A stretch of DNA of 47,642 bases from an uncultured Woeseiaceae bacterium (GTDB taxonomy: Bacteria; Pseudomonadota; Gammaproteobacteria; Steroidobacterales; Woeseiaceae). Of the stretch, positions 1-47,642 are shown piece by piece. The stretch lies in NCBI GenBank assembly GCA_947259985.1, contig CAMYOJ010000011.1:84262-131903 (forward strand). Direction: 5' to 3'. Numbering within the stretch: the stretch's first letter is position 1; every line of letters starts with the position of its first letter. Position numbers and translations under genes: made by a program. Below the pieces are notes generated by a model. It did no database searches and was not told the origin of the DNA. It saw only the letters and a program-made list of their open reading frames with translations.

Positions 1-77
1 TAGCCGTCGGCCATCGCCGCGCAACAAAAAACGAGCAACACGCTGCTCATTAGCCTGGAAATTACTCGAATCTTCAT
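1..77 (-). CDS. Secreted protein, N-terminus only (cut by window edge)
   Basis: An ATG at 77-75 on the minus strand opens a frame that runs off the left edge after 25 codons. The visible peptide starts MKIRVISRLMSSVLL and ends near AAMADG: a basic start, a hydrophobic core and an AMA-D cleavage site, which is a typical Sec signal peptide. A perfect Shine-Dalgarno AAGGAGGT (90-83) lies 5 bases before the ATG. A cyclic-di-GMP riboswitch lies directly upstream, so the product is probably an exported protein tied to surface attachment or motility choice. The mature part is outside the window, so no family is assigned. DUF3108 proteins often follow purN, but nothing here supports that identity. 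Confidence 0.75.
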   Translation of the reverse strand, partial: MKIRVISRLMSSVLLVFCCAAMADG

Positions 78-103
78 GCTCGACCTCCTTGCTGCAACAC
101 TTT

Positions 104-212
104 GGGCAGCCCGGCGGTCTTGGGGTCCTTCGAGGCGTGGCGGCAGGCGTCGCGGAGGAAGCGAGGACCCGTGGCTTTGCGTCTCCAGCTTTGGCTGAAT
201 TTGCCTTTCTCA
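104..212 (-). promoter_or_regulatory. Cyclic-di-GMP-I (GEMM-I) riboswitch
   Basis: Read on the minus strand, the segment has the conserved core of class I c-di-GMP aptamers in order. AGGCAAA (near 206-200) comes first. A 6-bp stem UUCAGC/GCUGGA closed by a CAAA loop follows, then GACGCAAAGCCACGGG. The second stem, GGGUCCU/AGGACCC, has a long apical extension. Last comes a 3' element CCCAAGACC then GCCGGGCUGCC, which looks like the tetraloop receptor plus closing strand. The aptamer ends about 14 bases before the Shine-Dalgarno of the secreted-protein gene. No U-tract terminator is seen, so control is probably at translation or through an unseen alternative fold. The 5' limit is approximate; a small hairpin CAAGC/GCUUG at 224-211 may belong to it. 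Confidence 0.9.
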
Positions 213-299
213 AGCGTTAGCTTGCGCTCTGAATAGACAGGCCGTCAATTCTGGGATGTACCTAAATCGAAAGGCGACTTCGCTGACATCCACGGGCCT

Positions 300-950
300 T
301 CAGTCATAAGTCCTGACAATTGGCTCATCGGCGATCTTCCCGTCGATCCAGGTCTGACCATCACGAAACTTCACTCGCCCGGAGCCAACCAGCCCCGCGG
401 CCTCGGGATAGATCTGGTGCTCAACAGCTTGTACCCGGTGCTGCAAGGCGTCCGCCGATTCGGATGGGTCGACACGCAGCCGACCCTGCAGAATGCGCGG
501 GCCGCCGTCGAGTTCCTCGGTGACGAAGTGCACGGTGCTGCCGTGCCATTCGTCCCCCGCATCAAGCACGCGCTGGTGCGTGTCGAGCCCGGGGTATTTG
601 GGCAACAGGGCCGGGTGGATGTTGAGGATTCGGCCTTCGTAGTGATTCACGAAGGCCGGGCTCAGTATGCGCATGAAGCCCGCGAGTATGAGTAAATCGG
701 GCTGCCGGCGATCGAGTTCCTCGATGACGGCGTGGTCGAAGGACTCGCGGTCCGGATAATCGCCATGCTCGATGCAGGCCGTGGGAATGTCGGCATTCCT
801 GGCTCGCACCAGACCGTAAGCATCGGGCCTGTTACTGAACACGACGCACAGGTCCAGCGCCAGTTCGCCCTCGGCCACGCGATCGATGAACGACTGCAGG
901 TTGGTGCCGGATCCGGAGATCAGGATGGCGGTTTTGCAGCGCTTCGCCAT
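300..950 (-). CDS. purN: Phosphoribosylglycinamide formyltransferase PurN
   Basis: Transfers a formyl group from 10-formyl-tetrahydrofolate to GAR, step 3 of purine synthesis, in the cytosol. The 216-residue length is usual. The N-terminal nucleotide-binding stretch ISGSGTNLQSF is at 11-21. The catalytic trio is present as N110 and H112 (ILNIHPALLPKYPG) and D148 (ELDGGP). The start was set at ATG 950, which shares one base with the purM stop (TGATG); a longer in-frame reading to 1001 would run into purM and is unnecessary. It is co-transcribed behind purM, the usual gammaproteobacterial order. Confidence 0.97.
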   Translation of the reverse strand: MAKRCKTAILISGSGTNLQSFIDRVAEGELALDLCVVFSNRPDAYGLVRARNADIPTACIEHGDYPDRESFDHAVIEELDRRQPDLLILAGFMRILSPAFVNHYEGRILNIHPALLPKYPGLDTHQRVLDAGDEWHGSTVHFVTEELDGGPRILQGRLRVDPSESADALQHRVQAVEHQIYPEAAGLVGSGRVKFRDGQTWIDGKIADEPIVRTYD

Positions 951-1969
951 CAGACGTATTGCGTTTCCCTGCCGCCGGGCGCGATGCGGCCGATGCGCCA
1001 CGCAGTTTCGCCCTGGTCTCCCAACACGCGAATCGCCTGATCGGCATCGCCCTCACTGACAACGACCACCATGCCGACACCACAATTGAACGTGCGCCGC
1101 ATTTCGTCTGTTTCGATGTTGCCGTGCTCTGCCAGGAAGTCGAACACGGCACCCTGTTGCCAGCTCGTCGTATCGATCTCGGCGTCGAGGTCGCCGTGCA
1201 GGATTCGCGGCACATTCTCGGTAATGCCGCCGCCCGTAATGTGCGCCAGCCCTTTGATCGAGATCGACTCCATCAGTGCGAGGATCGGTTTGACGTAGAT
1301 GCGTGTTGGCGCGAGCAGTCGTGTCCTGGCGGGTACGCCGTCAATGGTTGCGTCGCCGGCGCGTTCCAGCACCTTGCGGATCAGGGAATAACCGTTCGAG
1401 TGCGGTCCGCTGGAGGCTATGCCGATCAGGGCATCGCCCTCGCTGATGGCGCTGCCATCGATCATCTCGCTGCGTTCGACGGCACCGACACAAAATCCTG
1501 CGAGGTCGTATTCGCCGTCGCCATACATATCCGGCATCTCGGCGGTTTCGCCGCCGACGAGCGCTGCACCGGCCTGCAGGCAGCCTTCGGCTATTCCCGC
1601 GACGACGTCCGCGGCCACGCCCGTGTCAAGCTTGCCGCAGGCGAAATAGTCGAGGAAGAACAGCGGCTCGGCGCCCTGCACGAGCACGTCGTTGACGCAC
1701 ATGGCGACCAGATCGATGCCGATTGTGTCGTGCTGGCCCGTTTGCTGCGCCAGCATGAGCTTGGTGCCGACGCCATCGGTGCCGGAAACGAGCACGGGTT
1801 CGCGATAGCGGTCAGGGGGCAAGGCAAAAAGCCCGCCGAATCCGCCGATGCCGGCGAGCACTTCCGGCCGCTGCGTGCGTCTCACGAGGGGCTTGATGCG
1901 CTCGACGAGTTCGTTGCCAGCGTCGATGTCGACGCCGGCATCTTTATACGTAAGAGGTTTATTGGTCAT
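950..1969 (-). CDS. purM: Phosphoribosylformylglycinamidine cyclo-ligase PurM
   Basis: AIR synthetase, step 5 of purine synthesis: closes the imidazole ring of FGAM using ATP. The protein has 339 residues, close to the E. coli enzyme. Recognisable parts are the N-terminal [12 protein letters not shown], the ATP/substrate segment [38 protein letters not shown] (as consecutive blocks), [11 protein letters not shown], and the C-terminal [16 protein letters not shown] and [14 protein letters not shown]. It is the first gene of a purM-purN operon, divergent from the DUF2066 gene with 64 bp between the two starts. Confidence 0.98.
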
Positions 1970-1997
1970 TATGGGGTGGCATACTCTGCGAGGGCGA

Positions 1998-2003
1998 TAT
2001 AAT
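1998..2003 (+). promoter_or_regulatory. Consensus -10 box TATAAT between purM and DUF2066
   Basis: TATAAT at 1998-2003 lies 30 bases before the TTG start of the DUF2066 gene. No good -35 is seen at 16-18 bases. The overlapping reverse-strand sequence TATTAT (2004-1999) could serve purM, so the two divergent promoters may overlap here. No purine-box match was sought beyond eye inspection. Confidence 0.45.
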
Positions 2004-2033
2004 AGAGCTTAGGGCCTAACGGGGAAACCACCC

Positions 2034-3101
2034 TTGCGAAATACTCATTTTCTTTGCTGCGCGCTGCTGATGCTGGCGGCGGGCATGACCCTGCCGGGAG
2101 GCGCGCTGGCGGTCGAGGTGCCGACCCTGTTCACGGCCGAGGTGCCGTTCGACAAAGACGCCGACAATCCACGTGACGATGCGTACAAACTGGCGCTCGC
2201 CGAGGTATTGCTGCGCGTCTCCGGATCGGACCTGGGCAGCAACCAGGATGCGATCGACGCGTTGTTCCCTAACCCGACGTCCTATGTCGTGCAGTTCCGC
2301 CCGGGCGAAGAGGACACGCTCTGGGTGTCGTTTGACGGCGAGGCGATCGAGAGAGTGCTGCGCGGCTCCGGGCAGACGGTGTGGGGCGCCGACCGGCCGT
2401 TGACGCTGGTCTGGCTGGCCGTGGACTGGGGTCAGGGCAGTCGTGAGATCATCGGCGCGGACGACCCGGAACGCATGGTTGACGAAGCGCGTTCGATCGA
2501 CCGCAACAAGTTGCTGCGCGAACGCATCCTCGAAATCGCCGAACGTCGCGGGCTACCGCTGGTCTTTCCGTTGCTCGATACTATCGACCTGCAGAGCGTC
2601 ACGTTCAGCGATATCTGGGGCGGGTTCGATGAGCGCATCCTCGATGCCTCGGAGCGCTATGATGCGAACTCCGTGCTGATCGGGCGCATCCGTCCAACGT
2701 CGAGTCGGCGCGAAAACTGGAGCTATCATTTCGGCGGCGAGCAGCGCAGCTGGAACGGCCCCCCTGAGGCGGTCGTGCCACAGATCGCCGAGCTCCTGGC
2801 GGCCGAGTTCGCCGTTGGCGGCAATGCGCCTATCGAGTCCGTGGCGCTGACCGTGTCAGGCATCGTGTCGGTTGAATCATACGGTGGGCTGCAAAGGCTG
2901 CTGGCCGACGTCAGCCTCATCGAAGAGTTCATGGTCACTGAGGTTGCCGGGGATCGCGTGACGTATCGCGTCGACGTGCGCGGCGGCGCTGAGCGCTTGC
3001 GCCGGGCATTGCGGTTCAACGGCCTGGTCGAGCAGGAACTTCTCTCCGACTTCGGTAATATCGAGCCGGCGTCCTCGCTCGAGTTCTATTACAACCCCTG
3101 A
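2034..3101 (+). CDS. DUF2066 domain protein, exported
   Basis: A 355-residue protein of the DUF2066 family, conserved between purM and perM/hda in many gammaproteobacteria (as in Pseudomonas). Function unknown. The first 26 residues form a signal peptide (MRNTHFLCCALLMLAAG, cleavage after GGALA), so it is periplasmic. The family pattern is clear: DAYKLALAEVLLRVSGS early, then NKLLRERILEIAERRGLPL, and a C-terminal half ending in a short V-S-G-I-x-S repeat region. The start is a TTG with GGGGA nine bases upstream; the next in-frame ATG would cut into the signal peptide. Confidence 0.85.
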   Translation: MRNTHFLCCALLMLAAGMTLPGGALAVEVPTLFTAEVPFDKDADNPRDDAYKLALAEVLLRVSGSDLGSNQDAIDALFPNPTSYVVQFRPGEEDTLWVSFDGEAIERVLRGSGQTVWGADRPLTLVWLAVDWGQGSREIIGADDPERMVDEARSIDRNKLLRERILEIAERRGLPLVFPLLDTIDLQSVTFSDIWGGFDERILDASERYDANSVLIGRIRPTSSRRENWSYHFGGEQRSWNGPPEAVVPQIAELLAAEFAVGGNAPIESVALTVSGIVSVESYGGLQRLLADVSLIEEFMVTEVAGDRVTYRVDVRGGAERLRRALRFNGLVEQELLSDFGNIEPASSLEFYYNP

Positions 3102-3112
3102 GATTGCCGGCA

Positions 3113-3658
3113 ATGTCACTACGATGGTTACCCAACGCAATCTCGTTGCTGCGCATCGTTCTCATCGTGCCAATCCTTTCATTTATTCTCGAGGGTGGTT
3201 ACGCATGGGCCCTGGCGCTGTTTTTCGTTGCGGGGTTTTCCGATGGCATCGATGGGTACCTCGCGAAACGCTACAACTGGCACACGCGACTGGGTGCACT
3301 GCTGGACCCGGTCGCTGACAAACTGCTGGTCGCGGGCACCTTTATTACGCTCGCGTACACACAACACATCCCGGTCTGGCTGGCGGCCGTCGTCGTGTCG
3401 CGCGACGTCATCATTATTGGCGGAGCGACGGCGTACAACTTCCTCGTGAAACCCGTAGAGGGTGAGCCGACCAGAATCAGCAAGCTGAATACCGCGCTCG
3501 AACTGCTGTTCCTGTTGTTCATCATGAGTCGTGCGGGATTCGGCTGGCCCAATGAAATTACGACCACGATACTGGGAGCGGGGGTTCTCGTGACGGTTGT
3601 CATCAGCGGTGTCGACTACGTCTGGTCGTGGTCGAGGCGCGCACGTGCGGGCGGATGA
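3113..3658 (+). CDS. CDP-alcohol phosphatidyltransferase (PgsA-like)
   Basis: An integral membrane enzyme of phospholipid synthesis that uses CDP-diacylglycerol to make phosphatidylglycerophosphate or a related lipid. It has 181 residues and several hydrophobic helices. The CDP-OH signature is at about 43-70 of the protein: DGIDGYLAKR, then LGALLDPVADK. The usual Ala-Arg after DGxx is Ala-Lys here, a mild change. ATG 3113 was chosen (MSLRWLPNAISLLRI, typical family start); a TTG three codons upstream at 3104 is possible. It lies 11 bases after DUF2066 and overlaps perM by 4. PgsA is most likely, with a cardiolipin-synthase-type member as the alternative. Confidence 0.85.
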   Translation: MSLRWLPNAISLLRIVLIVPILSFILEGGYAWALALFFVAGFSDGIDGYLAKRYNWHTRLGALLDPVADKLLVAGTFITLAYTQHIPVWLAAVVVSRDVIIIGGATAYNFLVKPVEGEPTRISKLNTALELLFLLFIMSRAGFGWPNEITTTILGAGVLVTVVISGVDYVWSWSRRARAGG

Positions 3659-4725
3659 ACGTGAAGACCGATCTCCGTATTAACTGGCTCATCGCTGTCG
3701 TCCTTACGGGCTGGCTGTTCTACCTGCTGGCGCCCGTACTGACGCCTTTCGTTGCGGCCGCGCTTCTCGCCTATCTTGGTGACCCGCTTGCCGATCGGCT
3801 GCAGAAGCTCAGGTTGCCGCGTTCGCTCGCTGTCCTCACCGTGTTTATTCTGACGTTTCTCGTGCTGGGTTTGCTGGTGCTGCTCGTCGGGCCCCTGATC
3901 AAGAGCCAGGTCGGGGCACTGTTCAAAGCGCTACCGGATATCGCCAGGCAAGTGGAGCAGGTGTGGCTGCCGACGGTCATGCAGTGGGTCGGCGCCGAGG
4001 CCGGGGAAAACGTCGGAATCGGCGCATTTCTCGCGAACTACGGCGACATGTTCGGCAGCTGGAGCGGCAAGGTCCTGATGTCGGTCAGTAAGTCCGGCGG
4101 TGCGCTGGCTGCTGCCGTCCTGAGCCTGTTCCTGATCCCGATTCTGACGTTCTACCTGCTGCGCGACTGGGACTCCCTCGTGGCGCATCTGGGGGCGCTC
4201 GTGCCGGAAAGCCAGCGCGAAACCGTGTTCGAGCTCGCGCGAGATACCGACGATGTGCTGGGTGCATTCCTGCGTGGTCAGATCCTCGTCATGGCAGCGC
4301 TGGCGATCCTCTACACGCTGGGGCTCAGCCTCGTCGGCGTCGAATACGCCGTTGCCATCGGGGTGGTCTCGGGCCTGGTCAGTTTTGTGCCCTACCTCGG
4401 CCTGGTGTTCGGTATCACGCTCGCCGGATTGACCGTCGCACTCGAACCCGAGCCACTATGGCAACTCGTCGGAGTGGCCGCGACGTTTTCCGTCGCACAG
4501 GTCATAGAGGGTTCGGTTCTGACGCCGAAGCTGGTTGGTGATCGTATCGGGCTGCATCCGGTCATCGTTATTTTCGCGGTGGCTGCCGGCGGCCAGTTGT
4601 TCGGTTTCTTCGGCATACTCCTGGCGCTGCCGGCGGCGGCCGTATTGTCGGTGCTGGTGCGTTTCGCGTATGACCGCTATTTGAAAGAACATCCCGATGC
4701 GTTGAAAATCATCGAGCCCGAATGA
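3655..4725 (+). CDS. perM: PerM/AI-2E transporter family membrane protein
   Basis: A 356-residue inner-membrane protein of the AI-2E exporter/PerM superfamily. It has a paired hydrophobic N-terminus (INWLIAVVLTGWLFYLLAPVLTPFVAA), a soluble middle rich in amphipathic helices, and a C-terminal cluster of helices with the family pattern FVPYLGLVFG and EGSVLTPKLVGDRIGLHP. The true substrate of PerM proteins is unsettled. ATG 3655 overlaps the preceding stop (ATGA); a GTG at 3628 is rejected because it adds an unrelated basic leader. Its place before hda matches E. coli and Pseudomonas. Confidence 0.9.
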   Translation: MNVKTDLRINWLIAVVLTGWLFYLLAPVLTPFVAAALLAYLGDPLADRLQKLRLPRSLAVLTVFILTFLVLGLLVLLVGPLIKSQVGALFKALPDIARQVEQVWLPTVMQWVGAEAGENVGIGAFLANYGDMFGSWSGKVLMSVSKSGGALAAAVLSLFLIPILTFYLLRDWDSLVAHLGALVPESQRETVFELARDTDDVLGAFLRGQILVMAALAILYTLGLSLVGVEYAVAIGVVSGLVSFVPYLGLVFGITLAGLTVALEPEPLWQLVGVAATFSVAQVIEGSVLTPKLVGDRIGLHPVIVIFAVAAGGQLFGFFGILLALPAAAVLSVLVRFAYDRYLKEHPDALKIIEPE

Positions 4726-5402
4726 GTCAGCTCGTCCTGCCATTGCGCCTTGCGGATCACGCTGTGTTTGACAGTTTCTTCGCGCTCGGCAACGAGACAC
4801 TTGTCGCCACGCTTCGCGAGGTTGCGGCGGGTCGCGGCGATCATGGCTGCTGGTTATGGGGAGCGCCCGCTACAGGCAAGACGCACCTGCTCCAGGCCGT
4901 TTGTGATCGTGCCGGGGATGGCTCGGTTTACGTGCCGCTGTCGATGTTTGTCAGCGCGGGCCCCGCGATCCTCGACGGGCTGGCGGGCCGCCAGCTTGTA
5001 TGTATCGACGACGTTGATGCCGTCGCCGGTGATGCCGACTGGGAAGTCGTCCTGTTCGATCTCTACAACCAGATCGTCGATGCCGGCGGCCAGTTGGTGG
5101 TTTCGGCAAGCAGCGCACCGCGTGAGTCCGCGTTCGAGCTGGCTGATCTCCGCAGCCGGCTCTCGCGCCTGCCAGTCTTCCAACTGCAATCACTCGACGA
5201 TGAGCAAAGAGTCGCCGCGCTGCAATTACGCGCCATGCACCGCGGTCTCAAATTGCCCGGCGAGACCGCGCGTTACCTTTTGAAGCGTAGCAAGCGCGAT
5301 ATGGCGAGCCTGTTCGACGTGCTCGACAAGCTCGACCTGGAATCCCTGCGCGCGCAACGGCGTCTTACGATTCCGTTCGTGCGAGACGTCCTGCAACTGT
5401 AG
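4722..5402 (+). CDS. hda: DnaA regulatory inactivator Hda
   Basis: An AAA+ protein that, bound to the DNA-loaded beta clamp, stimulates ATP hydrolysis by DnaA and so prevents re-initiation. It has 226 residues. The clamp-binding motif QLVLPL is at residues 3-8, Walker A GAPATGKTH at about 46-54, Walker B-like CIDDVD at about 91-96, and DLRSRLSR carries the AAA+ box VII arginine. It starts on an ATGA overlap with perM. Its last 38 bases overlap the 3' end of wrbA on the other strand. Confidence 0.96.
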   Translation: MSQLVLPLRLADHAVFDSFFALGNETLVATLREVAAGRGDHGCWLWGAPATGKTHLLQAVCDRAGDGSVYVPLSMFVSAGPAILDGLAGRQLVCIDDVDAVAGDADWEVVLFDLYNQIVDAGGQLVVSASSAPRESAFELADLRSRLSRLPVFQLQSLDDEQRVAALQLRAMHRGLKLPGETARYLLKRSKRDMASLFDVLDKLDLESLRAQRRLTIPFVRDVLQL

Positions 5403-5967
5403 CGACGCGCTTGCCCAGTATGCGAGCCAGGTCTTTTTCCTCGTCGGAAAGCACATCGGGACTGCGGCCCCACGAGACATGAGTCGCACCGTACGGCGTT
5501 CCGCCAGTCACCGTGGTTGATAGCGCGCTCTCGGTGTACGGGATGCCGACGAGCAGCATGCCGTGATGTAACAGCGGCAGCGCCATGCTCAGCAGGGTCG
5601 TTTCCTGACCGCCGTGCAGGGATGACGTGGACGCGAATACACCGGCAGGCTTGCCTTCGAGTGCGCCCTTGAACCACTCACCGACCGTGCCATCGATGAA
5701 ATACTTCAATGATGCCGCCATATTGCCGAAGTGCGTTGGGCTACCCATGATGACCCCTGCACATTGCTGCAGGTCTTCTGGTGTCGCAAACGGCGGTCCC
5801 GATTCCGGCACGTCACTCTCAGTGGCTTCACTGACGGCCGAGACCTGCGGCACGGTGCGCAGGCGCGCACTCATGCCGTCGACTGAATCGACGCCGCGGC
5901 ACACTTCGCGCGCCAATGCCTCGGTGGCTCCGTCGCGCGAGTAATAAAGGACGAGGACGTCGGCCAT
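5365..5967 (-). CDS. wrbA: NAD(P)H:quinone oxidoreductase WrbA
   Basis: A flavodoxin-like FMN enzyme that reduces quinones by two electrons, thought to limit redox cycling. It has 200 residues, the usual size. The FMN phosphate loop is YYSRDGATEALA at about 8-19. GVIMGSPTHFGNMAASLKYF (90-109) and ASTSSLHGGQETTLLSM (132-148) are WrbA family blocks, and the C-terminus carries PYGATHVSWG. It starts on a TGATG overlap with the ArsC-like gene, so the two are one transcript, and it is convergent with hda with a 38-base overlap. Confidence 0.95.
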   Translation of the reverse strand: MADVLVLYYSRDGATEALAREVCRGVDSVDGMSARLRTVPQVSAVSEATESDVPESGPPFATPEDLQQCAGVIMGSPTHFGNMAASLKYFIDGTVGEWFKGALEGKPAGVFASTSSLHGGQETTLLSMALPLLHHGMLLVGIPYTESALSTTVTGGTPYGATHVSWGRSPDVLSDEEKDLARILGKRVATVAGRLARTES

Positions 5968-6317
5968 CAGTCCAGCAAAGCTTTGACGTTTTCCGGCGGC
6001 CGACCGATTATGGCCTTGTCGCCATCCACGACGATGGGCCGTTGCAGCACGCTCGGGTGTTCGACCAGCCAGGCCGCGAGCGCCGCATCATCGCTGATTT
6101 CCGGTAAGTCCGTGGCGTTCTTGAATTCGCTTTCGCCACGCCTCAGAAGGTCCGCAACGGGCACTCCGAGCTTGCCGGCCAAAGCGACAATGTCGTTGGC
6201 CGGCGGCGTGTCCCGCAGGTACAGGACGATGTCGGGGTCGACACCGGCCGCCTGAATTATTTCCAGGGTTTTCCGCGACTTCGAACAGCGCGGGTTGTGG
6301 TAGATCGTGACGGCCAT
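5967..6317 (-). CDS. arsC: ArsC/YfgD-family glutaredoxin-like reductase
   Basis: A 116-residue protein of the ArsC (glutaredoxin-dependent arsenate reductase) family. The active-site stretch YHNPRCSKSRKTLE is at 5-18, with the single catalytic Cys near residue 10. The C-terminal part VLQRPIVVDGDKAIIGRPP is also diagnostic and carries the family arginine. An ArsC-like gene beside hda is also found in E. coli (yfgD), so a general role may be as likely as arsenate reduction; no arsenite pump is nearby. The start ATG 6317 has GAGGAG upstream; the longer reading to 6350 is not needed. Confidence 0.9.
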   Translation of the reverse strand: MAVTIYHNPRCSKSRKTLEIIQAAGVDPDIVLYLRDTPPANDIVALAGKLGVPVADLLRRGESEFKNATDLPEISDDAALAAWLVEHPSVLQRPIVVDGDKAIIGRPPENVKALLD

Positions 6318-6457
6318 GGGGCTCCTCGTGAGGCTTCGGTTTGCAGGCATGGCGCACTCTAGCAGGCTGCGGACGACCCGTCAGGGCTGTTGCGTTAGCT
6401 TGACGAAGCCGGGTGCGGTTGGTAGCGTTGAAGGGTTTCCGATAATTAGAATAAAAC

Positions 6458-6778
6458 GTGCAAACATCGATACTTAAATCATTCTCGCAGACTCTTCTGC
6501 TGGGGATATTGCTGCTTTCTGCCGGCTGCGAAACCTCGCCGCCGGTCCAGGAGATGAGCGATGCCCGCCAGGCGATCGCGGTCGCCAGGGAGGCGGGGGC
6601 CGAAGAACACGCCGCTTTTCACCTCAGAGCGGCCGAGAACTACCTGAAAAGCGCCGAGGACAGGCTCAACGAGCGCCAGTACTCCAGAGCCCGCTACGAT
6701 GCCAAGCAGGCCAAGATGAAAGCACTGGATGCCCTGAAGGCCGCCGAGAAGGACTCGCAAGAGGAAGAACGCCAATAA
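6458..6778 (+). CDS. Small lipoprotein, DUF4398-like
   Basis: A 106-residue protein with a lipoprotein signal (lipobox LSAGC, Cys at residue 24), followed by an all-helical acidic/basic region. The pattern [18 protein letters not shown] and [13 protein letters not shown] matches DUF4398 envelope proteins, whose role is unknown. A GTG start at 6458 was chosen because no ATG precedes the signal peptide. There is no ribosome binding site in front of it, and a TAGAAT box ends 5 bases upstream, so the message may be leaderless. The acylphosphatase reading frame begins at or before its stop. Confidence 0.8.
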
Positions 6779-6825
6779 ACCAGCCGGTTTCGCCAACAGT
6801 CCGTCGCTTCAGGATCAGTGGGCGG

Positions 6826-7059
6826 GTGCAGGGTGTGTGGTTCCGTGACAGCACCCGGCGGGAAGCGCTGCGACTTGGCATCACGGGCTACGCAGTCAAC
6901 CTCGAGAATGGTGACGTGGAGGTCCTGGCTTGTGGCGCCCCCGATGCGATCGTAGAACTGCGCGCCTGGCTCGGCGAGGGGCCGCCCCTTGCCGCGGTTT
7001 CAAACGTTCAGGAGAGCGAGGCTGAGCTCGTTGTGCCGCCGGATTTCCGGATCGGCTAG
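6826..7059 (+). CDS. acyP: Acylphosphatase (start codon unresolved)
   Basis: A small enzyme hydrolysing acyl phosphates. The substrate-binding arginine sits in [14 protein letters not shown] and the catalytic asparagine in GYAVNLENG; both are present. The coordinates use GTG 6826, the only ATG/GTG/TTG in frame. However, the conserved first strand (R-R-F-R-I-S-G-R) is encoded in frame just upstream, and the frame stays open past the preceding stop (6776-6778), so the true protein probably begins near 6775-6800 at a rare start codon. Convergent with the transglycosylase gene; both stop codons lie in one CTAG. Confidence 0.85.
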
Positions 7060-7628
7060 GCCTTGAACCACTTCCTGCTGAGCTTGTCGATGACCTTGTT
7101 GGGGTACTTACGCTTGCCGAGACTGCCGTTGTAGCGGCCGAGCGCCCGCCTGAGGTCGCCATCTTCCTTGTCGAGGTAAAAACGCAGGATAGTGCAGCCG
7201 TACCTCAGGTTTGTGTCGGCATGCAACAGGTTATCGTTGGGGCGCCCGATTTCGTTGAGCCAGAAAGGCATGATCTGCATGAGCCCCAGAGCGCCTGCGA
7301 CCGATACTGCGTAACGATCGAAATTACTCTCGACCTCGATAACCGCGAGTATCAGTTCCGGGGGCAAACTTACGCGGCTGGCTTCCATGTGCACGAGCGT
7401 CAGTATCTCGATACGCTCCTGCGGGTCCCGGACCTGGCGCTGCAGTCGCCGCGACATGTCCGTCAGCCACACTTCGGCATCGAAGCGGTCAGTGAAGCTG
7501 GGCGCCTCACTCGCCGCTACTCGCAGTGCCTCACGCAACGCGGGGTCGGGCGCCTGTTGTGCCGCGGCCGTGACGAACGCAAGGCCGCTGACCAACGCCA
7601 GCGCAACCTGAAGGCGGAAGATCTTCAC
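7056..7628 (-). CDS. Lytic transglycosylase, SLT domain
   Basis: A 190-residue exported murein-cleaving enzyme. The signal peptide is residues 1-23 (cleavage after VTAAA or AAQ). The SLT (family 1) domain covers about 78-185: the catalytic glutamate is E100 in [10 protein letters not shown], followed by [11 protein letters not shown] (111-121) and the late [12 protein letters not shown]. It is short, with no LysM or other binding domain, so it may need a partner to find its substrate. It is convergent with acyP by 4 bases and 38 bases downstream of the proS stop on the same strand side. Confidence 0.92.
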
Positions 7629-7666
7629 AATACCAGTCTAGCCTCCCTGATACCCTAATAGAATCG

Positions 7667-9373
7667 CTAGCTTACAGAGGATTCCTTCAGCAATTTGAGA
7701 GCTTCTTCACGTTTCAAATTGCGCGATTCGGCGTCGCGGCGGTGACGATACTCGAGTTCGCCGGCGGCCAGGTTACGGTCGCTGATCACAAGCCGGTGTG
7801 GGATACCAACGAGCTCGGCGTCGGCAAACTTGACGCCGGGACGGGCGTCGCGATCGTCGAACAGCACCTCGTGGCCCTGGTCGGTCAATTCGGCATACAG
7901 GGTCTCTGCCGCGTCTCGCACCTCGTCGGAACGATGCATGTTGATCGGGACCAGTACGACGTCGAATGGCGCCAGCGGCCCCGGCCAGATAATGCCGTCG
8001 TCGTCGTGGTTCTGCTCGATCGCAGCCCCGACAATGCGCGTGATGCCGATACCATAGCAGCCCATTTCCATGACCTGGTTCCTGCCGTCGGGCGCTTGCA
8101 CGGTCGCACCCATCGCTTCGGAATACTTGGTACCCAGCTGGAAGATATGCCCGACCTCGATGCCACGTGCAATGCTCAACGTACCCGTACCACCTGGAGT
8201 GGGGTCGCCCGCCACGACATTACGCAGGTCGAAGGTTTCGGGCTCGGGCAGGTCGCGCCCGAAGTTGACGCCCTTGAAGTGGAAGCCCGCCTCGTTGGCG
8301 CCGCAGCTGAAATCAGCCAGCCCCGCGACGGCGTGATCGAAAAACAGGGGCAATGGCATGCCGACGGGGCCCAGCGATCCGGCTTCGCTGCCGGTCGCCT
8401 TGTTGATCGTCGCGTTGTCGGCCATCGTCAACGGCGAGGCGACGCCCGGGATCTTCTGTGCCTTGACGGCGTTTAGCTCGTGATCGCCGCGCAGAATCAG
8501 CGCCACGGGGCCGTCGGTACCTTCGACGATCAAGGTTTTTACGGTCTGCGCGGGAGTGATCCCGAGCATTTCGCACAGATCGTCGATTGTCTTGACGCCC
8601 GGCGTCGGAAACTTCTCGAGTTCGGCCGCGGGGACAGGGCGATCTGCATCGGGCGCCATCGTCGCGGCTGTCTCGATGTTCGATGCGTAATCATCGGCAT
8701 CGCAGTAGGCGATCGCATCTTCACCCGAATCGGCAAGCACGTGAAACTCCTGCGAGCGGCTGCCGCCGATTTCGCCGCTGTCGGCGTCGACGATGCGGAA
8801 CTTCAGACCAAGGCGTTCGAAAATGGCCGAGTAGGCGTCGTGCATGCGCCCATAGGATGCCTCGAGCCCTGTATGGTCGATATCGAACGAGTAGGCGTCC
8901 TTCATGATGAATTCGCGCGAGCGCATGACGCCAAAGCGCGGCCGGATCTCGTCGCGGAACTTGGTCTGAATCTGGTAAAAATTGACCGGTAGCTGCTTGT
9001 AGCTGCGGAGTTCGCGTCGTGCGATGTCGGTGATCACCTCTTCGTGCGTCGGTCCGAAACAGTACTCACGTTCGTGGCGGTCGTGCATGCGCAGGAGCAG
9101 TGGGCCGTACTGGTCCCAGCGGCCCGATTCTTCCCAGAGTTCCGACGGCTGTACGGCAGGCATCAGCAGTTCCAGCGCCCCGGCGCGATCCATCTCCTCG
9201 CGTACGACCTTCTCGACCTTGCGCAGCACGCGCAGGCCCAGCGGCATCCACGTGAACAGTCCCGACGCGAGCCGGCGAATGAGGCCGGCTCGCAGCATCA
9301 GCTTGTGGCTGACGATCTCGGCGTCGGCAGGGACTTCCTTGAGTGTCGTCAGCCCGAATTGGGAAAAGCGCAT
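7667..9373 (-). CDS. proS: Prolyl-tRNA synthetase
   Basis: Class II aminoacyl-tRNA synthetase charging tRNA-Pro. It has 568 residues, the usual size of the bacterial form with an inserted editing domain. Motif 2 is seen at [21 protein letters not shown] (as adjacent blocks), motif 3 at [13 protein letters not shown]. The editing insert (about 230-390) contains KTLIV and [13 protein letters not shown]. The anticodon-binding C-terminus contains [24 protein letters not shown] likely promoter on this strand is TTCGGC, 16 bases, TAGAAT, reading from about 9430 to 9404. Confidence 0.98.
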
Positions 9374-9448
9374 TGAAAATCTAACCTTCAGTCAGTGAGG
9401 CGCGCATTCTAACCGTATTGACTCCGGGCCGAAACCAAGGGATGGTCC

Positions 9449-10102
9449 GTGCACGTTGTCAACGAGGAACCCTGCGTGCACGGTCGACGCAATCCGTTTG
9501 TGGCCCAGGAGGGCATTTTGCCACTGGCGCTTATCGCTGCCATCGGTGTACTTATCATTCGTTACAGCAATCCCTGGCTGGCCTTGATACCTGGTGTTCT
9601 GTTCGTGCTCGCTTTCCTGCTGTTTCGCGACCCGCGCCGCGAGGTGCCGTCGGTGGCGCTCGGCGTCGTCAGCCCGGCGGATGGTGTGATTACCGAGATC
9701 GAGCAGACGGATCATTGTGTCGTTCAGGGTGCGGCGCACCGTATCCGTATACGTATCGACAGCCTCGGTACCTATACGGCGCGCAGTCCTGTCGAAGGCA
9801 AGGTCATGGACCTGCATTCAAACATGGAGGGGGTTGGCGAGGATTGTCCTGCGAATGCCCTGTGGGTGAAGACCGACGAGGGCGACAGCGTAGTGCTCAT
9901 GTTCAGCGGGTATCGTCTGGGCCTGGCACCGCGCTCGTTCATACGCTTTGGCGAGCGCGTAGGCCAGGGACACCGCTGTGCCTACCTGCGCCTGGCCAAG
10001 TTTGCCGATGTCTACATGCCCATCGCGGGCAAGGTGAAAGCCACGACCGGTCAACGCGTCATTGCCGGCAGCGACCTGCTGGGTACCGTGCCGCACCCGT
10101 AG
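9449..10102 (+). CDS. Phosphatidylserine decarboxylase-like protein without the cleavage serine
   Basis: A 217-residue membrane-anchored protein. Two hydrophobic segments (about 22-60) precede a domain that follows the short (archaeal-type, PSD-A) phosphatidylserine decarboxylase fold: SPADGVITEIE, then GERVG and DVYMPIAGKVKATTGQRV at the end. True members have a Gly-Ser pair before the D-V-Y-x-P block; the serine becomes the pyruvoyl cofactor on self-cleavage. Here that site reads LAKFADVYMP, with A183-K184 in place of Gly-Ser, so it should not cleave itself or decarboxylate by the normal route. GTG start. It lies 71 bases before the uracil-DNA glycosylase gene. Confidence 0.75.
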   Translation: MHVVNEEPCVHGRRNPFVAQEGILPLALIAAIGVLIIRYSNPWLALIPGVLFVLAFLLFRDPRREVPSVALGVVSPADGVITEIEQTDHCVVQGAAHRIRIRIDSLGTYTARSPVEGKVMDLHSNMEGVGEDCPANALWVKTDEGDSVVLMFSGYRLGLAPRSFIRFGERVGQGHRCAYLRLAKFADVYMPIAGKVKATTGQRVIAGSDLLGTVPHP

Positions 10103-10173
10103 AAACGCCGTCGTGTAATGAGGTTTGCACCGTGGCAAACTACTGGGTCAACCCGACGCAACGGTTTTTTCGC

Positions 10174-10839
10174 ATGACCCATCCCGAACATCAACGACGT
10201 GCCTATCTGCAAGCGATGGGCATCGATGTGTGGGTGCCCAGAAATGAGCCGCAAACCGAGGCAATACCGGAGCCGACAGGCGGCCTCGGCTGGGACGAGC
10301 TCAAGGCCTGTGTTGCGGGTTGCACGCGTTGCGAACTCTCGGCGACGCGCACCAATACGGTGTTTGGTGTTGGCAGTCCGACTGCCGACTGGCTGATCAT
10401 CGGCGAAGCACCGGGCGCGGAGGAGGACAGGCGCGGTGAGCCATTTGTGGGCCGAGCCGGAAAGCTGCTTGACGAAATGTTGCGGGCGATCGGCCAGACT
10501 CGCGACAGCGTTTTTATTGCGAACATCCTGAAGTGCCGTCCGCCGAACAATCGTGATCCGAAACCTGCGGAGTCGGCGGCCTGTCGTGAGTACCTCGAAC
10601 GGCAAATCGAGCTCGTGCGGCCGCGAATTATTCTTGCCGTCGGCAAGGTCGCGGCGCAAAACCTGCTGGGCAGTGATGAGCCCGTGGGCCGCATGCGGGG
10701 CAGGCCGCACGAGCTTGGTGGAATTCCGCTGGTCGTGACCTATCATCCTGCCTACCTGCTGCGCAGCCCGTCGCAAAAGCAGAAATCCTGGAGTGATCTG
10801 TGCCTGGCGACACGACTGGCGGCGGAGTACAGCGCATGA
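10174..10839 (+). CDS. Uracil-DNA glycosylase, family 4 (Fe-S)
   Basis: Removes uracil from DNA, starting base-excision repair. It has 221 residues from ATG 10174; the N-terminus ([18 protein letters not shown]) is typical of the proteobacterial subgroup. The family-4 active-site block is [20 protein letters not shown] (77-96). Likely 4Fe-4S cysteines are C50, C53, C121 and C137. The later catalytic block [10 protein letters not shown] is near the C-terminus. The frame remains open far upstream through the neighbouring gene, but that part is not coding. A GTG at 10132 is an alternative start. It overlaps rimI by 4 bases. Confidence 0.95.
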
Positions 10840-11312
10840 TCACGCCCATGGCCGAGCCGCCAAGCACCATCCGTGACATGGGGCATAATGACCTTGCCGC
10901 AGTCTCCGATATCGAGCGACGCAGCTACGAATTTCCGTGGAGCCAGGGCGTGTTCCGCGACTGCCTGTTGGCGGGCTACCAGAGCATTGTGCTGATTCGT
11001 GAAGAGCGGGTCGCAGGCTATGGCATCCTGTCCGTAGCGGCCGGCGAGGCGCACATACTCAATCTTTGCATCGAGCCGGAGTTTCGCTCGCATGGCTACG
11101 GCGAGCGGATTCTCGATGAATTGCTGTTCAGGGCCCGGGCCGCTTCGGTTCGCGAGATCTTCCTCGAGGTGCGCCCATCCAATGAAACCGCGTTGGCGCT
11201 ATATCGCAAGAAAGGATTCCACCAGGTCGCGAACCGCCCGGCTTACTATCAGGCCAATAAAGGCCGCGAAGACGCGGCCGTCCTGGCCAAAAAGCTCGTC
11301 ATCGAGGACTGA
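10836..11312 (+). CDS. rimI: Ribosomal protein S18-alanine N-acetyltransferase RimI
   Basis: A GNAT acetyltransferase that acetylates the N-terminal alanine of S18 using acetyl-CoA. It has 158 residues from ATG 10836 (ATGA overlap with the glycosylase stop). The acetyl-CoA loop is FRSHGYGERIL (R/Q-x-x-G-x-G/A pattern), preceded by HILNLCIEP, and followed by EIFLEVRPSNETALALYRKK, a RimI hallmark. Other GNAT enzymes share the fold, but the S-N-x-x-A-x-x-L-Y motif and length fit RimI best. Confidence 0.93.
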   Translation: MITPMAEPPSTIRDMGHNDLAAVSDIERRSYEFPWSQGVFRDCLLAGYQSIVLIREERVAGYGILSVAAGEAHILNLCIEPEFRSHGYGERILDELLFRARAASVREIFLEVRPSNETALALYRKKGFHQVANRPAYYQANKGREDAAVLAKKLVIED

Positions 11313-11320
11313 ATCCGCGG

Positions 11321-11349
11321 TTTCGCGCGCGCCTCGATTCGGCTAGACT
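11321..11349 (+). promoter_or_regulatory. Putative sigma-70 promoter for prfC
   Basis: TTTCGC (11321-11326), a 17-base spacer and TAGACT (11344-11349) lie 42 bases before the prfC start. The -35 is weak. The same TAGACT -10 sequence recurs before hfq in this window, which gives slight support. Confidence 0.4.
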
Positions 11350-11391
11350 GCGCCGCCTTCTGAATTCAACGTCGTCCACCAGGCGATACTC

Positions 11392-12972
11392 ATGACCGAT
11401 ATCGAACAACAAGTCAGTAAGCGGCGTACATTCGCGATTATTTCGCACCCCGACGCCGGCAAGACGACGCTCACCGAGAAGCTGCTCTTGTACGGTGGCG
11501 CCATTCAGCTTGCCGGTACCGTCAAGGGCCGCAAAGCGAGTCGCCATGCTACGTCTGACTGGATGGCCCTCGAGCAACAGCGCGGCATCTCGGTCACTTC
11601 GTCGGTGATGCAGTTCCCCTACGGCGACCATGTCGTGAATCTGCTGGATACGCCGGGGCATGAAGACTTCTCCGAGGACACCTATCGCACGCTGACGGCC
11701 GTCGATTCGGCGCTCATGGTGATCGACTGCGCCAAGGGCGTCGAGCAGCGTACGATCAAGCTCATGGAGGTCTGCCGGCTTCGCGATACGCCGATCATGA
11801 CGTTCATCAACAAGCTCGATCGGGAAGGACAAGAGCCTATCGACTTGCTCGACGAAATCGAGTCGGTCCTCAAGATCCAGTGCGCGCCCGTGACCTGGCC
11901 GATTGGCATGGGCCGGGCCCTGAAAGGTGTCTACCACCTGCTGCAGGACCGGATTTACGTGTATGACAAGGTCGGGCGCGAAAAGGCGGCAGAGATTCGT
12001 GTCATCGAAGGCCTCGAGTCGGAAGAGGCGAACGCCGTCCTCGGCGACACGGCGGAGGCCTTTCGGGAGGAAGTCGAGCTTGTCAAAGGTGCATGCGCCG
12101 AGCTGTCCGTCGACGACTATCTTGCTGGCAGGCAGACGCCCGTGTTTTTTGGATCGGCCATCTCGAATTTCGGAGTACGCGAGTTGCTCGACGAATTCGT
12201 TGCACATGCCCCGCCACCGATGCCGCATGAGAGCGAGCAACGGGATGTAGAACCGACCGAGGACAAGCTGACCGGTTTCGTGTTCAAGATCCAGGCGAAT
12301 ATGGACCCGGGACATCGCGACCGGATCGCTTTCATGCGAATTGTGTCCGGGGAGTACCGCAAGGGTGTGCGCGTTCAGCACGTGCGGCTGGGCAAGGAGG
12401 TGAAGATTCCGGAGGCGATTACGTTCATGGCGGCCGATCGCCAGCACGCCGAGACTGCTTACGCCGGGGACATCATCGGTATACACAATCACGGCACGAT
12501 CAACATCGGAGACAGTTTTACGCAGGGCGAGGAAATCCGCTTCACGGGCATTCCAAACTTTGCGCCGGAGATTTTCCGCCGTGCCGTACTCAAGGACCCG
12601 TTGCGACTGAAAGCGTTGCACAAAGGACTGGCACAACTTTGCGAAGAAGGTGCGACGCAGCTTTTCAAACCGCTGCGCAGTAACGACCTGATTCTCGGCG
12701 CCGTCGGGCCGTTGCAATTCGACGTCGTCGCGCATCGGCTGCGTGATGAGTACAACGTCGAATGCCAGTTCGAGGCGGTCAATGTGGCCACTGCGCGCTG
12801 GGTCGAATGCGACGACGACAAGATGCTGGCTGAGTTCGAGAAGAAAGCGCACGATAATCTCGCGCTGGATCACGGCGACAGTCTGGTCTACATTGCTCCT
12901 ACGCGAGTCAACCTGAACCTGACCGAGGAGCGCTGGCCCGATATCGACTTCCGCAAGACCAGGGAGCATTAG
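11392..12972 (+). CDS. prfC: Peptide chain release factor 3
   Basis: A translational GTPase that removes RF1/RF2 from the ribosome after termination. It has 526 residues, matching E. coli RF3. G1 is [14 protein letters not shown] (about 18-31), G2/switch [14 protein letters not shown]3 [13 protein letters not shown]4 NKLDRE. The C-terminus [20 protein letters not shown] is also characteristic and rules out EF-G and LepA. It stands as its own unit, 79 bases after rimI. Confidence 0.98.
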
Positions 12973-12995
12973 TCGCCGCGCCAGACCCGAGACCA

Positions 12996-14261
12996 TTGCC
13001 GAATTCCGCGATCCTTAATAAGAAAGTTATCGGCTGGGCACTTTACGACTGGGCGAATTCGGCGTTTGCCCTGAGCGTACTCGCGGTGTTGTTCCCACTG
13101 GTTCTGGGCAATTTCTGGAGCATCGGCGACGATGGCGCGGTTGTTACCGTGCGTTTGGGCTGGATTACTTTTGCGGCCAGCGTCATCGTCTGTATCACGG
13201 CGCCCATATTCGGCACGATTGCCGATGCCGGCGGTTACCGCAAGCGCTTCCTGTTCGTGCTGGCGACGATCGGCGCCGTGATGACGGCGGCGCTGGGCCT
13301 CGTCGATCAGGGCGATTGGCCGCTGGCTCTCGGCTTCTACCTGCTTGCATCGGTCGGCTATTACAGCTCGACCGTGTTTTACGATTCGCTGTTGATCGAC
13401 GTCTGTGAGCCACGCTACTTCAGCTTCGTGTCGTCTCTCGGATTCTCGTTCGGCTACCTCGGCGGTGCGGTACTGCTCGCCTTGCACCTCTGGATGCTGT
13501 CATCGCCCGAAACTTTCGGTTTGGCGGACACTGCTGAAGCGTTCAGATTTGCATTCGTCTCGGTCGGGGCGTGGTGGCTGATCTTCCTCTTGCCGCTGAT
13601 CCTGTTCGTCCCCGAACGCCACAGCCCGATCGAGGTCAGCAGCGGCACGATCAGGGCCGCTTATGCCGAACTCAAGGCGACCATGCGGAAGGTCGGGCAG
13701 TATCGCAACGTCGTGATATTCCTGGGCGCTTATTGGCTGTATGTGGGCGGTGTGTTCACGGTCATTTTCATGGCCGTCAACTATGGCCAGCGCCTCGGTT
13801 TCGACGATCGCGACCTCGTCATGGCACTGCTGATCACCAACTTTGTCGGCTTCCCCGCGACCTTGCTGTTCGGTGTCGTAGCACATCGCTTCGGGGCCAA
13901 ATCGGGCATTAACTTCGCGCTGCTCGTCTACATAGCGATGTCCGTATGGGCCATCTATATGAAGGATGTGTGGCAGTTCTACGTCATGGCGATCGTCATT
14001 GGCACGGTGCAGGGCGGGGTGCAGGGCCTTAGCCGTTCCCTTTACGCCTCGTTGATCCCGCCCGAGCAACCCGGCGAGTTCTTCGGTTTCTACAACATGA
14101 TGACCAAGTTCGCCCACGTACTGGGACCCGCGATGGTCGCCGTTGCGGCATCCTTGTCGGACGACCCGAAGTGGGTACTGCTGGCGTTGATGCCGCTGTT
14201 CCTGGTTGGCGGAATGCTGCTTGGCCTGGTGCGCGTCCAGCCCGAAGGCTCGGCTAAGTAA
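12996..14261 (+). CDS. MFS transporter, Atg22/UMF1-like
   Basis: A 421-residue membrane protein with about 12 hydrophobic helices. The N-terminal WALYDWANSAFALSVLA and the loop APIFGTIADAGGYRKRFLF (quoted as the family A-motif region) place it in the UMF1/Atg22 branch of the MFS. Eukaryotic Atg22 exports amino acids from vacuoles; the bacterial substrate is unknown. The start is TTG 12996, 23 bases after prfC. The 3' end overlaps the convergent tgpA gene by 8 bases. Confidence 0.9.
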   Translation: MPNSAILNKKVIGWALYDWANSAFALSVLAVLFPLVLGNFWSIGDDGAVVTVRLGWITFAASVIVCITAPIFGTIADAGGYRKRFLFVLATIGAVMTAALGLVDQGDWPLALGFYLLASVGYYSSTVFYDSLLIDVCEPRYFSFVSSLGFSFGYLGGAVLLALHLWMLSSPETFGLADTAEAFRFAFVSVGAWWLIFLLPLILFVPERHSPIEVSSGTIRAAYAELKATMRKVGQYRNVVIFLGAYWLYVGGVFTVIFMAVNYGQRLGFDDRDLVMALLITNFVGFPATLLFGVVAHRFGAKSGINFALLVYIAMSVWAIYMKDVWQFYVMAIVIGTVQGGVQGLSRSLYASLIPPEQPGEFFGFYNMMTKFAHVLGPAMVAVAASLSDDPKWVLLALMPLFLVGGMLLGLVRVQPEGSAK

Positions 14262-16209
14262 TAGAGCCGACAGCAACCTTCAGGCGTTCGAACGCCGGCT
14301 CGCGGTAAGGACCGTAGCGCGCATCCACGTAAGCCTCGGTGATCAACGCAATTACGTCGTCCGGCAGCGCGTCGGCTTCCTTCGCGCGGCGTCCGAATTC
14401 GATAGCGGTCTCGCCCGCAATGGGTTCAAGTCCCGTCTTTTTGATGAATCGCTGGTATAGAATCGAGGCCTCGTCCCTGGCGGGCGGACGGTAACGCAGC
14501 ATCAGCAACACGCTGATCAACATGACGAGACTGACAACGACGCCGATCAGGGTCAGCATCATCTTGCGCCAGTTCGGGTCGTCCATGCCGAGCCATTTCA
14601 TGAAGTTCTGCTGATTCTCAGGGCCGTAACCGAGAATCCATTCGTTCCATTTCGCATTCAGAGCGTCGATCGACAATGACAGCCTGTGCAATAGCTCGGA
14701 GGGTGCGGACAGCCCCCAGGCGTCGCCAAGGCCCTCGAGGGCCGCACCGCTGGCACCGTAGTCGATGCGCTCGGGAGCCACTGCCGCCGTCGGATCGACG
14801 CGTTGCCAGCCGACTCCCTCGAGCCAGACCTCGGTCCAGGCATGTGCATCCGACTGGCGCACGATAAGGTGGCCACCCAGCGGGTTTATCTCACCGCCCT
14901 GGTAGCCAAGCACGACCCGCGACGGGATGCCGACACTGCGCATCATGACAGCGAACGCGGAGGCGTAATGCTCACAAAATCCGCTTCGCGTATCGAACAG
15001 GAAGCGATCGACCGGATTGCTGCCGAGCGGTGGTGGCTCGAGCGTGTAGTAGTACTCCTCCTCGTTGAATTTCCGGAGGACAGCGTTTATGAATGCCTGG
15101 TCGGAAGTTGCGGCGGCGCGCATTTCGCGAGCCAATGTTGCGGATCGCTGGTTACTGTCGGCGGGGAGGTTTGAATACCAGTTGCGGTATACCTCCGGCA
15201 GGTCAGCCTCGACGCGATACTCCGGGTGCGAAATGGCCTTGTAGGCAACGCGCTGGTCGATAGGAGCTGATCGGGCGAGCTGCTGTTGGGGTCCCATGAA
15301 GGTCTTCGACAGTGACCACATGACTGGCATGTCGAGTGCGAATACCCATTGTTGGCGCGTCGGTTCGAGCGTGATCTCGTACGAGATCGGGTCTCCCTCG
15401 GTTACTATCTGGTCACGGGCCGTCGTGCTGATCGCGGGCTCACGTCCGGTCCAGCTGCGGCCATTAAACGTAGTGAGGACGAGGCCGCGCCAGTATCGGT
15501 CCGGCCCATCGGGGATCTGATTGTCGAATGACACCCGGAACGCGACCTCGTTGGACAACGACAGGGAGCTGATGTCACCCGGGCTCATCGTGTCGCTGAG
15601 ACCCGTGGTCGCGCGACTCGAATCGATTGGCACGGCCCAGAAAGGTGTCGCCAGACGCGGGAAAAAGATCCACATCGCGAGCGCCAGAGGTGCTGCGTAC
15701 AGCAACAGGCGTCCGCCGATCGCGAAACTCTGTTTCGCAGACTCTATGGGACTGGCTGACATGCGCAGCCATGCCGTCATGATGACCGTAACTGCGCCGA
15801 GCATGTAGGGCAGCGACCACAGGTACTGCTCGCGCAGCAACGACGACATGACGAGGAAGATCGAAATGAACAACAGCACGAACTGGTCGCGCCGCTTGCG
15901 CGTTTCGAGAAGTTTCAGCGAGGCCATGACTGCGAGCAGTGCCGAACCGGGGCCTACGCCGCTGATGGAGGAATACGTTATCAGTACGCCGAGAAAGCAG
16001 GCGAGGGCGAGTGCTGCGCGGAACCAGGCAGACGGCAAAGGGCGCCGCCTTTTCTCGATCATGTAGCGCCATACCGCGCAACCGAAAAACGCGAACGTTA
16101 TCCAGGCGGGAAGATACGGTACGTGCGGCGCGACAGACAGGCCCAGCGCGCCCAGCGTCCACGGCAGGCTGGCCAACAACGATCCATCGGTGCCGCGTGG
16201 CCGCGCCAT
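14254..16209 (-). CDS. tgpA: TgpA-type transglutaminase, membrane-bound (DUF3488)
   Basis: A 651-residue inner-membrane protein. The N-terminal half (DUF3488) has about six hydrophobic helices ending near residue 190. A periplasmic transglutaminase core follows, with the Cys in SGFCEHYASAF, the His in SDAHAWTEVW and the Asp in RVDPTAAV. Another membrane helix (LTLIGVVVSLVMLISVLLML) and a DUF4129-like cytoplasmic tail (ILYQRFIKKTGLEPI, ETAIEFGRRA) complete it. The Pseudomonas homologue TgpA is essential, but its target is not settled. It is the last gene of a MoxR-DUF58-TgpA operon, with a TGATG overlap with DUF58. Confidence 0.93.
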   Translation of the reverse strand: MARPRGTDGSLLASLPWTLGALGLSVAPHVPYLPAWITFAFFGCAVWRYMIEKRRRPLPSAWFRAALALACFLGVLITYSSISGVGPGSALLAVMASLKLLETRKRRDQFVLLFISIFLVMSSLLREQYLWSLPYMLGAVTVIMTAWLRMSASPIESAKQSFAIGGRLLLYAAPLALAMWIFFPRLATPFWAVPIDSSRATTGLSDTMSPGDISSLSLSNEVAFRVSFDNQIPDGPDRYWRGLVLTTFNGRSWTGREPAISTTARDQIVTEGDPISYEITLEPTRQQWVFALDMPVMWSLSKTFMGPQQQLARSAPIDQRVAYKAISHPEYRVEADLPEVYRNWYSNLPADSNQRSATLAREMRAAATSDQAFINAVLRKFNEEEYYYTLEPPPLGSNPVDRFLFDTRSGFCEHYASAFAVMMRSVGIPSRVVLGYQGGEINPLGGHLIVRQSDAHAWTEVWLEGVGWQRVDPTAAVAPERIDYGASGAALEGLGDAWGLSAPSELLHRLSLSIDALNAKWNEWILGYGPENQQNFMKWLGMDDPNWRKMMLTLIGVVVSLVMLISVLLMLRYRPPARDEASILYQRFIKKTGLEPIAGETAIEFGRRAKEADALPDDVIALITEAYVDARYGPYREPAFERLKVAVGSIT

Positions 16210-17219
16210 CAGCCTGATACCTCGTCGAACAGTGCCAGTGCCTCCAGGCAGGCGCGTCGATGCGCTTCGCCGTGAGCGGGTTCGAATTCTGCGCCCGGAA
16301 CGCGCAGTCCGTAGTCTTCGAGTGTTCTGTCGGCGTCAACAATCCAGCGCGTCAAAATCGACAGTCGTTGCTCGACGTCGACGCTGGCGATTTCGTCGAA
16401 ATCAAACCATTGGCTGCTCGTGTCTGCTCCTGCAAACTGTTTGGAGAGCAGCTGCCCGCTGCGCGCGAAGGCTTTCCAGGCAACGTGCCGCGGGGAGTCG
16501 CCCTCGTGGTATTTACGCAAACCGGCGAAATCTTCTTCACCGCGCGCATCGTGTTGCCGATGGCCGTGTGCCACCATCGTTGGTGGCGGGTCGGGTGCTT
16601 GTGCCGCGGGTTGCGGATAGACGAGACCGGTGACATCCATGTGTAACCAGGCCCAGGCCCGAAACAGTTCAAACGGGAACAGTGTGCGAATGCCGAAACG
16701 TTCGAGCTTCACCCAGCCGCGCTCAGTCGTCGGCACGGACAGGACGAATATCCTGCTTTCTCCGGGCTGCAAGTCCTCAATCTCACTGAGCGCGCCGTCG
16801 CAATACAGGCGCATGCCGTGGCGCGCGTTGCGCGAATGATTCGTGACCGCAATGCCGAAGCGCACTGATTGCCCGGCATACACGGGTTCTGCACCCGAGA
16901 AACTCAGTTCCAGGCCGACGAGGTTGCGCTGACACTGATGCATCGATACGAAGCCGACGCCGACGAGGATGAACGTCAGCACGAACGACAAGTTGTTGTT
17001 GTAGTTCATTGAGCCGAGCAGCATGGCGAACGCCATGAGGCCGAATACAATGCCTACTCCCGTGGGCAGAATGTAAACCCGTCCGGGTCCCAGCCGTGTA
17101 GTCGACGCATCGGATCCCTGGCGCTTGCGTGCCCACTGCCGGACGCGCTCGCTGACGCCCGTCTTCAGCGAACTGGCGATTCCCTGCGCGTTACGGAATG
17201 GCCACGGAATCGAGGACAT
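16209..17219 (-). CDS. DUF58 domain protein
   Basis: A 336-residue protein with two adjacent hydrophobic helices (about 50-97: YILPTGVGIVFGLMAFAMLL and SFVLTFILVGVGFVSM), then a cytoplasmic/periplasmic region ending in the DUF58 domain. Its signature FAGLRKYHEGDSPRHVAWKA is at about 222-241. DUF58 proteins are vWA-like partners of MoxR ATPases. The start at 17219 overlaps the moxR coding end by 29 bases. It belongs to the MoxR-DUF58-TgpA unit, which is widespread in gammaproteobacteria and thought to act in envelope protein maturation. Confidence 0.92.
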   Translation of the reverse strand: MSSIPWPFRNAQGIASSLKTGVSERVRQWARKRQGSDASTTRLGPGRVYILPTGVGIVFGLMAFAMLLGSMNYNNNLSFVLTFILVGVGFVSMHQCQRNLVGLELSFSGAEPVYAGQSVRFGIAVTNHSRNARHGMRLYCDGALSEIEDLQPGESRIFVLSVPTTERGWVKLERFGIRTLFPFELFRAWAWLHMDVTGLVYPQPAAQAPDPPPTMVAHGHRQHDARGEEDFAGLRKYHEGDSPRHVAWKAFARSGQLLSKQFAGADTSSQWFDFDEIASVDVEQRLSILTRWIVDADRTLEDYGLRVPGAEFEPAHGEAHRRACLEALALFDEVSG

Positions 17220-18156
17220 GCTGGCAAGTCTCGGACGGTCTGCGGAAACGGGTGCCGCCGGCCGGCTTCAGGCGGTGGCCGGCAATGGCAGTGAAAACAG
17301 CCTGCACATCGTCCGGGTAGACGCCCGAGTGATGCTCGACGAACGCGTGCGCACGCGCGGCCGCAACCAGCGCCTGTGCACCGCGCGGCGACAGTCCGAT
17401 TTCTATGTCGGCAGACTCACGCGTATGGCGCACCAGTGCCTGGATGTAATCGACGAGAGCGTCGCCGACATGTACGTCGCGAACCGATTGTTGCAGCGCC
17501 ATCAGCGAATCCGGCCCGGTCACGGCTTCGATTTCCTCGAGCATCGAGCGTCGATCCTTACCCGCGATCAGCTCACGTTCGCTCTCCTCGTTGGGGTAGC
17601 CGAGCTCTACACGCATCAGGAAACGGTCGAGCTGCGATTCGGGCAATGGAAATGTTCCGATCTGGTCACCAGGGTTCTGCGTTGCAACGACGAAAAAAGG
17701 CTCGGGCAACTGGCGCGTGTTGCCGTCCACTGAAACCTGGTATTCCTCCATGGCTTCGAGCAAGGCACTCTGCGCCTTCGGCGTCGCGCGATTGACCTCG
17801 TCGGCCAGAATTAGCTGGGAAAATACCGGGCCCGGTTGGAATTCGAACTCCCCGCTATTCTGTCGAAACACCGACACACCGATGATATCCGCAGGCAGCA
17901 AATCGCTCGTAAACTGAATTCGTGAATAGCTAAGGCCGAGGACGCGCGCAAGCGCCTGGGCGAGCATCGTCTTGCCGAGACCCGGAAGATCCTCGATGAG
18001 CAGATGGCCGCGCGCCAGCAGGCACGCCAGCGCCAGCGTGATCTGAGGGTCTTTGCCGAGGATGATGCGGCCGAGCGCTTTCTGCGCACTTTCAATGACG
18101 CTGCGCTGTTCGTCTCGGCTGGTGCGCAGGGTCTCTAGCGTGTTTCCGCGCTGCAT
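17191..18156 (-). CDS. MoxR-family AAA+ ATPase
   Basis: A 321-residue chaperone-like ATPase of the MoxR class. Walker A is LPGLGKTMLA (about 56-65), Walker B ILADEVNRATPKAQSALLEAM (split: LADEVN then RATPKAQ), sensor 1 VVATQNPGD, and sensor 2 region GLSPRGAQALVAAARA. These proteins remodel or load cofactors onto vWA/DUF58 partners, and the partner gene is directly downstream. The last 29 bases overlap the DUF58 start. A pair of GATTTGTCA repeats lies just upstream of the start. Confidence 0.95.
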   Translation of the reverse strand: MQRGNTLETLRTSRDEQRSVIESAQKALGRIILGKDPQITLALACLLARGHLLIEDLPGLGKTMLAQALARVLGLSYSRIQFTSDLLPADIIGVSVFRQNSGEFEFQPGPVFSQLILADEVNRATPKAQSALLEAMEEYQVSVDGNTRQLPEPFFVVATQNPGDQIGTFPLPESQLDRFLMRVELGYPNEESERELIAGKDRRSMLEEIEAVTGPDSLMALQQSVRDVHVGDALVDYIQALVRHTRESADIEIGLSPRGAQALVAAARAHAFVEHHSGVYPDDVQAVFTAIAGHRLKPAGGTRFRRPSETCQHVLDSVAIP

Positions 18157-18168
18157 CCCTAAGTCCTC

Positions 18169-18198
18169 GATTTGTCAAATAATTCTGCAGATTTGTCA
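18169..18198. repeat. Two direct copies of GATTTGTCA, 21 bp apart, upstream of moxR
   Basis: The 9-mer GATTTGTCA occurs at 18169-18177 and again at 18190-18198 (TGACAAATC on the moxR strand). The 21-bp repeat equals two turns of DNA, as expected of a site for a protein that binds twice on one face. It starts 13 bases before the moxR ATG. No regulator is identified. Confidence 0.5.
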
Positions 18199-18205
18199 TG
18201 GTCGC

Positions 18206-18236
18206 CGATGCGTCGCGGAAATGCACCGACGCACCG
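18206..18236. repeat. Inverted repeat between valS and moxR
   Basis: CGATGCGTCG (18206-18215) pairs with CGACGCACCG (18227-18236), ten base pairs with one G-T, loop of 11. It lies 37 bases after the valS stop on the minus strand side. No U-run follows on either strand, so it is not a standard terminator. Confidence 0.45.
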
Positions 18237-18272
18237 ATCAGACTGTGATGCAGTCCTCAAAATGCAGGCGTG

Positions 18273-21028
<2,756 letters not shown>

Positions 21029-21029
<1 letters not shown>

Positions 21030-21457
21030 CAAAGCTTATGTGTCTGGATCGAGTGACCCTGGTTGCGATACTCGACGAAACGCTGACGGCTCAACCGCCT
21101 GCAGGTTTCGTCGGAGGTTACTAGCTCTGCGACGCGCGGGAAAGAGCCGGCAAACTCCGGTATCTCGTCGCAGAGGTTGATCAGGAGGTCGCGTGGCTCG
21201 ACGCCATCCGTCTCGCTGCCGATCACCACGGGTGACGACTCCGTGCCGTCTTCGCTGCCGCTGACACTATGCGGGACGAAACTGCCATCCCGGAAAGTCC
21301 ACAGCAACTCGCCCAGCTGAGCGGCGTCGCCCCGGCTCTTCGTGTGAATGTAAACCGTGTTATCGAGTCTGTAGGCTTTCTCGGCCAGTTTGCAGGCGAG
21401 TGTGTAGCGAGCGCGCTCATCGGTGCGCTGCAACACGTAAAAATCGACCCTTGCCAT
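21029..21457 (-). CDS. holC: DNA polymerase III subunit chi
   Basis: The clamp-loader accessory subunit that contacts SSB. It has 142 residues; the family start ARVDFYVLQ is followed by [19 protein letters not shown] and [17 protein letters not shown], all HolC landmarks. The start ATG 21457 was chosen because the frame upstream belongs to pepA; the gap to the pepA stop is 8 bases. Its stop shares a base with the valS ATG (TGATG). The holC-valS pair is typical of gammaproteobacteria. Confidence 0.94.
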
Positions 21458-21465
21458 GGTGAGCG

Positions 21466-22962
21466 TCAGGGAATCGATCGACTGCGCGCCAGCAGCAGCT
21501 GTGACAGCAACGCTACGGGACGGCCTGTCGCGCCTTTCTTGGCGCCGCTTTTCCATGCTGTTCCGGCAATATCGAGATGTGCCCACGCCATGCCGTCAGT
21601 GAACTTGCCGAGGAAGCACGCCGCCGTGATGGCTCCTCCCGTAGGCCCGCCTATGTTCGCCATATCAGCGAAATTGCTCTTCAGCTGCTCAACATATTCG
21701 TCGCCCATCGGCATTGGCCAGACCAGGTCGGTCGAATCGTTACCCGCGGACACCAGTTCGGCGCCCAGGTCCTCATCGTTGCTCATCAAAGCAGAACGGT
21801 GCTTGCCGAGCGCCACGACGCAGGCGCCTGTCAGCGTAGCGACGTCGATGATTGCGGCCGGCTTGAATCGCCTCGAGTACGTCAGTGCGTCGCAAAGAAT
21901 CAGGCGACCTTCGGCATCGGTATTGAGCACTTCGATGGTCTGCCCCGACATGCTCTTGACGATGTCGCCAGGCTTGGTGGCAAGCCCTCCGGGAAGATTC
22001 TCTACGGCGGGCACGACAACATTGACATTGATCGGCAATTTCATTTTCGATATGGCTGCCATCGTACCGATAACGCCAGCGGCGCCGCACATGTCGAATT
22101 TCATTTCGTCCATGCCCGGTCCTGGCTTGAGTGATATGCCACCGGCATCGAAAGTAACGCCCTTGCCGACGAGGACGACGGGTTTCTTGCTGCCACCACC
22201 CTTGTATTGCATCACGATCAGCTTGGCAGGTTCCCGGGTGCCCGAGGTGACGGAAAGCAAGGAGTGCATGCCGAGACGTTTCATCTCCGCCTCATTGAGC
22301 ACGCGGGTCGTCAGCTGGCCATTGCCCTGTGCGAGCTTCTTGGCCGTGCGGGCGAGAAAAGAAGGCGTACACACATTGCCGGGGAGGTTGCCGAGGTCGC
22401 GCGCAAGCGAAACTCCTGCAGCGATCGCGTCACCGTGACCGGCGCCTTTCATTGACTGTCCGCTGTCGCCGCGCTTCGCGATTGCCAGACCGATTTTCTT
22501 CAACGGGCTGGCTGCTTTCTTGCGCCCCGACTTCATTTTCGTGAAGCGGTACAGGGTTTCGCCAACCGTTTCCGCCGTATGCCTCGCGAGGTAGTAAGGG
22601 CTGCCGTCGGCGACTGACTCGAGCGTCAGGCAATTGAGCATCTGTTTGGTCCTGGTTTGCGACACCACATGAGTCGCGGCGGCCACGGCCTTGCGAAAAG
22701 CCTTGACATCAAAATCGCCGGACTTGCCAAGGCCGGCAACCGCAACGCGATTTGCTTTGACGCCGGCGACGCCGTTCAGCACGATGCAGCGCCCGAGTTG
22801 CGGTGAGATATCCCCACTCTTGATCAGGCGACGGATTTCACCCTTGCTGGCAGCGTCGATATCGGCCGCCCCAGCGCCCAGTTTGCCTTTCTCGAAGATG
22901 CCGATGACGACACAGTCAACGGCGCGGCGAGAGGGTTTGCTCGTAGTGGTGAAATATTCCAT
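21466..22962 (-). CDS. pepA: Leucyl aminopeptidase (M17)
   Basis: A two-metal cytosolic aminopeptidase; in E. coli it also binds DNA at cer sites and carAB. It has 498 residues from ATG 22962. The C-terminal catalytic domain shows VGKGVTFDAGGISLKP (lysine and first metal Asp), FDMCGAAGV and the signature NTDAEGRLIL. The N-terminal macro-like domain is the less conserved first 170 residues. It is divergent from lptF across about 100 bp and followed by holC, a common arrangement. A longer reading to 23007 begins at a non-ATG codon and lacks family support. Confidence 0.96.
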   Translation of the reverse strand: MEYFTTTSKPSRRAVDCVVIGIFEKGKLGAGAADIDAASKGEIRRLIKSGDISPQLGRCIVLNGVAGVKANRVAVAGLGKSGDFDVKAFRKAVAAATHVVSQTRTKQMLNCLTLESVADGSPYYLARHTAETVGETLYRFTKMKSGRKKAASPLKKIGLAIAKRGDSGQSMKGAGHGDAIAAGVSLARDLGNLPGNVCTPSFLARTAKKLAQGNGQLTTRVLNEAEMKRLGMHSLLSVTSGTREPAKLIVMQYKGGGSKKPVVLVGKGVTFDAGGISLKPGPGMDEMKFDMCGAAGVIGTMAAISKMKLPINVNVVVPAVENLPGGLATKPGDIVKSMSGQTIEVLNTDAEGRLILCDALTYSRRFKPAAIIDVATLTGACVVALGKHRSALMSNDEDLGAELVSAGNDSTDLVWPMPMGDEYVEQLKSNFADMANIGGPTGGAITAACFLGKFTDGMAWAHLDIAGTAWKSGAKKGATGRPVALLSQLLLARSRSIP

Positions 22963-23061
22963 AGATGTGGCGTACCTTATTGTTTTTTGCGGGACTGTCG
23001 CGAACAAAAGCGGTAGTCTAACCGTTTCGGCTGCAAGCAGCTACGCCATTCCCGGACACCG

Positions 23062-24144
23062 ATGACCCGAATTCTCGATCGGTACATTTTTCGCGAAATC
23101 ACGCTCACCTGGCTTGGCGTCACTATGGTGCTGATGCTGATCCTGCTGACCAACCAGTTCGCAAGGGTGCTGGGCGATGTCGCCAAAGGCAAACTGCCCA
23201 AGGACGCAGCCTTCGATGTCATCGGTCTGTCGGTGGCTCAGTACCTCACGATTCTCGTTCCCATCGGTTTGTTCCTTTCGGTGATGCTGGCGCTGGGTCG
23301 TCTCTATCGTGACAGCGAGATGCCCGCGATGATGGCTTGCAGGATCGGTCCTTCGGGTATCTACAGGCCCCTTCTCTGGCTGTTGGTTCCGCTGGCTCCT
23401 GCCGTTGCCTGGCTCTCGATCTCGGGCGCCCCGCAGGCGCTGGAAGCCGTAGACCGTATCGGCGCAGAGGCGCGTCGCGAAGCGGACCTCGCGAGCATCG
23501 AGCCAGGACGATTCACAGTATTCGGTCCGGACGAGGCCGTGGTTTACGGCGAAAGCGTGACTGCCGAAGGGGACATGGAAAACGTGTTCATCCAGCGTCA
23601 GGCCGAGAACGGTCAGGTTGAAGTGGTGATCGCGGCTCGTGGCGAGCAGATAGATTCGGAGGACGAGGAGTCCCGCCTGCTGGTGCTGCACAATGGTCGC
23701 CGCTACGAAGGAGTGCCGGGTACTTCGCAGTTTCGCGTCGTCGAGTTCGCCGAACATGGAATACCTTATCACCTGCCAAACCTCGAGAAAGAGGATCCGA
23801 AGCCGCGAGTGATGTCATTTTCGGCCTTGCGAAGGGCCGGCGCTGCTGAGCACGTGGCCGAGCAGCAATGGCGAATCAGCATTCCACTTGCGACGATTTT
23901 TCTGGCCATTCTCGCTGTGCCGCTCAGCAAGAGCCGGCCTCGCGCCGGCCGTTACGGTCGACTCGCCGTCGCACTGCTGGTCTTCATCATCTACTTCAAC
24001 ATGCTCAACGCGGCAAAGGCCTGGATCGAGCAGGAGAGTATTTCGCCGGTAGTTGGGCTGTGGTGGGTGCATGCCTGCGTCGTTGCGATAACCCTCACGT
24101 TACTCGCCTATCAGAACAACTGGCACAAGCGGATACTGCCGTGA
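23062..24144 (+). CDS. lptF: LPS export permease LptF
   Basis: One of the two permeases of the LptB2FG transporter that lifts LPS from the inner membrane. It has 360 residues. The N-terminal two helices start with ILDRYIFREI and continue TWLGVTMVLMLILLTNQFARVLG; a periplasmic beta-jellyroll occupies roughly 120-260; the C-terminal helices include ISIPLATIFLAILAVPLSKS. The GTGA junction with lptG shows coupling. The ribosome binding site is weak. Confidence 0.96.
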   Translation: MTRILDRYIFREITLTWLGVTMVLMLILLTNQFARVLGDVAKGKLPKDAAFDVIGLSVAQYLTILVPIGLFLSVMLALGRLYRDSEMPAMMACRIGPSGIYRPLLWLLVPLAPAVAWLSISGAPQALEAVDRIGAEARREADLASIEPGRFTVFGPDEAVVYGESVTAEGDMENVFIQRQAENGQVEVVIAARGEQIDSEDEESRLLVLHNGRRYEGVPGTSQFRVVEFAEHGIPYHLPNLEKEDPKPRVMSFSALRRAGAAEHVAEQQWRISIPLATIFLAILAVPLSKSRPRAGRYGRLAVALLVFIIYFNMLNAAKAWIEQESISPVVGLWWVHACVVAITLTLLAYQNNWHKRILP

Positions 24145-25208
24145 GCGGTATTCTGACACAGTACCTGATGCGCACGATCCTGATGGCGACGGCACTGGTG
24201 CTCATCGTGCTCATGGCCCTGGCGGGCCTGTTCGAGTTTATCGGCGAACTCGACGATACGCGTGGCGACTACCAGACCGCACAGGCCGTGCTTTATACGT
24301 TGCTGCGTTTGCCGAACCTCGCTTTCGAAATGCTGCCGGTTGCCACCCTGATCGGATCGTTGCTGGGGCTCGGCGGGCTGGCTGCGAACAGCGAATTCGT
24401 AGTCATGCGCTCGGCTGGACTGTCGGTCGGCAAGTTGTCACGCATGGTGGCTTTGTCCGGTCTGTTGCTGCTCTTGATCACGGGCATGATTGGCGAGTTC
24501 ATCGGGCCTCCTCTGGATCTTTACGCGCGAAATATGCGAACTGAGGCCAGATACGAAAAAGACAGCGGGCGCATGGGGAGCGCAACCTGGGTCAAGGACG
24601 GTCCCGTGTTCCTGCACCTCGAGCGCGTCAATTCCGAGTTCGAGTTCGGCAGCATCTACCTGTTCCGTTTCGACGAGAACGACAATCTCGACGCCATCGC
24701 GCTGGCGGAAAATTCGGGCCTGGACAATGACGACAACTGGATTCTGCAGAATTTGCGCGAGACGCGTTTCGAGGATGATGGCGTCAAGGTTGTAGAGTCG
24801 TCGCTCGCCGTCGAGTCTTTCGAGGTCGACGCCGAGCTCCTGGGCAGTTCGCTGGCAAAGCCGTTGAGCCTGTCCGGGCGCGGACTCCTGGTATACATCG
24901 ACTACCTGAAACGCAACGAACTCGACGCGTCGCGGTACGAGTCGGAACTCTGGTACCGCGCATCGCGGACGCTGACCGTAATCATCATGCCGATACTGTC
25001 GCTGGCGTTCGTGTTTGGTTCCCTGCGTTCGGGGGGAGCCGGTGGCAGGCTCATGATGGGCGTCGTAATAGGACTCGCCTATTACCTTGGCAGCGAAACG
25101 CTCGCGAATTCGGGGCAGGTGTTCAACCTCAACCCGATCCTGATCAACTGGTTGCCATCCGGCATCCTGCTGCTGGTTACCGTCGTTGCACTGTCCCGCG
25201 TTCGCTAG
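24141..25208 (+). CDS. lptG: LPS export permease LptG
   Basis: The second permease of LptB2FG. It has 355 residues from GTG 24141, which overlaps the lptF stop by four bases (GTGA). The N-terminus ILTQYLMRTIL and loop LPNLAFEMLPVATLIGSLLG are family features, as is LWYRASRTLTVIIMPILSLAF near the C-terminus (quoted as blocks). A longer open frame upstream runs through lptF and is discarded. Its stop lies in a CTAG shared with the RDD gene on the other strand. Confidence 0.95.
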   Translation: MSGILTQYLMRTILMATALVLIVLMALAGLFEFIGELDDTRGDYQTAQAVLYTLLRLPNLAFEMLPVATLIGSLLGLGGLAANSEFVVMRSAGLSVGKLSRMVALSGLLLLLITGMIGEFIGPPLDLYARNMRTEARYEKDSGRMGSATWVKDGPVFLHLERVNSEFEFGSIYLFRFDENDNLDAIALAENSGLDNDDNWILQNLRETRFEDDGVKVVESSLAVESFEVDAELLGSSLAKPLSLSGRGLLVYIDYLKRNELDASRYESELWYRASRTLTVIIMPILSLAFVFGSLRSGGAGGRLMMGVVIGLAYYLGSETLANSGQVFNLNPILINWLPSGILLLVTVVALSRVR

Positions 25209-25633
25209 CCGGACTTTTCCTCGCGCGGGTAGTGGACCAGGCGCGTGTGACTGATCCTGTCATGCCAGGTGAGATTCTCGCTGTCCCAGATTTGCCACAA
25301 GAACCCCAGGCCCAGGGGAAGCCATGACAGCAACGACGCGAACAATCGCAGGCTAGCTTGTGCGAGGGTCGGTACCTCGCCCTGGTCGTTCTCGAGCTGA
25401 AGTCGCCACGACTGCATGCCGAGCGTGCGTCCCGGCCCGCTCCAGAAGCCTACGAAAAAGGCATATATGACGATCAACAGCGTGACCTGGTAGATGAGGT
25501 TGTCGCCGTGTTCGACGGGTTCGCCGCCGCGGGCGGCGATAAACGGGATCGTTACGAGAAACAGCAATGCGCCTACGAGCAATGCGTCGTAAAGCATGGC
25601 GCCAATGCGCCGCAGGAATCCGGTATTCTGCAT
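25205..25633 (-). CDS. RDD family membrane protein
   Basis: A 142-residue membrane protein with the RDD pattern: FLRRIGAMLYDALLVG at the start (R..A..D), three hydrophobic helices, and the late conserved GRTLGMQSWRLQL and TWHDRISHTRLV. RDD proteins sit next to lptFG in many gammaproteobacteria; some other members have been linked to ion transport. It is convergent with lptG (4-base overlap) and 3 bases from the aldo/keto reductase stop. Confidence 0.9.
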   Translation of the reverse strand: MQNTGFLRRIGAMLYDALLVGALLFLVTIPFIAARGGEPVEHGDNLIYQVTLLIVIYAFFVGFWSGPGRTLGMQSWRLQLENDQGEVPTLAQASLRLFASLLSWLPLGLGFLWQIWDSENLTWHDRISHTRLVHYPREEKSG

Positions 25634-25636
25634 GGG

Positions 25637-26548
25637 TTACACGGTCCCGAAATAGTCGGACATGCGCTTGCGCATATCCTCGTCTGGCAATTCGCCGAAG
25701 CCGGCGCGCAGGTTGTCGACCATGTGCCGCGGCTTGCTGGTCGCCGGAATCGCGCAGCTTACCGCAGGATGGCTGATGATGAATTTCAGAAAGAACTGGC
25801 CCCAGGACTCGGCAAACCCGGTGGCGAAGTCCGGTAGTTCCTTGCCGGCGACGGCGCGGAACAGTCGACCTGATTGAAACGGCCGGTTGATGAGCACGGC
25901 GATCCCCATTTCCCGGGCTAGCGGCAACACGCGCTGCTCTGCTTCGCGTTCGCCGAGCGAATAATTGATCTGGATGAACTGCGGCTCGAACTTGCGCATT
26001 TCGCGTTCGAGCGCAGCGTGGGCACCCGCTGTGTAATGAGTCAGCCCGTTGTAGCGAATACGACCGTCGTCCTGCCATTCGCGAATGGTGTCCATGTGCA
26101 GCGCCGTATCGCGCAGATTGTGCACCTGCATGAGGTCGATCGTGTCCGTCCTCATGAGCTCGAAAGAGCGCCGCATCTGTGCGACTCCCGAGTCGCGGCC
26201 ATCGGTCCAGACTTTCGTGGCCAGGAACAGGTCGTCGCGAGCTGCGCGGGACGCGATGACGTCACCAATGACCTTCTCGGAACGGTTGTACATTGGCGAG
26301 GTGTCGATAACACTGCCGCCGCTCGCCGTCAGAAGGTCGACGATCTCGCGGCGTTCCGCGATAGCATCGGGCGTGCTATCGACATCGAAAACGCTGTAGG
26401 TGCCGAGGCCGATGACGGGCAGGGCGTCTCCTGAACTCGGAATCGGTTTGGTCAGCATGCCCGAGGTCTCCGTTGCGAGCGTGAGGGCTGGCAGCGCACC
26501 CAGCGCGGCGCCGGCGGCAAGGACTTCTCTTCTATTCCATTTGTTCAT
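25637..26548 (-). CDS. Aldo/keto reductase with Tat signal
   Basis: A 303-residue NAD(P)H-dependent oxidoreductase of the AKR superfamily. The full catalytic tetrad is visible: D82 and Y87 (VIDTSPMYNRS), K112 (LFLATKVW) and H143 (LMQVHNLRD). The N-terminus WNRREVLAAGAALGALPALTLA is a twin-arginine signal, so the enzyme is probably exported folded with its cofactor. ATG 26548 was chosen because it gives a standard Tat leader; it overlaps the transporter stop (ATGA), so the two are coupled. The substrate is unknown. Confidence 0.9.
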   Translation of the reverse strand: MNKWNRREVLAAGAALGALPALTLATETSGMLTKPIPSSGDALPVIGLGTYSVFDVDSTPDAIAERREIVDLLTASGGSVIDTSPMYNRSEKVIGDVIASRAARDDLFLATKVWTDGRDSGVAQMRRSFELMRTDTIDLMQVHNLRDTALHMDTIREWQDDGRIRYNGLTHYTAGAHAALEREMRKFEPQFIQINYSLGEREAEQRVLPLAREMGIAVLINRPFQSGRLFRAVAGKELPDFATGFAESWGQFFLKFIISHPAVSCAIPATSKPRHMVDNLRAGFGELPDEDMRKRMSDYFGTV

Positions 26549-27873
26549 TGCACTCCACATTCCTTGAGCGACTTCGCCCTGATCTTGTAGTCGCGCCCGA
26601 GCCACAGCGCGACGGTTGCCGCGATGACTGCAAATGGCAGCATAACGATTGATATCGCCGCCATCCCCATGCCCAGAGTTGACAGGAGTTTTATCGTCCA
26701 GGTTCCCACGACGTCGCCGCCGCGGTAAACGGCCGTGTCGATCGCATTCTTGGTCTTGTATTTCTCCTCGGGCGTCACGACGGAATACAGCATGTCCGTC
26801 GAGGGCTTGGCAAAGCCGAATCCCAGGCCGCGACGTACGACGTCGAGAATCGCGACCGCCATGAGCGTCGGTTCCAATGCGAGTATCGCGAAGCCAATGA
26901 TCGACGCAAGCGGAAACAGGAACAGAGAGCGACCGATGCCGAAGCGCATGACAACCTGTTTGACGAGGAACATCTGCGCGATGAGCGCCAGGGCGTTTTG
27001 CGCGACGTTCATATTGGAAAAGAACTGGGTCTGGGCGTCCGGGCTGATGATCGCCGTTTCGATGAGCTCTGCACGGAACATGTACAAGGCCGTACCGAGG
27101 AGGCTTGCGATCAGCGACATCAGCGCAATTCCGAGAAAGTAGTTCGACGAGAACAGGTGGGTGATTCCCGCAAACGGGTTGCCACCGAGCGGCCTCTCGC
27201 TTTCTACGGTTTTCTCGATCTCACTCTCGTGTTCGTGGTGCACCCAGTCTTTGAGTCGGCCGATGCAGAATACCGCGACCAGCAATACCGCGGCCGAGAT
27301 CGGCATCAGGTTCTGGAAGCCGATCTCGACAACCAGGCTGCTGGTTAACGCGCCGCCGATCAGTGCGCCGATACTGCCGCCCGACGTGATGAATCCGAAC
27401 AAGCGCCGGCCTTGTTCTCGCGTGTAGATGTCGGCCATGAAGCTCCAGAAAACCGACACGACGAACAGGTTGAAAACGCTTAGCCAGACGAAGAAGGCGC
27501 GGCCCAGCCAGATGTACTCCCGGTTCCCGTCAATGGCCTGCGAGAAGACGAACCAGAATATGAGAATGTTCGAGATAAAAAACAGGTAGACCCAGGGCAG
27601 GAACACGCGGCGCGGGTATCGCGATGCAACCCAGCCGAAGATCGATGTTGCAAATATCATCGTGACGAAGGTCCCGATGAACAAGTAGGGTATGGTATCG
27701 GGGCCGCTGCCGACGGCCATGGATTCGCGAACGGGCCGAAGGATGTAGTACGAGGACAAGACGCAGAAGAAATAGGCGAACGACCATCCTACGGCAACGT
27801 ACTCATGGCGCTCGAGGCTGAGTACCTTGCCGAGCACGAGGGAGCGTATCTTGTCGAAGGGTGACGCGGCCAT
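26545..27873 (-). CDS. NTP/NDP-exchange-like MFS transporter
   Basis: A 442-residue protein with about 12 hydrophobic helices. The first helix region reads CVLSSYYILRPVRESMAVGS, the R-P-V-R-(D/E) signature of proteins related to the ADP/ATP (Tlc) carriers of plastids and intracellular bacteria. Free-living bacteria have many such homologues whose substrates are not known; a nucleotide-related solute is only an inference. The start ATG 27873 (MAASPFDK) was preferred to a longer reading to 27951 that has no family match. It is translated just before the Tat aldo/keto reductase. Confidence 0.8.
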   Translation of the reverse strand: MAASPFDKIRSLVLGKVLSLERHEYVAVGWSFAYFFCVLSSYYILRPVRESMAVGSGPDTIPYLFIGTFVTMIFATSIFGWVASRYPRRVFLPWVYLFFISNILIFWFVFSQAIDGNREYIWLGRAFFVWLSVFNLFVVSVFWSFMADIYTREQGRRLFGFITSGGSIGALIGGALTSSLVVEIGFQNLMPISAAVLLVAVFCIGRLKDWVHHEHESEIEKTVESERPLGGNPFAGITHLFSSNYFLGIALMSLIASLLGTALYMFRAELIETAIISPDAQTQFFSNMNVAQNALALIAQMFLVKQVVMRFGIGRSLFLFPLASIIGFAILALEPTLMAVAILDVVRRGLGFGFAKPSTDMLYSVVTPEEKYKTKNAIDTAVYRGGDVVGTWTIKLLSTLGMGMAAISIVMLPFAVIAATVALWLGRDYKIRAKSLKECGVQ

Positions 27874-27950
27874 TTGCGTTGCGAGGTCGTTGCGAAGGCG
27901 ACAATAGTCACAGAAAAACAGACAAAAGTCCCAGATAGGGAGGAGATTCA

Positions 27951-28187
27951 ACGGAGATCTTAGCGATCGTCACAATCCTGGCGCTCGGCCAGTTTGTGTA
28001 TTTCTCGATACAGGTCGGATCGTACCGCGGCAAGGATGACGTTAAGGCGCCAGCGGTTTCAGGAGCGCCCGAGTTCGAACGCATGTTCCGTGTGCAGCAG
28101 AATACTATGGAGCAGCTCGTTGTCTTCCTGCCTTCGGCCATCATGCTGATCTGGTCACTGGTCGCCGCCTTGCGCGGATCGCTATAG
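27951..28187 (+). pseudogene. MAPEG-family gene remnant (start lost, C-terminus lost)
   Basis: The frame from 27951 encodes a clear MAPEG N-terminal half: TEILAIVTILALGQFVYF, then VGSYRGKDDVKAPAVSG, PEFERMFRVQQNTMEQLVVF and LPSAIML, then stop at 28185-28187. Intact MAPEG proteins have about 130 residues and four helices; here only 78 codons remain. A strong Shine-Dalgarno GGGAGGAG (27938-27945) sits 5 bases before an ACG where ATG would be expected, so the start codon seems to have changed T to C. The only canonical start inside is GTG 27996, which would delete the first helix. Divergent from the transporter. Confidence 0.75.
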
Positions 28188-28233
28188 TTATCTGCTAAGC
28201 TCGTGGCGTCGCTTCAGGACAGGGGGCCATGCA

Positions 28234-29997
28234 ATGCCGATTGTCAGGGAATTGCGCCGGCGGAGGGTATTTCGGACAGCCGCTCTCTATGTTGTAGCCG
28301 CCTGGGTACTTCTGCAGGTGGCGGACCTTGCGTTTCCCGCGCTCGATATCGCCGACGAGGCCATTCGCTTCGTCTGGGCGGGTGTGATCCTCGGATTTCC
28401 CATCGCTGTCATCTTCGGCTGGCGCTACCAGGTCACTAGCCATGGAATCGAGAAGACGCAGCCACTGGCCGCCGGCCAGTCTCCGGGTGACCTGGGCCTC
28501 AAGGGTTTCGATTTCGGGCTGCTGGCGGCTCTTTCCCTTGTACTGGTTGTTATCGCGTTCGGTGTCGTTCGGGAAATCAGGCAATCGGATCGACCGGGAG
28601 TTAGCGTGTTTGGCCGGGAAATACCGCCGAACTCCATCGCCGTACTGCCGCTCGACAATCTGACAGGCGATCCTGAGCAGCGCTATTTCACGATTGGCTT
28701 GCAGGAAGCGTTGATCTCTGACCTGGCTATCGTTAGCGGGTTACGTGTCACGTCGCGCACGTCATCAAGCCTCTATGCGGACAGGAAAAAAACCGTTGCG
28801 GAGATCGGCCTCGAACTGGGCGTCGCCTACGTCATCGAAGGTACCGTGCAGCGCGTTGGTGACAATGTGCGGGTGCGACTGCAGCTGATCAATGCGGCAC
28901 TGGACGAACTGCTCTGGAGCGAGAATTACAACAGGGAAGTCAGGGACGTCCTCATGCTCCAAGGTGAAATCGCCAAGACCGTCGCTGATGAGGTTGGCGT
29001 CAAAGTAAAACCCGATGAGCGAAGCCGCCTGACACGCAGGCGCGAAGTGAACCCCGAGGTTTACGAACTTGTCGTCAAGGGCACGTACTTCGCCAAGCAA
29101 TTCAGTCCCGAGGCGATAGAGAAGGGTTTCAAATTTCTCAACGAAGCGATCGATGTCGATCCGAGACAGTCGCTCGCATACGCCGGGCTGGCACTTGGCT
29201 ACAACACGATCGGTCACGGCATCAATGCGCACGATGCGTTCCCGCAGGCACGCGCGGCGGCATTGAAAGCGCTCGAGATTGATGAATATTCCGGTGAAGG
29301 GTGGGCCGCGCTCGCCGAAGCGCAAATGTATTACGACTGGGACTGGGAGACGTCAAAATCGTCGATGCTCAAGGCCTTACAACTGAGTCCGAGCCTCGAT
29401 CAGATGCATGCCCACTATGCTTATCTACTCGTTCTGTACGGCCGGATGGAGGAGGGCATCGCCGCGGCAGAGAAGGCCAGGGAATTGAGCCCTCTGGATC
29501 CGCTATGGGCCGGGTTCGCGGCCTGGATTTACATGCTGGAGGAGCGTTGGGACGAAGCCGAACAGGGGGCTGACGAGTGCATAAGCCTGGATCCCGGGTT
29601 TACGTTCTGCCACTACGCTTATGCGCAGGTGCTGACGGCACAGGGCCGCTACGATGAGGCGGTCAGGATACTGGAGAGTGTTGCCGTCGATAATTCATTC
29701 ATACTCTGGTCGCTGCCACCGACCTACGCGATGGCCGGCCGGCGTGACGATGCGATGAAGCTCGTAGCGATCCTGGACCAGGATCATACGCCACGCAATC
29801 TCATGCACATCGCGTTTACCTATTCGGCGCTTGGCGAGTTGGACAAAGCAATCGAGTACCTCGAGCTGGCCTACGACGCCCGCGCGGACTGGCTGCCGTG
29901 GATCGCATTCAAAAATGCCTACGGCGGGGCTGTGGAGCCAATGCGCGACGACCCTCGGTTCAGGGAGATCGTGGCACGCTTCAATTTGCCGCAATAA
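28234..29997 (+). CDS. TolB/FlgO-like domain plus TPR membrane protein
   Basis: A 587-residue protein. The N-terminus ELRRRRVFRTAALYVVAAW begins a two-helix membrane region; a third helix is near residues 90-112 (LLAALSLVLVVIAFGVV). Then comes a TolB-N/FlgO-like domain (about 128-255: IAVLPLDNLTGD, GLQEALISDLA, VAYVIEGTVQR) and a series of TPR-like helical pairs from about 280 to the end. Such proteins are common in marine gammaproteobacteria, often as the C-terminal part of adenylate cyclases or kinases; here no catalytic or DNA-binding domain is present. A scaffold or sensor role is an inference. ATG 28234 follows AGGGGG. Confidence 0.85.
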   Translation: MPIVRELRRRRVFRTAALYVVAAWVLLQVADLAFPALDIADEAIRFVWAGVILGFPIAVIFGWRYQVTSHGIEKTQPLAAGQSPGDLGLKGFDFGLLAALSLVLVVIAFGVVREIRQSDRPGVSVFGREIPPNSIAVLPLDNLTGDPEQRYFTIGLQEALISDLAIVSGLRVTSRTSSSLYADRKKTVAEIGLELGVAYVIEGTVQRVGDNVRVRLQLINAALDELLWSENYNREVRDVLMLQGEIAKTVADEVGVKVKPDERSRLTRRREVNPEVYELVVKGTYFAKQFSPEAIEKGFKFLNEAIDVDPRQSLAYAGLALGYNTIGHGINAHDAFPQARAAALKALEIDEYSGEGWAALAEAQMYYDWDWETSKSSMLKALQLSPSLDQMHAHYAYLLVLYGRMEEGIAAAEKARELSPLDPLWAGFAAWIYMLEERWDEAEQGADECISLDPGFTFCHYAYAQVLTAQGRYDEAVRILESVAVDNSFILWSLPPTYAMAGRRDDAMKLVAILDQDHTPRNLMHIAFTYSALGELDKAIEYLELAYDARADWLPWIAFKNAYGGAVEPMRDDPRFREIVARFNLPQ

Positions 29998-30018
29998 TCC
30001 TTTGGCCCTGGACTGCCC

Positions 30019-30076
30019 ACGGGACAAATTGGCTCCCGTAATGCTGACGCGTTTGGACAAGATCTTGCGCCAAACG
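30019..30076. repeat. Two tandem inverted repeats after the TPR gene
   Basis: ACGGGA (30019-30024) pairs with TCCCGT (30034-30039). Then CGTTTGG (30050-30056) pairs with CCAAACG (30070-30076), and the space between holds a perfect palindrome CAAGATCTTG (30058-30067), so the second element can form a nearly continuous 11-bp stem. No U-run follows either hairpin. They may stop transcription or protect the 3' end of the TPR gene message. Confidence 0.5.
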
Positions 30077-30155
30077 GAATATAGATAACGTTACTACCTC
30101 CTTAAGCTTTGTGCATGGGAAGCCGCTATGAATCAGAGCGGTTTGGAGTTTGCAG

Positions 30156-30386
30156 ATGTACGAGGTTGGGCAGGTGATCATAATTGTCGTCATGGTCTTG
30201 ACACTGGTTACGCTGGTTCTTGCGGGCGTATCGATACGCGTTGTCATCGACGGGCTCCAGGGTCCGTCCAGAAGTGGCAACGTTCTGGTCAAACTCTTTG
30301 CCAGGGCGGCCGGCTTTATCCTGGTTTCCGGGATGTTGGGCGCGCTCGCCTATTGCGGTGTTGCGCTGGTCAGGTTCCTGGGGTAG
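30156..30386 (+). CDS. Small two-helix membrane protein, unknown
   Basis: A 76-residue frame with two strongly hydrophobic segments: VGQVIIIVVMVLTLVTLVLAG (residues 5-25, in blocks) and a second at about 50-72 (AAGFILVSGMLGALAYCGVA), joined by a polar loop with GPSRSGNVLVK. ATG 30156 is preceded by TTGGAG seven bases upstream. A leader hairpin CCGCT/AGCGG (30123-30141) lies before it. No family recognised. Other frames across this stretch are less protein-like, and this is the only one with a ribosome site and clean membrane helices. Confidence 0.65.
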   Translation: MYEVGQVIIIVVMVLTLVTLVLAGVSIRVVIDGLQGPSRSGNVLVKLFARAAGFILVSGMLGALAYCGVALVRFLG

Positions 30387-30435
30387 TTGGCCTGACAAAC
30401 GACGAGTGAACGAGGACTATTCCAGAATCGCCGTG

Positions 30436-30462
30436 GCGCCAAAGGTCAGGTTTTTGGCGCCT
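30436..30462. repeat. Nine-bp inverted repeat between two small genes
   Basis: GGCGCCAAA (30436-30444) pairs perfectly with TTTGGCGCC (30454-30462), loop of nine. The sequence after it (TCAGGATG) is not U-rich, so it is not a standard terminator. It could be a processing site or a 5' leader element of the gene at 30527. Confidence 0.5.
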
Positions 30463-30526
30463 CAGGATGCTTCGCCAGGGCTCCCAAGCTTGTAAATTGC
30501 GTCCGGTCCACCCATCGGAGGAAATC

Positions 30527-30997
30527 ATGGCCGTATTAGCAGAGCGCGAGGGTATTGATCGCGTCTATTTCGAATTGAGCAGGCACCCGGAATGGCTGTG
30601 GGCACGAGATCCCGCCGCAAATATTCCCGCCGGCCTCGCCGAGGAACTGCTGTCGTTCAGCGACGACGTGGCGACGACTGTCTGGCTTTTGCTCATCTGG
30701 CAGGAAGAACATGTTGCAACCGACTTCCTCGAAACAGTGGATGTCGATGGCGTATACGAGGAATACAGGGCTCACGCCGAAACAAGCGACGCGGCCAGGG
30801 AGAGGCTGGCGGAGGAGGTCGATGGACTGATCGAAGTTGCCAGCATATACGGTGAACGCATCTGGAATCTGATCGAGAACGGCGTCATCGTGGGCAACGA
30901 CCAGGTGCGCCGCTATTGCGCTGAAAAACTCGAACGCATGTTGAACGCCTGGATTGAGTATCGGAATCGACTGCAGCGAGTCGCGGGTGTCTGGTAG
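30527..30997 (+). CDS. Hypothetical acidic protein
   Basis: A 156-residue soluble protein without signal peptide or membrane helix. ATG 30527 has a good GGAGG six bases upstream, which decides the start over the longer frame to 30467. The sequence is mostly helical and acidic, with several tryptophans (HPEWLWARDP, TTVWLLLIWQEEHVAT) and a long helical end (AEKLERMLNAWIEYRNRLQR). I recognise no family. It ends 35 bases before the hairpin that terminates the opposing tRNA gene. Confidence 0.7.
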   Translation: MAVLAEREGIDRVYFELSRHPEWLWARDPAANIPAGLAEELLSFSDDVATTVWLLLIWQEEHVATDFLETVDVDGVYEEYRAHAETSDAARERLAEEVDGLIEVASIYGERIWNLIENGVIVGNDQVRRYCAEKLERMLNAWIEYRNRLQRVAGVW

Positions 30998-31024
30998 TTG
31001 ATTGGCAGTCGCCAGCAGGAACTC

Positions 31025-31067
31025 CCAAATCAAAAAGGGCCCACGATGTGGACCCTTTGTGATTTGG
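31025..31067 (-). terminator. Rho-independent terminator of tRNA-Glu
   Basis: On the minus strand, AAAGGG and a following CCAC pair with GTGG and CCCTTT around an ATC loop, and the 3' arm runs into TTTTT (31037-31032). An outer arm, TGATTTGG/CCAAATCA (31060-31067 with 31025-31032), extends the stem and includes the tRNA 3' CCA. The hairpin is symmetrical enough to stop the convergent gene at 30527-30997 as well. Confidence 0.8.
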
Positions 31068-31140
31068 CACTCCCTAGGGGATTCGAACCCCTGTTACCGC
31101 CGTGAGAGGGCGGCGTCCTGAACCACTAGACGAAGGGAGC
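31065..31140 (-). tRNA. tRNA-Glu (anticodon CTC)
   Basis: A 76-base tRNA with encoded CCA. The acceptor arm GCTCCCT pairs with AGGGAGT (first pair G-U). The anticodon stem CCGCC/GGCGG encloses the loop CTCTCAC, giving anticodon CTC, which reads GAG. The T arm is AGGGG-TTCGAAT-CCCCT. The body is very like E. coli tRNA-Glu, which has TTC. It has its own promoter (31200-31173) and terminator. Confidence 0.96.
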
Positions 31141-31172
31141 AGTTTGCCCGGTCCTATCGAACCGGGGGCGCT

Positions 31173-31200
31173 ATTATAAGCCCGCGATCCAAATGCTCAA
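31173..31200 (-). promoter_or_regulatory. Sigma-70 promoter of tRNA-Glu
   Basis: On the minus strand: -35 TTGAGC (31200-31195), a 16-base spacer and a perfect -10 TATAAT (31178-31173), 32 bases before the tRNA 5' end. The leader between them carries a CCCGGT/ACCGGG hairpin. Confidence 0.75.
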
Positions 31201-31219
31201 GCCAATTAGGGCTTTTTTT
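31199..31219 (+). terminator. Possible small terminator, plus strand
   Basis: AAGCC (31199-31203), a 6-base loop and GGCTT (31210-31214), then five more T. The stem is only 5 bp, and it overlaps the tRNA promoter, so this may be chance. Confidence 0.3.
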
Positions 31220-31282
31220 GGCGCTCCTTGAGGGCGGCGCTGTTATGATACGGACGCTTCTACAATCCAAGCGGAAATTCAT

Positions 31283-32599
31283 TTGAAAAATAGCGGTAAC
31301 CCGGGGGCAAAAGAGCCACAAATAATTCCCCGCGCCGCCCACAACGTCACACGGGGCGAGTTCTCCAAGAGCGCTCTCAAAGTACTGTACCGGCTGCACA
31401 AGGCGGGTTATCAGGCTTTCCTGGTCGGCGGCTGTGTACGCGATGCCATGCTCGAGCTGCATCCCAAGGACTTTGACGTCGCCACCAACGCGACGCCGGA
31501 CGAGGTGCGCGCGTTATTCGGCAATTGCCGCCTGATCGGCCGGCGGTTCCGGCTGGCCCATGTTCGATTCGGCCGCGAGATCATCGAGGTCGCCACGTTT
31601 CGGGCCGCGGCCGTGCACGTCGATGACGATTCCGCCCATGATCATGAGGGCCGCATTCTGCGCGACAACGTCTACGGGACCATCGACGAGGACGTCTGGC
31701 GACGTGATTTCACCTGCAATGCGCTCTACTACAACATCGCGGATTTCAGCATCTGGGACTACGTCGGGGGTGTGAAAGACGTCGAAAGACGGCGACTGGT
31801 CCTGATCGGAGATCCCGAAGAGCGGCTTCGCGAGGATCCGGTGCGCATGCTGCGCGCCGTCAGGTTCGCCGCGAAGCTCGATTTCACGATTGATCCGGCG
31901 GTGGTCGAGGCCATGCACCACCACGCGCGGCTGCTGTCCAATGTGCCTGCGGCGCGCCTGTTCGATGAGTTCCTTAAGCTGTTTCAGGCCGGGCACGCGG
32001 AACGAACCTTCGACCTGCTGCGCGAACATGGCCTGTTTGCCGAAATGTTCCCGGCCACCGAGCATGAATTGCTCGAGGATGAGGACTTCATGCGCTTCGT
32101 CAGGGCGGCCCTGCAGAATACCGACCGCCGCGTTGCGGCTGGCAAGTCGGTGACGCCAATGTTTCTGCTGGGTGTGTTCTTCTGGTTACCGGTCCGGAAC
32201 CTCGCGGCCATTCGTCGTGCCGAAGAGAAGATGTCCGAGTCGCAGTCCCTTAGCCTGGCATCGTACGACATCCTCGCCGAGCAGCAACGCAGGATATCGA
32301 TTCCCCGCCGATTCACGGTGCCGATGCGCGAGATGCTCGCCTTGCAGCCACGTTTCGAGCTATTGAACGGGCGCCGTGCCGTGAAACTGCTCGAGCATCG
32401 ACGCTTCCGCGCGGCGTACGATTTCATGTTGCTGCGTTCGGAGGTTGGGCAGTTCGACGGCGAGGCAGCGAAATTCTGGACGGATGTACAGACGCAGACG
32501 GCCAGCGAACGTGCCGCCAGTTTCAAGTTGCAGGCGAAGCCGGCGAAAAAACGCCCCCCGCGCCGGCGGCGACGGCGTAAGAAGACGCAAGGCGCCTGA
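31283..32599 (+). CDS. pcnB: Poly(A) polymerase I PcnB
   Basis: Adds A-tails to RNA 3' ends, marking them for decay. It has 438 residues. The nucleotidyltransferase core is LVGGCVRDAML then PKDFDVATNATPDEV (about 47-75), with RRDFTCNALYYN (about 140-151) and GDPEERLREDPVRMLRAVRFA (in blocks). The C-terminal tail is very basic (KKRPPRRRRRRKK), usual for PcnB and for RNA binding; it separates PcnB from CCA-adding enzymes. TTG start at 31283, downstream of an extended -10 (TGTTATGAT, 31241-31249). First gene of a pcnB-folK-dNK-panB-panC run. Confidence 0.95.
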   Translation: MKNSGNPGAKEPQIIPRAAHNVTRGEFSKSALKVLYRLHKAGYQAFLVGGCVRDAMLELHPKDFDVATNATPDEVRALFGNCRLIGRRFRLAHVRFGREIIEVATFRAAAVHVDDDSAHDHEGRILRDNVYGTIDEDVWRRDFTCNALYYNIADFSIWDYVGGVKDVERRRLVLIGDPEERLREDPVRMLRAVRFAAKLDFTIDPAVVEAMHHHARLLSNVPAARLFDEFLKLFQAGHAERTFDLLREHGLFAEMFPATEHELLEDEDFMRFVRAALQNTDRRVAAGKSVTPMFLLGVFFWLPVRNLAAIRRAEEKMSESQSLSLASYDILAEQQRRISIPRRFTVPMREMLALQPRFELLNGRRAVKLLEHRRFRAAYDFMLLRSEVGQFDGEAAKFWTDVQTQTASERAASFKLQAKPAKKRPPRRRRRRKKTQGA

Positions 32600-32609
32600 A
32601 TGCAGGCCA

Positions 32610-33116
32610 ATGGCTAGCTCAGACAACACACACTGGCGCCCGGCATACATCGGTCTCGGCAGCAATCTGCAAGGCCCGGCCGGCCAGCTCGAAAGCGCCA
32701 TTGATTCGCTCGCGACGATCAGGCGGACACGGCTCATCAAGCGTTCGGCGTTGTACCGGTCGGCGCCCTTTGGCGGTATCGAACAGCCCGACTACGTCAA
32801 TGCGGTGGCAGCGATGCTGACCGCGTTGGACGCGCGGGAGTTGCTCGACGAGTTGCAACAGATTGAGTCACGCCGCGGGCGGCAACGCGACGAGGTGCGC
32901 TGGGGCCCGCGCGTCATCGATCTCGACTTGCTCGTTTTCGCCAACCTGTCAACCGACGAGCCGGGCCTCGTGGTTCCGCACCCGGGCATTGCCGAGCGAA
33001 ATTTTGTATTGTTGCCGCTCAAGGAGATTGCGCCGGGGCTAGTCATACCTGGTTTGGGTCCGGTGGCGAATCTCCCGGTTAACATGGATGAGCCGCAGAT
33101 CGCACGTATTGAATAA
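32610..33116 (+). CDS. folK: HPPK, 6-hydroxymethyl-dihydropterin pyrophosphokinase
   Basis: Transfers pyrophosphate from ATP to 6-hydroxymethyl-7,8-dihydropterin in folate synthesis. It has 168 residues from ATG 32610. YIGLGSNLQGP is at the start and the HPPK signature (RDEVRWGPRVIDLDLLVF) at about 92-109, with VPHPGIAERNFVLLPL after it. It follows pcnB by 10 bases, a classic pair. The frame open upstream into pcnB is not coding. Confidence 0.96.
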   Translation: MASSDNTHWRPAYIGLGSNLQGPAGQLESAIDSLATIRRTRLIKRSALYRSAPFGGIEQPDYVNAVAAMLTALDARELLDELQQIESRRGRQRDEVRWGPRVIDLDLLVFANLSTDEPGLVVPHPGIAERNFVLLPLKEIAPGLVIPGLGPVANLPVNMDEPQIARIE

Positions 33117-33124
33117 AGGAAATC

Positions 33125-33793
33125 GTGTCCATCAGTCAGTTGCAAACCAAGGCCGCTCGCTACATTGCCATCGAAGGCCCGATCGGCGTCGGCAAGACGG
33201 CGCTCGCGAGGCGCCTGGCGAATAGCCTGTCGGCGGACCTGGTCCTGGAGGAGGTTGAGGAAAACCCGTTCCTGGAACGCTTCTATCGCGACGGGCGCTC
33301 GGCTGCGCTGCCCGCGCAGATGTTCTTTCTGTTTGCGCGCGCACGCCAGATAGAGGACCTGCGGCAGCCGGACCTGTTTTCCAGTGTGCGTATATCGGAC
33401 TATTTGTTCACGCGAGACCGGCTGTTCGCCGAGCTCAATCTCGACGCCGAAGAACTCAAGCTCTATGACCAGATTGCCGAGAATCTTGACGTCGAAGCGC
33501 CCGTGCCGGATCTCGTGATTTATTTGCAGGCATCTGTTGATGTGCTGATGCGAAGGCTGGCACGCCGCAACGCAGTGTGTGATCGATTTATCGAGCGCTC
33601 GTATCTCGAACGATTGACTGACGCATACGCCCGCTTCTTTCACGCGTATGATGACGGCCCGTTGTTGATCGTAAACGCCTCGCAGATTGACCCGGTAAAT
33701 AACGAGACCGATTACGAACAGCTGTTTCACCAAATAGAACGAACGACAGGCGGCCGCCATTTCTTCAATCCTGTGGCGGCGGCATTGGCCTAA
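33125..33793 (+). CDS. Deoxynucleoside kinase (dAK/dGK type)
   Basis: A 222-residue salvage kinase that phosphorylates deoxynucleosides. Walker A is IEGPIGVGKTALARRL (about 15-30), the substrate-binding segment EEVEENPFLERFY follows, with FLFARARQI and SDYLFTRDRLFAE, and the lid region RRLARRN. It lies between folK and panB, where such kinases often sit in gammaproteobacteria. GTG start with AAGGAAA in front. The exact nucleoside cannot be told. Confidence 0.9.
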   Translation: MSISQLQTKAARYIAIEGPIGVGKTALARRLANSLSADLVLEEVEENPFLERFYRDGRSAALPAQMFFLFARARQIEDLRQPDLFSSVRISDYLFTRDRLFAELNLDAEELKLYDQIAENLDVEAPVPDLVIYLQASVDVLMRRLARRNAVCDRFIERSYLERLTDAYARFFHAYDDGPLLIVNASQIDPVNNETDYEQLFHQIERTTGGRHFFNPVAAALA

Positions 33794-33809
33794 GCCCGCG
33801 AGAGGACTC

Positions 33810-34640
33810 ATGTACACGCAACTGGAACAACGCGGTATGCCCCAGCCGCCCGTCAACATTGCGACTTTGCGCAAGATGAAGGCGCAAGGCGAACCCATAG
33901 CCTGCCTGACTGCTTACGACGCGAGCTATGCCGCACTGGTCGATGCGGCCGGTACCGATCTTGTGCTGATCGGCGATTCGCTGGGGATGGTTATCCAGGG
34001 TCATGACACGACGGTTCCGGTTACCGTCGAAGACATCATCTATCATTCGCGTAACGTCGCTCGCGGCCTGCGGCGCGCGTTCCTCGTCGCCGACATGCCG
34101 TTCATGAGCTACACCGAGCCGGGCCAGTCGCTCGATAATGCGGTTCGCCTGATGCAGGAAGGCGGAGCAATGATGATCAAGCTCGAAGGCGGCGATGGGC
34201 AGATCGAGATCGTCGAACACCTGGCGCGCCACGACATCCCGGTCTGTGCACACCTGGGACTCAAGCCGCAGTCCGTACACAAGATTGGCGGATTCAGGGT
34301 GCAGGGCAGGGAGCCGGACCAGGCCGAAGAAATGCTGGCGTCGGCGAAGCGATTGCAGGATGCAGGTGCGGACATCGTGTTGCTGGAGTGCGTGCCGAAC
34401 GAAGTGGGACAGATCATCACCCAGTCGCTCGACGTCCCGGTTATCGGCATTGGCGCAGGCCCGGATGTCGACGGCCAGATCCTCGTGCTGTACGACATCC
34501 TCGACATCACGCAAGGTCGAACGCCGAGGTTCGTGAGGAACTTCCAGGAAGGTTGCACGTCTCCATTGCAGGCCATAGGGGCCTTTGTCGAGGCCGTCAA
34601 GGATCGTAGTTACCCCGCGCCCGAGCATTGCTTTTCGTAA
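33810..34640 (+). CDS. panB: 3-methyl-2-oxobutanoate hydroxymethyltransferase
   Basis: Ketopantoate hydroxymethyltransferase: adds a hydroxymethyl group from methylene-tetrahydrofolate in pantothenate synthesis. It has 276 residues. Landmarks are CLTAYDASYAALVDAAG, GDSLGMVIQGHDTTVPVTVE (42-61 region), AHLGLKPQSVHKIGGF and VIGIGAGPDVDGQILVLYD. ATG 33810 adds about ten residues to the usual start MPQPPVNI at 33837, which is an alternative. It is 18 bases before panC. Confidence 0.96.
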   Translation: MYTQLEQRGMPQPPVNIATLRKMKAQGEPIACLTAYDASYAALVDAAGTDLVLIGDSLGMVIQGHDTTVPVTVEDIIYHSRNVARGLRRAFLVADMPFMSYTEPGQSLDNAVRLMQEGGAMMIKLEGGDGQIEIVEHLARHDIPVCAHLGLKPQSVHKIGGFRVQGREPDQAEEMLASAKRLQDAGADIVLLECVPNEVGQIITQSLDVPVIGIGAGPDVDGQILVLYDILDITQGRTPRFVRNFQEGCTSPLQAIGAFVEAVKDRSYPAPEHCFS

Positions 34641-34658
34641 TCCAGGTACCTGTCAAAC

Positions 34659-35507
34659 GTGAAAGTTGTACACAGCAAGGAGGAACTCGGCGAACAGATT
34701 GCCGAGTGGCGCCACAATGACGAGCATGTTGCGCTCGTTCCGACGATGGGAAGCCTGCATGCCGGGCACCTGTCGCTGGTCGAGTTGGCGAGGGAGCACG
34801 CGGAGCGCGTTGTCGTCAGTATTTTCGTAAATCCAACTCAATTCGGAGAAGCCGAGGACTTCGACGAATATCCACGCACGTTGGAACTGGACAAACGACG
34901 ACTGAAAACGACTGCCGCCGACCTGATCTTTGCCCCCGATGTCGCTACCGTTTATCCCTTAGGTGTCGAAAACGCGACGACCGTCTCGGTGCCAGGCCTG
35001 ACGGAGAATTTCTGCGGTGCGTCGCGGCCGGGTCACTTTGACGGCGTGACGACCGTCGTCGCGCGCCTGTTCGCGCTCGTGCAGCCCGATGTGGCCGTGT
35101 TCGGCCAGAAAGACTATCAGCAGCAACTTGTGATTCGACACATGGCTGAGGACATGAACCTGCCTGTCTCGATTATTACGGCCAATACCGTCCGCGAAGA
35201 GGACGGTCTGGCGATGAGCTCGCGCAATGCCTACTTGTCGGATGACGAACGCGCGATAGCGCCGGTTCTTTTCAAAACGCTGGGCGCCGTTGGCCAGGAA
35301 CTACAGAACGGTCGCCGCAATTTTGCCGACCTCGAGTCGAAGGCCATGGAAGAACTCCGGGAGGCGGGGTTCACGGTGGATTACTTTGCTATACGGCGTG
35401 CGCAGAACCTGGAGGTGCCGGATCGTGACTGCGATGAGCTCGTTGTGCTCGCAGCCGCCGCGCTGGGCAGCGCGAGACTCATCGATAATATTGTCGTAAC
35501 GGTCTGA
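34659..35507 (+). CDS. panC: Pantothenate synthetase
   Basis: Joins pantoate and beta-alanine with ATP. It has 282 residues. ATP site: LVPTMGSLHAGHLSLV (HxGH type) at about 26-41; then FVNPTQFGEAEDFDEYPR; VFGQKDYQQQLVIRHM; and MSSRNAYLSDDER (KMSKS-like). GTG start 34659, following panB in the same transcript. No panD is in the window. Confidence 0.97.
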   Translation: MKVVHSKEELGEQIAEWRHNDEHVALVPTMGSLHAGHLSLVELAREHAERVVVSIFVNPTQFGEAEDFDEYPRTLELDKRRLKTTAADLIFAPDVATVYPLGVENATTVSVPGLTENFCGASRPGHFDGVTTVVARLFALVQPDVAVFGQKDYQQQLVIRHMAEDMNLPVSIITANTVREEDGLAMSSRNAYLSDDERAIAPVLFKTLGAVGQELQNGRRNFADLESKAMEELREAGFTVDYFAIRRAQNLEVPDRDCDELVVLAAAALGSARLIDNIVVTV

Positions 35508-35517
35508 GCGTTCCGGG

Positions 35518-36555
35518 TCAGCGCGATACGATGTTGCGTCCGGCATGTTTGGCGCGGTACAGAGCCGCATCGGCGGCACGAATCAACGAATCAAGAGTGC
35601 CATTTGGCTGCAGATCGGCAACGCCCATCGAAATCTCGATGGGGATTTGAATTAGCGAGTCGGTACTGTCGCCAGTGCTTCCGCAAACAGCCTTTCTGAC
35701 ACGCTCGCCGATAACCATCGCCTGTTCGGTGTCCACGCCCGGCAGCAGCACCGAGAATTCGTCACCGCCGTAGCGTACGAGCAAGTCATCGGGGCGAAAT
35801 TGCGCGCGCAATACTTTCGACACTGCGGAGAGCGCCCGATCTCCGGCGATGTGACCGAACATGTCGTTGAACTTTTTGAAGTTGTCGACATCGATCATCA
35901 TCAAGGCGACGGGTTGCTCCATGCCTACGCAGGCCGCGATCTCGACAGGAAACGTCTCCTGCATCGCGTGCCGGTTGGCGAGTCCTGTGAGTGCATCGGT
36001 GGTCGCGTGGCGCTCGAACTTGCGAATCTCGCCATAGCTGTCGGCAATGACGCGGTTGTGGCTTCGAACCCGCTCGGACAGCACCACCAGCAGATTCTTC
36101 GCAAACTCGTGAGATGCGTCGACCATGTCCCACAGCACGGTCTGGTGAATTACCAGCATGTGCGTATCTTCTGCACCGATTACGTAAGCCGACGGGTCGC
36201 GGTCTTCGATGATGGACATTTCGCCCACACAGGCACCCATTTCCATTGTCGCGAGTATCGGTGTGTCGGGTGATCCGACATGCACGTTCAGACTGCCCGA
36301 CAGCACGACAAATACGTGTTCGTTCTTCGCGCCCGGTGACAGTAGTAGCTCACCTTTAGCGAGATCGCGACGGTCGCACTGCTGCAGCAGTCCGTGTACA
36401 TCGTTGGGTGACACGCCCTGGAACAGCTCCAGGCCCTCGAGCAACGAGCGACGATAGTCCGAATTGATTGCCAGTGATTCCTGCAAGGTTTCGCCAGTCA
36501 GCCAAAAAAGTGATTGTCGCGTGCCTGCGGTGCCGAGAAGTACCGACTGGGCCAC
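35518..36555 (-). CDS. Diguanylate cyclase with N-terminal cNMP-binding-like domain
   Basis: A 345-residue soluble protein. Residues about 43-150 form a CRP-like cyclic-nucleotide-binding fold (LFQGVSPNDVHGLL, FVVLSGSLNVHV, GACVGEMSIIEDRD). Residues about 175-345 are a GGDEF domain: TDALTGLANRH, MMIDVDNFKKFND, and intact RYGGDEF at 261-267, so it should make c-di-GMP. An inhibitory site RPDD (254-257) lies five residues before GGDEF. In the cNMP fold the phosphate-binding arginine expected after GE is proline (P121), so the ligand may differ from cAMP. GTG start. It is convergent with panC. Confidence 0.93.
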   Translation of the reverse strand: MAQSVLLGTAGTRQSLFWLTGETLQESLAINSDYRRSLLEGLELFQGVSPNDVHGLLQQCDRRDLAKGELLLSPGAKNEHVFVVLSGSLNVHVGSPDTPILATMEMGACVGEMSIIEDRDPSAYVIGAEDTHMLVIHQTVLWDMVDASHEFAKNLLVVLSERVRSHNRVIADSYGEIRKFERHATTDALTGLANRHAMQETFPVEIAACVGMEQPVALMMIDVDNFKKFNDMFGHIAGDRALSAVSKVLRAQFRPDDLLVRYGGDEFSVLLPGVDTEQAMVIGERVRKAVCGSTGDSTDSLIQIPIEISMGVADLQPNGTLDSLIRAADAALYRAKHAGRNIVSR

Positions 36556-36599
36556 ATTATTGGTTAAATTGCGAGTGTGACTTGCGTCACAGAAGGCTC

Positions 36600-37472
36600 T
36601 CAGCGGCCGTCGCCCTCGAGTTCCGCGCGCGCTTCGGCAAACGCCTCACGGTCTTTTGCCGTCGGTTGCGGGTACTGCAGACCAATGCTGCGCAGGGTCG
36701 AAATAATGATGTCGGCGACACAACCGCGCATGTAGGGCTTGTTGTCCGCCGGAATGGCATACCACGGCGCCCAGGGGCGCGATGTGGCATTGAGCGCGTC
36801 CTCATAGGCCTGCATATAGTCATCCCAATGACGACGTTCGACGACGTCCCGGGGCTCGAACTTCCAGTTCTTGGCGGGGTCGTCGAGGCGCGCGAGGAAT
36901 CGTCGTTTTTGCTCATCACGTGAGACGTTGAGCCAGAATTTGAGGATCACGGTGCCGTTGCGCGCGAGATGTTCCTCCTGCTGCCGTATCGACGTCAGGC
37001 GATCGTCCCAAATAGTCTCGAGGTCGAGATCGCCGGGGAGTTTCTGATACCCGAGGATTTCGGGGTGTACGCGGACGACGAGAACCTCTTCGTACTGGCT
37101 ACGGTTGAAGATACCAATACGTCCGCGCTCGGGGAGCCGGTATGTCGTCCGCCACAGGAAGTCGTGATCGAGTTCGAGGCTCGAGGGTTTCTTGAAACTG
37201 AAAACCTGGCAGCCTGACGGGTCCACGCCCTGCATCACGGAACGAATCGTGCTGTCCTTGCCGGCCGCGTCCATGGCCTGGAACACGAGCAGCACCGCGT
37301 GCCTGTCTCCGGCTGCAAGTACGCGTTGCAACATTTTCAGATGTTCCGTGCGCTTGCTACGGTGCTTGCCCTTGTGCGGGCGGCCATCGGTCTGTGGTTT
37401 GGTGCTCGTGGTTGCGACGCGAAAGCTGCCGTCGAAAGGTACGAGGTAAGGCGATTCAGGTGCCTCGAACAT
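36600..37472 (-). CDS. ppk2: Polyphosphate kinase 2
   Basis: A PPK2-family kinase that transfers phosphate between polyphosphate and nucleotides. It has 290 residues from ATG 37472 (MFEAPESPYLVPFDG). Walker A is FQAMDAAGKDSTIRSVMQG (about 67-85), Walker B region GIFNRSQYEEVLVVRVHP, and the lid has RDVVERRHWDDYMQAYEDAL. The start has GGAG eight bases upstream and overlaps the queG end by 17 bases; ATG 37496 is an alternative. The subclass cannot be set by eye. Confidence 0.93.
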   Translation of the reverse strand: MFEAPESPYLVPFDGSFRVATTSTKPQTDGRPHKGKHRSKRTEHLKMLQRVLAAGDRHAVLLVFQAMDAAGKDSTIRSVMQGVDPSGCQVFSFKKPSSLELDHDFLWRTTYRLPERGRIGIFNRSQYEEVLVVRVHPEILGYQKLPGDLDLETIWDDRLTSIRQQEEHLARNGTVILKFWLNVSRDEQKRRFLARLDDPAKNWKFEPRDVVERRHWDDYMQAYEDALNATSRPWAPWYAIPADNKPYMRGCVADIIISTLRSIGLQYPQPTAKDREAFAEARAELEGDGR

Positions 37473-38526
37473 GTTCTTGCTCCGTTGTCGATTCATGTTG
37501 CGCCAGCGCCCAGGCCACGTGCTCGGCAATCATGGCGGATTCCGAATCCTGCCTCGACTTGAGCCGCGCAACAACCGCGGGTGTGGTTTTGGCGTTACCC
37601 AGCGCTACGGCGATGTTGCGCAGCCAGCGTTCGTAGCCGATGCGCCGGATGGCGCTGCCTTCTGTCCTTTCGAGCCAGGTTGCCTCGTCCCAGTCGAACA
37701 GGTCGCAAAGCTCCGCCGCTTCCAGCCCGTGACGCGGGGCAAAATCGCCTTCCGCCGTCGGCGCCGCAAACTTGTTCCACGGGCAAAACAGCTGGCAGTC
37801 GTCGCATCCGTAAATTCGATTGCCAATAGCCTCGCGAAACTCGGGCGGTATGGACTCCTTGAGTTCGATCGTCAGGTAGGAGATACAGCGCCGCGCGTCC
37901 AGCACATAGGGAGCGACGATGGCCGCGGTCGGGCAGACGTCGATGCATGCCGCGCAGCTCCCGCAATGCGACTGCTCGGGTTCGTCGACGGGCAGCGGCA
38001 GGTCGGTATACAACTCACCGAGAAAGAACCACGAGCCGGCGTCACGGTTGATCAGGTTGGTATGCTTGCCTATCCACCCGATGCCGGCCTTTTCGGCCAG
38101 TGGTTTTTCGAGCACGGGCGCGCTGTCGACGAAAACGCGGTAGCCGAAATCGCCGACCACGTCCCGTATACGGTCAGCCAGTTTCTGCAGGCGGCTGCGC
38201 AAAACCTTGTGATAGTCACGCCCCAACGCGTACCGCGAGACGTACGCGCGCGAATCGTCATCGAGCAACCGCTTCGCCTGCGCTTGCGGCTCGTGCAGGT
38301 AATCCATGCGCACCGAAATTACGCGCAGTGTGCCCGGCACCAGTTCGTCAGGTCGGCTGCGCTTGCTGCCGTGCCGCTGCATGTAGCTCATAGTTCCGTC
38401 GAACCCTTGTGCGAGCCACAGGCTGAGGCGTTCCTCGGCAACGGCGAGGTCGATGTTGCTGACCCCGGCTTGCTGGAAACCCAGATCAGCGCACCACGCC
38501 ATTATGTCGGCCTTGAGGGCCGTCAT
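37456..38526 (-). CDS. queG: Epoxyqueuosine reductase QueG
   Basis: A cobalamin-dependent iron-sulfur enzyme that reduces epoxyqueuosine to queuosine in tRNA. It has 356 residues from ATG 38526. The two 4Fe-4S clusters use C188, C191, C194, C198 (CGSCAACIDVC) and C214, C241, C244, C248 (CDDCQLFCPW). The acid in VDSAPVLEK (D134) fits the catalytic Asp. A HEAT-like tail (GYERWLRNIAVALGNA) binds tRNA in homologues. It is divergent from nnr. No Shine-Dalgarno precedes the ATG; see the promoter entry. Confidence 0.96.
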   Translation of the reverse strand: MTALKADIMAWCADLGFQQAGVSNIDLAVAEERLSLWLAQGFDGTMSYMQRHGSKRSRPDELVPGTLRVISVRMDYLHEPQAQAKRLLDDDSRAYVSRYALGRDYHKVLRSRLQKLADRIRDVVGDFGYRVFVDSAPVLEKPLAEKAGIGWIGKHTNLINRDAGSWFFLGELYTDLPLPVDEPEQSHCGSCAACIDVCPTAAIVAPYVLDARRCISYLTIELKESIPPEFREAIGNRIYGCDDCQLFCPWNKFAAPTAEGDFAPRHGLEAAELCDLFDWDEATWLERTEGSAIRRIGYERWLRNIAVALGNAKTTPAVVARLKSRQDSESAMIAEHVAWALAQHESTTEQEHVRGT

Positions 38527-38533
38527 GTCGGTA

Positions 38534-38562
38534 TTACTGTAAGGGGTAGTGGATAGTGTCAA
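38534..38562 (-). promoter_or_regulatory. Putative queG promoter (leaderless start)
   Basis: On the minus strand, a perfect -35 TTGACA (38562-38557), 17-base spacer and CAGTAA (38539-38534). The -10 is weak. If used, transcription would start at or next to the queG ATG (38526). Confidence 0.45.
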
Positions 38563-38586
38563 TGTCGGACCTCGCTGCCGAGACAG

Positions 38587-38592
38587 TATAAT
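38587..38592 (+). promoter_or_regulatory. Perfect -10 TATAAT directly before nnr
   Basis: TATAAT ends 7 bases before the nnr ATG at 38600, so the expected transcript start coincides with the start codon. No ribosome binding site lies in between (CTCCCGC). A leaderless nnr message is the simplest reading. No clear -35 at 16-18 bases. Confidence 0.5.
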
Positions 38593-38599
38593 CTCCCGC

Positions 38600-40075
38600 A
38601 TGCAGACCTTGCCCCGAAACATCTACTCGGTCGCGTCCGTTCGGGAGATGGACAGGACGGCTATCGAGGATCACGGCATCCCCGGTTACGCGCTGATGAC
38701 GCGGGCTGGTGCAGCCGCGACCCGGGCCGCGCGACAGCGGTTTCCCGAGGCTCAACGATGGCAGGTGGTTTGCGGCGCCGGCAACAACGGGGGCGACGGT
38801 TATGTCGTCGCCAGGCTGGCCGCCAATGACGGTATCGTCGTCTCGGCAGTAACGCTTGTCGACCCCGCAACCCTTAGAGGCGATGCGGCGAGGGCCCATG
38901 AGGACTTTGTTGCCGAAGGCGGAATCGTCAAGCCGTGGGACGGAGAACTCGATGGTGAGGCGGAATTGCTCGTGGATGCAGTCCTTGGCAGCGGCCTCGA
39001 ACGTGACGTCGGGGGCGAATTTGCCAAAGCGGTCGCCGCGATCAACGCGCATGGGGCGCCCGTTTTTGCACTGGATATCCCGACCGGAATACACGGCGAC
39101 TCGGGCGAAGTACTGGGCACGGCCGTTGTCGCGGATATGACGATGACGTTCGTTGGCCTCAAAGCAGGCCTGTTTCTGGATGAAGCTCCGCAGCACTGCG
39201 GGGCACTGTTGTTCGATGGGCTCGAAATACCGAGAGAAATTCATAGTGTGTCGCCGGAGTTTTTGCGCATTGACGACCGCCTGATCGACCGCGCTTTGCC
39301 GCGGCGCAACAGGGCCGCGCACAAGGGCGATTTCGGCCACGTGCTCGTGATCGGCGGGGGTGCCGGCATGCCCGGCGCCGTGCGTCTTTGTGCCGAGGCA
39401 GCATTGCGAGTCGGTGCGGGACTCGTCAGCATTGCTACGGATCCGTCGCATGCGTCGGTGCTGACGGCAACGCGGCCCGAGCTCATGTCGCACGGCATCA
39501 CCGATGCGGGCGATCTCGAGCCGTTGCTCGCCCGAGCCGACGTAATCGCGTTCGGACCGGGTCTGGGCCAGACGGATTGGGCCAGGAGACTCTACGAGAC
39601 GGTGGCGGCCGACAGCCGACCGCAGGTCTGGGATGCAGATGCGCTCAATCTGCTCGCCGAGCAACCGGCCAGTGCCGCTAATCGCATTATCACGCCGCAT
39701 CCTGGAGAGGCCGCGCGATTGCTCGGTCGTGGAACGGCCGATGTGCAGCGTGACCGGCGCGCATCGGCCACTGATCTCGCGCAGCGCTTTGGTGGTATTG
39801 CGGTGCTCAAGGGCGCGGGAAGCCTGGTGGCAAGCGCGGCCGGCGACCTGTCGATCTGCACGGCGGGCAATCCGGGAATGGCGGCGCCCGGCATGGGAGA
39901 CGTGCTGACCGGAATTGTCGCGGGGCTGCTTGCGCAGGGGCTGGACCTCGAAACGGCGGCCCTGGCTGGCGTCGAGGCTCATGCGCGGGCCGGTGATCGC
40001 TCGGCGCGCGCTGGTGAGCGTGGCATGATCGCCTCGGATCTGCTTGACGAGCTGCGCGCTGTCGTGAATCCATGA
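38600..40075 (+). CDS. nnr: Bifunctional NAD(P)H-hydrate epimerase/dehydratase
   Basis: Repairs damaged (hydrated) NAD(P)H. It has 491 residues with two domains. The N-terminal epimerase (YjeF-N, about 1-215) has YSVASVREMDRTAIEDHGIP, CGAGNNGGDGYVVAR and ALDIPTGIHGDSG. The C-terminal ADP-dependent dehydratase (about 225-485) has HKGDFGHVLVIGGGAGMPGA, IAFGPGLGQT, DADALNLLAEQP and GNPGMAAPGMGDVLTG. ATG 38600 follows a TATAAT by 7 bases. Its stop overlaps tsaE (ATGA). Confidence 0.96.
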   Translation: MQTLPRNIYSVASVREMDRTAIEDHGIPGYALMTRAGAAATRAARQRFPEAQRWQVVCGAGNNGGDGYVVARLAANDGIVVSAVTLVDPATLRGDAARAHEDFVAEGGIVKPWDGELDGEAELLVDAVLGSGLERDVGGEFAKAVAAINAHGAPVFALDIPTGIHGDSGEVLGTAVVADMTMTFVGLKAGLFLDEAPQHCGALLFDGLEIPREIHSVSPEFLRIDDRLIDRALPRRNRAAHKGDFGHVLVIGGGAGMPGAVRLCAEAALRVGAGLVSIATDPSHASVLTATRPELMSHGITDAGDLEPLLARADVIAFGPGLGQTDWARRLYETVAADSRPQVWDADALNLLAEQPASAANRIITPHPGEAARLLGRGTADVQRDRRASATDLAQRFGGIAVLKGAGSLVASAAGDLSICTAGNPGMAAPGMGDVLTGIVAGLLAQGLDLETAALAGVEAHARAGDRSARAGERGMIASDLLDELRAVVNP

Positions 40076-40542
40076 ACGCCTGGCTTGCCGATGAAGCGGC
40101 CACGATAGCCTTCGCCCGCAACTTCCTTGACACGCTGCCGGCCGACCTGTCTGGTTGGACCGTGCTGCTCAAGGGTGAGCTGGGTGCCGGTAAATCGACC
40201 TTCGCCCGTGCGCTCATAAAAGCCGCCGGTCATGACGGCCCGGTACCCAGTCCCACTTACACGCTCGTCGAACCCTATAGCCTTCCGCGTGGAAATATTT
40301 ATCATATTGATTTATATAGAGTTTCTGACGAAGAAGAGCTGCGGTACCTGGGTTGGACCGAGCTCGACGACGGCTGCCGCCTGGTCGAATGGCCGGATCG
40401 CGCGCCCGGGCTCGCCGAGCAGGCTGACCTCGAACTGTGCCTCGAATACGAGGGCAGCGGTCGCCGGGCGCGGCTCGAGGGACTCAGTGAGCGGGGTCTG
40501 GCCTTCGTCTCGGCGCTGGCATCAGCTTATTCAGAAGATTAA
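40072..40542 (+). CDS. tsaE: tRNA threonylcarbamoyladenosine protein TsaE
   Basis: ATPase of the TsaBDE complex that makes the t6A modification at position 37 of ANN-decoding tRNAs. It has 156 residues. Walker A is LKGELGAGKSTFARAL (about 32-47); SPTYTLVEPY and YHIDLYRV are family blocks, followed by LGWTELDDG and LVEWPDR. ATGA overlap with nnr. A short patch coding GNIYHIDLYRVS is AT-rich and uses codons such as TTA and AGA that are rare in this neighbourhood. Confidence 0.95.
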   Translation: MNAWLADEAATIAFARNFLDTLPADLSGWTVLLKGELGAGKSTFARALIKAAGHDGPVPSPTYTLVEPYSLPRGNIYHIDLYRVSDEEELRYLGWTELDDGCRLVEWPDRAPGLAEQADLELCLEYEGSGRRARLEGLSERGLAFVSALASAYSED

Positions 40543-40580
40543 ATAAGTCAGGTATCTGTTTCTTTTTCCAGCAAAAACTC

Positions 40581-40608
40581 TTGGATTTTGCTGTCAGTTT
40601 CGTATACT
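40581..40608 (+). promoter_or_regulatory. Putative sigma-70 promoter for amiC-mutL
   Basis: TTGGAT (40581-40586), a 16-base spacer and TATACT (40603-40608), 37 bases before the amiC ATG. The -35 sits in the loop and arm of an 8-bp hairpin CAGCAAAA/TTTTGCTG (40569-40593), which may mark the end of the tsaE transcript. Confidence 0.6.
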
Positions 40609-40645
40609 CACCCGACATAATCCACGTAAAACGATCCCCTGACAG

Positions 40646-41962
40646 ATGCCTCAACTCCGACTGACAAGCTGTGTACTGCTGTTGCTGCTCTCGGCAACGG
40701 TTTCCGCAGAGCCCAGGGTCGAAAACGTGCGCATCTGGACCGAAAACGACAAGACACGCGTCGTTCTCGATCTCAACCAGTCTGTTACGCATAACATCTT
40801 TACGCTGCGGGGCCCGGATCGACTCGTCGTCGACATCAAGAATGGCCGGCTCGCGAGTTCCCTGGTCGACATGCCGGCCGGTACCGGCGCGGTGCGGTCG
40901 ATTCGCAGTGCTATCCGGGCCGACGGTAACCTGCGCGTGGTACTCGATCTGAGCGCGGATGTCCGTTCCCGCAGTTTCACGACGGGACCCAATGCGCGCT
41001 ACGGCGATCGCCTGGTTATCGATCTGCAGCGCTCGGGCGGACTGGCCCCGGTCAAGCGCGCCTCCGAAGCGTACCGGCCCGGACGGGACATCGTCATCGC
41101 AATCGATGCCGGCCACGGCGGTCATGATCCGGGCTCGGTCGGCAAGCGCAAGACGCGTGAAAAAGACGTCGCGCTCGCAATCAGTCGCGAACTGGCCCGT
41201 CGCGTCAACGCAGAGCCGGGCATGAAGGCGGTACTGGTGCGCAACAAGGACATCTATATCGATCATCGCACACGCACGGACATCGCGCGTCGCAACAAGG
41301 CTGATCTTTTCGTTTCGATTCACGCGGACGCCGTCGATGACCGCCGTGCCAATGGCGCATCCGTATACGCGTTGTCGCTCAAAGGGGCCAGTGACGAGGC
41401 CGCACACCAGCTCGCCAAGCGCGAAAACGCATCTGTGGGCGGGGTCTCACTGAACGACAAGGATGATGCCCTGGCCTACGTGCTACTCGACCTGTCGCAA
41501 AACGCCTCGCTGAGCGCGAGCCTCGATGTCGGCAGCACAGTCGCCCGCGAAATGGGCAGGGTCGCGAAAATGCACCGCAAAACTGTGCAGCAGGCCGGGT
41601 TTCTCGTGCTCAAGTCGCCGGACATGCCGTCGATTCTCGTCGAGACAGCTTTCATATCGAATCCGAGCGAGGAAAAGAAGCTTCGCGACAAGGGCCACCA
41701 GGGTCGATTGGCCAACGCGATCCTCGCGGGCGTAAGAAATTACTTCTATACCAATCCGCCGCCAGATACGCAGATCGCGGCGAATCTGAGGCGAAGCCCG
41801 GCACGGCAGGTGCGTCACGTCATCACGCGCGGCGATACACTTTCCCAGATCGCGGAACGCTACAACGTCAGTACGGCGGCGATTCGCGCGGCCAACAAGC
41901 TGTCAACTGACAAGATTCGTGTCGGCCAGACACTGAGCATCCCGGTCTTCGCGGGCGGCTAA
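40646..41962 (+). CDS. amiC: N-acetylmuramoyl-L-alanine amidase (AMIN, Amidase_3, LysM)
   Basis: A periplasmic zinc amidase that splits septal murein during cell separation. It has 438 residues: signal peptide 1-22 (VLLLLLSATVSA), an AMIN domain about 23-125 that directs it to the septum, and Amidase_3 about 148-370 (IDAGHGGHDPGS, LFVSIHADA, ILVETAFISNPSEE). A LysM domain at about 390-435 (ITRGDTLSQIAERYNVS, KIRVGQTLSIP) is an extra murein-binding module, as in the Pseudomonas and Xanthomonas enzymes. Cluster order tsaE-amiC-mutL is standard. Confidence 0.96.
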   Translation: MPQLRLTSCVLLLLLSATVSAEPRVENVRIWTENDKTRVVLDLNQSVTHNIFTLRGPDRLVVDIKNGRLASSLVDMPAGTGAVRSIRSAIRADGNLRVVLDLSADVRSRSFTTGPNARYGDRLVIDLQRSGGLAPVKRASEAYRPGRDIVIAIDAGHGGHDPGSVGKRKTREKDVALAISRELARRVNAEPGMKAVLVRNKDIYIDHRTRTDIARRNKADLFVSIHADAVDDRRANGASVYALSLKGASDEAAHQLAKRENASVGGVSLNDKDDALAYVLLDLSQNASLSASLDVGSTVAREMGRVAKMHRKTVQQAGFLVLKSPDMPSILVETAFISNPSEEKKLRDKGHQGRLANAILAGVRNYFYTNPPPDTQIAANLRRSPARQVRHVITRGDTLSQIAERYNVSTAAIRAANKLSTDKIRVGQTLSIPVFAGG

Positions 41963-41985
41963 GCGACCCCGGACGAGACTTTTCG

Positions 41986-42030
41986 GCGACGATTTGAAAA
42001 AATGACGCTTGCCGTCATTTAAGTCGTCGC
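41986..42030. repeat. Long hairpin directly in front of mutL
   Basis: An outer stem GCGACGATTT (41986-41995) pairs with AAGTCGTCGC (42021-42030), ten pairs with one wobble. After a 4-base bulge the inner stem AAATGACG (42000-42007) pairs with CGTCATTT (42013-42020), loop CTTGC. The structure ends one base before the mutL ATG, and there is no Shine-Dalgarno in the free sequence. No U-run follows, so it is not a plain terminator. Confidence 0.65.
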
Positions 42031-42031
42031 A

Positions 42032-43762
42032 ATGCCCATCCTCAAGCTCCCGAGCCACCTCATCAACCAGATCGCTGCCGGCGAGGTCGTCGAGCGCCCT
42101 GCATCGGTCGTCAAGGAGCTTGTCGAAAACAGCCTGGACGCGAGTGCGCAGGCCGTGCAGATCGACATCATGGCCGGGGGCCAGAAACTCATCAGGATTC
42201 GCGATGATGGCAAGGGAATCGCCAGGCAGGAGCTGGAACTCGCACTGGCGCGCCACGCGACGAGCAAGATCTCCAGTCTCGATGACCTGGAGGCCGTGGC
42301 GTCGCTGGGCTTTCGAGGGGAGGCACTTCCCAGTATTGCATCGGTCGCACGGCTGACGCTGTCGTCGCGGGCGCTGGGGGCCGATGCCGCCTGGCAGGTG
42401 GAAGCGGACGGAGGCGCCGTCAGCGAGGCCAGACCCGCCGCGCATCCTCAGGGCACGACGGTCGAAGTGCATGACCTGTTCTACAACACGCCCGCGCGGC
42501 GGCGTTTTTTGCGCACCGAACGGACCGAGTTCGGCCACATTGAAAAATGGGTGCGGCGACTTGCGCTGTCGCGCCCCGAGATTGCGTTCTCATTGACGCA
42601 CAACCGTCGCGTGGTCCTTAACCTGGTCGCGGCGGGAACGGAGGAGCTGCGGCGTCAGAGGGTCGCCGCTATCTGTGGTGAGTCCTTTGCCGACCAGTGT
42701 GTCCATGTCGAAACCGAGACGGATGGCATTGCGCTGTCGGGGTGGATCGGTTTGCCGACCTTCAATCGCAGCCAGCCGGATCTGCAGTACTGGTTTGTCA
42801 ACGGCCGTAGCGTGTCGGACAAGACCCTGGCTCACGCGGTCCGGCACGCCTATCGTGACGTCCTGTTCCACGGACGCTACCCGGCCTACGTGCTGAACCT
42901 GACAATGGACCCGGCCGGGGTCGACGCCAACGCGCATCCGGCGAAGCACGAAGTGCGCTTCAGAGACGGGCGCCGCGTGCACGGCGTCGTCGCGCAGGCC
43001 GTTGAGGTGGCGCTCAGGGATACGCGCCCGGGCGGGCACAACGTAGCGCCGATCCCGATGACGCGCGACAGGGTCTTCGCCCAGGGGGCCATGCCGTTGG
43101 CGCCCTCGACGAACGTGGTTCGGGAAACGCTTGCAGCCTACCAGTCGATGGCAGCCGCCGAGCCGGAGCGCCGTGAAGTGCCGCCGCTCGGATTCGCTGT
43201 CGCGCAACTGGCAGGCGTTTACATACTCGCCGAAAACAATGACGGCCTGGTTGTTGTCGACATGCATGCAGCGCACGAGCGCATCGTGTATGAAAAACTG
43301 AAGCGCGGTTACGAGGATCGGGACCTTGTCCGCCAGCCGCTGCTGGTTCCGGAGACTATCGCCGTTGCCGAGAGTGAAGCGAATCTGGTCGAGCAATCGG
43401 CACATCTGCTCGACGAACTGGGGCTCGTCGTCGATCGCTCGGGTCCGACAAGCCTGACGGTTCGTGAAGTCCCCACACTGCTCAAGAACGCCGACGTCGA
43501 GGCCTTGTTGCGGGATGTGCTGGCCGACCTGTCCGAGTCCGGCCGGAGCAGCCGGATCGGCGATGCCACAGACGACTGTCTCGCTACCATGGCCTGTCAC
43601 CATTCGGTCAGGGCAAACCGTTCACTGTCAGTCGATGAGATGAACGCGTTGCTGCGCGAAATGGAAACGACCGAGCGCGCAGACCAGTGCAATCACGGGC
43701 GGCCGACCTGGACCACGATCACGATGTCGGAGCTCGACCGCCTCTTCCTGCGGGGGCGCTAG
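42032..43762 (+). CDS. mutL: DNA mismatch repair protein MutL
   Basis: Links MutS mismatch recognition to downstream repair enzymes. It has 576 residues. The GHKL ATPase motifs are clear: IAAGEVVERPASVVKELVEN, RDDGKGI and GFRGEALPSIAS; the later DLFYNTPARRRFLRTE is also typical. The C-terminal dimer domain runs from about 390 to the end with VVVDMHAAHERIVYEKL and CNHGRPTW. No DQHA(x)2E(x)4E endonuclease motif is seen: the corresponding site reads DMHAAHERIVYE, with A-H-E spacing kept but the rest to be checked. The start lies right behind a long hairpin. Confidence 0.96.
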   Translation: MPILKLPSHLINQIAAGEVVERPASVVKELVENSLDASAQAVQIDIMAGGQKLIRIRDDGKGIARQELELALARHATSKISSLDDLEAVASLGFRGEALPSIASVARLTLSSRALGADAAWQVEADGGAVSEARPAAHPQGTTVEVHDLFYNTPARRRFLRTERTEFGHIEKWVRRLALSRPEIAFSLTHNRRVVLNLVAAGTEELRRQRVAAICGESFADQCVHVETETDGIALSGWIGLPTFNRSQPDLQYWFVNGRSVSDKTLAHAVRHAYRDVLFHGRYPAYVLNLTMDPAGVDANAHPAKHEVRFRDGRRVHGVVAQAVEVALRDTRPGGHNVAPIPMTRDRVFAQGAMPLAPSTNVVRETLAAYQSMAAAEPERREVPPLGFAVAQLAGVYILAENNDGLVVVDMHAAHERIVYEKLKRGYEDRDLVRQPLLVPETIAVAESEANLVEQSAHLLDELGLVVDRSGPTSLTVREVPTLLKNADVEALLRDVLADLSESGRSSRIGDATDDCLATMACHHSVRANRSLSVDEMNALLREMETTERADQCNHGRPTWTTITMSELDRLFLRGR

Positions 43763-43764
43763 TC

Positions 43765-44694
43765 TTGAAACACAAGGCGATTCTCCTGATGGGCCCGACC
43801 GCGTCGGGAAAGACGGAACTGGCCGTCAGCCTCTGCAAGCGGTTTCCGTTCGACGTTATCAGCGTCGATTCGGCGTTGGTTTACCGCGGTATGAACATCG
43901 GCACGGCAAAACCCGATGCCGATGTCCTGCGTCGCACGCCCCATCGCCTGATCGATATTCGCGACCCGGAGCAAGGCTATTCGGCAGGCGAGTTCGTGCG
44001 AGATGCGCGTGCCGCTATGCAGGAGATATTCGCCAACGGTCGCGTACCCTTGCTGGTTGGCGGCACGATGATGTACTTCCGCGCGCTCACGGAAGGTATC
44101 GCCGAGTTGCCGGCTGCCGACGAAGCCGTTCGAGCTGAAATCGATGCGCTGGCAGAGGCATCGGGATGGCCGGCCGTGCATGCAGAGTTGCAAAAGGTCG
44201 ACCCGGCGGCCGCCCGCCGCATTAACCCGAACGACAGCCAGCGCCTGCAGCGTGCTCTCGAGGTCTACAGGCTTAGCCACAAGCCCCTCAGTGACTGGCA
44301 AACCGAAGCGGAGGCGCCGCCTGACGACATCGACTATGTCAGGATCGGCCTGGTCATCGAGCCGCGCAGAATCCTGCACGATCGTATTGCTGAACGGCTT
44401 TCAGGCATGATCGCGAACGGTTTCATCGACGAATTGCGCCGGCTGCGGCAGCGCCCCGGCCTGAAGGGCGAGAGCCCGGCCATGCGTTCGGTCGGGTACC
44501 GCCAGTTCTGGGCCTATCTCGACGGCGAAATCACGCTGGAGGAGGCCGGCGACCGCGCCCTGTTTGCAACGCGGCAGCTCGCCAAGCGGCAGCTGACCTG
44601 GCTACGATCGGAAAAATCGTTATTTTCTGTCGATGCGCTTGAAGCGAACCCAATCGACACCATATCGACGTTTCTGGTGAAACAGTTGAAATGA
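43765..44694 (+). CDS. miaA: tRNA dimethylallyltransferase
   Basis: Adds the dimethylallyl group to A37 of tRNAs reading UNN codons. It has 309 residues. LLMGPTASGKTELAVSL is the P-loop, followed by ISVDSALVYRGMNIGTAKP and VGGTMMYFRAL. TTG 43765, two bases after the mutL stop, is the only sensible start; a longer frame extends into mutL and has no family match. It is followed by hfq as in E. coli. Confidence 0.96.
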   Translation: MKHKAILLMGPTASGKTELAVSLCKRFPFDVISVDSALVYRGMNIGTAKPDADVLRRTPHRLIDIRDPEQGYSAGEFVRDARAAMQEIFANGRVPLLVGGTMMYFRALTEGIAELPAADEAVRAEIDALAEASGWPAVHAELQKVDPAAARRINPNDSQRLQRALEVYRLSHKPLSDWQTEAEAPPDDIDYVRIGLVIEPRRILHDRIAERLSGMIANGFIDELRRLRQRPGLKGESPAMRSVGYRQFWAYLDGEITLEEAGDRALFATRQLAKRQLTWLRSEKSLFSVDALEANPIDTISTFLVKQLK

Positions 44695-44750
44695 CTAATT
44701 GGGCGTATTGCCGCGATTTCCGCTGTGTTAGACTTTTTGCACGCTTAGGC

Positions 44751-44797
44751 CGAATCGTGTGACAGGGCAACCCGGCGCCACCGGGACGCAGGATTCG
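44751..44797 (+). promoter_or_regulatory. Structured 5' leader of hfq
   Basis: CGAATC (44751-44756) pairs with GATTCG (44792-44797) and encloses a strong inner hairpin CCCGG-CGCCA-CCGGG (44771-44785). The flanks ACAGGGCAA and GGGACGCA resemble one half of a GEMM aptamer, but the rest is missing. After it comes an A-rich stretch with several A-R-N triplets and the ribosome site AAGGAG (44818-44823). A likely extended -10, TGTTAGACT, is at 44726-44734. Confidence 0.5.
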
Positions 44798-44830
44798 TGA
44801 GAACAAAAAGGAAAAATAAGGAGACCCAAT

Positions 44831-45076
44831 ATGGCTAAAGGGCAGACGCTACAAGACCCCTTCCTCAATATTTTGCGCAAGGAAAAGGTTCCTGTATCCA
44901 TTTACCTGGTTAACGGCATCAAGCTGCAGGGCCAGGTGGACTCGTTTGATCAGTTCGTCGTGCTGCTGAAAAACAGTGTGAACCAGATGGTTTACAAGCA
45001 TGCTATTTCGACCGTTGTGCCGTCGCGCAACGTTCGCCTGCCGCTGCCGGATGACGAAGCAGGAGATGACGATTAG
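44831..45076 (+). CDS. hfq: RNA chaperone Hfq
   Basis: An Sm-like hexamer that pairs small RNAs with messages. It has 81 residues, with the complete Sm core: [39 protein letters not shown] and the Sm2 block [10 protein letters not shown]. The C-terminal tail is short and acidic (DDEAGDDD), unlike the long E. coli tail. Good AAGGAG eight bases before ATG. It lies between miaA and hflX, the standard order. Confidence 0.98.
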
Positions 45077-45111
45077 GCGAGCGATGACGTCACTCCGCCT
45101 GGAGGTCGTAT

Positions 45112-46428
45112 TTGTTTGAAAGACCGCAGAGCGGCGAGCGAGCTGTCCTCGTCCATGCGAGTCCCGATGGCTTACCCGAAGATTCCGAACGAGAGGAGTT
45201 TGCCGAACTGGCGCGCTCCGCGGGCGCAGTAATCGCAGCTGATCTGATCAGCTCGCGGCGACGGCCCGATCCGCGGTTCTTTATCGGCAAGGGCAAGCTG
45301 GACGAACTCAAGGCGCTCATCCGGGCGAACGATGCCGAACTTGTAATTTCTTCGGCCGCGCTGAGCCCCAGCCAGGAACGCAACCTCGAGCGCGAACTCA
45401 AGTGTCGTGTCGTCGATCGGGCGGGTCTGATTCTCGACATCTTCGCGCAGCGGGCACGCAGCTTCGAGGGCAAGTTGCAGGTCGAACTGGCTCAGCTGGG
45501 GCACCTGTCGACTCGACTGGTCCGTGGCTGGACGCACCTCGAGCGACAGAAGGGCGGCATCGGCCTTCGCGGTCCCGGCGAGACCCAGCTCGAAACTGAC
45601 CGTCGGTTGATTGGCCGGCGCATCCGACAGCTCAGGGAAAGGCTGGAGCATGTTGACACGCGTCGCTCGATGAATCGACGCAACCGGATGCGCGCGGAAA
45701 TACCGACCGTCGCGCTGGTGGGCTACACCAACGCGGGCAAATCAACCTTGTTCAACGCACTCACGGACGCGGACGTATACGTAAAGGACCAGTTGTTCGC
45801 GACGCTCGATCCGACCGTGCGACGCCTCGATTTACCCGAAGGCGGGCATGTCATCCTGGCCGATACGGTCGGATTCGTGCGCGATTTGCCGCATGAATTG
45901 ATCGCAGCCTTCCGCTCGACGCTGCAGGAGGCGCGCGAAGCTGACCTGATCCTGCACCTGATTGATGCGAGCGATCCCAATCGCTGGCAACGTGTGCGCC
46001 AGGTCAATTCGGTGCTAAAGCAACTCGATGCGGACCAGGTGCCGCAAATCCGCGTGTACAATAAGATCGACAAGCTGGATCGAAAGCCGCGTGTCACCAA
46101 CAATCGCGCGGGCGAGGGGCGCGCAGTATGGCTTTCGGCCCTGAGCGGAGAGGGCTTGCCGATGCTCAAAGAGGCGATCGCCCGGCGCCTCAGCCAGAAA
46201 ACCGTACACCGGTACCTGGCACTTTCTCCGGCAGAGGGGCGGCAGAGAGCAAAACTATTTGAGCTTGGTGTGGTCCTTAATGAGGAGGCCCGCGACGATG
46301 GTGGTTGGGCCCTGGAAGTAAAAATGACCGAAAAGGACTTGCGGCGATTCCTAAAGCGTGAAAATCTCGCCGATCATCAACTGGAACCAAAGCCGATGAG
46401 CCCATCGGCGACGGCAGCAAACGAGTAA
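45112..46428 (+). CDS. hflX: GTPase HflX
   Basis: A ribosome-associated GTPase that splits stalled 70S ribosomes, notably after heat. It has 438 residues. The N-terminal HflX domain has RRRPDPRFFIGKGKLDEL and SPSQERNLERELKCRVVDR; the linker GGIGLRGPGETQLETDRRLI is a hallmark. G domain: VGYTNAGKSTLFNAL (about 203-217), DTVGFVRDLPHELI, and NKIDKLD. TTG start at 45112 with GGAGG six to seven bases upstream decides the start. Confidence 0.96.
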   Translation: MFERPQSGERAVLVHASPDGLPEDSEREEFAELARSAGAVIAADLISSRRRPDPRFFIGKGKLDELKALIRANDAELVISSAALSPSQERNLERELKCRVVDRAGLILDIFAQRARSFEGKLQVELAQLGHLSTRLVRGWTHLERQKGGIGLRGPGETQLETDRRLIGRRIRQLRERLEHVDTRRSMNRRNRMRAEIPTVALVGYTNAGKSTLFNALTDADVYVKDQLFATLDPTVRRLDLPEGGHVILADTVGFVRDLPHELIAAFRSTLQEAREADLILHLIDASDPNRWQRVRQVNSVLKQLDADQVPQIRVYNKIDKLDRKPRVTNNRAGEGRAVWLSALSGEGLPMLKEAIARRLSQKTVHRYLALSPAEGRQRAKLFELGVVLNEEARDDGGWALEVKMTEKDLRRFLKRENLADHQLEPKPMSPSATAANE

Positions 46429-46435
46429 ACAGCAA

Positions 46436-47557
46436 ATGGCCTGGAACGAACAAGGTAATGGCAAGGACCCGTGGAAACGAGACGGGGATGAGCCCAACGA
46501 TCTCGATCAGATCGTGCAGGACTGGCAGCGCCGGTTTGGCAGTATTTTAGGTGGCGGCCGCGGGGGTGGTGGCGGTTCCGGCGGCATCGTGCTGGCCGTA
46601 ATGCTGCTGATCGCGTGGGCGTTGACGGGGTTTTACCGGGTCGACGAGGCGGAGCGCGGCGTCGTGCAGCGATTCGGTGCCTATACCGTGACGACGATGC
46701 CGGGGCTGCACTGGCACTGGCCGTACCCGATCGAGACTGTCGATCTGGTCAACACGATCGCAATTTCCAACTACGCGTATCGAACCGAGATGCTGACGGC
46801 CGACGAGCAGTACGTGTTTATCGACATGGTGGTCCAGTATCGACGTTCGGACCCCGTCAAGTACAGCTTCGAAGTGGTCGAGCCGGACCTCACCATGCAG
46901 GACGTCACCGAAAGTGCGCTGCGCGAAGTGGTTGGAACGAGTACGCTGGAGTCGCTCGTGACGGGCCGTCGTGACGAAATCGCCTCGCGTACCCAGGAGG
47001 TTCTGCAGGCCACGATCGATAATTACGGCAACGGCACGGGTATCACCGTGACGTCGATCTCGCTCGAGACAGTTAACTACCCGCAAGCCGTGCAGGCCGC
47101 AGTCGACGATGCGCAGAAAGCGCGTAACGACAGCGAGCGCTATCGACTGGAAGCTGACAAGTACGCAAACGACGTAATACCGAAAGCGGCCGGCGATGCC
47201 CAACGTGTACTCGAAAATGCACGCGCTTACCACGATCGCGTCATCGCGGACGCGCAGGGTGAGGCGGCCCGATTCGAGGCATTGCTGACGGAATACCAGA
47301 AAGCGCCGCGGGTAACGCGGGATCGCCTGTACATCGAGGCGATCGAAGAGGTCTACGGCAATTCAGCGAAGGTACTCATGGACAAGGAAGGCAGTGGCAA
47401 TCTGTTGTACCTGCCGCTCGACAAGATCATCAACCAGTCGGTGCGTCCGACTCCTTCAGGCGAGGCAAATCGGTCCGCGGATTCGCTACCGAACTCGGCA
47501 CAGGCAGAGGCAGAGCAAGAAGCGCGCGATGAACGCGAGAGGAGGATACGACAATGA
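46436..47557 (+). CDS. hflK: FtsH protease regulator HflK
   Basis: With HflC it forms the large periplasm-facing SPFH/band-7 cage that surrounds FtsH. It has 373 residues: a Gly-rich, charged N-terminus (NDLDQIVQDWQRRFG, then a GGGRGGGGGSGG run), one membrane helix at about 45-63 (IVLAVMLLIAWALTGFY), and a band-7 domain from VDEAERGVVQRFGAY onward, then a long helical region (AEAEQEARDERERR at the end). It is seven bases after hflX and overlaps hflC by four. Confidence 0.97.
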   Translation: MAWNEQGNGKDPWKRDGDEPNDLDQIVQDWQRRFGSILGGGRGGGGGSGGIVLAVMLLIAWALTGFYRVDEAERGVVQRFGAYTVTTMPGLHWHWPYPIETVDLVNTIAISNYAYRTEMLTADEQYVFIDMVVQYRRSDPVKYSFEVVEPDLTMQDVTESALREVVGTSTLESLVTGRRDEIASRTQEVLQATIDNYGNGTGITVTSISLETVNYPQAVQAAVDDAQKARNDSERYRLEADKYANDVIPKAAGDAQRVLENARAYHDRVIADAQGEAARFEALLTEYQKAPRVTRDRLYIEAIEEVYGNSAKVLMDKEGSGNLLYLPLDKIINQSVRPTPSGEANRSADSLPNSAQAEAEQEARDERERRIRQ

Positions 47558-47642
47558 ACGGCGGAAAATTTGCAGGCGTTGTCATCGTCGGTATCGCCCT
47601 CATCATCGTGGGCCTGTCGGCGTTTACGGTTAACGAGCGTGA
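47554..47642 (+). CDS. hflC: HflC, N-terminus only (cut by window edge)
   Basis: Partner of HflK in the FtsH-regulating complex. The first 29 codons are present: MNGGKFAGVVIVGIALIIVG then LSAFTVNER, a membrane anchor followed by the V-x-E-R start of the band-7 domain. ATG 47554 overlaps the hflK stop (ATGA). The rest lies beyond the window. Confidence 0.93.
   Translation, partial: MNGGKFAGVVIVGIALIIVGLSAFTVNER

Follow-up and report, generated by a model that had tools for sequence, protein, structure and literature searches.

A predicted c-di-GMP-I riboswitch with a long, conserved P2 extension upstream of a gene for a likely exported protein in a Woeseiaceae bacterium

In the available portion of PMC11218506, c-di-GMP-I riboswitches are divided into a type I, which combines a GNRA loop with its receptor, and a type II, which has a GYRA loop and lacks the receptor. 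The ligand contacts of the Vc2 riboswitch are given as G20, A47 and C92 (PMC4744006, in part). The pilM cGAMP riboswitch of Geobacter is presented in the accessible sections of PMC9262584 as a transcriptional ON switch whose ligand prevents a terminator and in which position 20 guides selectivity; those sections mention no P2 extension for it.

The locus described here lies in a window of 47,642 nucleotides, the whole stretch of DNA that was analysed (contig CAMYOJ010000011.1, positions 84,262 to 131,903, from an uncultured Woeseiaceae bacterium). The single riboswitch found by an Rfam scan of the whole window is the minus-strand element at 101-214, which we predict to be a c-di-GMP-I riboswitch aptamer (Table 1). 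An initial annotation had proposed a c-di-GMP-I riboswitch on this strand, and a covariance search bears it out, since RF01051 matches with 58.5 bits against a gathering cut-off of 35. At the same place, within one base, RF03167 (c-di-GMP-I-GGC) scores 59.4 bits (E 1.3e-11, model positions 1-80 of 80), a marginal pass of its cut-off of 59. The sequence pattern used in that annotation did locate the aptamer but passed over its unusual part: the two P2 strands are separated by 46 nt (120-165) that the Rfam alignment treats mostly as an insert. RF01051 matches number five in total in the source genome, which is 82% complete. The Rfam alignment places G20 at window position 205, A47 at 178 and C92 at 106, that is, at columns 10, 37 and 115 of our alignment A2, which we take to correspond to the Vc2 numbering. 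The window copy thus carries all three contact residues. Among the 97 aligned copies, A47 is kept in 97, G20 in 93 and C92 in 95, and the P1b and P2 helices are paired in 94.5% and 97.2% of cells, respectively.

Table 1. Features of the riboswitch locus, in window coordinates
Feature	Position	Strand	Basis
c-di-GMP-I riboswitch aptamer (predicted), long-P2 subclass	101..214	-	RF03167 59.4 bits and RF01051 58.5 bits, each over cut-off
P1b hairpin of 6 bp; loop 190-193 = CAAA	184..199	-	Rfam alignment; A2 columns 16-31, both-sided changes in 6/6 pairs
P2 5′ strand, partner of 108-119	166..176	-	Rfam alignment; helix 4, 97.2% of cells paired
P2 3′ strand	108..119	-	Rfam alignment; ligand-free fold pairs 106-119 with 82-95, over the Shine-Dalgarno
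Distal hairpin of the P2 extension (register A; 148-159 pairs with 126-137)	126..159	-	86.5% of cells paired, both-sided changes in 6/10 pairs
Competing register B (proposed), GGGUCCUCG (162-170) with CGAAGGACCC (123-132)	123..170	-	MFE of window 60-214; 95.6% of cells complementary, no double changes
Promoter box GTACATCCCAGAATTGAC; 244-248 = TTGAC, likely -35	244..261	-	Exact match; like boxes before 87/123 long copies
Shine-Dalgarno GGAGG	84..88	-	Read from sequence
Start of likely exported-protein gene (MKIRVISRLMSSVLLVFCCAAMADG...)	1..77	-	Runs on left of window; rest within L006:13769-14248 (-) past 3-N gap

When the element is set against its nearest described relatives, it belongs to a known riboswitch class, and what is new is the P2 extension, the loop and the coupling to a promoter. 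With RF01051 (GEMM-I) it shares the core, the P1b and P2 helices, the three contact residues, the location in a 5′ leader and a score above the cut-off. It differs in its length of 114 nt, compared with 83-89 nt for short copies, in a conserved P2 extension that is left as an insert, and in a CAAA loop that replaces GNRA. The CUAAG-type receptor gives way to CUCGCU/CCCAA, so that the type I combination is absent, although GNRA plus receptor defines type I only and is not demanded of every c-di-GMP-I member. RF03167 yields the best Rfam score for the window copy, whereas position 47 is G in its consensus (GACGCGAA) and A in the window. Like type II, as far as the text of PMC11218506 describes it, the element departs from the GNRA-receptor pair, but its loop is NAAA rather than GYRA and its P2 is extended and conserved. 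An NAAA loop with an extended P2 fits neither type. The fold class, and the ON logic predicted below for the Gemmatimonadetes copy L116, are shared with the pilM riboswitch, whereas the pilM ligand differs and the platform in our window is predicted to be translational.

The window copy is a member of a long-P2 subclass whose extension is conserved across the 97 aligned copies. When we took the aptamer helices together with the ten-pair distal hairpin of the extension, 92.1% of 2865 cells were paired, compared with 24.7-42.1% in slid controls, and 17 of the 30 pairs showed both-sided changes. For the distal hairpin alone, 86.5% of cells are paired and six of its ten pairs have both-sided changes, several of them in just one or two sequences. 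Pair 66-86 of the alignment passes from G-C to C-G in four sequences, and pair 68-84 has changed on both sides in 26, yet these make up a lineage-like second type, and the shuffle controls take no account of how closely the sequences are related. At 67-85, 74 of 86 sequences lack a pair and mostly have A.C instead. We also observed that pair 11-36 is C-G instead of G-C in eight of the 97 copies, together with GCCAAA...GACGGAAAG (L099, L121, L139, L147, L151, L162, L249 and others).

Two further long relatives of the window copy occur in its own genome, one of them cut by a contig end. A blastn search with the window copy gave a match at E ≤ 0.001 in 47 of 73 genomes of the genus, where at most 12 candidates per genome were scored and the weakest matches may be plain cores; identity reached 93% over 104 bases. 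With up to three mismatches allowed, a 26-base pattern was present in three of 369 genomes drawn from the class, namely the source genome, G094 (same genus) and G106 (another family), and it matched 16 times in G094. Exact matches in named genomes came to 95 stretches. The 80 listed with titles carry the labels Woeseiaceae (31), Gammaproteobacteria (24), Proteobacteria (6), Chromatiales (6), Gemmatimonadetes (4), Thermoanaerobaculia (3), Lysobacterales (1) and others (5). In the four Gemmatimonadetes copies the aptamer core differs (GGGGGCACAAAGCC) and the extension is nearly the same. A Woeseiaceae-type box and riboswitch also stand under the labels Rubricoccaceae, Rubripirellula and Acidimicrobiaceae (L124, L164 and L167), which suggests that these records are mis-binned contigs. 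In L122, two long copies (3803-3828, minus, and 4014-4039, plus) lie back to back on opposite strands, about 200 nt apart. A truncated copy, L312 (G030:C7:149175-149236), has kept its 5′ half (CGATTCTCGCTTCCTC) but not the usual 3′ half, and the UUCCU in it is able to pair with the SD-like AGGAA of its own gene.

The aptamer ends at 101 and the Shine-Dalgarno (SD) follows 12 bases on, before an ATG at 77-75, so the element does stand, as first annotated, shortly before the SD of a gene with a signal-peptide-like start. This gene is cut by a 3-N gap in the assembly just beyond the left edge of the window (L006 near 14260), and its true length and frame are therefore uncertain. Reading the contig on to the left, as the annotation had proposed for identifying the protein, gave about 160 residues past the gap, which with the signal-peptide piece are what is known of the product; no Pfam family was found in the residues past the gap. 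The description of the target as uncharacterised and likely exported agrees with these findings. The annotation saw in it a possible new exported effector; the gene is one of many with signal-peptide-like products behind such copies: by a crude criterion, 86 of 104 long-copy targets have such an N-terminus, compared with 151 of 365 control ORFs from the same loci. No Pfam family occurs in more than four of the 83 targets scanned and no NCBIfam family in more than three. The genes downstream of the Gemmatimonadetes copies L116, L130, L135 and L171, and of L179, which has the same core, share nearly the same N-terminal sequence and likely belong to DUF6976 (PF22396), which was matched by L135, the only one of the five that was scanned.

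A 20-base box ending in TTGAC, with at most five mismatches, precedes 87 of 123 long copies and none of 36 short copies or of the shuffled leaders. In 70 of these 87 its end lies 35-38 nt before GGCAAA, and an AnAAT-like -10 is found 18 nt past TTGAC in the 36 copies of the commonest spacing. The window box is an 18-base exact match (244-261) followed by a poor -10, and a sigma-70 scan found no promoter. The place beside purN, which the initial annotation thought unusual, probably has no meaning, since a promoter box of its own precedes the unit and no purN match was obtained in L125, a record of 7,835 bases around the related locus. Boxes without a riboswitch match stand before predicted exported proteins or lipoproteins at G000:C56:5580, C6:65003 and C15:96604 (L337, L339 and L340), and the box may for this reason define a wider regulon. 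One further box site of the same genome seems to lie inside a gene.

What might such an element do? For this aptamer with its long conserved P2 extension we tentatively predict that c-di-GMP switches on translation of the likely exported protein, likely by release of the SD; we would put this somewhat short of an even chance. In the ligand-free minimum free energy (MFE) fold of window 60-214 (minus strand), register B is present, P2 is broken and 106-119 pairs with 82-95 over the SD. The computed probability that the SD is paired is 0.67 both in the free fold and in register B, and it falls to 0.19 when the aptamer is enforced. The equivalent 3′ strand of the Gemmatimonadetes copy L116 folds into a strong hairpin (z -4.5) with U5 behind it, which looks terminator-like and which aptamer formation would be predicted to prevent, likewise an ON response. 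The drop from 0.67 to 0.19 in the window and the hairpin of L116 thus both point to ON. Among 80 leaders with the aptamer enforced, 50 lost more than 0.05 of their SD pairing and eight gained. Over 66 near copies the values were 0.71 free, 0.51 with the aptamer and 0.59 in register B; in 29 of them the aptamer value was lower than that of B by a margin above 0.1, and in 12 it was higher by as much. The SD effect was nearly the same at unrelated gene starts (B minus A 0.077 vs 0.011, p = 0.05) and swapped downstreams gave no difference, so that the modelled family-wide effect appears modest, barely different from that of unrelated gene starts. A second copy of the same genome, L004, whose start is about 120 nt off, showed no SD effect (0.76 free, 0.74 bound).

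How the SD would be released can be stated as a proposal. Without ligand, the extension would pair in register B (GGGUCCUCG with CGAAGGACCC) and rob P2 of its 5′ strand; the freed P2 3′ strand, GACCGCCGGGCUGC, would then pair with GCAGC..GG.GGUC and hide the SD. With c-di-GMP, P2 would re-form while AGGA shifts from the first to the second UCCU copy, and the restored P2 would free the SD and turn translation on. AGGA is indeed able to pair with either UCCU, at A2 columns 48-51 (register B) or 56-59 (the aptamer-compatible distal helix). Folding models make ON the best reading for the window, and the slide switch through register B stays a proposal. None of the nine register B pairs shows both-sided changes, shuffles do equally well, and the window leader folds no better than its shuffles (z -0.02). 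In favour of the proposal, the energy of register B is below that of the aptamer register in 67 of 97 copies. The enforced aptamer lies on average 8.3 kcal/mol above enforced B (in the window 20 kcal/mol, -29.3 vs -49.3), and the energies ignore tertiary contacts, ligand and co-transcriptional folding. This gap would be large for a ligand to pay at equilibrium, but it is inflated by the forcing of every pair. Folding the aptamer stretch alone put the free MFE within 0.5 kcal/mol of B in 19 of 97 copies and never that close to A, which indicates that most copies prefer some other fold.

The extension could instead serve mainly as a new docking partner, with the CUCGCU/CCCAA internal loop and distal helix replacing the tetraloop receptor and taking up the NAAA loop, so that it would tune the aptamer and have no role in switching. 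We consider this possible, though with less confidence than the ON reading. The CAAA loop that the initial annotation had singled out as a departure from GNRA turns out to be typical of the long-P2 subclass: across three genomes, P1b is closed by GNRA in 12 of 13 short copies, whereas among 22 long copies 3 have it (Fisher 6e-6). In a wider, score-ranked sample the counts are 41 of 115 and 36 of 36, the short set being 39 'other' copies minus three diverged long ones, which also have GNRA. Most short copies of that sample have receptor-like CUAAG or CUACG strands before CCUAYGAC, where long copies have CUCGCU/CCCAA. However, among long copies the class of the P1b loop does not follow changes in the internal loop (29 of 84 copies with an intact and 6 of 13 with an altered internal loop have GNRA, p = 0.54), so that docking into it is no more than possible. 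The conserved distal strands would also be left unexplained.

That the element is an OFF switch or uses another platform, with the UUCCUCC strand as an anti-SD or ligand binding hiding the SD, seems to us improbable. Vc2 itself is called a translational OFF switch in the accessible text of PMC9262584, and UUCCUCC is complementary to GGAGG, holding more than 0.3 of SD pairing in 20 of 102 leaders. It is also the largest single SD partner in the free state over the 80 leaders (0.197, followed by the spacer with 0.182 and the P2 3′ strand with 0.165). Yet it is the P2 3′ strand and not UUCCUCC that covers the SD in the fold of the window leader, the enforced aptamer far more often lowers SD pairing than raises it, and the terminator-like hairpin of L116 would imply ON.

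It is very unlikely that the many copies reflect a mobile repeat with a riboswitch in it by chance: the 16 pattern matches in one genome, copies before unrelated genes and identity of up to 93% to the window copy would suit such a repeat, but the leaders inspected resemble one another in box, -10, aptamer and extension and differ in their spacers, the box mostly keeps its 35-38 nt spacing, and we found no phage match and a single plasmid match of 39 bases.

Least probable of all is a ligand other than c-di-GMP, as in a c-di-GMP-I-GGC-type or cGAMP-type variant, for which the slightly higher RF03167 score and the A at position 20 in 4 of 97 relatives could speak, but against which stand the Vc2 contacts G20, A47 and C92 in the window (PMC4744006, in part) and an A at position 47 in every copy where the RF03167 consensus has G. 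The name GGC appears to refer to positions 20, 47 and 92, with position 47 defining, and G is absent there from the window and all 97 copies. The cGAMP-type GEMM-I riboswitches have A at position 20, where the window has G. An A at position 20 was observed in L085, L111 (the same as L302 by sequence), L142 and L151, and outside the alignment in L309; these copies may have another ligand preference.

Taken as a whole, we regard as doubtful the fuller proposal of a slide switch in P2 whose CGAAGGA 3′ strand pairs with either UCCU copy, which serves translational outputs in Woeseiaceae and terminator outputs in Gemmatimonadetes, and which with its own promoter box makes a portable c-di-GMP ON cassette for a large exported-protein regulon. 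Part of what is conserved in these RNAs is missing from the Rfam models that we used. If the proposal is true, the RNAs would form a subclass of c-di-GMP riboswitches in which the competing strand is part of the aptamer stem and does not follow it downstream, and many uncharacterised exported proteins of Woeseiaceae-type bacteria would belong to one c-di-GMP regulon.
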